This document shows, piece after piece, positions 1-41,216 of a stretch of 41,216 nt of DNA. Every line of letters begins with the position of its first letter. Position 1 is the first letter of the stretch. The position numbers and the translations under genes were made by a program. This DNA is from Synechococcus sp. AG-679-A04 (GTDB taxonomy: Bacteria > Cyanobacteriota > Cyanobacteriia > PCC-6307 > Cyanobiaceae). The stretch lies in assembly GCA_003210775.1 (NCBI GenBank), contig QCUI01000011.1, positions 1 through 41,216 on the forward strand, read 5' to 3'. The notes beneath the pieces were generated by a model. That model saw nothing but the letters and a program-made list of their open reading frames with translations, did no database searches and was not told where the DNA came from.

Positions 1-36
1 GCTGAGAGCTATACAAGACCCGAAAGGGAAAAGCAG

Positions 37-76
37 GGGGCGTTGAGTAGTCGCCATCGATCTCCCGACAAAACAA
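37..76 (+). repeat. Left copy of a 40-bp inverted repeat
   Basis: This segment recurs as its reverse complement at 10240-10279 with one mismatch out of 40. It reads GGGGCGTTGAGTAGTCGCCA and continues through ATCGATCTCCCGACAAAACAA. It lies 27 bases upstream of the start codon of the first gene. The similarity does not extend clearly on either side. It could be a terminal repeat of a mobile segment, a recombination site, or a dispersed repeat; no target-site duplication was seen. Confidence 0.85.
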
Positions 77-103
77 TTTTGAGAATCATCATCTAGCAAG
101 TCA

Positions 104-637
104 ATGAACAAATCCAATCCACTATCAGACTTCGTTCAATTCATCATTGGTGGCTGCTTCTTTGCTGCTGGCGTCTTTCTTCTGTCAAACCAAGTGATGG
201 TAAGAGCGCCGATGGCTATCGGAGGTGCGGTCAGGTCTGGTTATGGACGAGGTTGGGGCTCTGGGTTTGCCTTCCCCTGGGGCAGCCCAGGTATGGGATT
301 ACTCCTGCTGCCACTTGGTATTGGACTTTGTATGGCTTTTGCAGGCGCATATGAGAGGTGGTCAAAGCTATTGATTTGGGCTTCGTTGTCAGCTCTTTTG
401 CTGGGAGTGCTGAACAGCGTGAGAATGTCGTTCATGCAGACAACGCTTTGGCAACTTGCTGTTTATATCGCGATGATTGCTATTGGCGGTGGTTTGATGT
501 TCAAAGGGCTTAAAGGGTCAGGCGAGGAAAGGTCTCCTACTCAAGGCAGACCACAGTCACCAGACCAATGCAACGCTGATGTTTTGAAAGAGCTGAGTGA
601 CCTGAAGGATCAGATCAATCAAATGAAAAATAAATAA
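104..637 (+). CDS. Glycine-rich integral membrane protein, unknown function
   Basis: This 177-aa protein was not recognised. It has a hydrophobic segment at residues 10-28, then a Gly-rich stretch at about 40-65 (GYGRGWGSG, then PWGSPGMG). Three more hydrophobic segments follow at about 64-82, 87-105 and 115-135, so about four membrane spans are expected. The polar tail ends in a short heptad-like helix (DVLKELSDLKDQINQMKNK) that could form a coiled coil. The ATG at 104 has no strong Shine-Dalgarno sequence. The gene sits alone at the left edge, behind the inverted repeat. Base composition matches the accessory half rather than the GC-rich core. That it is a membrane protein is clear from the sequence; its role is not. 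Confidence 0.7.
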   Translation: MNKSNPLSDFVQFIIGGCFFAAGVFLLSNQVMVRAPMAIGGAVRSGYGRGWGSGFAFPWGSPGMGLLLLPLGIGLCMAFAGAYERWSKLLIWASLSALLLGVLNSVRMSFMQTTLWQLAVYIAMIAIGGGLMFKGLKGSGEERSPTQGRPQSPDQCNADVLKELSDLKDQINQMKNK

Positions 638-762
638 CATAATGCCAAACTCCCAATAATACAATCTTTTTATAGATCACTCAAAATCAGAAAATGAGTG
701 TGCAAAGAGCAAGGAGCTTGTCATACCGTTGCTAAGGTTTGAACAACCCTTGTAGCAACAGC

Positions 763-1011
763 ATGGAAGACCCCAAGAACATCAAGGACGACAAGAAAGA
801 GAAGGAGTCACCGGAACTCAAGGAAGAGTTGGCTGAGGAAGAGTTGTCAGCACTATCCGGTGGCATGCCGTCGAAGTTCACAACAAAAGATTTAACCGAC
901 GAAGAACTAAAGGGTGTTAGTGGAGGCGCAGTCGAGTTTAGGGACATGAGTAATGGAGATGTTTTATTGGGGGAAGATGCAAGGCCTGCTCCGGACAAAA
1001 TGAAGTCATAA
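763..1011 (+). CDS. Double-glycine leader peptide, bacteriocin-like, with two GG motifs
   Basis: This 82-aa precursor starts with a very acidic, charged leader (MEDPKNIKDD) ending in EEELSALSGG, the classic double-glycine site cut by C39-peptidase ABC exporters. A second leader-like motif, DLTDEELKGVSGG, follows about 20 residues later, so two leader ends are fused in one protein. The rest (AVEFRDMSNGDVLLGEDARP and on) has no cysteine. An in-frame TTG at 739 would add eight residues. The ATG at 763 is preferred because the neighbouring paralogue starts at the same MEDPKN and both ATGs follow a similar CAACANC context. Being a secreted peptide is inferred from the leader. No exporter or modifying enzyme lies in the window. 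Confidence 0.75.
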   Translation: MEDPKNIKDDKKEKESPELKEELAEEELSALSGGMPSKFTTKDLTDEELKGVSGGAVEFRDMSNGDVLLGEDARPAPDKMKS

Positions 1012-1018
1012 AGAAAGC

Positions 1019-1040
1019 GGAGGGCAAGAGTAAGCCCTCC
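1019..1040 (+). other. Perfect hairpin between the two double-glycine peptide genes
   Basis: GGAGGGC and GCCCTCC form a 7-bp perfect stem around an 8-nt loop, directly after the first peptide's stop codon. No T-run follows, so it may be a processing or stabilising hairpin, or a weak terminator. Confidence 0.55.
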
Positions 1041-1069
1041 TACGGTTTAGAAACTCTCCTATCAACACC

Positions 1070-1228
1070 ATGGAAGACCCAAAGAACATCAAGGACGACA
1101 TGAAAGAGAACGAGTCGCCGGAGCTCAAGGAAGAGCTGACTGACGAAGAGTTGTCAGGATTATCTGGTGGACACGAGCACGTAGAACCCCCTTGCGAAGA
1201 GGGCTGTTACAAACCAGAGCCTTTCTAA
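1070..1228 (+). CDS. Small double-glycine leader peptide with a two-cysteine core
   Basis: This 52-aa open frame was found by reading the sequence. Its leader (MEDPKNIKDD, ending DEELSGLSGG) is nearly identical to that of the gene just upstream, so the two arose by tandem duplication. The predicted 18-residue core after Gly-Gly is HEHVEPPCEEGCYKPEPF, with two cysteines in a CxxxC arrangement that could form a disulfide or be modified. The ATG at 1070 lies in the same kind of upstream context as its paralogue. Double-glycine leaders normally direct small peptides to peptidase-containing ABC exporters. The function (antimicrobial, signal or other) cannot be read from the sequence. Confidence 0.7.
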   Translation: MEDPKNIKDDMKENESPELKEELTDEELSGLSGGHEHVEPPCEEGCYKPEPF

Positions 1229-1434
1229 GTGAGGTGCCTCTCGCGCTTTGAAAGGGTACAGGTGCAGTAAACCTAAGGAGCAGGGTGTCTATTTAATGGC
1301 GCTAACTTCCCACTGTTTTACTAGCCCTATGACCGCTGTAAGCGTCTACAAGGTGCCTCTAATCTGATGTAGATAAATCTAGCGCGATGATACTTAAGGC
1401 CCGTTCTAGAGACTCTGAGGGCTCAATTGCCAAA

Positions 1435-1571
1435 CACTCAATTATACAGAGGGAGGTGGTCCCTCAATTATACATAGAGGAATACTCTAACCACTCAACT
1501 ATACAGAGAGGAAAGCTTTAAACACCCACTTATACAGGGAGAAAGGCAACCACTCACTTATACAGGGAGAA
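1435..1571 (+). repeat. Five-unit array of 21-bp repeats resembling phage promoters
   Basis: Five directly repeated units begin at 1435, 1461, 1492, 1523 and 1551, spaced 26 to 31 bp apart, all on the plus strand. Each reads approximately CACTCAMTTATACAGRGAGA, with small variations. The last two (CACTTATACAGGGAGAA in both) hold CACT, then TATA, then GGGAGA in the order of the T7-class promoter core CACTATAGGGAGA, but with three extra bases. A phage-type RNA polymerase pseudogene lies 3.3 kb downstream on the same strand. The repeats are directly visible; the promoter reading is inference. They could equally be protein-binding iterons. Confidence 0.8.
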
Positions 1572-1620
1572 CCTTTTATCTCTTGACTGCATTGTGTCTC
1601 TGACTGCCATCTTTGGCAAT

Positions 1621-1725
1621 GGCGGACTTATACAGAAGCCAATGGCGGAACTATAAGGACGAAGCCAAAATCTAAGGACGGAATATTAGAGAGGAAAGCT
1701 AAGGGCGGACTATTAGGGGGAAAGC
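1621..1725 (+). repeat. Degenerate GGCGGA-TATA repeats continuing the array
   Basis: Three related copies follow: GGCGGACTTATACAGAAGCC at 1621, GGCGGAACTATAAGGACGAA at 1645 and GGCGGACTATTAGGGGGAAA at 1705. They keep a TATA-like core followed by a purine run but have a new GGCGG prefix. AAATCTAAGG words sit between them and recur to about 1740. Confidence 0.6.
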
Positions 1726-1821
1726 CAAAAATCTAAGGGCGGCCCTTTGAGGAAGAACCTCTCTGAGCCATTCCAAGCCTGTTAGTGATTGTCTTTCTCT
1801 GACTGGAATCTGAGGCAATCC

Positions 1822-1876
1822 GACCCGTATACAGGGGAAGGTTGATTTCTAACCCGGCACGTATACAGGGGAGAAA
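1822..1876 (+). repeat. Two further GTATACAGGGG repeats
   Basis: CCCGTATACAGGGGAAG begins at 1825 and GCACGTATACAGGGGAGAAA at 1857. Both share GTATACAGGGG and a following purine-rich stretch with the main array. They have the same orientation and lie close to the 3' end of the next gene. Confidence 0.65.
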
Positions 1877-1896
1877 CCCTGACCTCAAGCCAGGGT

Positions 1897-2481
1897 TTAA
1901 AAATTCCTGGAATTGCAGTGCTCCTCAAGCCGCAGCCTACCATTGCGTAAATGGCGATCCCATTCAACACTAGGCTTATATTCTTTCAATAAGGACAAAT
2001 TAACCTTGGTTTTTACAACTGAATTTCTTAATTCCGAGCAGGCGAGCTTGTCGTCCCTTATGCCATCTGGATGCCCACTTATGTCATTATAAGCCAAAAG
2101 GTGGAGCTTGATTTCATCATCAAGTCTCTCCGCTTTTTCCTTCATCTCGAGATTGACTGGCAATTCAATACCTTTCTGACCACATGTTCTTCGTGCGTAC
2201 ATAAGTGCAGCCTTGGTATTTGTTGCATTCCCAGATCCTAAAACTTCGATAACCTGAGAAGCATACTTATCAAATATTTCGCGCCTAATATCGTTGTTCT
2301 TGCTTAAATCGCACAACAGTATAAGTGATTGATACAATGATACAAAGCCTCCAACATAGGATGTGTCACAGCCTTGATCCTGTTGAAGTCTGAGAGTATC
2401 CAAGAATTCGTCATAAACACTCTCTGCAGACAAGGGAGACACGGAAAGACAAATCGTAGCAATCAGCAGAAGGCGCCTCAT
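1897..2481 (-). CDS. Secreted protein of unknown function
   Basis: This 194-aa protein begins with a clear Sec signal peptide (MRRLLLIATICLSVSPLSA, likely cut after SA). The mature part is helical-looking and contains several cysteines (for example in QGCDTSY, LLCDLS, RRTCGQ, LACSEL and EEHCNS), which suggests disulfides in an exported protein. No family was recognised. The gene is transcribed toward the repeat array, and its ATG lies at 2481. It shares no visible similarity with the small secreted family at 3.2-4.7 kb beyond being exported. Export is well supported; function is unknown. Confidence 0.65.
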   Translation of the reverse strand: MRRLLLIATICLSVSPLSAESVYDEFLDTLRLQQDQGCDTSYVGGFVSLYQSLILLCDLSKNNDIRREIFDKYASQVIEVLGSGNATNTKAALMYARRTCGQKGIELPVNLEMKEKAERLDDEIKLHLLAYNDISGHPDGIRDDKLACSELRNSVVKTKVNLSLLKEYKPSVEWDRHLRNGRLRLEEHCNSRNF

Positions 2482-2689
2482 ATTCGGGAAATTTACTAGT
2501 ATTAAAAAGTTTAGTTAAACTAGCATAAATGCATGCAGACGCCAGTCAAACTAGTGTAAGCGGTGATTTGCAATTGTAGGCGGGAAGAACACACCAAGGC
2601 TGGTGCTGAATACCTGGGTTGAAGTGGCATCAGCTTTGTCTGATTATGACCACCTCTATTTTTTTTAATAACATAATCTGACAAAACAA

Positions 2690-2857
2690 ATGGCAAGAAC
2701 GATTAGCAGAAGTGCAAAGATGACTGATGTTATTTATCTGCGCTGTACACCTGAAGACAAAGCACGTCTGAAGATGGCAGCCCAAGAGAAAGGCATGGAC
2801 ATTTCTACTCTTCTGAGACAGGTGTTGATCAAATACCGTTTGATTACACCACTCTAA
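2690..2857 (+). CDS. Small ribbon-helix-helix DNA-binding protein (CopG/Arc-like)
   Basis: This 55-aa frame was read directly. A strand-like stretch (VIYLRCTPED) is followed by two helices (KARLKMAAQEKGMDI, then STLLRQVLIKYRLI). This matches the ribbon-helix-helix pattern of small dimeric repressors, in which the N-terminal strand contacts DNA. Such proteins commonly act as antitoxins or as plasmid and phage regulators. No recognisable toxin is adjacent; another small unrecognised gene follows 89 bases downstream. The minus-strand open frame covering the same place is a shadow. The fold assignment is by pattern only. Confidence 0.65.
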   Translation: MARTISRSAKMTDVIYLRCTPEDKARLKMAAQEKGMDISTLLRQVLIKYRLITPL

Positions 2858-2946
2858 AAGAAAGTCCCGGTTCAATTCCTAGAAGTAATTCACGAATTGA
2901 ATAGCTGGATTTTTAATGCAAAATTTTTTCACCAATCACCAATCCA

Positions 2947-3117
2947 ATGAACTTGAAAAAAGAACTAACACTTGATGATGGCCGCCAAGTCTATTCAAGT
3001 CCTATCGATAATGAATGTGTCTCCTTCAATGGCAGGAACTTCAAGCTCAGACTGACCGATGAAGAGTTGCTCGAACTCTACTTTGAACTTAAAGATATTA
3101 AGTGTGGATTGAAATGA
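2947..3117 (+). CDS. Small acidic protein, unknown
   Basis: This 56-aa frame begins MNLKKELTLDDGRQVYSSPI and ends in a leucine- and glutamate-rich helix (LTDEELLELYFELKDIKC). It lies 89 bases downstream of the ribbon-helix-helix gene in the same direction, so the two may be co-transcribed. The mix of charged residues and the amphipathic C-terminal helix look protein-like. No family was recognised and there is no strong ribosome binding site. It could be the partner of the upstream regulator, but nothing in the sequence proves that. Confidence 0.45.
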   Translation: MNLKKELTLDDGRQVYSSPIDNECVSFNGRNFKLRLTDEELLELYFELKDIKCGLK

Positions 3118-3175
3118 GTAATCAAACAATCGAAACAGGTGCGATGACTACTGATTGTGTGCCAACTCGACTTCA

Positions 3176-3523
3176 CTAATCCAAGTAAGGCATCAACACG
3201 TTTTCTATATCTTCATCAATAACATCGCCGGTGCAATTAGCGCCTAAATAAGGAACCATCGCTTTTACAGCTGCTCTAGCATTGTCCGAATAAATTGCCC
3301 ATTGGTAGGCATTAATGAGGTGAGGGTTCTCCTGTACGATCTCATCTAATATTTCATCTCCTCTTTCTTTTGTAGCGCTTCCCTTATTTATGTAGCATTG
3401 AGCCACCGTTATATGCGAAAGGATTTCAACTCTATTCATCGTTTGTGTTGTTTATGCTTGCAAAGGCAAGCCAGTAAAGGTGACAGATGCCAATACAGCG
3501 ATGATCGGAAGCTTTGATTTCAT
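3176..3523 (-). pseudogene. MPYL-family secreted protein, interrupted by a stop after the signal peptide
   Basis: The minus strand from the ATG at 3523 encodes MKSKLPIIAVLASVTFTGLP and then LQA, followed at once by TAA. The same frame continues without another stop (MNRVEILSHITVAQCYINKG and on) to a C-terminus ending VLMPYLD. Total length (348 nt) equals that of the intact paralogue at 3622-3969. The mature half resembles the two neighbours (ENPHLINAYQWA; VKAMVPYLGANC; final MPYL). A nonsense mutation at the signal-peptide junction therefore separates signal and mature parts. Reinitiation at the ATG at 3439 would give an 87-aa protein that cannot be exported. Confidence 0.7.
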
Positions 3524-3569
3524 AAGGCTTTTGTTGTAGTCAGGCATTAGCAAGAGCGAACTTATAAAA
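3485..3569. repeat. Duplicated signal-peptide and upstream segment, copy 1
   Basis: These 85 bases match 4677-4761 with seven mismatches. The copy covers the signal-peptide codons of the broken MPYL-family gene and about 45 bases upstream, so coding start and probable promoter region were duplicated together. Confidence 0.85.
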
Positions 3570-3621
3570 ACACCAAGCAGGCGCAAAGCGTGAGTGCTGA
3601 TTGTGTGTCAACTCGTATTAA

Positions 3622-3969
3622 CTACTTCAGATAAGGCATCATTATTTTGAATGCCTCTTCATCATTTCCTTTACTCGCGCAATCAGCACCTAGATAAGGA
3701 GATATAGCTTTGACTGCTTCTTGACCATTACGCGAATTAGATGCCCATTCAAACGCTGATTTAATATAAGGATACTTCTTATGGAATTTAACGTATCCTT
3801 CATCCAGGGTTTCCTGCGAAATCTTTCCAGCCTTTAAAAGACATTCTCCTAATGCAATAAACACAACCGACCTACCTCTACTGTGAACTTCTTTCTCTAA
3901 CGTTTGTGCCGGTAATCCAGTAAAAACAATAGCTGCCAATGTAGCAATGATCGGAAGCTTTGATTTCAT
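3622..3969 (-). CDS. MPYL-family small secreted protein
   Basis: This 115-aa protein has a signal peptide beginning MKSKLPIIATLAAIVFTGLP, probably cut after PAQ. A short alpha-helical domain follows with two cysteines (ECLLKAG and GADCASKG), ending FKIMMPYLK. Both flanking genes have the same plan: an early Cys, a PYIKSAFEWASNS-type segment, a PYLGADC motif and a terminal MPYLK. The family was not recognised by name. The two conserved cysteines could form a disulfide after export. Tandem copies next to each other, one of them broken, suggest recent duplication in an accessory region. Confidence 0.65.
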   Translation of the reverse strand: MKSKLPIIATLAAIVFTGLPAQTLEKEVHSRGRSVVFIALGECLLKAGKISQETLDEGYVKFHKKYPYIKSAFEWASNSRNGQEAVKAISPYLGADCASKGNDEEAFKIMMPYLK

Positions 3970-4003
3970 AATCTCTAGGCGAAGGAGTTTGCAGGATTGG
4001 TGA

Positions 4004-4363
4004 CTACTTTAAATAAGGCAGCATCAATTGGCCTGCCTTCTCTTCTGAAAGAATAAAACCACTGCAATCAAAACCGTGATAAGGCCTTAGTGCCTGCACG
4101 GCTTCCATTGCTTTATCTGATGTTGTTCCCCATATATATGCAGCCTTAAGATGTGGGTTCTCGTTTACATATTCTTGTATTCGTTCTTTTGCTAGTACTG
4201 GGTCGTAGCCTTGATACCTTACAGCGCAGTCTACCCTCGCAAGCATACCAACAACAAAGATTCTATTTTTAATCCGTGTGTCTTCTGCTTTTACTGGTAA
4301 GCCAATGGCAATAAAAACCAATGCAGCGATGGTGACTAGCTTTGATTTCATAAGTATGTGCAC
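4004..4363 (-). CDS. MPYL-family small secreted protein, divergent copy
   Basis: This is the third member of the cluster: 119 aa from the upstream ATG, or 115 aa if translation starts at the internal MKSKLVTIAA at 4351, which matches the start of its paralogues and is preferred. The signal peptide ends near PVKA. The mature part keeps the family marks: a Cys in RVDCAVRY, NPHLKAAYIW, PYHGFDCSGF and the C-terminal LMLPYLK. Its sequence has drifted more from the other two than they have from each other. It is exported by prediction, and its function is unknown. No enzyme motif is visible. Confidence 0.65.
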   Translation of the reverse strand: MHILMKSKLVTIAALVFIAIGLPVKAEDTRIKNRIFVVGMLARVDCAVRYQGYDPVLAKERIQEYVNENPHLKAAYIWGTTSDKAMEAVQALRPYHGFDCSGFILSEEKAGQLMLPYLK

Positions 4364-4454
4364 GAATAAGATTGTGATCTCATTCTAATCAAAGCCCGAA
4401 TTTAGATACAACAAAGGGCCATACGCTACAACTGATCCCATGGCAGCAACCTTT

Positions 4455-4715
4455 TTAGAATGGTTCGTAGATATTCGGGAAATCCCAGCACTGATTATCA
4501 ATCCAAACCCCCCTCTGCTCTGGAGGCGGATAGGCTCCATAACCTATCGAATTTGTAGGTTTAGGGTATGGCCCATCTATGGCTGGATTGTATGGTCGAT
4601 TCTCCATAACTGATCGACAAAGATCAAATTTTTGCTGTGCAGTCAAGGCGTGCGAAGGCATAACAATGCAGGCGATAGATGCCAATGCAGCGATAATCGG
4701 AAGCTTGGATTTCAT
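4455..4715 (-). CDS. Small secreted Pro/Tyr-rich protein sharing the MKSKLPIIA leader
   Basis: The signal peptide (MKSKLPIIAALASIACIVMP, then SHA) is almost the same as in the MPYL family. The mature part is different: short, rich in Pro, Tyr and Asn (NRPYNPAIDGPYPKPTN, YGAYPPPEQRG), with two cysteines and no MPYL end. The open frame extends upstream to 4817, but the ATG at 4715 is chosen because the MKSK start is shared with the neighbours and the 5' region is duplicated from near 3523. This looks like a leader and promoter segment placed in front of an unrelated mature domain. Length is 86 aa. No family was recognised. Confidence 0.6.
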   Translation of the reverse strand: MKSKLPIIAALASIACIVMPSHALTAQQKFDLCRSVMENRPYNPAIDGPYPKPTNSIGYGAYPPPEQRGVWIDNQCWDFPNIYEPF

Positions 4716-4761
4716 AAGGCTTTTGCTGTACTCAGACATTAGCAAGAGCGAACTCATAAAA
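4677..4761. repeat. Duplicated signal-peptide and upstream segment, copy 2
   Basis: Partner of 3485-3569: 85 bases with seven differences, covering the first codons of the Pro/Tyr-rich secreted gene and its upstream region. Confidence 0.85.
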
Positions 4762-4859
4762 CCATCAGCAGATACTAAGCATGACGCTAGGGATCGAATC
4801 CTTACAATCACAACCAAAACCTCAGCTGCTAGCTGGCCAAGAATTCCAACTTCCTTCTA

Positions 4860-7302
4860 ATGATTACTTCCAAACGACAAAAAGAACTGGAAGAACTGTC
4901 TCATAGAGAAGCTGTTAAAAAGCGAAGACGTGACCTACAGCAGGCGAAGGACAAATCATATATATCAGGAACAACTGAAGGTCGCGAGTTGTTTCGCAAC
5001 TTATTCTTGCCGTACTCAGAAGTATTAAAAGAACGGTTACAAACAGCGATTCAAGGGAGGGCGAGTAAATGGGGGCAATTCGCCACTCACACTCACGATC
5101 TAACAGAAGAGCTTGGCGTTGATTATGTAGCCTACTGCGCGATGAAGAAAATGATTGATTATATCGATACCGGGAACAACCAACTAGTTGAAGTCGCTAC
5201 GACAATTGGCCGTGTACTGGAGAGTGAAGTAAGGATCAATTACTACATTAAACTTGGCGGCGAAGATACTGAACGGCTTGTCGATGCCCAGCAAAAAAAG
5301 AAAAACTCATCACCCCGCCACAAGCATCTAGGAATCAAGTTGTCTGTTGAAAAACAACTACTTGATAAGGGCTGGGCACAGGACGATCTGTTTCCAACGT
5401 GGGCATCGGAAGTACGTACAGGGATTGGGCTTTTCCTAATTGAGGCAGCAGTTCATGCCGGTTGGTTCACTCGGACTCCAAAACGGATGGCACGCAACAA
5501 GACGGAGAACGTTCTGCTGCCATCACCAGCTATTAGTCAGTGGCTTGAAAAGGCTAGGTCTGACATTGATTCCTGGTCTTATTTGTCTTGGCCCCTTGAG
5601 TAGAGCCACCACTGGATTGGGAACTGCAAGATCAGCCATCGAGAAAAAACATCTCCGGCGGCTATCACTCAGCGCTCCTCAGACAGGTCAATCCGCTTTG
5701 TGCTGGAAGAAAAGGGATGCATTCCGATAGCCAGTTTGGGCAAGCAGCACTTGATCTAATCAATACTCTTCAACGCACTGTCTGGTGCATCGACCAGGAG
5801 GCCTTGAAGGTCGTTGAAGCGTGCTGGGCAGAAGGTATATCAGTTGGAAGTTTCAGGACAGTCACAGACGATCCTCGAAGGGCTCAGGCAATGCCTGAAC
5901 ACATCAAAAGTCTGCCGAAGGAACATGCAGAACGAGTTACCTGGAGAAAGCTTCAACACTCCATTCACGAAGCTCACCATGAGCAGGTTGAAAGAGCCCG
6001 TACAACGATGTCTGTACTGGCCTTGGCTAGGCAGTTTTCCAAGGAACCACACTTCTACTTGAGCTGGGAATGTGACTTCAGAGGGCGCCTCTACGACCAA
6101 CAGGCTTGGTTAGGGAGACAGAAGTCGGATTTTGAGAAATCTCTATCCCGATTCGCAGAAGGCTGCATACTAGATGAGCAATCGGAAGAGATAGCCGCTC
6201 AGGCTGTTGGAGCAGCGTTCTTGGGTAGTCGTGGAACCTTCGATGAACGATCCCAATGGACACGATCACACTCACAACTACTTGAAGCCATTGCAAACAA
6301 CCCCATTGGTAATGCAACTGAGTGGGAACAGGCTGACGATCCATGGCAGTTCCTGCAATTAGCCATTGAGTGGGTGAAGGTCGTACTCAGGAAGCAGCAG
6401 AAGCTGTGGCATGTACCCGTTACGGCCGACGCAACAGCCTCTGGTTTGCAGTTACTGAGCGCTATGAGACGTGATCCAAAAGGGATGGAGTTCAGCAACC
6501 TGACACCTCAAGAGAATCCAGATGCTCCGCCTAAGGACTCCTATCTGGAAGTGCTCCGGGTCGCACGAGAGTTAGCTGAGGCCGAACCAGAGCATGCATG
6601 GCTGGCAGAGCATCTAATCCACCGGAGCTTGGGAAAGCCTGTCTTGATGGTGGCTATTTATGGAGGTTCATACCGGACTAATCGTCAGGACATCATTGAA
6701 GCTTTGACCAAGGAAGACCTCTATCCAAGTCCGATCACTTACGAAGACACCAAAGTGGTGACGGACCTGCTGCGAAAGGCCAGTAAAAAGGTATTTCCAG
6801 CAGCTTTTGAGACGCTTGCTTGGATTGAAAAGCTTGCAAAGACTGCTCTAGAGCAAGGTGCAACGTCTCATACCTGGAGCACGCCCACTGGTGACATCAT
6901 TCAGCATGTCGAGTACCAACCAGCTGATGCCATCAGAGTCGAGACACATTTTCTAGGCAAAGTCAGTATTGGATTGGGAAACCTCAAGCTTCCGAATACA
7001 TCGAAATAAAGACTGGTCTTAGTCCTCAATTTGTACATTCATACGATGCTGCAGTCTTAAAAGCAGCATTCCATGACTGGCAAAGACCTTTATGCACAAT
7101 CCACGACTGCATAGCAGTACTTCCAACCGACATGGAAGATGCTCATGAGCGCCTACGGAAAAGCTTTGTGCAGGTATGTGATGGTGATCCACTTAGTCAG
7201 TTGGCTGATGATTTGAATGTCAGCAATGACAACTTGTCTAGGCTTGCCAAGGGAAATGGCGACTTGAAGCAGATTTATCAGAGCGAATACATGTTCAATT
7301 AA
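4860..7302 (+). pseudogene. T7-like single-subunit RNA polymerase (cyanopodovirus type), two frameshifts
   Basis: Three overlapping-frame pieces together cover the whole enzyme, about 810 residues. The N-terminal piece runs from 4860 to the stop at 5603. The middle piece is readable from 5600 to 7009 and the C-terminal piece from about 6980 to 7302. The middle carries WECDFRGRLYDQQAWL, motif A (VPVTADATASGLQ, with the metal-binding Asp) and motif B (RSLGKPVLMVAIYGG, with Arg, Lys and Tyr at the spacing of T7 R627, K631 and Y639). The third piece carries FVHSYDAAV and motif C TIHDCIAVLP, whose catalytic Asp codon is at 7105. The family transcribes phage genes from short promoters. Each break needs a one-base backward shift. 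All catalytic residues survive, so decay is recent, or the breaks are sequencing errors. Confidence 0.88.
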
Positions 7303-7728
7303 CTAGTCCAAAGCTAATCAGCCAGATCTATTGTGTCGCAACTGATCACAGCCAAACGGACACTAATAGTAGAGAAGAAAGCAATTCTCCAAAGCACGGA
7401 TGGAATCGTGCCTAAAGAAATTAGCCGCTGTGAATGCCTTAAAGGAGTAACTCGCGGTTAGCAAGTAGGAAGCCAAGGAACTGAGACCAACCAGCAGCTC
7501 AGCTAGATCCAAGAAGCCTACCCTTTGCGTGACGTGATGGAACAACGGCACAGCAGACCACTCCAAGATGATGTGAAATCAGGATGTAAAAGAGGCCTTA
7601 GTACCAGCGGAGCTGGCGCGGAACATGCCTTCCTGACATCCAGATGATTCCTATACCTAACCATTTATCAGGACAAGCTACCGGTAAGTGGTGGAACTAT
7701 TTCCGTACGGAAAAAACAAACAAACTGT
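7303..7728. other. No gene seen; possible decayed sequence after the polymerase
   Basis: All forward frames are broken by stops over these 426 bases. A 67-codon minus-strand open frame (7363-7566) has no recognisable features and is not supported. Short forward stretches look protein-like, for example GKWWNYFRTEKTNKLYE just before the next gene. The region may therefore contain decayed coding sequence, but no family can be named. Confidence 0.5.
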
Positions 7729-8583
7729 ATGAAATTAGCAGAATTAATTACACTCAAAAATGACGATGGAAGCATTGATCAACGGTATAACTCTATCACT
7801 GCAACAATCGTCAATCAAATTGGCAAGCAAGCTGCCAATGGTCTTCTCGAATTCTACAACAAATCATTTGAACTAGAGAAACGATATGGAGGTTGCGCTC
7901 TTCAACTCGTCATCACATCTTTCTCTGTTGACCTAGACGGATATCAACAGAAGAGAATAACAAAGGCACTGCGAACAGCTTTGCAAGAACTAGGATTTAA
8001 ACCTTCAAATGTTTCCAAGCTTTTATCTGCTGGACGGTTTTTAGGTACATACGACAAATGGGAAGAAGGGCTCTGTTATTTCGGTAGAAACACCGATCTT
8101 GATGGTCCAACAATACACAACAAACTCGATGAGTATTTCAATGGATTCACCATTGGATTATTAGACGTCATTAGCAGAACCAAGAAGCAAGGGCGCAAGA
8201 AGGCATATAGCCACTACGCGAGGACTGGAAAGCGCATGAGCCAAGCCGAGCTAGAAGAAGTAAGGCGTCAATACCCTCTGAATCCAGACGAAAGAAGAGG
8301 TCATAAAAGCAAATCTCAAGACTCAACTGAGTTGTCTGATTTAACCAAGTACGAAAGCCTTGTGCCTAACCAGGACACCCCAGACGAACTTCAATCCCCT
8401 GATCAAATCATCGGCAACTTCATTAGTCTGTTTGAAACAGAAGGCTTTGATAACTACATTCAAAACCTAGCCGAGCAGCAGCAGCTTAGCCTTATGTATC
8501 AACTGATGGATGCAGCAAACCTCTTAGCTGAATACGTTGCAGGTCAGAAAAACGTTGTTTATGTAACCCCAATCATTAACTGA
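7729..8583 (+). CDS. Hypothetical protein, possibly DNA-binding or mobile-element related
   Basis: This 284-aa soluble protein was not recognised. The first 170 residues look folded, with a helix-turn-helix-like stretch at about 85-105 (LQELGFKPSNVSKLLSAGRF). A basic linker follows (RTKKQGRKKAYSHYARTGKR, residues 148-167), then a polar, low-complexity segment and an acidic helical C-terminus. This build, basic middle plus possible helix-turn-helix, is common in plasmid or phage replication and regulation proteins. That assignment is only a guess. It lies between the polymerase pseudogene and a truncated outer-membrane protein, transcribed rightward, with the ATG at 7729. Confidence 0.55.
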   Translation: MKLAELITLKNDDGSIDQRYNSITATIVNQIGKQAANGLLEFYNKSFELEKRYGGCALQLVITSFSVDLDGYQQKRITKALRTALQELGFKPSNVSKLLSAGRFLGTYDKWEEGLCYFGRNTDLDGPTIHNKLDEYFNGFTIGLLDVISRTKKQGRKKAYSHYARTGKRMSQAELEEVRRQYPLNPDERRGHKSKSQDSTELSDLTKYESLVPNQDTPDELQSPDQIIGNFISLFETEGFDNYIQNLAEQQQLSLMYQLMDAANLLAEYVAGQKNVVYVTPIIN

Positions 8584-8653
8584 ATGATGCCAAGTCCACG
8601 AAATCAAAATAGATACCCGCGCATCAGATTCTGGTGTCATGGCTCAATTGCAA

Positions 8654-9361
8654 TCAGCGCCCGAGTACGCCAGAACCATCAACTTCTTCTTGATCGCGGT
8701 GTTGGTAGTAATAACCAACGGATGCTTTTAGCATTGGAGTAATGAAATAGCCAGCATCTAATCCATAGGTGTTCATCGCACCAGAGTCATAGGAACTGTT
8801 GAGTCTCTGCTCGACATCACCAACAGGGATCAGTCCATAGCCGTTCAAGGTCCAGCTATTCGAAACTGCTTCTGCATTCAGTGCGATCTGCTGGAACCCG
8901 ACAGTCCTCTTGTTGGTGACGTTGACGCCGGTATCGGCATCACCTGATTTCACCGAGCGGCTGTCATAACCAGCATTCAGCCCATACATCCAAGAGCGGT
9001 CACCATTCAGCCAGCGATAACCAACACGGGTTGAAGTGCTGACAGTTCCGCCAGCAACATCTGTGTTGATGATGCTGCTATCGCCTTCACGATCAGCAAA
9101 GTTGGCGTTGATCAGCGCATCAACGAACCAGACGCTGTTGTCCCCAACCGACAGCGGCAAGAACCCTCCAATACCAGCCTGGTTCGGAGTGCCAGCACCC
9201 TGCAGTGCGCCCTGGAAGCCAAGCGTTGGCTTGACCACATCCTTGAGGCTGATGCTCATCACATCACCGAGATCCTCTGCACTGCCGTTCTGTGCCTTTA
9301 AAGGCATTGGGGCAATGGCAACAGCAGAAGCCAGTAATCCAATCGAGAGGCGGCGGAGCAT
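8654..9361 (-). CDS. Outer-membrane beta-barrel (inverse-autotransporter-like) protein, probably C-terminally truncated
   Basis: This 235-aa protein has a signal peptide (MLRRLSIGLLASAVAIAPMP, then LKA). Alternating beta-strand patterns follow, typical of an outer-membrane barrel: LGFQGALQGAG, VGYRWLNGDRSWMYGLNAGY, LNGYGLIPVGDVEQ and YGLDAGYFITPMLKASVGYY. Such barrels are known from marine Synechococcus surface proteins and normally continue with more strands and sometimes a long passenger. Here the frame stops just after DGSGVLGR. Beyond the stop, another frame reads ESDARVSI, which looks like the usual last strand, so a frameshift may have cut off the end. Loss of the last strand would normally prevent barrel assembly. 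Confidence 0.6.
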   Translation of the reverse strand: MLRRLSIGLLASAVAIAPMPLKAQNGSAEDLGDVMSISLKDVVKPTLGFQGALQGAGTPNQAGIGGFLPLSVGDNSVWFVDALINANFADREGDSSIINTDVAGGTVSTSTRVGYRWLNGDRSWMYGLNAGYDSRSVKSGDADTGVNVTNKRTVGFQQIALNAEAVSNSWTLNGYGLIPVGDVEQRLNSSYDSGAMNTYGLDAGYFITPMLKASVGYYYQHRDQEEVDGSGVLGR

Positions 9362-9442
9362 GGATCAGGCGTCAGTCCGCGCATGATGGCGGGCTTTGCC
9401 TGGTTGCGCCTGTCATCGCAATTGTTCTCATCGACTGCCAAT

Positions 9443-9465
9443 AAAAAACCCCGCACTTGGCGGGG
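9443..9465 (-). terminator. Intrinsic terminator of the TPR gene
   Basis: On the minus strand, CCCCGC-caagt-GCGGGG is followed by six T residues. It lies about 50 bases past the stop codon of the TPR gene. Confidence 0.85.
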
Positions 9466-9513
9466 CTAGTGAGTTGTGGTTTGGTTCAAGTCAAGACTTC
9501 GTAGGACTATTTG

Positions 9514-10140
9514 CTAGCACTGCTTCTTCACCCATTCAGCAGGGCGTTTATTGCCAAGATCTACTGCTTTTCTCCAATCTCGACAGGCACCCTGAAGATC
9601 ATTTACTATTTCTCTATCAGTTCCACGATTCAGATAAGCATTGGCATACTGAGGTTTTAACTCTATTGCCTTCGTGTAATCAGCAATTGCTCCTTGGAGG
9701 TCTTTTGATTTACTCTTGGAAAGCCCGCGATTGTAATAGGCCATGGCATCCTGAGGATTAATTTGGATAGATTTCGTGAAATCAGAAATTGATCCTTGAA
9801 AATCTTTTAAACGAGCCTTAGAAACACCACGATGCAAGTATGCCTTGTCAAACTGAGGATTGATCTCAATTGCTTTCGTGTAATCAGCAATTGCTCCTTG
9901 GAAATCTTGTAATTTTCTCTTTGTATCTGCACGGTCGTTGTAGAGTTCAGCAATCTGAGGTTCAATTTCTATCGCCTTCGTGAAAGCATCAAGTGCTCCT
10001 CGATAATTGCCTGAGTTATATCTTTCAACTCCTTGATTAGCATATTGGGCAAATGAAGTGTTCGCATGAGCGACATTCAACGGCAACCCAAGAGCAAGCA
10101 CAGACAGTGCTGCAGCAATGGCAGTAGTCCTGCGTGACAT
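9514..10140 (-). CDS. Secreted TPR-repeat protein
   Basis: This 208-aa protein has a signal peptide (MSRRTTAIAAALSVLALGLP, then LNVAHA). About five 34-residue tetratricopeptide repeats follow, with the standard spacing: YNSGNYRGALDAFTKAIEIEP, LQDFQGAIADYTKAIEINP, LKDFQGSISDFTKSIQINP, SKDLQGAIADYTKAIELKP and a final NDLQGACRDWRKAVDLGNK. TPR domains bind partner proteins, here presumably outside the cytoplasm. The near-identical repeats suggest expansion by duplication. The gene is flanked by its own terminator at 9443 and separated from the HNH gene upstream by another. The partner is unknown. Confidence 0.85.
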   Translation of the reverse strand: MSRRTTAIAAALSVLALGLPLNVAHANTSFAQYANQGVERYNSGNYRGALDAFTKAIEIEPQIAELYNDRADTKRKLQDFQGAIADYTKAIEINPQFDKAYLHRGVSKARLKDFQGSISDFTKSIQINPQDAMAYYNRGLSKSKSKDLQGAIADYTKAIELKPQYANAYLNRGTDREIVNDLQGACRDWRKAVDLGNKRPAEWVKKQC

Positions 10141-10196
10141 TCGTTTAGTGTCCTGCTTCGCTATGAGCTTAGGCGTACCCCAAAGCTCAAGGCAAT

Positions 10197-10223
10197 AAAA
10201 ACCCGCCGTGTCTAATGGCGGGG
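10197..10223 (-). terminator. Intrinsic terminator downstream of the HNH gene
   Basis: On the minus strand a CCCGCC/GGCGGG stem with a 9-nt loop precedes five T residues. It closes the transcription unit of the HNH and J-domain genes and shields the TPR gene. The right copy of the inverted repeat lies just upstream of it, within that transcript. Confidence 0.8.
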
Positions 10224-10239
10224 CGTGATTGGTGTGAGG

Positions 10240-10279
10240 TTGTTTTGTCGGGAGATCGATAGCGACTACTCAACGCCCC
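10240..10279 (-). repeat. Right copy of the 40-bp inverted repeat
   Basis: Reverse complement of 37-76 with one mismatch. It lies between the end of the HNH gene (10327) and the terminator at 10223. The pair brackets 10.2 kb containing the RNA polymerase pseudogene and all the small secreted genes. Confidence 0.85.
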
Positions 10280-10326
10280 TACTTTTCTACAAAGAGTCCT
10301 TCCCTGCTAATAAATTAATTTCAAAT

Positions 10327-11367
10327 TCATCCATATCTAAGCCTATTGCCCTCATAATTTCGCTGTAGCTTGATTAGCTTTTCCGTTAATGAGTAATGCC
10401 GTGATGCCGCTGCATTGTTACTATGATCAATCAGATCAAAACGTGCAGTCTCCAAATACTCAAGAAAATCCTTCGGCTCGCATCGGTGGCTTCTTTTGCT
10501 TTGCCAACAATGAAAATCAGCATGAATACTGCTCTCAACTACAAGAATATTCTCGTGTAGATCAGCCAAATCCGGCCTACTTGATTTATTAAAAAGGTGA
10601 TGGCCATCAAGCGTTAGTTGGCGACCTCTGGCTTTTTTCGATCCTGTAACTTGGCAAGTATCTCTTGTTGCCCTTTTGGCTCGTATGATCGCATTGTTGA
10701 TTCTTAAATCTGCGCTTGAGAGTCTCTTTAGTTCTTTTTTAAAGCAATCCTCAACGACTTCTCCAACCGCCGACATCCAGGCTTTCCTTGCCTTGCTAAT
10801 AGATGAGTTCTCTTTCATATCAATCGCAATTCGTGCCAATCCCTCCTGGCTCCAGCCTTTAAGCCCTGAGTCATCGACCGTAAAGTGTTTTTCTATTTCT
10901 AAGCCCTCCTGGCCATCCAAAGAATCAGAGGAAGCCAGTCTTCGGATGGAGTTATTGATTCCTCTGCCATTCGTTTGAAGTATTTTTATTGATGTTTTAC
11001 GATTCACAAATACAAAGTCTCCAGACACCTTGACTATGCCATTTGTTTCCAGAAGCTCTTGGGTAATGCGCCTGGATACCAGCATTCTCTTCCTTTTCCT
11101 TTTTCTGTGAGTCAACAGCTCAATCACTTGCGAGAGAAGTCCTTCTGTCTCACCTTCCAAATATTTTGCAATTGCTTCTACGCCTTCTTCAGTAAAACGT
11201 CTTTCCTGATATTCACCTGAACTTTGGACGAATTCAAAATGCTCACCTTCCAGGAGTTCCCAAGGGTCATCGTCATATCTATCGAAATAGTCCACAGTGT
11301 CATAAAGCTGACTGATTCTGATGCCAAGAATTTTGGCTGTTTCCTTGTCTGTTAATAAGTCCCTCAT
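10327..11367 (-). CDS. HNH-nuclease-like protein with N-terminal DNA-binding-like region
   Basis: This 346-aa protein starts at the ATG at 11367, which has an ideal AAGGAG seven bases upstream. An in-frame TTG at 11385 would overlap the J-domain gene and is less likely. Residues 1-80 look like a helix-turn-helix region of the kind found in phage regulators (LLTDKETAKILGIR, then ERRFTEEGVEAIAKYLEGE). A very basic stretch follows (THRKRKRKR). The C-terminal part has the pattern of an HNH endonuclease: CQVTG near 238, DGHHLFNKSS at 254-263, an Asn near 273 and SIHADFH ending at 286. DNA cleavage is predicted from the motif, not proven. It is the last gene of a probable three-gene operon. Confidence 0.7.
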   Translation of the reverse strand: MRDLLTDKETAKILGIRISQLYDTVDYFDRYDDDPWELLEGEHFEFVQSSGEYQERRFTEEGVEAIAKYLEGETEGLLSQVIELLTHRKRKRKRMLVSRRITQELLETNGIVKVSGDFVFVNRKTSIKILQTNGRGINNSIRRLASSDSLDGQEGLEIEKHFTVDDSGLKGWSQEGLARIAIDMKENSSISKARKAWMSAVGEVVEDCFKKELKRLSSADLRINNAIIRAKRATRDTCQVTGSKKARGRQLTLDGHHLFNKSSRPDLADLHENILVVESSIHADFHCWQSKRSHRCEPKDFLEYLETARFDLIDHSNNAAASRHYSLTEKLIKLQRNYEGNRLRYG

Positions 11368-11374
11368 TTCTAAA

Positions 11375-11380
11375 CTCCTT
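11375..11380 (-). promoter_or_regulatory. Shine-Dalgarno sequence fixing the HNH gene start
   Basis: AAGGAG lies seven bases before the ATG at 11367 and overlaps the end of the J-domain gene. It indicates that the longer TTG-initiated frame is not the real start. Confidence 0.8.
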
Positions 11381-11381
11381 T

Positions 11382-11942
11382 TCAATTCATAAGAGCCAAA
11401 AGTGAGTCACGCATCTTTTGCAAGCGTTCAAAAACACGTGAGTCACCTCCCATGTCGGGATGATGATTTTTTGCCAATCGGCGGAATGATTCTTTTATGT
11501 CTTCGGGCTTTGCTGTTTCTGCATTTAAATCAAACACATGCCATGGCCTGAAATTCTCAAGAACATCAATGCCATTGATACATGTTACGCCGGTTTGGTT
11601 TCGTTCATCCTCAGGAACAGCGACCCAAATTCTGTACTGTTTCTTCCAATCCTCTGTGCTCTTCAAAGCAACCTTTTGACTTGTAAATGCCATTGCAAAA
11701 GTCTTATTTTTTCTTAGTTCTGTAACTGTCTTGCAATCAAATTTTTCAAGTACAGCTTTTTTCATGGCTGCCATTGAAAGAGCTTTTTGCTTGGGAGTCT
11801 TTGCTGCTTTAAAAGGACCACCATTTATTTTTTCCGCAAAGATCAGAAGATCATCTTTTTGAACATTGCGCCCCTGCGTTAAAAGCTCCTGAATCAGCTC
11901 TTCAACTTGTTGAGCAGTAAGTTTTTTTGTTCTTTTTGCCAT
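11382..11942 (-). CDS. J-domain (DnaJ-like) protein
   Basis: This 186-aa protein has a J domain at its C-terminus. Residues about 134-186 read WHVFDLNAETAKPEDIKESF, then RRLAKNHHPDMGGDSRVFER, and contain the diagnostic HPD (161-163), which stimulates the ATPase of DnaK/Hsp70. The N-terminal 130 residues are basic and helical (MAKRTKKLTAQQVEELIQEL) and resemble no known family. Ordinary DnaJ has the J domain first and Gly-rich and zinc domains after it; none of that is here. The gene lies 14 bases before the HNH-nuclease gene, so the two are almost surely co-transcribed. It may recruit DnaK to the nuclease or to its DNA target. Confidence 0.8.
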   Translation of the reverse strand: MAKRTKKLTAQQVEELIQELLTQGRNVQKDDLLIFAEKINGGPFKAAKTPKQKALSMAAMKKAVLEKFDCKTVTELRKNKTFAMAFTSQKVALKSTEDWKKQYRIWVAVPEDERNQTGVTCINGIDVLENFRPWHVFDLNAETAKPEDIKESFRRLAKNHHPDMGGDSRVFERLQKMRDSLLALMN

Positions 11943-11961
11943 TGTTTTCTTTGATTAGGAT

Positions 11962-12204
11962 TCAGAAAGTAAATGCATCTTTGATCCACATACCTGCTCT
12001 TTTGACGTGGGGAGAGTCATCAATGACATGACTTACATGGTCGTTCTCTTGTGGCTCATGATGATGAGACGATTCCTCGATGTGTTGCACTGGTATCGCT
12101 GGGGTGACCATCGCTTCTGCAGTGACTTCTTCTTCTTTTGATGTTTCTTCTGGAGGGAGTGTTGCGATAATAAAAGCTGCAAATAAAAATTCAAGTAGTT
12201 CCAT
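11962..12204 (-). CDS. Small membrane-anchored His/Glu-rich protein
   Basis: This 80-aa protein has one N-terminal hydrophobic segment (LLEFLFAAFIIATL). A strongly acidic region follows (PPEETSKEEEVTAEA) and then a histidine-rich one (HIEESSHHHEPQENDHVSHV), ending VKRAGMWIKDAFTF. The histidines could bind metal. It lies 19 bases upstream of the J-domain gene in the same direction and is the likely first gene of that operon. No family was recognised. Its low-complexity middle makes function prediction unsafe. Confidence 0.5.
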   Translation of the reverse strand: MELLEFLFAAFIIATLPPEETSKEEEVTAEAMVTPAIPVQHIEESSHHHEPQENDHVSHVIDDSPHVKRAGMWIKDAFTF

Positions 12205-12256
12205 TGAAGAGCTGATCAGTTATCTGTTCATGTTCATATAAATAAGATTTCAACTC

Positions 12257-12274
12257 ATCCCCCTTTTGGGGGAT
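12257..12274. other. Perfect palindromic hairpin upstream of the J-domain/HNH operon
   Basis: ATCCCCC-TTTT-GGGGGAT forms a perfect 7-bp stem with a 4-nt loop. It lies 53 bases upstream of the first gene of the operon and has no T-run. It may be an operator or a 5' leader hairpin. Confidence 0.5.
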
Positions 12275-12362
12275 CATCGGGACTTCCCTATCCCCTGTTT
12301 GGGTCAGTGCAGCTGCTAACAGTGCAGCGATTGATCAGAATCCTTCAAGTGCTGACGTTCAA

Positions 12363-12632
12363 ATGGGTACCCCACACGACGAGATCAACAGGATCGAACG
12401 TGAATTGGATCAAAAGGGGGGCACGTTGAAAAAGCCTCAGCCATCAGGCAAGACAAAGAAGCATCAAAGCCTTGATGCGGTGGTCGCAACATCCGGTCTG
12501 CTTGTGGTTGTGGCTCTTGCCATCGTTTTTGGTGGGCGTCTCAACGTCACTCAACGAGCAGCGTTGACGGGTGGAGTCCTAGGCGGTGCTGCAGGGTTGC
12601 TGGTTGGTTACGGCGTTGGGCGGATTCGCTGA
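12363..12632 (+). CDS. Small membrane protein, two transmembrane segments
   Basis: This 89-aa protein has a charged N-terminus (MGTPHDEINRIERELDQKGG and a Lys/Gln-rich linker). Two hydrophobic segments follow, VVATSGLLVVVALAIVF and the Gly-rich AALTGGVLGGAAGLLVGYGV, ending GRIR. The Gly-rich second helix is of the glycine-zipper kind. Its base composition is closer to the core genome than that of the genes to its left, so it may be native rather than acquired. Function is unknown. Confidence 0.6.
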   Translation: MGTPHDEINRIERELDQKGGTLKKPQPSGKTKKHQSLDAVVATSGLLVVVALAIVFGGRLNVTQRAALTGGVLGGAAGLLVGYGVGRIR

Positions 12633-12674
12633 AGGCACCCTGAACAGCCGCTGTTTTTTCGCCATCGTGTTCAG

Positions 12675-12950
12675 ATGCCGAACAAGGACCGACAACAGGT
12701 TGAACGGCACCCACCAAAGAAGGGTGTCGGCTGGCTGGTGAACACCCAGCAGGGGAAGGTCTGCAGCTTCACGAATGATTCGCCCACTGCACATGCCAAA
12801 TGGGTCATCGTCGAGACCCGACCATTACGCGGCGGTGGTCAGCCAGTCATCAGACGCATGCTTCGCCACAACGCCATTGAAGCTTGGGAAACCATGCAGA
12901 AGTCAGGCGGGTGGAAGCGGTGCCCGCTATGGGTCCTGGTGACTACTTGA
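12675..12950 (+). CDS. DUF1651 family protein
   Basis: This 91-aa protein matches the pattern of DUF1651, a short family largely confined to marine picocyanobacteria. It has a Gly-Trp-Leu start (GVGWLVNTQQGKVCSFTND), a middle VIVETRPLRGGGQPVIRRML and the C-terminal AIEAWETMQKSGGWKRCPLW. Members are soluble and often occur in several copies in flexible regions. No function is established. It follows the small membrane protein by 42 bases in the same direction. The start ATG at 12675 has no clear ribosome binding site. Confidence 0.75.
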   Translation: MPNKDRQQVERHPPKKGVGWLVNTQQGKVCSFTNDSPTAHAKWVIVETRPLRGGGQPVIRRMLRHNAIEAWETMQKSGGWKRCPLWVLVTT

Positions 12951-12957
12951 AACCGAA

Positions 12958-13062
12958 TCACAACGGCTTGCCCCAGTCGATCCAATCCACTGCGCCATAA
13001 CCATCGTTAATCAGTGTCAGTGCTTGGCTCAAGTGGCATTGAGGATGGACGCACCGCGGCAT
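12958..13062 (-). CDS. Possible 34-aa small protein
   Basis: A short frame reads MPRCVHPQCHLSQALTLIND and continues GYGAVDWIDWGKPL. Open frame without an ATG continues upstream (for example ANFYDHHQDIWK), so this may be the tail of a longer decayed gene. The Cys/His pattern CVHPQCH could bind a metal ion. It converges on the DUF1651 gene. The support is only that the residues look protein-like. Confidence 0.3.
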   Translation of the reverse strand: MPRCVHPQCHLSQALTLINDGYGAVDWIDWGKPL

Positions 13063-13158
13063 CTTCCATATGTCTTGGTGATGGTCATAGAAGTTTGCCC
13101 TTCTCGAACCATCCGTTAAGTGGATCGTGGCTAGAAAAGATTTTATTTAGGTCTACTT

Positions 13159-14226
13159 TTGAGCGATAACAAAAACAAGATAACAGAAAGACCACTTTTG
13201 GCCTTTGGAACTCCTGCCTCCTACGGCTTGGCTACATTCATTGGATTATTTGGAGCATTTGTTTTCTTCCCATTGGCCCCTTTGGCAATGGCATTAATTG
13301 ACAAATCGAGCAGCACGAAAGAATTGTCAGGCAAGACAAAGTGGCAAACATGGTCTATTTTTGGTATAGCTGGTTTCATTCCCTTTGTCCTTCTTTCGGG
13401 AGCAATATTGCCTGGAAGTGACCCAGTAGAAGTGGCTACGGAAGAAGTTGTTGAATCTGTTCAGGAAGCCATTAGCCCATCGACTGACGAAGAGAAAGCA
13501 ACAATGAACAAGGAGGTTCAAGCTGTATACGAAACAAGGGTTACTCCAGAGAATTGGCAACAAGTTGCAAGTCAAGTTGTGCTAGTAGCTAATAAGTATT
13601 GTCTATTGGACAAGGTTGATTCAAATCCCAATCCGGATTGCCTGAAGGCTGAAAATACAAAAACCTATCTTGGCAAACCTCACTTCAAATTGCTTTCAGA
13701 AGCAGCACAAAAAACTATTTCAATGAAAGAGCAAGTTGAAAATCTTGAGACACAGCGAACTGAGGAAGAGCGTCAAGCTGCAATCTCTGCTGCCATGCCA
13801 ATACGATACAAAGCGACAATCAACAATTGTGTTCCATTGGGTCAATGCAGAACAATCAATGGATCTGCGTGGATTTCTGATCAGAGGCTTTATCTAAACA
13901 TTGACGAAAGCTGCCCTCTTGCTGGCTACGAAGAACATGACTGGGGTGCGCACATGGGATGCAAGGTAACTATGAAGGGTGATAAGCCAGTGAGATACCA
14001 CGAGTGGGCAAAGGGAGGGGATGAATGGGATAATGAAATCACTGCAGCAATTGGCGAGCCACTAGAAAACCCAAGCGCCTCTGAAACAGAAAACCCCTTT
14101 GTGCGCGAATATCAAGAAAGAGTCAATAATATGATGAAACAATGGAATGAGGAAGAAGAAAAAGCCAAGACAAACTGCAAAGGAAAGACTGGAGAGGAAT
14201 GGGTAAAGTGCGCTGGAAAGCAATAA
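13159..14226 (+). CDS. Membrane-anchored protein with coiled coil and Cys-rich domain, unknown
   Basis: This 355-aa protein has two N-terminal membrane segments (LATFIGLFGAFVFFPLAPLA at about 24-43 and IFGIAGFIPFVLLSGAIL at about 67-84). A long, mostly polar part follows. It contains a helical section with paired cysteines (KYCLLDK, NPDCLKAE), a charged coiled-coil-like stretch (MKEQVENLETQRTEEERQA), a domain with NNCVPLGQCRTING and DESCPLAGY, and a C-terminal helix ending TNCKGKTGEEWVKCAGKQ. The start is a TTG at 13159, because no better codon precedes the first membrane helix. AT-rich codons mark it as part of the accessory region. No family was recognised. Confidence 0.6.
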   Translation: MSDNKNKITERPLLAFGTPASYGLATFIGLFGAFVFFPLAPLAMALIDKSSSTKELSGKTKWQTWSIFGIAGFIPFVLLSGAILPGSDPVEVATEEVVESVQEAISPSTDEEKATMNKEVQAVYETRVTPENWQQVASQVVLVANKYCLLDKVDSNPNPDCLKAENTKTYLGKPHFKLLSEAAQKTISMKEQVENLETQRTEEERQAAISAAMPIRYKATINNCVPLGQCRTINGSAWISDQRLYLNIDESCPLAGYEEHDWGAHMGCKVTMKGDKPVRYHEWAKGGDEWDNEITAAIGEPLENPSASETENPFVREYQERVNNMMKQWNEEEEKAKTNCKGKTGEEWVKCAGKQ

Positions 14227-14240
14227 TCAGAAAGCCGTGC

Positions 14241-14290
14241 GATATTCAATCTATCGATTGAGAATATCGCCGCATTTAGCGGGATTTTTT
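14241..14290 (+). terminator. Terminator after the 355-aa gene
   Basis: A long imperfect hairpin (GATATTCAATC, then CGATTGAGAATATC) is followed by a second stem, CCGC-atttA-GCGG, and a T-run (ATTTTTT). It ends the last AT-rich gene before the core genome begins. Confidence 0.75.
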
Positions 14291-14423
14291 ATTAACCAGG
14301 ATTGACTATTAGCACATTGAGCCAAAACGAAACAGCATCCGAGAGGTCTTTATCGGCATCCCGACGCGATGGCGAAATGGCCTTGCGAATGCTGGGAAAA
14401 CTGCGACCTGCAATCAAGTGTTC

Positions 14424-14714
14424 ATGCCAGAAACCACCAACCCGAAAGTCGAACTGATGATCTCTGCAGGGTTCGCGGATCTGGAACGACTGGAGGGGTC
14501 ATTGGTGGACTGCTTCGGCACCTCCGATCCCGTGATGACCGCCGCGGCCGTGAGGCTGCTGCTGACTCACCTGAACTGGAACAGCAAGCAGCTGCTGGGA
14601 GCGATGGTGCTCGATCGCCTGGATGCCGATCTCTTGTCAACGCGAGCCGATTTCCCCGATTCTTGTCAACGCCTTGTCAACGGGGCGGATCTTGTCAACG
14701 AGGGCAATTACTGA
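14424..14714 (+). CDS. Small hypothetical protein beside ssrA
   Basis: This 96-aa frame starts MPETTNPKVELMISAGFADL (a GTG two codons earlier is an alternative). It contains a helical middle (AAAVRLLLTHLNWNSKQLLG) and ends in a stretch produced by short DNA repeats (CTTGTCAACG). Core-like GC content and plausible residue use support coding, but no family was recognised. Two other long frames cover the same bases and have less protein-like content. It is transcribed toward ssrA, which lies on the other strand. Confidence 0.45.
   Translation: MPETTNPKVELMISAGFADLERLEGSLVDCFGTSDPVMTAAAVRLLLTHLNWNSKQLLGAMVLDRLDADLLSTRADFPDSCQRLVNGADLVNEGNY
14633..14700 (+). repeat. Four copies of CTTGTCAACG
   Basis: The 10-base word starts at 14633, 14662, 14673 and 14691, inside the 3' end of the small hypothetical gene. 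The spacing is irregular, so the encoded peptide is not periodic. It may be a protein-binding cluster or a local slippage product. Confidence 0.7.
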
Positions 14715-14738
14715 GATCGACTGCCCTGGAATGGTGGT

Positions 14739-14756
14739 GGGGGCCTTCCAGCCCCC
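14739..14756 (-). terminator. Probable ssrA 3' hairpin
   Basis: GGGGGC and GCCCCC form a 6-bp stem with a 6-nt loop just past the coding piece of ssrA. It lacks a T-run, so terminator function is tentative. Confidence 0.5.
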
Positions 14757-14764
14757 GCGAGTCA

Positions 14765-15025
14765 CTTGGGTGATAAGGCTGACTTCACCCCATCTCCCTT
14801 AATAGGGTCAGGCAGCAACAGGGGCTGCTTGACGGGAGAAACGTACGATTTTGTTCGCAGTTACGGGATTTGCTCTGACCGAGCAGGCTTCAGTCACCCT
14901 CCTTATGCCCCGTCGAAACCATTGCAGCCCCTTGAAGGGGGAATGGAGCTGAGCGGAATCGAACCGCTGTCCGAAACACTGGTGTGGATCACCTAGTCCG
15001 GTCAAGACCGAACCTTGTCATTCTG
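14765..15025 (-). ncRNA. ssrA: tmRNA, circularly permuted two-piece form
   Basis: Read on the minus strand, the acceptor half comes first. It ends with the T-arm GGACAGCGGTTCGATTCCGC and the acceptor strand CAGCTCCA, the discriminator A being at 14944. After a 12-base spacer the 5' strand begins at 14931 with GGGGCTG, which pairs with CAGCTCC. The tag frame follows at 14858-14808: ANKIVRFSRQAAPVAA and a stop, the form known from marine Synechococcus. CCA is not encoded. tmRNA with SmpB rescues stalled ribosomes and tags the nascent protein for proteolysis. The outer ends are approximate. The gene is a frequent integration site and marks the edge of the accessory half. Confidence 0.93.
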
Positions 15026-15054
15026 ACAGCAGTGGTGAACCGGAGCAGAGGATC

Positions 15055-16248
15055 TTGGGGAGTGAATACAGACAAACGCCGCGACCAATTCATGGCGTCG
15101 CCGTATTGCCCCAGGGTCTCGAAGAAATCGGCAGCCAGGAATTGCAACGACTCGGCGCCAAAGACGTCGCACCATTACGCCGTGCCGCATCGTTTCAAGC
15201 CGACATGGCCTGTCTGTACAGGCTTCACTTGCAATGCCGGCTGCCCTTCAGGTTGCTACGGGAGGTGGCACGCTTCCGCTGCGACGGTCGCGATTCCCTC
15301 TACGACGGAGTTCAGCAGGCCCTTGACTGGGAACGCTGGCTTCATCCATCGATGAGCTTTCGGGTGGATGTGACCGGAACTGCCCCCGGGCTCAATCACA
15401 GCCATTTCACCGCACTCCAGGTGAAAAATGCCTTGATTGATCATCAGCGTGACCTTTGGGGGAAGCGATCGTCCATCGATCTGGACAAACCCGATCTCTG
15501 CCTGCATGTTCACCTGCATCGTGGTGAAGCGATCCTGAGCTTGGATGGCAGTGGCGGCAGCCTGCACCGCAGGGGATACCGAGCCGCTGTTGGTGTAGCT
15601 CCGCTGAAAGAGAACCTGGCCGCAGGGCTGATCACACTGACAGGCTGGGACGGAAGCACCCCTCTGACAGATCCCTGCTGCGGATCGGGAACACTGCTCA
15701 TCGAAGCCGCAGCGATGGCCCTGCAGCGATTCCCTGCTCTGCATCGCAACTTCCTGCTGGAGTCATGGGCGGATTTCGAACCGGATCTGTGGGATGCAGA
15801 ACAGCGAAGAGCCCAGAAGCGGCAGCAGCCCGTGAACCATCCACCACGAATCCTGGGCTATGAGCAAGATTCAGAAATTGCCCAGCAGGCAAGAGACAAC
15901 GTCAACGCAGCTGGCCTGAAGGATGTGATCGAAATCGTTGAAGCCGATTTCAGAGATGCACCGGCTCCGGACGATGACCACGGCGTGGTGGTCTGCAATC
16001 CGCCCTATGGAGTGCGACTGGGCCATAGCACTGAGCTTCAAGAGCTCTACAGAGAGCTGGGAGCAGTGTTGAAACAAGATTACGGCGGCTGGGACCTGTG
16101 GCTTCTCAGCGGCAATCGAGAACTAACCGGAGCACTGCGGCTTAAAGCAAAGCGCAGAATCCCCGTGAATAACGGCGGATTGGATTGCCGTTGGCTGCAT
16201 TACGAGCTGAACAAGCGTTCAGGGGAGTCCATCATCCAGGAGAACTAA
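15055..16248 (+). CDS. rlmL: THUMP-domain rRNA guanine-N2 methyltransferase (RlmL-like)
   Basis: This 397-aa enzyme is predicted to methylate 23S rRNA guanine (the RlmL N-terminal type, m2G2445) with S-adenosylmethionine. Residues about 45-160 form a THUMP-like RNA-binding region (FRVDVTGTAPGLNHSHFTAL; GGSLHRRGYR). The catalytic domain contains DPCCGSGTLLIEAAAMA for cofactor binding and the VVCNPPYGVRLG catalytic N-P-P-Y. E. coli RlmKL carries an extra C-terminal RlmK domain that is absent here. Start at a TTG (15055), three bases after an AGGA. The gene diverges from ssrA, leaving almost no space for two promoters. The exact rRNA site is inferred from family. Confidence 0.85.
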   Translation: MGSEYRQTPRPIHGVAVLPQGLEEIGSQELQRLGAKDVAPLRRAASFQADMACLYRLHLQCRLPFRLLREVARFRCDGRDSLYDGVQQALDWERWLHPSMSFRVDVTGTAPGLNHSHFTALQVKNALIDHQRDLWGKRSSIDLDKPDLCLHVHLHRGEAILSLDGSGGSLHRRGYRAAVGVAPLKENLAAGLITLTGWDGSTPLTDPCCGSGTLLIEAAAMALQRFPALHRNFLLESWADFEPDLWDAEQRRAQKRQQPVNHPPRILGYEQDSEIAQQARDNVNAAGLKDVIEIVEADFRDAPAPDDDHGVVVCNPPYGVRLGHSTELQELYRELGAVLKQDYGGWDLWLLSGNRELTGALRLKAKRRIPVNNGGLDCRWLHYELNKRSGESIIQEN

Positions 16249-16259
16249 ACGCAGGCAAT

Positions 16260-16658
16260 TCATTTGCCGAGGACTGCCCGCGTGGTTCGCATCAGACCTT
16301 CCAGTGTCTGAGGCAGATACGGTCCTTTGGCAAGCTGACCTCCAATCCGCAGGCTGAATCCGGCCACCACCAGATTGAGAATCACCATCGCCAGCAACGA
16401 TTGGATTAACGACCAACTCCAGGATTCCAGCATCCACACCAGTAGGGCTGCTTCTCCAGCAACAAGGGCCAGCAGCATCAACGTGCCTCCCATGGCAAGA
16501 AACACACCGCCACTGATCAGGCGCCGTTTCTCGCGATCCACTTCTTGCAGAGCAATACGGACATGCAGATCCATCACCGAGCCCGCGAGTGCCGTGACCC
16601 GGCCTGCAGCTCCAAGCCCTCTGGAGCGCTGTTGCTCGGAACGGGTCGGTTCACTCAT
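16260..16658 (-). CDS. Phage-holin-family (DUF1469/YqjE-like) membrane protein
   Basis: This 132-aa protein has a charged N-terminus, a helical segment (VMDLHVRIALQEVDREKRRL) and two strong membrane segments (LISGGVFLAMGGTLMLLALV and SLLAMVILNLVVAGFSL). It matches the small holin-X/YqjE-type family, whose role is not firmly known. Its start overlaps the stop of the upstream DUF883-like gene by four bases (ATGA), so the two are translated together. The same pairing of YqjD-like and YqjE-like genes is seen in E. coli, which supports the call. The name holin here does not imply lysis. Confidence 0.75.
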   Translation of the reverse strand: MSEPTRSEQQRSRGLGAAGRVTALAGSVMDLHVRIALQEVDREKRRLISGGVFLAMGGTLMLLALVAGEAALLVWMLESWSWSLIQSLLAMVILNLVVAGFSLRIGGQLAKGPYLPQTLEGLMRTTRAVLGK

Positions 16659-17095
16659 GAGGATCTCCGGCCACCGGTGAGTAGGGCACCCACCAAAATT
16701 CCTACCCCAGCCGCGACAGCCAGTGACATCAGGGGTCTTTCACGCACGGGTTTCTCCAGCTTCGGCCTGAGAGTGCGGTTGAGCTCATCAAGCAGATGCT
16801 CAAGCTGCTCCTCCAGCGGATCAAGATTGTCAGCCAGGTTGCGGGTGCGATCTCCGGCCTGATCAAGCAAGTCCTCGAGCTGGACAGTGACAAGGCTCGC
16901 AGCCCGGTCGCTTTGGGAAGAAATCAGATGAACCACCTCATCGAAACTGCCGCGGGTGGCTTCAAGTGCTTGGTGGGTGACCTCAGGCCAGCGCTTTTTG
17001 ATCTCTGGCAAGAGACTCTCAAAGCGATCCCGAAAGCTGTAAGCCAGATCCTGGGAGTCCGCAGACGCATCGGCTGATGAGGGAGCTGAATCCAT
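16655..17095 (-). CDS. DUF883/YqjD-like membrane-anchored helical protein
   Basis: This 146-aa protein has a long, charged helical body (LEDLLDQAGDRTRNLADNLD, then EEQLEHLLDELNRTLRP). It ends in a C-terminal anchor with the family pattern ERPLMSLAVAAGVGILVGAL followed by RR. In enterobacteria YqjD and ElaB sit in the inner membrane and bind ribosomes in stationary phase; whether that holds here is unknown. It is the first gene of a two-gene unit with the holin-family protein. Start ATG at 17095. Confidence 0.75.
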   Translation of the reverse strand: MDSAPSSADASADSQDLAYSFRDRFESLLPEIKKRWPEVTHQALEATRGSFDEVVHLISSQSDRAASLVTVQLEDLLDQAGDRTRNLADNLDPLEEQLEHLLDELNRTLRPKLEKPVRERPLMSLAVAAGVGILVGALLTGGRRSS

Positions 17096-17150
17096 GGCGA
17101 TCCTGACGGCCTACTGCAGGCTAAGGGTGGTAACTGTGAGATGAAACCCA

Positions 17151-17570
17151 TTGACATTGGTGGGACATCAGTTGCGCTACGCCCTTCTGGAGCATTTAGG
17201 AGCCCCGGACGACCCGGGCGGCTGCCACCTCGATCTGTTGCTTGAGGACGGAGACAGCTGCCGCAGCTGGCGGCTGGAGGCGATTCCGCGTTTGAACGGT
17301 CCTGCAGTGCAAGCCACACCTCTGCCCCCTCACAGACTGGTTTGGCTGGATCGTGAGGCAGCCTCTGTGTCCGGCAACAGGGGGTGGGCGCGACGGGTCG
17401 TGGCAGGCAAAATGCGAAGCAGCCTGCCCGCTGATGCCAGTCAGCCCATTAAGGTAGAGCTGGAAGGGATGGCCGTAATCGGCCTCAGCGAGCCGGTTGT
17501 TCTGGAAATCGCAGCAGAAAAGTGCCGCATGCGCACTCCCAGTGACCAAAGCACTGCAAACAGCACTTGA
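17151..17570 (+). CDS. Conserved-looking hypothetical protein upstream of smc
   Basis: This 139-aa soluble protein was not recognised. It reads like a small mixed alpha/beta domain (HQLRYALLEHLG, LDLLLEDGDSCRSWRLEAIP, PHRLVWLDREAASVSGNRGW, then KVELEGMAVIGLSEPVVLEI). The start is uncertain: TTG at 17151 or 17157, or GTG at 17160, are all in frame. It lies 50 bases before smc in the same direction and may share its transcript. GC-rich codon use matches the core genome. No catalytic motif is visible. Confidence 0.6.
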   Translation: MTLVGHQLRYALLEHLGAPDDPGGCHLDLLLEDGDSCRSWRLEAIPRLNGPAVQATPLPPHRLVWLDREAASVSGNRGWARRVVAGKMRSSLPADASQPIKVELEGMAVIGLSEPVVLEIAAEKCRMRTPSDQSTANST

Positions 17571-17620
17571 GCTTTTTCAAGGCTCCGCTAATTTCAGACG
17601 GCTGACAGCCGTGTCCCCTG

Positions 17621-20600
17621 TTGGTACACATCAATCAGGTCGGGCTGACACAGTTCAAGTCCTTCGGGGGGGCGATGAGCATCCCCCTGGAACCCGGTTT
17701 CACGGTGGTGACCGGGCCTAACGGATCCGGCAAGAGCAACATTCTCGATGGAGTGTTGTTCTGTCTTGGTCTGGCCAACAGCAAAGGCATGCGTGCTGAT
17801 CGCCTGCCCGATCTGGTCAACAGCAATGTGCTGAAGGCCGGCAAGTCAGCAGAAACCACAGTGAGTGTCCGTTTCGACCTGTCCGAGTGGCGGCCTGACG
17901 CGGCTGAGGAAGGTCTGGAGCCCCCGGAGGAGGGGCCATGGATCCGCGCCGATCAAACGGAATGGACCGTCACACGCAAGTTGCGCGTGATGCCAGGAGG
18001 TTCCTACAGCAGCAGCTACAGCGCGGATGGGGTCCCGTGCAATCTCCAGCAATTGCAAACCCAGCTGCGCCGACTGCGCATCGACCCTGAGGGCAGCAAC
18101 GTGGTGATGCAAGGGGATGTGACCCGCATCGTTTCGATGAGTAACCGCGATCGTCGCGGCCTGATCGATGAGCTGGCTGGTGTGGCGCTGTTCGACACCC
18201 GCATTGAACAGACCCGGCGCAAACTCGATGAAGTTCAGGAGCGCCAGGAGCGCTGCCGCATTGTTGAGCAAGAACTACTGGCAGCGCGACAGCGGCTCGA
18301 AAAAGACTGCGCCAAAGCCAGGGCCTATCAGGAACTCAAGGAACAGCTGCAGCTCGGCCGCCGACAGGAGCTGGTATTGGCCTTCGAAGCGGCTCAGGCT
18401 GAACGTCGACGCCTTCAGCAGCGACAGGAAGAGCTGAGCGCCAAGGAGGAGAGCGATGCCCGGTCGATCGAGCAACGCGACATCAGCCTTGAGGACGCGG
18501 CGGGGCGACTGCAGACCCTTCAAGAGAGCGTCAAGGCCCTCGGTGAGGACCAACTGCTGAGCGTGCAGGCTGAACTGGCCGGGCTGGATCCACAGAGCCG
18601 CGAACTGGAACGGCAAGCTGGCCAGCATCAGCAGGAAGGTCAACGCCTGCAGGGACTACGCCATCAACTGCAGGCCCGCCGCGGCCAGCTGCAAGCTGAA
18701 ACGGAAGACCTGCGCCTCAACACCAACAACGGATTGCTGGAGAAAGCCGAGCAGGACTGCAGAGATGCGGAAGCAGCCGTGGAACTCTCCCGGCGGCGGC
18801 TGGGGGAGGTAGCAGGCCGCTCAGGAACCTGGCTCGAAGAGCAAAAGCAGCGCTCCGGTCGACGCCAGGAACTTCAAGGTCGCATCACTCCACTGCAGGA
18901 GGAACGTCAACAGCTGCTGGAACGACTTCGACAGGACGAAGAACGGCATCTGGAGCTGGCACAGGAACGTGATCAAGACGGAGCGGAAGACCAGCGGGTC
19001 CAGACCCTGCTGGAGCAGCTCGAGCAGGAGTGGCAGACGCTGCTGGAGTCGGTCCAAAGCGGCAGAGAGCAACTTCAGCAACTGCTGGAGTCGGTCGCGA
19101 TCCAGCAACGCACCCGTTCCAGGCTTGAGCAGGAACAAACGCGGCTCGAGCGCGACATTGCCCGACACGACAGCCGCCGGGAAGCCCTGCAGGAAAGCAG
19201 GGGCACTGGAGCACTGAGGCTCCTGCTCGAATCGGGCCTGGAAGGCATTCACGGTCATGTGGCGCAGCTTGGTGAGGTTGATGAACGCCATCGCCTGGCT
19301 CTTGAAGTGGCTGCTGGCGCGAGGATGGCTCAGGTGGTAGTCGACGATGACCGCATCGCTGCTCGCGCAATCGATCTTCTGAAAAGTCGGCGCGCCGGTC
19401 GACTCACCTTCCTGCCGCTCAACAAGATCAGAGCTCCTGGCGCGGGGGCTGCGGCAGCCGTAGCTCGTGGACGCAGCCCCCAGGCGGGTGCAGGTGGTGG
19501 CCAGATGGGACGCGCTGTGGACCTGATCCGCTATGAAGCGATCTACGCGGACGTGTTCGCCTATGTCTTCGGTGACACTCAGGTGTTCAGCGATCTGGGC
19601 AGTGCCAGACAGTTCCTAGGCCGTTCGCGGGCCGTCACCCTCGAAGGTGAGTTACTTGAAAAAAGTGGTGCCATGACCGGCGGAAGCTTCTCGCAACGCG
19701 GAGGCGGGCTGAGCTTTGGTGCGAGCAGTGATGGCGATGAAGCAGCCCCACTGCGCCAGCGGCTGCTGGAGCTCGGAGAGAGCCTGGTCGCCTGTCGGAG
19801 GGAAGAACAAAGGCTGGTGGAGGCCGTGGATCAGCAGCGGCCAACACTGCGCCAACTGGAGCAGCGCCAGGCCGCTCTGGAAGCAGAACGCCAGGCGGCC
19901 AAGCGTTCGCATGGTCCGCTGCTCGAAAGAGTGCAGCAGCGTCAACGCAAACTCAGCGAACTACAGCAGGCCCAGCAGAAACACCGTCTGAGGCTTGATC
20001 AGCTTGAGACGAGCCTGACCCCGCTGCAAACGGAACTCAATCAGCTCAATTCCCAGGAATCCAGCCTCGAAGCCAATGGAGATGCCGAGGGTTGGCAAGC
20101 TCTGCAGCAGGATCTTGAACGGGTGGACGCAGGCCTTGAGGCCGCGCGCCAGCAACGTGATGCGCTGCTGCAAAAGGAGCGCGACCGACAGCTCTCACAA
20201 CAGAGACTCGGAGATCAGCAGCAGGCCATCGAACGGGAGGAAACGTCGCTTCAGCAAGCTGTTCAAGCTCTCTCGGAAGCTCATGGCCAGTGGCGTGAAC
20301 AGCAACAGGCGTTGAAGACCCGCAGAGATGCACTGGAAACGCAGCAGCAGGAACTGCAAACCCGGTTTGGGGAAGAGCGACGCGCCAGAGATGAAGCGGA
20401 GGCTGCCGTCGCTGAACAGAGGCAGGCTCTGCAGCAGGCCCGTTGGGAACTGGAGCGCCTTCGCGAGGAGCGCACCTCACTCGAGGAGCAACTCCGTAGT
20501 GGCGGACTCCGCTTGGATGAGCTGCGGGCCACGCTCCCTGATCCACTGCCGGAGATTGCCGACGAGCTGCGTGAAAGTGGTCTGGAGAGCCTTCAGGAAC

Positions 20601-21226
20601 GCTTGCAGCAATTGCAGCTGCGCATGGAAGCCCTGGAACCGGTGAACATGCTGGCCCTGGAGGAGCTGGAAGAACTCGAACAACGCCTGGGCGACCTTGG
20701 TGAACGGTTGGATGTGCTCAGCCAAGAGCGGGAAGAACTGCTGTTGAGGATCGAAACCGTGGCCACGCTGCGTCAGGAAGCCTTCATGGAAGCCTTTGAG
20801 GCGGTCGACAGCCATTTCCGCGAAATCTTCGCCAGCCTTTCTGATGGCGATGGCAAGCTTCAACTCGACAATCCAGACGACCCTCTCGAAGGCGGCCTCA
20901 CACTCGTGGCCCATCCCAAAGGCAAAGCCGTCAGGCGACTAGCGGCAATGTCTGGTGGAGAGAAGTCTCTCACCGCACTCAGCTTTCTGTTCGCTCTGCA
21001 GCGCTTCCGTCCGTCGCCTTTCTATGCCCTCGATGAGGTGGACAGCTTCCTGGACGGCGTCAATGTGGAACGTCTGGCGTCCCTGATTGCCCGCCAGGCC
21101 GAACAGGCTCAGTTCCTGGTGGTGAGTCACCGCCGCCCCATGATCGGAGCATCCACACGCACCATCGGCGTCACCCAGGCCCGCGGTGCCCATACTCAAG
21201 TCGTGGGACTTCCCGATGCAGCCTGA
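17621..21226 (+). CDS. smc: Chromosome segregation ATPase SMC
   Basis: This 1201-aa protein has the full SMC plan. A head with Walker A (TGPNGSGKSN, residues 31-40) is followed by a long coiled coil rich in Gln, Glu and Arg. The hinge lies at about 535-690 (GIHGHVAQLGEVDERHRLAL; LTFLPLNKIRAP; GAMTGGSFSQRGGG). The returning coil leads to the second half of the head, with the ABC signature MSGGEKSLTAL near 1108 and Walker B FYALDEVDSFLDG. SMC dimers with ScpA and ScpB compact and separate chromosomes; scpA and scpB are not in the window. Start is a TTG at 17621, giving MVHINQVGLTQFKSFGG, the usual SMC beginning. Confidence 0.97.
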   Translation: MVHINQVGLTQFKSFGGAMSIPLEPGFTVVTGPNGSGKSNILDGVLFCLGLANSKGMRADRLPDLVNSNVLKAGKSAETTVSVRFDLSEWRPDAAEEGLEPPEEGPWIRADQTEWTVTRKLRVMPGGSYSSSYSADGVPCNLQQLQTQLRRLRIDPEGSNVVMQGDVTRIVSMSNRDRRGLIDELAGVALFDTRIEQTRRKLDEVQERQERCRIVEQELLAARQRLEKDCAKARAYQELKEQLQLGRRQELVLAFEAAQAERRRLQQRQEELSAKEESDARSIEQRDISLEDAAGRLQTLQESVKALGEDQLLSVQAELAGLDPQSRELERQAGQHQQEGQRLQGLRHQLQARRGQLQAETEDLRLNTNNGLLEKAEQDCRDAEAAVELSRRRLGEVAGRSGTWLEEQKQRSGRRQELQGRITPLQEERQQLLERLRQDEERHLELAQERDQDGAEDQRVQTLLEQLEQEWQTLLESVQSGREQLQQLLESVAIQQRTRSRLEQEQTRLERDIARHDSRREALQESRGTGALRLLLESGLEGIHGHVAQLGEVDERHRLALEVAAGARMAQVVVDDDRIAARAIDLLKSRRAGRLTFLPLNKIRAPGAGAAAAVARGRSPQAGAGGGQMGRAVDLIRYEAIYADVFAYVFGDTQVFSDLGSARQFLGRSRAVTLEGELLEKSGAMTGGSFSQRGGGLSFGASSDGDEAAPLRQRLLELGESLVACRREEQRLVEAVDQQRPTLRQLEQRQAALEAERQAAKRSHGPLLERVQQRQRKLSELQQAQQKHRLRLDQLETSLTPLQTELNQLNSQESSLEANGDAEGWQALQQDLERVDAGLEAARQQRDALLQKERDRQLSQQRLGDQQQAIEREETSLQQAVQALSEAHGQWREQQQALKTRRDALETQQQELQTRFGEERRARDEAEAAVAEQRQALQQARWELERLREERTSLEEQLRSGGLRLDELRATLPDPLPEIADELRESGLESLQERLQQLQLRMEALEPVNMLALEELEELEQRLGDLGERLDVLSQEREELLLRIETVATLRQEAFMEAFEAVDSHFREIFASLSDGDGKLQLDNPDDPLEGGLTLVAHPKGKAVRRLAAMSGGEKSLTALSFLFALQRFRPSPFYALDEVDSFLDGVNVERLASLIARQAEQAQFLVVSHRRPMIGASTRTIGVTQARGAHTQVVGLPDAA

Positions 21227-21286
21227 ACAGCCAGCGCAGGGTCCTTGCGCCAAAATGTCACGAATCCCTCCGGCTGAGGCCCGCGG

Positions 21287-22495
21287 TTGAGCTTGTCGTC
21301 AACTCCCAATGACCCCTTGGCGAACGTGCCCAGTGACCGCCTCTGGTTGAGGTCGGAACTGATGGGAACGCAGGTGATTACTCGCGACAGCGGACGTCGC
21401 CTGGGCGTGGTGGGTGAAGTGGTCGTGGATATAGACCGCCGCGAAGTGGTGGCCTTGGGATTACGCGACAACCCGCTCACCAGGTTTCTGCCGGGCCTGC
21501 CGCGCTGGATGCCCCTCGACCGGATCCGCCAGGTGGGGGATGTGATCCTGGTCGACTCTGCCGACTCCCTGAGCGAAGGCTTTGCAGCGGATCGTTATAG
21601 CCGCATCATCAACTGCCAGGTCATCACGGAATCAGGGCAGCAACTCGGCCGAGTACTGGGCTTCTCGTTCGACATTGAAACCGGTGAACTGACCACCCTG
21701 GTGATGGGGGCTTTGGGTGTGCCACTTCTGGGTGAAGGGGTGCTGAGCACCTGGGAGATTCCTGTCGACGAAATCGTCAGCAGCGGTGCTGACCGGATCA
21801 TCGTTTACGAGGGAGCCGAAGACAAACTCAAACAACTCAACAGTGGCTTCCTCGAAAAGCTGGGTGTGGGAGGAGCTAGCTGGGAGGAGCAAGAGAGGGA
21901 GCGCTACCGCCTCAACGTTGTACCCGTCGAAAACCAGCTCAGCTCTGGGCAGCCAGCGGAGACGGCACCACGCCAGCTCGAGGCCTCTCAGGTCGAACGG
22001 TTTGAAGCCGAACAACCGGAACTGGAATATGTGGAGCTGGAACAGCCTCGGGAACAGGACCTGCGGAGACGCCGCTACCTCGATGAACTGCCCATGGATG
22101 AACCCGAGACCTATCGGGAGCCGGAGCGCTATTCCAGACGCGAGCCTCAGCCTGAAGATCGTCGTTACCAGACTCAGGAACAGGACGAGCGTTTCTACCG
22201 GGAGACCGAGCCCTCCCGCTATCCAAACCCCCTGGGCGAAAGGGATTCATCCAGCTACGAGGAACGTCCGCGATATGAGGAACGTCCGCGCTACGACGAA
22301 CGTCCCCGTCCAGCTTCCAGGCGCCCTGTGGAACGTCCAGGTGCGCCGCTGGATGTTGAACCGATGGATGTTGAACCAGTGGATATCGGACCCATGGATC
22401 GCCGACCACTGGAGCTGGAGCCAAAAAGGCGCGAAACATGGAACAACGACCAACCGGACAGGGCCTCAGCAGAGCCCGTTGAAGATCCCTGGTGA
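21287..22495 (+). CDS. PRC-barrel domain protein with long disordered tail
   Basis: This 402-aa protein begins with two PRC-barrel-like domains (LMGTQVITRDSGRRLGVVGE at about 25-44 and NCQVITESGQQLGRVLGFSF at about 109-128), ending near residue 195. PRC barrels bind RNA or protein partners, as in RimM and photosynthetic reaction-centre H subunits. The second half is charged and disordered, rich in Glu, Arg, Pro and Tyr. It includes tandem EERPRYDERPRP-type and MDVEPVDIGPMD-type repeats, visible as DNA repeats at about 22255-22400. Start is a TTG at 21287. It follows smc by 60 bases. Its partner is unknown. Confidence 0.8.
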   Translation: MSLSSTPNDPLANVPSDRLWLRSELMGTQVITRDSGRRLGVVGEVVVDIDRREVVALGLRDNPLTRFLPGLPRWMPLDRIRQVGDVILVDSADSLSEGFAADRYSRIINCQVITESGQQLGRVLGFSFDIETGELTTLVMGALGVPLLGEGVLSTWEIPVDEIVSSGADRIIVYEGAEDKLKQLNSGFLEKLGVGGASWEEQERERYRLNVVPVENQLSSGQPAETAPRQLEASQVERFEAEQPELEYVELEQPREQDLRRRRYLDELPMDEPETYREPERYSRREPQPEDRRYQTQEQDERFYRETEPSRYPNPLGERDSSSYEERPRYEERPRYDERPRPASRRPVERPGAPLDVEPMDVEPVDIGPMDRRPLELEPKRRETWNNDQPDRASAEPVEDPW

Positions 22496-22522
22496 ATCAA
22501 TCAGTGCAGAGCTGTAGCCCAA

Positions 22523-22948
22523 TCAGGGATTAGCACCATCCTTGAACTGCAGTGAAGCGCTGTTGACGCAGTAGCGCTGTCCGGTAGGGGCCGGTCCATC
22601 ACTGAACACGTGTCCGAGGTGTGAATCGCAGCGTGCGCAGATAATTTCTCTGCGCACCATTCCATGGGTGCGATCTTCTTTGGTGACGATGGCTCCAGAA
22701 CTAACTCCCTGCCAGAAACTGGGCCACCCGGTACCGGAGTCGAATTTGGTATCGGAACTAAACAAAGGGACGTCACAGCAGACGCAGTGGTAGGTGCCGC
22801 TGTCCTTAAGGTTCCAGTAAGCACCAGTGAAGGCTCGTTCCGTACCCCCCTTTCGAGCCACCTGGAACTGCTCAGGAGTCAACTGCTGCTTCCACTCCTC
22901 AGGGGAGCGTTCAACGCGATCGCCGCCAGTGTTTGAGGGAGTGGTCAT
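22523..22948 (-). CDS. msrB: Peptide-methionine (R)-S-oxide reductase MsrB
   Basis: This enzyme reduces methionine-R-sulfoxide in proteins, repairing oxidative damage. All key parts are present: two zinc-binding Cys pairs (HCVCCDVPLF and CARCDSHLGHVF), the substrate motif GTGWPSFW, and the catalytic Cys in RYCVNSASLQF. The ATG at 22948 gives 141 aa (MTTPSNTGGD); a longer frame begins at a TTG (22972) but adds nothing typical. It is transcribed away from the LpxB-like gene's end, 27 bases downstream of it on the same strand. Confidence 0.95.
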   Translation of the reverse strand: MTTPSNTGGDRVERSPEEWKQQLTPEQFQVARKGGTERAFTGAYWNLKDSGTYHCVCCDVPLFSSDTKFDSGTGWPSFWQGVSSGAIVTKEDRTHGMVRREIICARCDSHLGHVFSDGPAPTGQRYCVNSASLQFKDGANP

Positions 22949-22975
22949 GCACTGATCAGAAATTAGTGTCAAAAG

Positions 22976-24262
22976 CTAGTCGGAAAGGGCCTTTGGCAGC
23001 AGGCTCCTCACCTCTTCAGCCAGAGCCGCCACTGCTCCCGGCTGTCCCCGCAGCGCCCTGAGATCCTCGCGCTGACCCAGAAGCCGCTCAGGCTGCTGCA
23101 ACCAGCCCAGTGCCTCGGCTGCGATCTGCTCGGGCGTGATGGCGCCTACCCGCTCAGGTACAACCATCCGACCTGCGGAAATATTCGGCCAAGCCAGCAG
23201 ACCATGGTTTCTCATCCTCCAGGCGCTGAGCAGAAGACCGATCAGTCGCCGCAATCCAGGCAACCGGGCCAACAGCCCCATCCAACCGTCCCAGGCCTGC
23301 ATCACACCAAGATGCTGGGTTGGCACCAGCACGATCATGGGCACTCCCAGAGCTCCCAGTTCAGCCGTATTGGCGCCCACTGTGGTGAGTGCCAGGGAAC
23401 ATTGACTGAGCAATCCATGGGCAGGAGGGTCTTCCTGAAGATGGATGAGTGTGCCGGCCTCGGTCAGCAGTCGCCTCCAGGGCCAGCCATCCCCAGGGGG
23501 GAGCACCTCCCTGACACCAGCCGCATAACCATCCGCGATGCGATTGGAAGAGCCCAGGTAAGAGAGAAGATCCTCAGCACTGGTGGTGGGGGCAACGGGC
23601 AAAAGGAATCGACAGCCTGGCCGTTGAACCGTTAAGCGGTCGGCGGTTTCGAACAGGAAAGGGACTCCCACACTGAGTTTGGCTGGCTTGGATCCCGGCA
23701 GCAGCGCCACCCACTCCCCTTGAGGCAAAGGATCGCTTGCCCTGGCATGGCTTGATAGATCTGCCATCAGATCACCAACAACCCTGCAACGCGAACGAAA
23801 GCGCTTCGGCAACTGCTGCTGAACCTCTGGTGCCATCGCCGCAATGCGGTCATTCCAACGCGGCCAACGGGCCACCCATTCGGCGTAGGTGATGTGTCGA
23901 TAGCCGAGTCTTGCTGAGAGCAACACACTCCAAAACTGATCTCCACCGAGAAAGACCACCACTCCTCGTGAGGGCCAGTGGCCGAAGCGCGCCGGATGAA
24001 GCAACAGAGACCAGAACTGAGCAGCTGGAATGATGCAATCGAACTGCTGCCAGCGACCTGCAGCCTCTGCCTCCATACCTGTGGCATTGGGACATGGCAC
24101 CAGCACCAACCGCAGGTCGAGAGGCGAATGTCTTGCTCTTGGCCTAAGCAACATTTGCCGGTGGAGCTGTTCCGCCAGCGGGCGAACCCATGTACTCAGC
24201 TCACCGGGTCCGTTGGAAACGAACACCACCGAGAGCGTTGGATCCGTGGATCGGAACGTCAA
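22976..24262 (-). CDS. LpxB-like glycosyltransferase (GT19-type)
   Basis: This 428-aa protein is related to lipid-A-disaccharide synthase. It starts LSVVFVSNGPGELSTWVRPL, where true LpxB has a GE-S-GD type motif. It later carries VALLPGSKPAKLSVGVPFLF, the sugar-nucleotide-site pattern LPGS-R, and a C-terminal ALTTVGANTAELGALGVPMI, equivalent to the LpxB SGT-TLE region. The GPGE variant at the N-terminus and the size (428 against about 380 for LpxB) put it in a cyanobacterial side family rather than classic LpxB. A cell-envelope glycolipid substrate is likely but unproven. Start is a TTG at 24262, 29 bases behind tRNA-Leu. Confidence 0.75.
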   Translation of the reverse strand: MTFRSTDPTLSVVFVSNGPGELSTWVRPLAEQLHRQMLLRPRARHSPLDLRLVLVPCPNATGMEAEAAGRWQQFDCIIPAAQFWSLLLHPARFGHWPSRGVVVFLGGDQFWSVLLSARLGYRHITYAEWVARWPRWNDRIAAMAPEVQQQLPKRFRSRCRVVGDLMADLSSHARASDPLPQGEWVALLPGSKPAKLSVGVPFLFETADRLTVQRPGCRFLLPVAPTTSAEDLLSYLGSSNRIADGYAAGVREVLPPGDGWPWRRLLTEAGTLIHLQEDPPAHGLLSQCSLALTTVGANTAELGALGVPMIVLVPTQHLGVMQAWDGWMGLLARLPGLRRLIGLLLSAWRMRNHGLLAWPNISAGRMVVPERVGAITPEQIAAEALGWLQQPERLLGQREDLRALRGQPGAVAALAEEVRSLLPKALSD

Positions 24263-24291
24263 GCGAAACGGATCGGCTTTGGGAAGAGAAA

Positions 24292-24373
24292 TGCGGATAG
24301 CGAGACTTGAACTCGCAAGGCCGAAGCCACACGCCCCTCAAGCGTGCGTGTCTACCAATTCCACCACATCCGC
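24292..24373 (-). tRNA. tRNA-Leu (GAG)
   Basis: Minus strand, 82 nt. The acceptor GCGGATG pairs with TATCCGC (one G-T), followed by discriminator A. The D-arm region GTGGAATTGGTAGACACG is typical of leucine tRNA. The anticodon loop is CTTGAGG with anticodon GAG (codons CUC and CUU). A variable arm follows, then the T-arm GCGAG-TTCAAGT-CTCGC. CCA is not encoded. Confidence 0.96.
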
Positions 24374-24521
24374 GTGGTCGATTCAGCCCCTCGGGCTTCA
24401 TCGGGGTCTGATCATACCGGCTGGAGTGCCCATTAATGCCCTCCGGACTCAACCTGCCGGAAACGGATCAACTCCCACGCACGGACACTGATACGATCCG
24501 CCCTGGCCTGGACTCTGCGGG

Positions 24522-25868
24522 ATGCCCATCGGCAAGGTGCTGATCGCCAACCGCGGCGAAATTGCTCTCAGAATTCTGAGAAGCTGCCGGGAGATGGGGA
24601 TCGCAACGGTGGCTGTTTACAGCACCGTGGATCGCAACGCCCTCCACGTCCAACTGGCAGATGAGGCGGTTTGTGTCGGCGAAGGGCCAAGCAACCGCAG
24701 CTACCTGAACGTTCCCAACATTCTTGCGGCAGCCACCTCTAGGGGAGCTGACGCCATTCATCCCGGCTACGGATTTCTGGCCGAAAACGACAAGTTCGCG
24801 GAAATGTGCCGCGATCACGGCCTCATCTTTGTGGGACCGTCGCCCCACGCGATCCGCTCGATGGGTGATAAGTCCACCGCCAAAACCACCATGCAATCGG
24901 TGGGGGTTCCCACCGTTCCCGGCAGCGAAGGGCTGCTTTCAGGAACCAAGGAAGCAGCTGAACTGGCGGCCAGCATGGGTTACCCCGTCATGATCAAGGC
25001 CACGGCCGGTGGTGGTGGCCGGGGCATGCGCCTCGTCCAGAGCCCTGACCAACTCGACACCCTCTTCAAGGCAGCACAGGGAGAAGCCGAAGCTGCGTTC
25101 GGCAATCCCGGGCTGTACATGGAGAAATTCATCGACCGCCCGCGTCACGTTGAAGTGCAGGTGTTGGCCGATCGCCATGGCAACGTCGTCCACCTCGGTG
25201 AACGGGACTGCTCGATTCAGCGCCGCCACCAAAAACTGCTGGAAGAGGCGCCCAGCCCTGCGCTTGACCCTGAACTGCGTCGACGCATGGGCGACGCGGC
25301 TGTGGCGGCAGCGCGCTGTATCGATTACGAGGGCGCCGGGACGGTCGAGTTCCTGCTGGACCGCAGCGGCGGGTTTTATTTCATGGAGATGAACACGCGC
25401 ATCCAGGTGGAGCACCCTGTCACTGAAATGGTGACAGGCGTTGACCTAATCACTGAGCAACTACGCATCGCCGGAGGCGAACCGATCAGCGTCCTTCAGG
25501 AAGACATCCAGCTGCGTGGTCATGCGATCGAATGCCGCATCAATGCAGAGGATGCTCGCCATAACTTCCGCCCCGCACCAGGACGGATCACTGGTTGGCT
25601 ACCCCCTGGAGGTCCTGGTGTGCGCGTCGACAGTCACGTGTACACCGGTTATGACATCCCACCCTTTTACGACTCACTGATCGGCAAGCTGATCGTTTGG
25701 GGAACGGACCGAACCCATGCGTTGTCACGCATGAAGCGCGCCCTCAATGAGTGCGCCGTCACTGGGATCCCCACAACGGTCGACTTTCACCTCGAGATGA
25801 TCGAGCGGCCGGAATTCATCAACGGCGACGTTCACACAAAATTCGTCGAGCAGGAAATGCTCCCCTGA
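24522..25868 (+). CDS. accC: Biotin carboxylase subunit of acetyl-CoA carboxylase
   Basis: This 448-aa enzyme carboxylates biotin on the carrier protein AccB with ATP and bicarbonate, the first step toward malonyl-CoA and fatty acids. It begins with [20 protein letters not shown] and has [14 protein letters not shown], the ATP-grasp glycine loop [14 protein letters not shown] near residue 160, [20 protein letters not shown] and the [16 protein letters not shown] active-site segment. The length is as expected. It stands alone, as is usual in cyanobacteria where acc genes are scattered. Confidence 0.97.
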
Positions 25869-25890
25869 GCTGGACGTGAACGCTCGCGGT

Positions 25891-26253
25891 TCAGGCGATG
25901 GATTGGGAGCGCATCAGGATCTGTGACAGCACACCCTGCTGACCCACCAACAACTCACGCACGAGGCTGACCAGGCCAAGCCAGATAACCGGTGTCACAT
26001 CGACACCGCCAATCGGTGCAACAACCCGGCGCGTTAGTGCCAGAACAGGCTCCGTAAGCCAGATCACCACAGCCCAGACCCCTGATTTCGAGTCGGCCTT
26101 CGGATACCAGGTGAGCACGATCCGCATCAGAAACATCAAGCTCCATGCGGCCAGCAGCAGACCCAGGATCAGATGCACTGTCGGCAGGATCTGAAGCAGG
26201 GTCGGCGTCACAAAGCTCAAAGCAATGAGGTCAGCATCGTAGAAAGTCGCCAA
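25891..26253 (-). CDS. YggT family membrane protein
   Basis: This protein of about 120 aa matches YggT/Ycf19: a first hydrophobic segment ([16 protein letters not shown], ending [14 protein letters not shown]), the conserved [20 protein letters not shown] with Arg and Pro, and a last membrane segment ([15 protein letters not shown]). Members are thylakoid or cell-membrane proteins needed for correct nucleoid or cell-division behaviour in some species. The start is a TTG at 26253 and is uncertain, as the first 15 residues are not typical. It diverges from psbX across 56 bases. Confidence 0.85.
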
Positions 26254-26309
26254 CGATCCCTAGGATCGCTTTTAACTTGAATCCAGGGTTTGGTTCCGGC
26301 CCGATCGCT

Positions 26310-26432
26310 ATGACTCCCTCCCTTACAAATTTCCTTCTCAGCCTGGTCGCAGGTGCCGTGATCGTAGTGGTGCCTGCTTCCATCGCTCTGTTCCTCTTCA
26401 GCCAGACCGACCAGGTGGACCGAAAGCTCTGA
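26310..26432 (+). CDS. psbX: Photosystem II protein PsbX
   Basis: This 40-aa gene was read directly. It has a short N-terminus [20 protein letters not shown], one membrane helix continuing through [10 protein letters not shown], then [10 protein letters not shown] on the far side. This is the usual PsbX layout, and its length matches the family. PsbX is a single-span subunit near cytochrome b559 and affects quinone exchange in photosystem II. The ycf66 gene follows in the same direction 81 bases on, a common arrangement in these genomes. Confidence 0.92.
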
Positions 26433-26513
26433 AGGGCCTGGCGCGCTTCGTAAACTTGAAGCAACTGTTCCCGGTGTCAAAGAGACCGGCGAACGCATTT
26501 CGAGGTCCTAATC

Positions 26514-27461
26514 GTGGTTAACGCCAGTCTTAATTGGGCCAGCATCGTTGGCATCGTGCTGGCCGTTGGCGGCGCAATGCTGTATTTCATGCGCAGCTTC
26601 AAGCCTGCGCTCGCGCGCGATTACGACGTTTTTTTTGCTGCCATCGGCCTGCTCTGCGGCGGAATTCTCTTCTTCCAGGGCTGGAGACTCGACCCGATCC
26701 TCCAGTTCGGGCAGTTTCTGTTAGCAGGCACAACGGTGTTTTTCGCCTACGAAAGCGTTCGCCTTCGGGGGGTGTCGGCAGAGCAAGCGCGTCGCTCGGC
26801 ATACTTCGATGACGAACCGCCGATCAAGGGACAAGCCCCTGGGATGCGCGGCGGATACGACGACTCCTACGAAAGCTTCGACGAACCTCAGCCGCTGAGA
26901 CGCCGCTTCGCAGGCCAGGAATTCGACCGTAGTGAAGGCCAGGAGGATGACTTTTACCGCCCACGCCGAAATTCCAGAGCAGCCATTCCCGAGCAAGCCG
27001 CCAGTCGACGACGCGGCCGCCCTGAAGAACCCGCGAGCTGGAGGCAGGACAGTGAGCAAGATCGCCGCATGGCCCGCTTCGGCAATCGAGACGACGAGCG
27101 TCCAGCTTCCGGTCCCAGCTTCGGTGACCGCCGCAATCAGCGGGACGATCAGCGACGCGGCAGCCGGCCCAGCGCCGCGTCTGCCCGCGCGGGTGCCCCT
27201 TCAACGGCCTCCCCTCGCTCATCCGCAGACTCACAGGGTCCGTTGTCCCGCTCTCCTTTTATCAATCGCTCAGCAACGTCAACACCACCAGGAGTTCCTC
27301 AGGGAACACCATTCCGCCAGGCTGCTGAAGATGCGGCCTACAGCCCCAGCCGGCGTCAACCAGGCCAGGAGTCCTCAACCAACACGCGTCCCCAGGATCC
27401 AGGACGAACCCCTCCCCGCAGCTCGCGGCCACGGGACAACAGCTCTCGCTTCGACGACTGA
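26514..27461 (+). CDS. ycf66: Ycf66 family protein
   Basis: This 315-aa protein begins with the Ycf66 core (about 90 residues): MVNASLNWASIVGIVLAVGG, a second membrane part DYDVFFAAIGLLCGGILFFQ, then GWRLDPILQFGQFLLAGTTV. The rest (from about 95) is a disordered tail rich in Arg, Ser, Pro and Asp, longer than in most relatives. Start is a GTG at 26514. Ycf66 occurs in cyanobacteria and some plastids; its role in the photosynthetic membrane is not settled. The next gene overlaps or abuts its end. Confidence 0.88.
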   Translation: MVNASLNWASIVGIVLAVGGAMLYFMRSFKPALARDYDVFFAAIGLLCGGILFFQGWRLDPILQFGQFLLAGTTVFFAYESVRLRGVSAEQARRSAYFDDEPPIKGQAPGMRGGYDDSYESFDEPQPLRRRFAGQEFDRSEGQEDDFYRPRRNSRAAIPEQAASRRRGRPEEPASWRQDSEQDRRMARFGNRDDERPASGPSFGDRRNQRDDQRRGSRPSAASARAGAPSTASPRSSADSQGPLSRSPFINRSATSTPPGVPQGTPFRQAAEDAAYSPSRRQPGQESSTNTRPQDPGRTPPRSSRPRDNSSRFDD

Positions 27462-27988
27462 TCCACTTCCCTGCGCTGCTACTGCTGATTGGCCTATTGA
27501 TGGCCGGGTGTAGCGGCAGGACTCAACGGGCTCCAGGCTCGCTTCTGGCTGAGCAGCAGCAGGAGCCCGCCCTCAGTGGAGACGGCAGCAAGCTGGCTGT
27601 GATTGTTGACCAGCGCGGCAGACCCACCGTGCAGTTGAAGGACCTTCGTGGAGGCGGACGTCTGCAGCTGCGCCATCTGAACGGTCAACAGCCCCACAGC
27701 TCTCCTTCGCTGAGCTGGAATGGTCGTTATCTGGCTGTGATCATTCAGCGCGGTAATCGACGGCTTGTTCTGATCGAAGATCGACTCAATGGCAGAGCCC
27801 ATCCGCTTCGCCTCCCCTCAGGTCGTTATCCCGTTCGCCTGAGCCTGGCGCCGGATGGGCGTCAGCTGGCAGTGCAGACAGCCGATCGAGGGCGTTGGCA
27901 GGTGGAACTGCTTGATCTCAGCGGCCTGCTCGAACCCGATCGACGCGGCGGGCTGCGTCGGTCAAATCCGGCGGAGCCTCAGCCATGA
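27458..27988 (+). CDS. Lipoprotein with partial beta-propeller (TolB/WD40-like) repeats, first of two
   Basis: The coding frame carries a lipoprotein signal (LIHFPALLLLIGLLMAGCSG; lipobox LMAGC), so the ATG at 27500 is too late and a non-ATG start near the ycf66 stop (about 27458) is needed. The exact codon is uncertain. The mature part has repeats of the kind LSGDGSKLAVIVDQRGRPTV, LSWNGRYLAVIIQRGNRRLV and LAPDGRQLAVQTADRGRWQV, the pattern of TolB-like propeller blades. Only three or four blades are visible, fewer than a closed propeller needs. It overlaps the next lipoprotein gene by four bases, so they are translated together. Confidence 0.7.
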   Translation: MIHFPALLLLIGLLMAGCSGRTQRAPGSLLAEQQQEPALSGDGSKLAVIVDQRGRPTVQLKDLRGGGRLQLRHLNGQQPHSSPSLSWNGRYLAVIIQRGNRRLVLIEDRLNGRAHPLRLPSGRYPVRLSLAPDGRQLAVQTADRGRWQVELLDLSGLLEPDRRGGLRRSNPAEPQP

Positions 27989-28473
27989 CAATTCAATGGC
28001 CACGATTGGCCGCACTGCTGCTTGGGCTCTGCCTGATCGGCTGTGGTCCATCTGGTCTTCGCCCTGAGCGGGGCATCAGCAGTGCACTGCAGCGCAGTTC
28101 CGACAGCCGGCGATGGCCCTCGATGGGCAACCGCTGGTTGGCGTCGATCGCCAGTCGAAACGGTCGAGAACGAGTTGAGCTTGTGGATCTGCGCAATGGT
28201 CAGCCGGTGCCGTTACCTGGAATCAACCAGGCAGATGCCCAGCCGATCAGTGTCAGCGTCAGCGCTGATGGCAATCGCATTGCCCTGGTCCGCAGCCGTG
28301 ATGGACGCACGGAACTAATGCTCTATCGCCGAGGTGTCGGACTCCTGCAACGCTTACCCGTGGAACCGGCCGGAGTTCCAAGGGAGGTCAGCCTGGATGG
28401 ATCAGGACGACTCCTCGCTGTGCAGGTGAGCCGCCAGGGGCGATGGGACGTGGATCTGATCCGTCTTCCTTGA
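27985..28473 (+). CDS. Lipoprotein with partial beta-propeller repeats, second of two
   Basis: This 162-aa protein has a clear lipoprotein signal (MTIQWPRLAALLLGLCLIGC; lipobox LIGC). Blade-like repeats follow (MGNRWLASIASRNGRERVEL, VSADGNRIALVRSRDGRTEL and LDGSGRLLAVQVSRQGRWDV), very like those of the gene in front. The start ATG lies in an ATGA overlap with that gene. The two are paralogues, each with half a propeller. They might pair into one full propeller on the membrane surface; that is inference. They lie behind psbX and ycf66 in the same direction. Confidence 0.75.
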   Translation: MTIQWPRLAALLLGLCLIGCGPSGLRPERGISSALQRSSDSRRWPSMGNRWLASIASRNGRERVELVDLRNGQPVPLPGINQADAQPISVSVSADGNRIALVRSRDGRTELMLYRRGVGLLQRLPVEPAGVPREVSLDGSGRLLAVQVSRQGRWDVDLIRLP

Positions 28474-28487
28474 TCAGCGATTGCCGC

Positions 28488-28697
28488 TCAGGGCACCAGA
28501 CCAGACCAGTGCAGGAAGGTGTCGTGGCTCAGCGCTTCCACAAGCAGCACCGAAAGAAAGCCGATCATGGCGAAACGACCATTGACGCGCTCCGCATAGC
28601 CGCTCCAGCCGAACGCAGGAACATCACTTGTCGTTGCGGAAGGTGTTTGGTCGGCAGGAGCCTCAGGCGGATTCGCTGAGTCGGTCTCGGAAGTCAT
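28488..28697 (-). CDS. High-light-inducible protein (Hlip)
   Basis: This 69-aa protein ends with the chlorophyll-binding helix of the Hlip family: FGWSGYAERVNGRFAMIGFL followed by SVLLVEALSHDTFLHW. The ERVNGRFAMIGF motif carries the Glu and Asn/Arg that bind pigment. The N-terminus is a polar, Pro-rich extension. Hlips bind chlorophyll and carotenoid and protect photosystem assembly under strong light or stress. It starts six bases behind the stop codon of an ABC transporter on the same strand, so the two are probably one transcript. Which hli number it is cannot be told. Confidence 0.93.
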   Translation of the reverse strand: MTSETDSANPPEAPADQTPSATTSDVPAFGWSGYAERVNGRFAMIGFLSVLLVEALSHDTFLHWSGLVP

Positions 28698-28703
28698 CGG
28701 GGA

Positions 28704-30995
28704 TCAGACGCGGCCGAATTCATAGCCTGCCGCGGGGAGCAGACGCCATCCTCCCTTGCCATCAAGTTCGAGAACCGTGTCGTGGTACTCACGAAGGGTT
28801 GGCCTGTGGCCAACACTCACGACAGACATCTCCCTCTCCACCAGCAGTTGGTAGAGGTAGCGCTCGGTTCCCACATCCAGAGCGCTGGTGGCCTCATCCA
28901 GCACAACGACTTTGGGGGCGTTAAGCAACAAACGGGCAAACGCCAGCCTTTGCTGCTCGCCCAAGGAAAGCAGCCTCGGCCAGTCCTGCTTCACATCGAA
29001 GGATGGGTAACGATCGAGCACCGACTGAAGCTGTACTTTCTTGAGCACGGCCTGCAGGTGCTCATCACTGAAGCGATCGCAGTCAAGCGGGTAGCAGAGC
29101 TGCTCTCGCAACGATCCCAGGGTCATGTATGGACGCTGGGGGATGAACAGCAGATCTCCAACTAACGGTGTGGACACCTGACCGGTGGGGGATGCCCAGA
29201 GGCCGCTGATCACCCTCAGCAAAGATGTCTTGCCACAACCGGACGGTCCGACAACGAGCAGGCGCTGACCGCTGGAAATGCTCAGATTCAGATCCTTGGT
29301 CAGGAGGCGATCAGCGAAGGGAGTCTTCACCGAAGCGTCTTTGAGCACAATCGAATTGGCCGGAGTGACCTCTGAAAAGAAATCGCGGTATTCCTCGCGA
29401 TCAACATGAGAAATGTTGGACTGGAATCCTTCAAGTCGACCAACGGAAGCGGAGAATCGTGCAAGAGACTCGATGTTATAAACGATGAAAAACAGCGAGC
29501 CTTCAACCAAGTTGTAAGCGACATTCGCTTGAGCGAAACTTCCGTAATCCATTTCGCCCGCAAGTATGGGCGAAATTAAAATCAGATAGGGGATAAAATT
29601 ACTCGCGTAAATACCTGATCTTTGCAACATTCGCAACAAAGATTCCCATATAATCAAAAGATCAAAGTTTTTAATGACTGTCCCGAAACGCCGTCTAACT
29701 TCTCTCGACTCTTCAGGCTCTCCTGAGTAGAAGGCAATCGATTCAGCATTGTTTCGAACATGCACCAAGCCGTAACGGAAGTCAGCCTCGTAACGCAATT
29801 GATTTGAATTAATAGCAACAAGCTTGCGACCAGCAAACACCATCACTGTGGAGATGATTAACGCATAACCCAAGAGAGCCAAAGTAAGCTCACCGCTAAT
29901 ACTCCAGAGAATTGCAATGTTTAGCGAAAAACTAAGGATTGAATCGAAAATATCTAGCGTAAACTTAAGAGCCTCTTTGGTGAAATCTTTGGTATCATCA
30001 GCCATCCGCTGATCGGGGTTATCAACATCACCACCAGAACCTTCATTGGGATTAAGAATGTAATAAGCCCGGTCTTTGAGGTAATCAGAAATCAAGCTTT
30101 TTGTCAGCCAGTCTCTCCACACCAGGCTCAGCTTGGCCGTCAAGTAATACTGCAGCGTGCGAATTGGTAGGGCTGCCATGAAGCAGATGCCATAGACCCA
30201 GAGATTGCGATAACTTGCTTCTGGATTACGTTCAATCAGCGCATTGGTTAAATCACGAGCAATGAAAGTGATCCCGGCATTAATTCCGTTAACAGACAGC
30301 AGCATCAGGATGATGACACCGAGCATCAGCCAGGGAATCCAGCGTCGCTGACGCAGACGCGAACGGAGAGTAATGAAACAGCCGAGTCCGAATGCAAACA
30401 GAAAAAGAATGAACTGGCCCCAGCAGAGCAGGCCAAATCCAAGGCTGTTCATCCACGGGGAAAGGTCCTGGATCGAACTTGACCACATTTGGTTGAAGGG
30501 ATCAATCAACCAAGAGAGCGACGCTATGGCAGCAGTCCGACCCATCAATCCCAGCGAATAGAAGACGCCTTGGACGTACCAGAACGCCAGGATTCCCAAT
30601 GCCAAAACAATGCTGGGGAAATACAACCAGGCCTTGACTGGAAATCCTCGACCAACCCGCTCCACGGCAATCACAGCAATAACCGCCGCGGCCGGGAAAA
30701 TGAGAATGGTGAGCTGTCCCCACGACAGCATCTCGATGATCGGCCGTGTCCAGAGCGAGGTGATCGCCCCCTGAACACCGCCTAGATATTGGGCAGTGAC
30801 CTGAGGCCAGACGGCACCCAGAAAAGCCATCAGGCCAGAAACGAGGCCGAGAACCGTTGCAGCAACACAGAACAGCAGAGACAGCAGCAGCAGCGCGAAC
30901 TGCCAGGCATTGCTCTCGGTGTAAGGCAGAAAATAAGGCTGAGAAAGTCTGCGCAGCCTCGTCAGCTGGGCCCGAAACGACTGCAGGGACGCCAT
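28704..30995 (-). CDS. ABC transporter with fused membrane and ATPase domains (ABCD/SbmA-like)
   Basis: This is a 763-aa protein starting at the ATG at 30995 (MASLQSFRAQLTRL); an in-frame GTG lies 12 bases upstream. An extra N-terminal membrane part is followed by the ABC_membrane_2-type domain with LVWRDWLTKSLISDYLKDRA and DNPDQRMADDTKDFTKEAL, both diagnostic of the ABCD/YddA group. The ATPase domain has Walker A GPSGCGKTS near 583, signature LSLGEQQRLAFARLLL (the LSLGE form is typical of this group) and Walker B VVVLDEATSALD. Relatives move peptides, fatty acyl-CoA or cobalamin, so the substrate cannot be assigned. The hli gene follows six bases downstream. Confidence 0.88.
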   Translation of the reverse strand: MASLQSFRAQLTRLRRLSQPYFLPYTESNAWQFALLLLSLLFCVAATVLGLVSGLMAFLGAVWPQVTAQYLGGVQGAITSLWTRPIIEMLSWGQLTILIFPAAAVIAVIAVERVGRGFPVKAWLYFPSIVLALGILAFWYVQGVFYSLGLMGRTAAIASLSWLIDPFNQMWSSSIQDLSPWMNSLGFGLLCWGQFILFLFAFGLGCFITLRSRLRQRRWIPWLMLGVIILMLLSVNGINAGITFIARDLTNALIERNPEASYRNLWVYGICFMAALPIRTLQYYLTAKLSLVWRDWLTKSLISDYLKDRAYYILNPNEGSGGDVDNPDQRMADDTKDFTKEALKFTLDIFDSILSFSLNIAILWSISGELTLALLGYALIISTVMVFAGRKLVAINSNQLRYEADFRYGLVHVRNNAESIAFYSGEPEESREVRRRFGTVIKNFDLLIIWESLLRMLQRSGIYASNFIPYLILISPILAGEMDYGSFAQANVAYNLVEGSLFFIVYNIESLARFSASVGRLEGFQSNISHVDREEYRDFFSEVTPANSIVLKDASVKTPFADRLLTKDLNLSISSGQRLLVVGPSGCGKTSLLRVISGLWASPTGQVSTPLVGDLLFIPQRPYMTLGSLREQLCYPLDCDRFSDEHLQAVLKKVQLQSVLDRYPSFDVKQDWPRLLSLGEQQRLAFARLLLNAPKVVVLDEATSALDVGTERYLYQLLVEREMSVVSVGHRPTLREYHDTVLELDGKGGWRLLPAAGYEFGRV

Positions 30996-31064
30996 GAAAT
31001 AAACCACCTCTGTGCATTCTGGCGAGAGGTTGCTGTGGGCGGCTGTTCAGCTTTCAGCTGTTGA

Positions 31065-31406
31065 TCAACCGGGGGGCCAATCCAGAGCACGACCACCGAT
31101 GACATGCACATGCAGATGAAACACCGTCTGACCGGCCCCTGCACCACTGTTGATCACCGTTCGCCAGTCCTCGAGCCCCTCCTGCTTCGCCACCCTGGCT
31201 GCCACTAGCAATAAATGTCCCAGCAGACCGGCATGCTCTTCGCCAACGTCCTGAAGGCTCGGGATCGGTTCACGCGGGATCACCAGCACGTGAACAGGAG
31301 CCTGGGGAGAGATGTCGCGAAAGGCAAGGCAATGCTCATCGCTGTAGACCTCATCGCAGGGAATCTCACCCCGCAGGATGCGGGAAAAGATTGTGTCCTC
31401 GGCCAT
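31065..31406 (-). CDS. HIT (histidine triad) family protein, HinT-like
   Basis: This 113-aa protein has the HIT fold marks: DTIFSRILRGEIPCDEVY at the start, HVLVIPREPIPSL in the middle, and the triad HLHVHVIGGR (His 97, 99, 101) at the nucleotide-binding site. HinT enzymes hydrolyse adenosine phosphoramidates and related AMP conjugates. Length and ends are normal for the family. It diverges from comM, leaving 79 bases between start codons. Confidence 0.93.
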   Translation of the reverse strand: MAEDTIFSRILRGEIPCDEVYSDEHCLAFRDISPQAPVHVLVIPREPIPSLQDVGEEHAGLLGHLLLVAARVAKQEGLEDWRTVINSGAGAGQTVFHLHVHVIGGRALDWPPG

Positions 31407-31485
31407 GGCGCTGGGGCTCGTGGGGGAGTGGGGGCAGGTGATGGGACAGGCAGGGCATCAAATCCATGCACCGCTCATCATTCCA

Positions 31486-33036
31486 ATGCTGGCACGCTGC
31501 CTGAGTGCATCCTTGCTCGGATTCGACGCCATTCCTGTGACCGTCGAGGTGGATCTGGCTCCAGGCTTACCAGGCCTGCAGCTGGTGGGCTTGCCAGATA
31601 CCGCCATCCAGGAATCGCGCGAACGCGTGAGGGCCGCACTGCGCAACAGCGGATTTCGCGGCCCTCTCGTGCGGGTGGTGGTGAACCTGGCACCTGCGGA
31701 CCTGCGCAAGGAAGGTCCCGCCTTCGACCTCCCCATCGCACTGGCCTTGCTTGTGGCGAGTGGACAGCTCGATGCACCTGTTCTCAACGGGCTCTGGTGT
31801 GCCGGGGAATTGGGACTGGATGGCAGCATCCGACCCTGCCGCGGAATCCTGGCCATCGCCTGCCAGGCAGCGCAGCAAGAGGCCCGCGCCCTTGCCGTGT
31901 CGGCAGACGATGCAGCCGAGGCCTCCCTGGTGACCGGACTGGTGGTGAACAGCGCCGCCACGCTTCGAGAACTCGTGGACCGTCTTCGCAATGGCCAATC
32001 TGGAGCGCCTCAACGCTGCAGACCAGTGGGAGAGGAAGCCATTGAGCAGGCCGCTCCAGCACCTCAATCCACCAACAACCTTCTAAGCCTTCCTGGACAG
32101 GATCTCGCCCGTCAAGGACTCGCGATCGCTGCTGCCGGCGGCCACCATCTGCTGTTGGTCGGTCCACCTGGATGCGGCAAAACAGTTCTGGCCCATCAGT
32201 TGCCGTCACTGCTTCCTCCACTGGACAGGGAGGAAGCACTGGAAATCACCCGCCTGCATTCGATTGCCGGACTCATCCGTGGGAAAGGGCAGCTCATCCG
32301 GCAACGACCCTTTCGAAGCCCACACCACAGCGCAACAGCGGCCGCATTGCTTGGAGGGGGTGCCAATCCCCGACCGGGAGAACTCAGCCTCGCCCACGGT
32401 GGAGTGCTGTTCCTGGATGAACTCACCGAATTCCCCAGATCGGTTCTCGACCAGCTCCGCCAGCCCCTCGAGGAGGGCGTGATCTGGTTAAGCAGGGCAA
32501 GGATCAGCTGCCGCTTCCCCACCCGGGTGACCCTGGTCGCGGCCGCCAATCCCTGTGCATGTGGTTGGGCAGGCGATCGCCGCTGCATCTGCAGTGAGCT
32601 AAAACGACGGCGTTACTGGGGGCGGCTTTCAGGACCGCTGCTCGACCGTCTGGATCTTCAGTTGAAACTCGAACCAGCAGAGCCCGATAGTTTGCGGCGA
32701 AGCATGGCTGAGAAGTCCCATCGACAGGATCCGACATTCAGCGCTGCCTCAATCGATCGCGCCAGGGTGAGGATGCGACAGCGCAATCCTGATGGCCTGA
32801 CCAACCGGGAACTCAGCGCGGAGGGTTTACAGCGTCATGGACGGTTCAGGGCAGAAACCATCAGCCATTGGGAGGATGTCCTCCGCGCGAGACGTTTGAG
32901 CATGCGCAGTGGACTGCGTCTGCCGCGGGTCGCCAGAACAGTGGCCGACTTACGTGCCAATGACCAGGTGACCCTGGAGAACCTTGCTTCTGCCCTTTGT
33001 TTCAGAAGCTTCGATGTTGCTGAGCCATGGAGCTGA
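31486..33036 (+). CDS. comM: ComM/YifB family AAA+ ATPase (Mg-chelatase-like)
   Basis: This 516-aa protein starts at the ATG at 31486 (MLARCLSASLLGFDAIPVTV), the normal family beginning, although the frame is open further upstream. The N-terminal Lon-like domain has GLPGLQLVGLPDTAIQESRE. The AAA+ part has Walker A GPPGCGKTVLAHQ near residue 226, Walker B LFLDELTEF and the zinc-like CACGWAGDRRCICS. The C-terminal domain ends ALCFRSFD. ComM is a helicase for branch migration during natural transformation. Its presence fits a cell able to take up DNA but does not prove it. Confidence 0.95.
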   Translation: MLARCLSASLLGFDAIPVTVEVDLAPGLPGLQLVGLPDTAIQESRERVRAALRNSGFRGPLVRVVVNLAPADLRKEGPAFDLPIALALLVASGQLDAPVLNGLWCAGELGLDGSIRPCRGILAIACQAAQQEARALAVSADDAAEASLVTGLVVNSAATLRELVDRLRNGQSGAPQRCRPVGEEAIEQAAPAPQSTNNLLSLPGQDLARQGLAIAAAGGHHLLLVGPPGCGKTVLAHQLPSLLPPLDREEALEITRLHSIAGLIRGKGQLIRQRPFRSPHHSATAAALLGGGANPRPGELSLAHGGVLFLDELTEFPRSVLDQLRQPLEEGVIWLSRARISCRFPTRVTLVAAANPCACGWAGDRRCICSELKRRRYWGRLSGPLLDRLDLQLKLEPAEPDSLRRSMAEKSHRQDPTFSAASIDRARVRMRQRNPDGLTNRELSAEGLQRHGRFRAETISHWEDVLRARRLSMRSGLRLPRVARTVADLRANDQVTLENLASALCFRSFDVAEPWS

Positions 33037-33045
33037 CCAGGGCCC

Positions 33046-33198
33046 TTGCAACATCAGGAACAACCCTTCATCGAGCTGATCTGGGATCATCCCGATAAGG
33101 CTGAGGTCCGATGGCCGGAGGAATGGTCATCTTCTCCTCTCTGGGATTTCCCATTGCATGGGACAGGGATTCCGCCATCCAGGAGCGGAATGCATTGA
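33046..33198 (+). CDS. Possible 50-aa small protein after comM
   Basis: A frame opening at a TTG nine bases after the comM stop encodes a Trp- and Pro-rich peptide (QPFIELIWDHPDKAEVRWPE, then SPLWDFPLHGTGIPP). Residue use is protein-like and it could be translated with comM. There is no ATG and no recognised family, so the call is tentative. The rest of the 33037-33360 gap holds only the hairpin at 33269. Confidence 0.35.
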   Translation: MQHQEQPFIELIWDHPDKAEVRWPEEWSSSPLWDFPLHGTGIPPSRSGMH

Positions 33199-33268
33199 TT
33201 GAGCGACCCATGGTGTTGACTCCTCATCTCTGACTTCAGTCTCGACAGGACAGCCCAGGAAGCCAACA

Positions 33269-33291
33269 GGCCGAAATACTGGTTTTCGGCC
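33269..33291. terminator. Hairpin between convergent comM and rpsU
   Basis: GGCCGAAA-tactggt-TTTCGGCC forms an 8-bp stem in the space where the comM and rpsU transcripts meet. Its T-rich flanks are short, so it may serve as a weak two-way terminator. Confidence 0.6.
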
Positions 33292-33360
33292 GTTTATCTG
33301 GAACGAAAGCTGCACCAAACAGCCGATCGAACGTTCAACAATTCACCGGGAGAAGCTGAT

Positions 33361-33531
33361 TCAGCGACGACGACGACGCTGCTGTGCTTTGCGCTTGTAC
33401 TTCTCGATCGGTGTTTCGTGATGACGCAGACGCTTGAGGTCAGCGAAGATTCCAGCTTTGGAGACCTGACGCTTGAAGCGACGCAACGCCGATTCAATAC
33501 CTTCGTTTTCGCCGACCGTGACCTGAGTCAT
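33361..33531 (-). CDS. rpsU: 30S ribosomal protein S21
   Basis: This 56-aa gene was read directly: [20 protein letters not shown], then [20 protein letters not shown], ending [14 protein letters not shown]. This is S21 throughout, with the basic tail typical of the family and the normal length. S21 joins the 30S subunit late and helps base-pairing of the mRNA leader with 16S rRNA. It lies 53 bases downstream of the DUF3747 gene's end on the same strand. Start ATG at 33531. Confidence 0.95.
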
Positions 33532-33584
33532 TCAACAAGCAAGAGATTTCCAGCGCTCTAACTTAGCAAGTGACCTCAAGGGGT

Positions 33585-34193
33585 CTATTCAGTTTCGTCG
33601 GTGACAGCCGTCTCAGCTGCGCTGCCTGAGTCGGACTGCACACCATCGCGATACACGTAGAGATGTCCAAGGGTGCGCTTGCCGTATTGACGGCGCATCA
33701 GGCGCCAACCGGGCTCGAGCTTCAGCTGGACAAAACTGTTGCCGGAGCCTCCTGACCGAGCCACCAAAAAAGTAGGTTCCGATGGATTACGCGTGGGCAC
33801 AGCCATCAACTGAACGTCTTTCGCTGACTTGATCACCGAGAGGCGATAGCGCGTTCCCAGGTCGTCAGCGCCGATGCGCAGCGAATAACCATTGCCGTCG
33901 ATGTAACGATTACAGATACCCGTGAAATCAAAGGTTGCCAGCAACGGATCAACCACTGCAGGAGCACTGCCACTCACCGAGTAACAAGGACGGGCACTCG
34001 TGCGTTGCTCGTAGATATTCAGCTGGGATCGTTCGCCAGAACCGATCGGAGCTGAGACCAGAACAAACTTGGTTTCATCGACCTCAGCGGTGGTGAACAG
34101 GGAACCCTGAGCACGTACCGAGGACATCAGTCCTGTGACGACAGTGGCACCAAAAACCGAGAGAGCGGCAGCGGCGATCCGAAAACGGGCCAT
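33585..34193 (-). CDS. DUF3747 secreted protein
   Basis: This 202-aa protein has a signal peptide (MARFRIAAAALSVFGATVVT, cut near VRA). Its domain matches the cyanobacterial DUF3747 pattern: FTTAEVDETKFVLVSAPIG, RPCYSVSGSAPAVVDPLLAT, FDFTGICNRYIDGNGYSLRI and ADDLGTRYRLSV, ending with the PGWRLMRRQYGKRTLGHLYV motif. Two conserved cysteines may form a disulfide outside the cytoplasm. The family has no established function. It is upstream of rpsU on the same strand and downstream of a small membrane protein gene. Confidence 0.85.
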   Translation of the reverse strand: MARFRIAAAALSVFGATVVTGLMSSVRAQGSLFTTAEVDETKFVLVSAPIGSGERSQLNIYEQRTSARPCYSVSGSAPAVVDPLLATFDFTGICNRYIDGNGYSLRIGADDLGTRYRLSVIKSAKDVQLMAVPTRNPSEPTFLVARSGGSGNSFVQLKLEPGWRLMRRQYGKRTLGHLYVYRDGVQSDSGSAAETAVTDETE

Positions 34194-34250
34194 CGAAGCA
34201 GAAGAATGTGTCTGGATCGTAAAAGTGCCGAGGCTCTTCGGCTGCCTTGA

Positions 34251-34448
34251 TCAGGCCGGTTTGTTGAGCCGAATCGCAACTAGAAGTGACCCAACCGTGG
34301 CCGGGAGTGTCAGCCCGAGGATCCATCGGGTGACCGTGACACCCAGATCAGGATCGCCATAGGCAAGTTCGAACACACTTCCTGTGGCAGCGATGCCGAG
34401 CACACAGGCAAGGGCCAGGAACAGCCCTGAAAGGGGTTTCATCGGCAT
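34251..34448 (-). CDS. Small membrane protein, unknown
   Basis: This 65-aa protein has two hydrophobic segments (SGLFLALACVLGIAATGSVF and WILGLTLPATVGSLLVAIRL), separated by an acidic loop (ELAYGDPDLGVTVT). The start may be MKPL at 34442 instead of MPMK at 34448. It lies four bases behind def on the same strand, so it is probably co-transcribed with it. No family was recognised. Confidence 0.65.
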   Translation of the reverse strand: MPMKPLSGLFLALACVLGIAATGSVFELAYGDPDLGVTVTRWILGLTLPATVGSLLVAIRLNKPA

Positions 34449-34452
34449 GGGA

Positions 34453-35058
34453 TCAGGGGATGGAACGCACGTCGGAAGACTGGAAGCCGTGGTCTTTCAG
34501 CTCTTTGCTGAGCTCACTGGCGTCGGTCACCCGGTCGACGAACAGCACGCCAGTGAGGTGATCCATTTCATGCTGAATGCAGCGAGCCATCAGGCCGTCG
34601 GCCTTCATCGTGCGCGGGCGACCCATCTCGTCGCGGAAGCCCACCTGCACTGCACTGGGCCTCACCACATTGAGATAAACACCAGGAATGCTGAGACAGC
34701 CCTCCTCGTAGGTGTCGAGACTTGCACTAGCCGACACAATCTCAGGATTGATCAGCACTAGCGGCGGAGTGGTGGCATTCTCCGGATCAAGATCGATCAC
34801 CAGCAGCTGCTGGTGAATTCCAACCTGAGGAGCAGCCAGGCCAATTCCACGGGCGGTGTACATGCTGCGCAGCATGTCTCGTACCAGATCCCTCACCGAC
34901 TCATCAACCTTGCCGATTCGCCGGGCATCAACCCGCAAGACCTCATCACCCATGGTGTGGATTTGAAGCGGAGGCGTATCCAAGGCCTTCTTAGGCACTG
35001 CCACCGAGGAGCTGGTCTTCTCCGCAGTACGCGCCAACTGGGCGAAGCTCCTGGCCAA
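34453..35058 (-). CDS. def: Peptide deformylase
   Basis: This 201-aa enzyme removes the formyl group from new proteins. All three motifs are present: GIGLAAPQVG (71-80), EEGCLSIPG with metal ligand Cys121, and QHEMDHLTG with His163, Glu164 and His167. The start is a TTG at 35058 giving MARSFAQLAR; the next in-frame ATG (residue 36) would remove part of the N-terminal extension. It diverges from the S9 peptidase gene across 65 bases. Confidence 0.96.
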   Translation of the reverse strand: MARSFAQLARTAEKTSSSVAVPKKALDTPPLQIHTMGDEVLRVDARRIGKVDESVRDLVRDMLRSMYTARGIGLAAPQVGIHQQLLVIDLDPENATTPPLVLINPEIVSASASLDTYEEGCLSIPGVYLNVVRPSAVQVGFRDEMGRPRTMKADGLMARCIQHEMDHLTGVLFVDRVTDASELSKELKDHGFQSSDVRSIP

Positions 35059-35123
35059 GGTCTCAAACTCCGTCCGATCTGTGCTGATCTTAGGCAGTCC
35101 CCTCTGAGCATCGGATCGCAGTC

Positions 35124-37037
35124 ATGAGCTGTCCCCAGCCCCTGTCCGCAAGGACTGCCCTCGGACGCCAACCGGTGCTGAAAACACCACAGATTTTGGG
35201 CAACTGGGTGCTCTGGCTGGAGCAACGGCCTCAGGAGAAAGGACGGACCACAGCCATGATCCGCCCCTGGCTCCAGACCGAAGCAACAGCGAAAGAACTG
35301 ACGGCATCCCCTGCCAACCTGCGCTGCCGGATTCACGAATACGGCGGTGGTGCCATGGCCGTGGCCCTGATGGGAGACAAACTGCTGCTGACCTGGATCG
35401 ATGACAGCGACGGCTGTCTCTGGCAGCAGACCTGGCATGGATTGGGCAGTAAGGATTGCGCAGCCCTCACAGCCGAGACGCAGCCGATCCGCATCAGCGC
35501 ACCAAGCGCATGGGGCCTGGGAGGAGGCCTGATTGATCAGACAAGGCTGCGTTGGCTGGGAGTGATGGAGTGCAACGGCCGTGACCAGCTGGTGAGCTTT
35601 GCCCTGAATCAGAGCGATCAACAACCAAGGGTGCTTCACGCAGCCGATGATTTCGTCGGCTATCCAGCACTCAGCGCGGATGGAAGCCAGCTGGCCTGGG
35701 TGGAATGGCGCCAGCCCGCCATGCCCTGGGATGCCAGCGAGCTTCGATGCGCTTGCCTCTCGCCAGAGGGGCAGCTGATGGAGGTGCAGACGCTGGCCGG
35801 AAGCCGACCGGATGCCGAGCAAACAATCTCCGTGTTTCAACCCCTATGGCAACCCGACGGCAGCCTGGTCGTTGCTGAAGACAGCAGTGGTTGGTGGAAC
35901 CTGATGCGGCTTGCCAGTCCCGCCAGCGGAAAGCGCAACTGGGAACGTCCATGGCCGATGCAGGCGGAATCCGCAATGCCCCAGTGGGTGTTTGGTATGA
36001 GCACCAGTGCCTGGGATGGCAAGCAGCTGCTGGCAGCTGTTTGCTCTGAAGGTCGCTGGAAGCTGAAGCAGCTAAAAAGCGACGGCACGATCCTCAGCCT
36101 GGATCAGCCCTTCGATGATCTGGCCGACCTGCATGCCGACGCAGGACGGGCCGTGGTCATCGCCAGCAGCCCCTTGATCGGCCAGGGCCTGCTGGAGCTG
36201 GAGTTGTCCACCGGTGATTGGCAGCACACTCCAGCAAGCGAAGCTGCACTACCGATCGAAGCCATCAGCAGCGCCGAACCGTTGTGGTTCAAAGGCGCCG
36301 GCAACCTGCGCACTCACGCCTGGTACTACCCGCCCCTCGGTGGAGCGAGCAGCGATGCGCCCTTGCTCGTGAAAATCCACAGCGGACCAACCGCCATGGC
36401 TCACCGCGGCCTCAGCCTTGGCATCCAGTTCTGGACAACCCGAGGCTGGGGGGTGGTGGATGTGAATTACGGAGGGTCCACCGGGTTCGGGCGGGCCTAC
36501 CGGGAAAGGCTGAACGGCGGCTGGGGGGTGGTGGACGTCCAAGACTGCGCCGCGGCTGCAATGGCTCTTGTGGAGGCAGGTCAGGCCCATCCGCAAAAGA
36601 TCGCCATCGAAGGCGGCAGCGCCGGTGGATTCACCACGCTGGCCTGCCTCTGCTTCACCAATGTGTTCCGGGCAGGAGCATGCCGCTATGCCGTCAGCGA
36701 CCTCACGTCTCTGGCTTCGGAGACGCACCGCTTTGAGGCACGCTATCTCGACTCGCTTGTGGGGGCCTGGCCTGAGGAGCGGGCCAGCTATGAGCAGCGC
36801 TCACCGCTCCAGCATGCGCAATCCATTCGCTGCCCAGTGATCTTTTTCCAGGGTCTTCAGGACAAGGTCGTGGTGCCAGAGCAAACCGAACGCATGGCCG
36901 CTGCTCTGAGCAGCAAAGGCATTCCTGTCGAGGTGCAGACCTTCTCCGAGGAAGGTCATGGCTTCCGAGACAGTGACGTGAAGGTGCAGGTTCTGGAAGC
37001 AACGGAGCGATTCTTCCGTCGTCATCTCGAGCTCTGA
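35124..37037 (+). CDS. S9 family (prolyl oligopeptidase-type) serine peptidase
   Basis: This 637-aa protein has an N-terminal seven-blade-type propeller (for example FVGYPALSADGSQLAWVEWR and FQPLWQPDGSLVVAEDSSGW). A C-terminal alpha/beta hydrolase follows with nucleophile IEGGSAGGFTTLACL (Ser near 497), acid FFQGLQDKVVVPEQ (Asp near 579) and His in EEGHGFRD (near 612). It belongs to the acylaminoacyl-peptidase/dipeptidyl-peptidase group, which trims short peptides admitted through the propeller. No signal peptide is seen, so it is probably cytoplasmic. Its 3' end overlaps the converging aldolase gene by 16 bases. Confidence 0.92.
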   Translation: MSCPQPLSARTALGRQPVLKTPQILGNWVLWLEQRPQEKGRTTAMIRPWLQTEATAKELTASPANLRCRIHEYGGGAMAVALMGDKLLLTWIDDSDGCLWQQTWHGLGSKDCAALTAETQPIRISAPSAWGLGGGLIDQTRLRWLGVMECNGRDQLVSFALNQSDQQPRVLHAADDFVGYPALSADGSQLAWVEWRQPAMPWDASELRCACLSPEGQLMEVQTLAGSRPDAEQTISVFQPLWQPDGSLVVAEDSSGWWNLMRLASPASGKRNWERPWPMQAESAMPQWVFGMSTSAWDGKQLLAAVCSEGRWKLKQLKSDGTILSLDQPFDDLADLHADAGRAVVIASSPLIGQGLLELELSTGDWQHTPASEAALPIEAISSAEPLWFKGAGNLRTHAWYYPPLGGASSDAPLLVKIHSGPTAMAHRGLSLGIQFWTTRGWGVVDVNYGGSTGFGRAYRERLNGGWGVVDVQDCAAAAMALVEAGQAHPQKIAIEGGSAGGFTTLACLCFTNVFRAGACRYAVSDLTSLASETHRFEARYLDSLVGAWPEERASYEQRSPLQHAQSIRCPVIFFQGLQDKVVVPEQTERMAAALSSKGIPVEVQTFSEEGHGFRDSDVKVQVLEATERFFRRHLEL

Positions 37038-37702
37038 TCCGCCTGACCGTAATGAAGGCCGCGGAACTGGGCATGCACCGCTTGCATCTGCTGCGTGGAG
37101 AGCAGCGGGGGCTCCCCCAGCTGCAGAGCCTGCAGATACATGCGCGCCAGGGTCTCCACCTCAACCGCCACTCGTAACGCAGACTCCAGATCCTTCCCCA
37201 GCGTCACCATTCCATGCCTGGCCAGCAGACATGCAGTGCGTTGGGCCAGAGCATTCACCACGTTGTCGGAGAGCTCCTTCGTACCGAAAGTGGCATAAGG
37301 AGCACAACGGATCTCATCACCGCCTGCCACTGCCACCATGTAGTGGAAGGCAGGAATGCCACGGTCATGGCAGGCCAGTGCGGTGGCATGGATGGGGTGG
37401 CAATGAAGGACTGCCATGGCTTCGGGGTGGCAGCTGAGCACATCCGCATGCAGGCGCCATTCAGACGACGGTCGCCGCTGCTTCTGCTTCAGGGGTTGTC
37501 CACTGAGATCGAGTGCCACCAGGTCACCAACCTCCATCTGTTCATAAGGAAGGGAGCTGGGAGTCACCAGAAGTCCTCCTTCAATCCGAACCGAGAGGTT
37601 GCCGGAAGTGCCCTGATTGAGACCTGTGCCATTCATGCGGCGTGCCACGGTCACCAGCTGATGACGCAGTGCCTGATCAGCCAATCGATCAGCCAAAGCC
37701 AT
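37022..37702 (-). CDS. Class II aldolase (MtnB / Ald2-type)
   Basis: This 226-aa protein is a class II aldolase/adducin fold enzyme: NQGTSGNLSVRIEGGLLVTP, SSEWRLHADVLSCHPEAMAV with the acid residue, VLHCHPIHATALAC with the zinc His pair, and the third ligand in LLARHGMVTLG. It overlaps the end of mtnA by 14 bases. In that context it could be methylthioribulose-1-phosphate dehydratase (MtnB) or the lyase (Ald2) of the DHAP shunt, which splits the sugar into DHAP and an aldehyde. Sequence alone does not decide; no mtnC or mtnD is visible. Confidence 0.85.
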   Translation of the reverse strand: MALADRLADQALRHQLVTVARRMNGTGLNQGTSGNLSVRIEGGLLVTPSSLPYEQMEVGDLVALDLSGQPLKQKQRRPSSEWRLHADVLSCHPEAMAVLHCHPIHATALACHDRGIPAFHYMVAVAGGDEIRCAPYATFGTKELSDNVVNALAQRTACLLARHGMVTLGKDLESALRVAVEVETLARMYLQALQLGEPPLLSTQQMQAVHAQFRGLHYGQADQSSR

Positions 37703-38801
37703 ACAGACTCTTCAGCCCCTCCTCACTGGCATCGGCGACACCCCGATCGGTAATCAGCGCAGTGACCAGCCGGGCTGGGGTCACGTCAAAGGCAGGGTTG
37801 AAGCCATTACTGCCGTTGGGTGTTAGCTGCACCTGAGCCAGAGTGCCTGCCGCTGGTCCATCGAGCAGCCGGCCCTGAATCGCCGTGACCTCCTGGGGGG
37901 AGCGAGCTTCTATCGGGATCTCCGCCACCCCGTCATCCAGGCTCCAGTCGATGGTTGAGGCGGGGAGTGCCACATAAAACGGCACTGCGTTGTCATGGGC
38001 CGCCAGGGCCTTCAGATAGGTCCCAATCTTGTTGCAGACATCTCCACGGCGGGTGGTGCGATCCGTTCCCACAATCACCGCATCCACTTCACCGTTCTGC
38101 ATCAGGTGACCTCCCGCGTTGTCCACGATCACGGTGTGGGGAACGCCTTCTCTACCGAGCTCATAGGCCGTGAGCGATGCACCCTGGTTGCGAGGTCGGG
38201 TTTCATCCACCCAGACATGAAGATCAAGACCGGCGCGGCGGGCCTTGTAAATCGGGGCTAGCGCCGTCCCCCAATCGACCGTGGCCAGCCAGCCAGCATT
38301 GCAGTGGGTCAACACCTGAAAAGGCTTGTTCTGGCGGGATTCTGGCCTAGCCGCCGCGAGCCGCTGGATAATTTCCAGGCCGTGATCGCCGATGGCTGAG
38401 CACATGGCCACATCCTCATCAGCGATCAAACCGGCTTCTTCACGAGCAGCTACTGCCCGTTCCAACGGAGGCAGCGGCAACACACGATCACGCACACGCT
38501 CCAGAGCCCAGCGCAAATTCACGGCTGTGGGGCGTGTGGCATTGAGTTGATCAAATGCTGCCGCCAGGGCTGCATCACTGGCGTCATTTTGCAAAGCCAG
38601 CATCAGGCCATAGGCACCGGTCACCCCGATCAACGGAGCGCCACGAACCACCATGGTGCTGATGGCCGCAGCCGCCTGCTCACAACTGTTGAGAGTGCGG
38701 GTTCCGAAGCAATGGGGCAACTGGGTCTGATCAATCACCCAGACCGAGCGACCGTCCGCTTCCAGTCCGATGGTGCGCCAGGCCTGGCCGTCAATGTTCA
38801 T
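37689..38801 (-). CDS. mtnA: S-methyl-5-thioribose-1-phosphate isomerase
   Basis: This 370-aa enzyme starts at the ATG at 38801 (MNIDGQAWRTIGLE); a TTG 45 bases upstream is less likely. It converts methylthioribose-1-phosphate to the ribulose form in methionine salvage. Motifs are STMVVRGAPLIGVTGAYGL, the catalytic Cys in LTHCNAGWLATVDWGTALAP (near 167) and the catalytic Asp in IVGTDRTTRRGDVCNKIGTY (near 247). It is the upstream gene of a two-gene unit with the aldolase. Confidence 0.95.
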   Translation of the reverse strand: MNIDGQAWRTIGLEADGRSVWVIDQTQLPHCFGTRTLNSCEQAAAAISTMVVRGAPLIGVTGAYGLMLALQNDASDAALAAAFDQLNATRPTAVNLRWALERVRDRVLPLPPLERAVAAREEAGLIADEDVAMCSAIGDHGLEIIQRLAAARPESRQNKPFQVLTHCNAGWLATVDWGTALAPIYKARRAGLDLHVWVDETRPRNQGASLTAYELGREGVPHTVIVDNAGGHLMQNGEVDAVIVGTDRTTRRGDVCNKIGTYLKALAAHDNAVPFYVALPASTIDWSLDDGVAEIPIEARSPQEVTAIQGRLLDGPAAGTLAQVQLTPNGSNGFNPAFDVTPARLVTALITDRGVADASEEGLKSLYGFG

Positions 38802-38909
38802 CCGGATCGCTTGATAGACCTGGGCCAATCTGCCTGTCCGCTTCAAAGCATCCCTTCAAGGCGCTCAATCCGTCCAGGCCTGGCTCGTGGCCAAAGCCAT
38901 GACCATGGC

Positions 38910-40178
38910 TCAAGAGTTGTCCCGGAAGAATGTGATCACACCCTGAAGCTCATCGGCGAAGCGATCGATCTCCGCCGTCGTTGTGATGAAGCTGAGGCTG
39001 GCGCGGGCTGAACCGGTGACTTGATAGTGGCGGTGCAGTGGCTGACAGCAGTGATGTCCACTGCGAATACAGATCCCGGCAAGATCGAGCATGGCGGCGA
39101 TGTCGTTCGCGTGGACGCCATCCACCAGAAAGGTGGCGAGGGCTCCACGACCGGACTGTTGCTGCGGCGTTGGACCGAGAATGCGCAGACCGTCAATCCC
39201 CTGCAGGCGATTGAACAGATGCAGCGTGAGATGCGCTTCCCAGGCGGCGATGTTCTCAAGCCCGATCTGCTGGAGATAGGTGAGTGCAGCACCCATACCC
39301 ACTGCCTCACCGATGGCGGGAGTACCGGCCTCGAACTTGTACGGAAGGTTGGCCCAGGTGCTGTGATCCAAATAGACGTCCTGAATCATTTCTCCACCGC
39401 CGAGAAAGGGCGGCATCGAATCCAGCAGAGCTTCTCTTGCCCAGAGGAAACCCATCCCTGTGGGGCCGCAGAGCTTGTGCGATGAACCCACAAGAAAATC
39501 AGCATCGAGAGTCGTGACCGAGGTGGGGTGATGGGCAAGGCTCTGGCACGCATCCACCAACACAAGGGCACCGACAGCATGAGCAGCTGGGATGACCAGT
39601 TCCAGTGGATTACAACAACCAAGGGTGTTGCTGATGTGAACAAGGCTGACCAGTCGCGTGCGGTCGCTGAGCTTGGAACGGAAATCGTCAAGATCCAGTT
39701 CTCCTGTTTCAGTGACCCCGACATGACGCAGAACACAACCGGTTCTCTGCGACAGCAATTGCCAGGGCACCAGGTTGCTGTGGTGCTCCATCAACGTGAG
39801 CAGGATCTCATCACCTTCACGCAGATTGGCGTCGCCCCAGCTGCGGGCCACCAGATTGATGCCCTCGGTGGCGTTGCGAGTGAACACGATCTCCTGCGGG
39901 CTTGTCGCACCCACGTAGGAAGCGGTGATGGAACGGGCCGCTTCAAAGGCCTCGGTTGCCCTAGCGCTGAGCTGATGCGCTCCTCGATGAACGTTGGCGT
40001 TGTCGCAGGAGTAATAGGCCTGCAGCGCTTCGAGAACTACCCGGGGTTTCTGGCTGGTGGCGGCGTGATCGAGATAAATCAGAGGGTCGCCCTGAGCCGA
40101 TCGCTGATCAAGAATCGGGAAATCAGAGCGTGTGCGTTCCGCTAGAGAGACACCGGTATCACGAGGAAGTGTGGTCAT
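38910..40178 (-). CDS. sufS: Cysteine desulfurase SufS
   Basis: This 422-aa PLP enzyme takes sulfur from cysteine for iron-sulfur cluster assembly. It has LIYLDHAATSQKPRVVLEAL at the start, the PLP Lys in LVGSSHKLCGPTGMGF (Lys235) and the persulfide Cys in IRSGHHCCQPLHRHY (Cys377), with the RSGHHC form of group II desulfurases. Its start overlaps the stop of sufD by four bases (ATGA). In cyanobacteria the order sufB-sufC-sufD-sufS is standard and under SufR control; only the last two genes are in view. Confidence 0.96.
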   Translation of the reverse strand: MTTLPRDTGVSLAERTRSDFPILDQRSAQGDPLIYLDHAATSQKPRVVLEALQAYYSCDNANVHRGAHQLSARATEAFEAARSITASYVGATSPQEIVFTRNATEGINLVARSWGDANLREGDEILLTLMEHHSNLVPWQLLSQRTGCVLRHVGVTETGELDLDDFRSKLSDRTRLVSLVHISNTLGCCNPLELVIPAAHAVGALVLVDACQSLAHHPTSVTTLDADFLVGSSHKLCGPTGMGFLWAREALLDSMPPFLGGGEMIQDVYLDHSTWANLPYKFEAGTPAIGEAVGMGAALTYLQQIGLENIAAWEAHLTLHLFNRLQGIDGLRILGPTPQQQSGRGALATFLVDGVHANDIAAMLDLAGICIRSGHHCCQPLHRHYQVTGSARASLSFITTTAEIDRFADELQGVITFFRDNS

Positions 40179-41216
40179 AGGGGTCGAGAGGGGTCAGCGA
40201 TCGCTCCGGAGGCCATCCAGGCCTTGGCAGCAGGTGGCAGACGATCCAGCACTTCGCAGCAGAAACCCCTCAGTAGCAGTGCAGCTGCATCGTCGCCGTC
40301 AACTCCGCGACTACGAAGGTAGAAAAGTTCCTCCTGCTGCAGCTGGCTGATCGTGGCGCCATGCGCACACTTCACATCGTCGGCAATGATTTCCAGCTCC
40401 GGCTTGGCATCAACACGAGCACGCCGCGAAAGCAGCAGGCTGCGGCTGAGTTGGGCTGCGTCCGTCCGCTGCGCAGCTCTGGGCACCTGAATGGCGCCAT
40501 TGAAAATGCTGTGGGAACGATCAGCCGCAACAGCTTTCTGCAGCTGATCGAGCTCACCCTCAGGACCACCAAAACGCATGCTGCTGTGCGTCGCGAATTG
40601 TTCGTCAGCTGTTGTCAACGACAGTCCATGGATGCCTGTGGTGGACTGCCCCTCCAGTTGCAGCACACGCGGTTCAAGCCTTCCGAAACGCCAGCCTCTG
40701 CAAACACTCGTCAGCCCATAGTGACTGCTTGGTTCCTGCTCGATGGCCAGATGCACCATCAACGACGCGTCGCCGGAACCACTGGCAAGAACACCGTGAC
40801 GCAAGCGGGCGTTTTGTCCAAGATGCACCTCCAGCACATGGCTGTGAGCTCTCTGCACATCAGTCGGAGAGCCCTCGGCAGGAAAAACCTGCAACAGTTC
40901 CAACTCCGCACTCGACTCCAGCAGCAACAACACCCTGGTGGCAGTCAGTCCAGGACCGGTGGTGTGCACAAGCTCCAGAGGAGGGACCTTGCCGCAAACC
41001 CGCAGAGCGAGGACATGCCGGCTGTGGGCATGATTGAACTCAACGGGCCAGGCCTCCGCACAGCCGCAGTGATCCAGGGTCTGGCCGAGCGAGCGATTCA
41101 GCTCAGCATCAGTGAGTGGGCTCACGCCCTCCGGGAGAGAAACGCCGTCCAGAGGATCCCTCTGTCCTCCGAGCACCAGCCGTGTCACGCCATCTGACAC
41201 CTCAGGCATCGAGGGG
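40175..41216 (-). CDS. sufD: Iron-sulfur assembly scaffold protein SufD, 5' end cut by window edge
   Basis: The visible part (about 344 residues from a Met at 41209) is SufD. Its core contains the beta-helix strands and ends with the conserved LEIIADDVKCAHGATISQLQ and EELFYLRSRGVDGDDAAALL, then LRGFCCEVLDRLP. SufD pairs with SufB and SufC as the scaffold on which clusters form. The normal N-terminal helical part is missing, so the true start is almost surely beyond the window and the Met at 41209 is internal. The stop overlaps the start of sufS (ATGA). Confidence 0.9.
   Translation of the reverse strand, partial: PSMPEVSDGVTRLVLGGQRDPLDGVSLPEGVSPLTDAELNRSLGQTLDHCGCAEAWPVEFNHAHSRHVLALRVCGKVPPLELVHTTGPGLTATRVLLLLESSAELELLQVFPAEGSPTDVQRAHSHVLEVHLGQNARLRHGVLASGSGDASLMVHLAIEQEPSSHYGLTSVCRGWRFGRLEPRVLQLEGQSTTGIHGLSLTTADEQFATHSSMRFGGPEGELDQLQKAVAADRSHSIFNGAIQVPRAAQRTDAAQLSRSLLLSRRARVDAKPELEIIADDVKCAHGATISQLQQEELFYLRSRGVDGDDAAALLLRGFCCEVLDRLPPAAKAWMASGAIADPSRPL

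What the first reader, a model, noticed from the sequence alone, without database searches (positions are those of the whole stretch)
4860..7302. Almost complete T7-like RNA polymerase inside a cyanobacterial chromosome, broken by two frameshifts
The three pieces keep every catalytic element of a cyanopodovirus RNA polymerase (motifs A, B and C, DFRGRLY, intact C-terminus), yet no capsid, terminase or replication gene lies nearby. Both breaks, near 5600 and near 6990, require the same kind of shift (back one base). Marine Synechococcus chromosomes are not known for many prophages. A lone phage polymerase therefore points to a decayed podovirus insertion, or to a polymerase kept by an element for its own transcription.
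Basis: partly seen in the sequence, partly recalled or inferred. Interest (0 to 1): 0.8.

Follow-up and report, generated by a model that had tools for sequence, protein, structure and literature searches.

The report
Dead copy of RNA-polymerase mobile element
A broken phage-type RNA polymerase gene in a marine cyanobacterium looks like a recently decayed copy of a little-known kind of small mobile element, whose relatives pair an integrase and often their own RNA polymerase with a conserved structured RNA that matched nothing in the RNA-family library searched.

Summary
Window 4860-7302 is a phage-type single-subunit RNA polymerase in three in-order pieces, broken near 5595 and 7005 by the same net frame step. 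It is not a close podovirus copy: the top phage match is 30% identical, and in a 42-row tree it sits in a 14-row clade (100/99) with none of the eight isolate phages. dN/dS to its closest relative is 0.13-0.19 in the first two pieces, so decay looks recent. In 8 of 14 clade rows a same-strand tyrosine integrase lies within 1.3 kb upstream.

Window 7356-7655, before the next gene (c3, 7729-8583), encodes a structured RNA with strong covariation (score 0.644; shuffled 0.205; slid at most 0.149) and no Rfam match. At 28 loci studied c3 follows it in 21 and the polymerase precedes it in 13. Six of 15 loci gave flanking repeats, 7.6-11 kb apart. It was found only in Cyanobiaceae. Best reading: a dead integrative element, integrase-(polymerase)-RNA-c3; what RNA, c3 and polymerase do is inferred.

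The parts
4860..5603 (+). Polymerase piece 1 (N-terminal domain)
   Evidence: PF14700 4.3e-9; 88% identical to L063 residues 7-249
5594..7009 (+). Polymerase piece 2 (catalytic part); ATG-initiated ORF is 5717-7009, homology in this frame from about 5594
   Evidence: PF00940 1.9e-29; 89% identical to L063 residues 248-718
7003..7302 (+). Polymerase piece 3 (C-terminal part)
   Evidence: PF00940 9.5e-10; 72% identical to L063 residues 718-816
7356..7655 (+). Structured RNA (about 300 nt; covarying core 7386-7567)
   Evidence: Models R1 and R2; covariation; no Rfam match at E up to 10 in 7250-7800
7729..8583 (+). c3: intact 284-aa, predicted all-helical protein of unknown family
   Evidence: 42 proteins listed including the window's own, none with a precomputed Pfam domain; no Pfam or NCBIfam match for the window protein; AlphaFold pLDDT 80.6
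14740..15029 (-). ssrA (tmRNA), edge of the genomic island that holds the element remnant
   Evidence: Rfam RF01851, E 5.4e-93
14723..14775 (.). 3' end of ssrA, repeated on contig C8 of the same genome (53 bp, 91%): probable island attachment repeat

Best explanation
The window holds a recently inactivated copy of an integrative element family of marine picocyanobacteria whose gene order is tyrosine integrase - (phage-type RNA polymerase) - structured RNA - c3, all on one strand. SHOWN: order, integrase association, RNA structure, delimited relatives, purifying selection on the polymerase, two breaks here. INFERRED: the integrase inserts the element at conserved host genes (6S RNA 3' end, 5' part of a deacetylase-like gene, and others); the polymerase is a dedicated enzyme that transcribes the element's own RNA-c3 segment, which lies on its strand and in eight loci starts 3-135 nt after its stop codon, so that the element need not depend on host RNA polymerase (for example on excision or during phage infection); RNA and c3 form its control or replication module, which can also run on host polymerase since RNA-c3 occurs without the phage-type gene. 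In this genome the polymerase is broken and no integrase was found in the window, so the copy can no longer do this by itself.
For: PF00940 in 35 of 400 Cyanobiaceae genomes. Tree of 42 rows (28 chromosomal-type, 8 isolate phages, 6 IMG/VR): clade of 14 with 100/99 support, no isolate phage in it, one IMG/VR contig, L071. Same-strand integrase within 1.3 kb upstream in 8 of the 14 clade rows. Structured RNA: 88.2% of cells paired against 63.7% shuffled, covariation score 0.644 against 0.205, slid controls at most 0.149. c3 17-505 nt downstream in 21 of 28 RNA loci; polymerase upstream on the same strand in 13 of 28. RNA and PF00940 occur together: 11 of 17 RNA-positive genomes against 35 of 400 overall, Fisher p 4e-9, taking the 300 genomes as part of the 400; in G115 and G156 the two (strong RNA match) are at different loci. 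Held-out R2 match: L055, E 1.6e-11, 107 nt before c3. Flanking direct repeats in 6 of 15 loci; L224's is the 3' end of a 6S RNA gene by Rfam, and L063's shares 18 nt with it. dN/dS 0.15 and 0.13 (NG86), 0.17 and 0.19 (YN00) for pieces 1 and 2 against L063.
Against: No cognate promoter was found: motif search sense 259.9/289.0, antisense 252.1/285.8 bits. Fifteen of 28 RNA loci show no polymerase in the stretch held, 7 of 28 show no c3, and clade polymerases L043, L066 and L071 show no RNA nearby at E up to 1. A second RNA copy in G173 (E 1.2e-14) overlaps the start of the truncated polymerase instead of following it. RNA and c3 have been exchanged separately: the window RNA is 92% identical to that of G273 while c3 is 21-27%. 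No integrase was detected near L043, L056 or the window (own profile, so some may be missed). Nine of 15 loci gave no convincing direct repeats, some cut by contig ends. No transcription, excision or transfer was observed. The window copy has no mapped ends of its own.
Confidence: 0.7

Rival explanations
1. Relic of an ordinary T7-like cyanopodovirus that integrated and decayed.
For: T7-like cyanophages carry integrases and integrate (PMC8776855, passages), with int upstream of the polymerase in P-SSP7 and S-CBP1 and near it in Syn5. Three chromosomal-type polymerases (L051, L052, L053) do fall among cyanopodoviruses.
Against: The window clade is separate from the cyanopodoviruses in the tree; top phage record 30.3% identical. 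In delimited relatives none of 7 cargo proteins tested was a virion or DNA-replication protein; most cargo ORFs were not tested.
Confidence: 0.1
2. The elements are phage satellites that use a helper cyanophage for packaging, the polymerase giving expression independent of host shut-off. (Compatible with the best explanation.)
For: Size 7.6-11 kb, integrase, no virion gene recognised among the cargo tested; one clade polymerase lies on a contig classed as viral (L071).
Against: No packaging gene or packaging site was identified. A strict RNA core pattern had 0 matches in viral contigs, and the RNA block had no match in 50,697 phage records.
Confidence: 0.3
3. The RNA is only a cis-acting leader controlling c3, unrelated to the polymerase.
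For: It precedes c3 in 21 of 28 loci at 17-505 nt, with or without polymerase.
Against: c3 was not found after the RNA in 7 of 28 loci, and RNA and c3 have been exchanged independently.
Confidence: 0.3
4. The two breaks are assembly errors in a draft genome and the gene is intact.
For: G000 is a 107-contig draft; reads were not available.
Against: Neighbouring long genes such as the 1201-aa SMC gene are open; piece 3 shows a higher dN/dS (0.33) than pieces 1-2; broken or truncated copies occur elsewhere in the gene in G075, G216 and G173.
Confidence: 0.1

Closest known systems
T7-type single-subunit RNA polymerases of cyanopodoviruses (Syn5, P60, P-SSP7, S-CBP1)
   Same: Same profile family and conserved catalytic stretches; an integrase gene lies near the polymerase gene in Syn5, P-SSP7 and S-CBP1.
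   Different: Separate clade; top phage record 30.3% identical to the main piece. In the phages ssDNA-binding, endonuclease and primase genes follow; here the structured RNA and c3.
Tycheposons (described for Prochlorococcus; known here through PMC10872708, passages)
   Same: Tyrosine-recombinase elements of picocyanobacteria that sit in variable islands; one RNA-bearing locus (L225) has a tRNA-Ser gene about 0.4 kb from its integrase.
   Different: The six delimited elements end at other sequences (6S RNA 3' end or protein-gene regions), and tRNA genes were found in 3 of 42 loci scanned. No polymerase is mentioned in that text (0 hits). The primary paper did not appear in the library.
Novel picocyanobacterial tyrosine integrase elements near tRNA-Phe/tRNA-Cys (PMC10187409, passages)
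   Same: Unusual tyrosine integrases in variable islands of the same organisms.
   Different: 'Polymerase' has 0 hits in that text; whether any integrase here belongs to that family was not tested.
PICMI phage satellites (PMC10803314, start of abstract in search listings)
   Same: Small chromosomal islands with reduced gene content.
   Different: No evidence here of phage induction or packaging.
Yfr8/Yfr9 island RNAs of Prochlorococcus MED4 (PMC2518516, passages)
   Same: RNAs of 180-290 nt in a genomic island.
   Different: Not compared at sequence level; 'integrase' has 0 hits in that text.

Membership tests
T7-type single-subunit RNA polymerase | Match to the polymerase profiles above curated cut-off | tested here: met
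   All three pieces match above cut-off
T7-type single-subunit RNA polymerase | Conserved catalytic stretches present | tested here: met
   Invariant columns of 10 intact relatives; the same stretches read in the window DNA; motif names recalled
T7-type single-subunit RNA polymerase | Uninterrupted reading frame | tested here: not met
   Two breaks, near 5595 and 7005; dead as assembled
Cyanopodovirus (Autographiviridae) prophage | Polymerase groups with cyanopodovirus polymerases | tested here: not met
   Separate clade, 100/99
Cyanopodovirus (Autographiviridae) prophage | Podovirus virion and replication genes beside it | tested here: inconclusive
   None among 9 island ORFs tested with Pfam, 3 of them also with PHROGs; the island continues beyond the contig and contig C8 carries a terminase gene
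Integrative element of the integrase-polymerase-RNA-c3 kind described here | Structured RNA followed by c3 on the same strand | tested here: met
   7356-7655 and 7729-8583
Integrative element of the integrase-polymerase-RNA-c3 kind described here | Own integrase and terminal direct repeats | tested here: not met
   No integrase found in the window; no repeats of its own were mapped; the contig starts 4.9 kb upstream of the polymerase
Tycheposon | tRNA gene at the border plus tyrosine recombinase | tested here: inconclusive
   Recombinase present in relatives; the six delimited ends are not tRNA genes, but L225 has a tRNA-Ser about 0.4 kb from its integrase; the window itself was not delimited
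Phage satellite | Induced and packaged by a helper phage | not testable with these tools
   Needs infection experiments
Known structured-RNA family | Match to an Rfam model | tested here: not met
   0 matches at E up to 10 for window 7250-7800; no gathering match at the RNA in 7 further loci
ParB-type DNA-binding protein (for c3) | Significant structural match to the ParB helix-turn-helix domain | tested here: inconclusive

The most novel reading that the evidence does not exclude
A previously unrecognised class of integrative element in marine picocyanobacteria carries its own phage-type RNA polymerase to make a dedicated structured RNA that works with the c3 protein, for example as a replication primer or interference RNA. 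It would be an RNA-centred mobile system that pairs a single-subunit RNA polymerase, rather than a reverse transcriptase, with a cognate non-coding RNA.
Probability: 0.3. Interest if true: 0.9.

Novelty: new variant of a known kind. Interest (0 to 1): 0.7.

Why it matters
Intact prophages are reported absent from marine Synechococcus and Prochlorococcus isolates (PMC8776855, passages), yet phage-type RNA polymerase genes or fragments were found in 35 of 400 Cyanobiaceae genomes, and 22 of the 28 chromosomal-type rows of the tree lie outside the groups that hold the phages. The structured RNA gives a sequence marker for finding these elements in picocyanobacterial genomes, and the polymerase-RNA-c3 order is directly testable: does the polymerase make the RNA? 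It also bears on how small elements move in very abundant phototrophs, and on where single-subunit RNA polymerases persist outside phages and organelles (organelles: recalled).

Tried and rejected
Cognate promoter. Repeats like TATACAGGGAGA upstream of the polymerase (window 1430-1880) looked promoter-like. Exact matches occur in 45 of 400 genomes: 7 of the 35 polymerase-positive and 38 of the 365 others (split counted by eye). With up to one mismatch in the 10-base core they are absent from L063, L067 and L054, but seven lie in L047, which carries a polymerase fragment, and one inside the L051 polymerase gene. I treat them as host repeats; a weak link is not excluded. Motif searches within and across elements gave nothing clearly above antisense or shuffled controls.

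Programmed frameshift. Rejected, since intact relatives read the same stretches in one frame.

Close phage source. tblastn to 50,697 phage records: top-ranked record 30.3% identical for the window piece (40 of 2,560 records listed) and 27.9% for an intact relative (12 of 2,564 listed). Plasmids: 3 distant records. A first genome scan with the window piece confirmed no relative; the second, with an alignment, gave 11 loci, 9 of them Prochlorococcus or Synechococcus.

Finding the RNA elsewhere. Pattern 1 gave 0 viral contigs. Pattern 2, a 15-mer, gave 35 contigs that were not examined. A phylum sample gave 2 of 146 genomes, both Cyanobiaceae.

c3 function. No Pfam, NCBIfam or PADLOC match for the window protein; weak hits among relatives were not followed up as families. 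The ParB-like fold hint is not significant. Structures absent from the VIA listing prove nothing.

Rows dropped. The tree used 26 of the 39 fetched polymerase loci plus the window and L071; 13 fragmentary, broken or near-duplicate loci were left out (L039, L042, L044, L045, L047-L050, L055, L062, L064, L068, L070), so the clade is enriched for intact genes. RNA alignment A7 used 20 of 21 rows of A6 (L045 is cut off). The 28 loci leave out L045 and L062, the second G173 copy and a weak antisense match inside the L147 copy (E 0.0025).

Prior publication. The searches (listings) and the passages read showed no description of this polymerase-integrase-RNA arrangement. The tycheposon primary paper was not in the listing, and the VEIME paper is not held, so prior mention cannot be excluded.

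Full report
OBSERVATION. The three pieces are real. Searched apart, they match the N-terminal and catalytic profiles of single-subunit RNA polymerases above cut-off. They align in order and almost without loss to the intact 816-aa polymerase of locus L063 (genome G273): residues 7-249, 248-718 and 718-816, at 88%, 89% and 72% identity. The breaks lie near 5595 and 7005, each with the same net frame step. The contig also carries SMC-, biotin carboxylase-, Mg-chelatase- and THUMP-methyltransferase-family genes and ssrA. G000 is a 2.28-Mb draft of a member of the Cyanobiaceae in 107 contigs, 74% complete (family named from the relatives).

NOT A CLOSE PODOVIRUS GENE. The top-ranked phage record is 30.3% identical to the middle piece (40 of 2,560 matching records listed). 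PF00940 occurs in 35 of 400 genomes of the family and 13 of 59 genera; 28 of the 44 places listed lie in open frames of at least 766 aa, one with an internal stop. In a 42-row tree the window falls, with G273, G075 (contig length equal to that given for Synechococcus sp. ROS8604) and G089, in a 14-row clade with 100/99 support (13 rows without the long-branched L043, also 100/99). None of the 8 isolate phages of the tree is in it; one IMG/VR contig is (L071). Cyanopodovirus polymerases form another clade, in which three chromosomal-type polymerases (L051-L053) fall; L057-L059 group with T7 and other phages; L034/L037/L065/L069 and L038/L040/L041 form two more groups without phages. Thirteen fragmentary, broken or near-duplicate loci were left out of the tree. 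Of 11 named loci found in genome contigs, 9 are Prochlorococcus or Synechococcus. Against L063, dN/dS (NG86) is 0.066/0.444 for piece 1, 0.058/0.431 for piece 2 and 0.214/0.644 for piece 3; YN00 gives 0.17, 0.19 and 0.36. This suggests purifying selection until recently, perhaps relaxed at the 3' end. G075, G216 and G173 also carry broken or truncated copies.

AN ELEMENT WITH AN INTEGRASE. A tyrosine integrase (PHROG_1/216, PF00589 in those tested) lies within 1.3 kb upstream on the same strand in 8 of the 14 clade rows (L032, L033, L035, L036, L054, L061, L063, L067). It is farther away in L060 and L066, downstream in L071, and was not detected near L043, L056 or the window. L034, L037, L041, L057, L058, L059 and L065 of other groups have one within 1.8 kb upstream. 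The copies sit at different chromosomal places: beside a purK-like gene in L063, a deacetylase-like gene in L067 (both named by eye), in the ssrA island in the window. Of 15 loci examined, 6 gave flanking direct repeats: L035 17 bp, L063 23 bp, L067 20+14 bp, L222 20 bp, L224 39 bp and L226 23 bp, enclosing 7.6-11 kb; L035's is the least certain. The L224 repeat is the 3' end of a 6S RNA gene by Rfam; the L063 repeat shares 18 nt with it. Three of the six have the polymerase (L035, L063, L067). None of the 7 cargo proteins tested was recognised as a virion protein; most cargo ORFs were not tested.

THE STRUCTURED RNA. Window 7354-7691 is 92% identical to G273 over 339 bp, and 7339-7787 is 81% identical to G075, although the c3 proteins downstream are only 21-27% and 28-30% identical. 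A covariance model from five close copies (R1) found the block in far more divergent elements at E down to 3e-19, on the polymerase strand and, where c3 is present, before it; the exception is a weak antisense match inside the L147 copy (E 0.0025). On 20 sequences, 24 of 29 pairs show changes on both sides; 88.2% of cells pair (63.7% shuffled), and the covariation score is 0.644 (0.205 shuffled, 0 of 500; at most 0.149 when partners are slid). Caveats: the sequences are model hits, which leans towards structure; the final alignment is MAFFT's; 18 of the 29 pairs came from RNAalifold and I added 11 by eye. G-T cells exceed A-C cells, 41 to 20, which points to RNA on the sense strand. R2 then found copies not used to build it: L055 (1.6e-11), G089, G134 (two), G086 and G215, and a weak one 74 nt after the L060 polymerase (0.0085). 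There is no Rfam match at E up to 10 in the window block and none at gathering level at the RNA in seven other loci. R1 hit 17 of 300 genomes of the family; R2 hit 16 of 200 in an order sample, all listed as the same family, and 2 of 146 in a phylum sample, both of this family. The samples overlap, and large samples are scored with stricter filters.

ARRANGEMENT. Of 28 RNA loci, c3 follows at 17-505 nt on the same strand in 21; it was not found in L036, L060, L148, L217, L218, L219 and L222. The polymerase is upstream on the same strand in 13. Fifteen show none in the stretch held, although for G089 (L216) it lies about 14 kb away. Eight of those 15 have an integrase upstream (fragments in L221). 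In eight loci, the window included, the RNA begins 3-135 nt after the polymerase stop. An exception is a second RNA copy in G173, which overlaps the start of the truncated polymerase. G000 has a second RNA-c3 pair on contig C59. The window pair is mosaic: its RNA resembles that of G273, while its c3 is 84% identical to one in G156. c3 has 42 listed proteins, none with a precomputed Pfam domain. Its model is all-helical (pLDDT 80.6); ParB DNA-binding domains rank first in Foldseek, but without significance.

THE WINDOW'S ISLAND. ssrA's 3' end is repeated on contig C8. The part of C8 at 30.0-31.6 kb lies directly beside ssrA in G283 and G295, so C8 and this contig probably face each other across an unassembled stretch (inference). 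C8 ends with genes matching integrase, Dda-like helicase, primase/helicase and large terminase families. The polymerase remnant is therefore part of a composite island; its own integrase and ends were not found.

MECHANISM AND LIMITS. The simplest reading is a mobile element whose polymerase serves its own RNA-c3 segment; the RNA and c3 would be its control or replication module. Steps shown: anatomy, mobility signatures, RNA structure, past purifying selection. Steps inferred: promoter use, function of the RNA and of c3, mode of transfer. No cognate promoter could be found. Satellite, cis-leader and assembly-error readings are weighed as rivals; the satellite and leader readings are partly compatible with the main one.

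NOVELTY. Within the held library (listings) and the passages read, I saw no account of this arrangement. The tycheposon and VEIME primary papers were not available.

Noticed in passing
window 1430-1880: Several spaced repeats of the form ACTTATACAGGGAGAA in non-coding DNA; multiple exact core matches also occur close together in other Cyanobiaceae such as G396, and one-mismatch matches near an end of contig C35 of this genome. Function unknown.
   Followed up: partly
window 1-76 and 10216-10287 (inverted): Dispersed repeat of roughly 75-100 bp with 13 matches in this genome, window copies included, also present in G271's ssrA island; the contig begins in one copy.
   Followed up: partly
L131 7441-18283 (contig C8 of this genome): Integrase, Dda-like helicase, primase/helicase and terminase genes beside a copy of the ssrA 3' end: a prophage or satellite.
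   Followed up: partly
L052 2526-6423: Podovirus-like polymerase, integrase (2707-3750) and tRNA-Leu (2526-2610) side by side, the tRNA site reported for T7-like cyanophage integration (PMC8776855, passages).
   Followed up: no
L034, L037, L065, L069 and L038, L040, L041: Two further groups of chromosome-borne phage-type polymerases (about 866-1090 aa) apart from the phages in the tree, with recurrent small unknown neighbour genes; L040 has an 18-bp motif three times at 83-bp spacing upstream of the polymerase.
   Followed up: no
window 3176-4363: Three ORFs of one cluster (c15) in a row on the minus strand, with a further minus-strand ORF at 4455-4817.
   Followed up: no
window 8654-9361, L067 7888-8886, L066 14413-15411: Related gene family (cluster c35, no Pfam match for the two tested; porin-like by eye) recurring beside these elements; the window copy is shorter than the 332-aa relatives.
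   Followed up: no
genus of G000, ssrA locus: Copies of the ssrA 3' end about 5-27 kb from ssrA in six genomes (G231, G169, G265, G239, G075, G123): ssrA looks like an island hotspot.
   Followed up: partly
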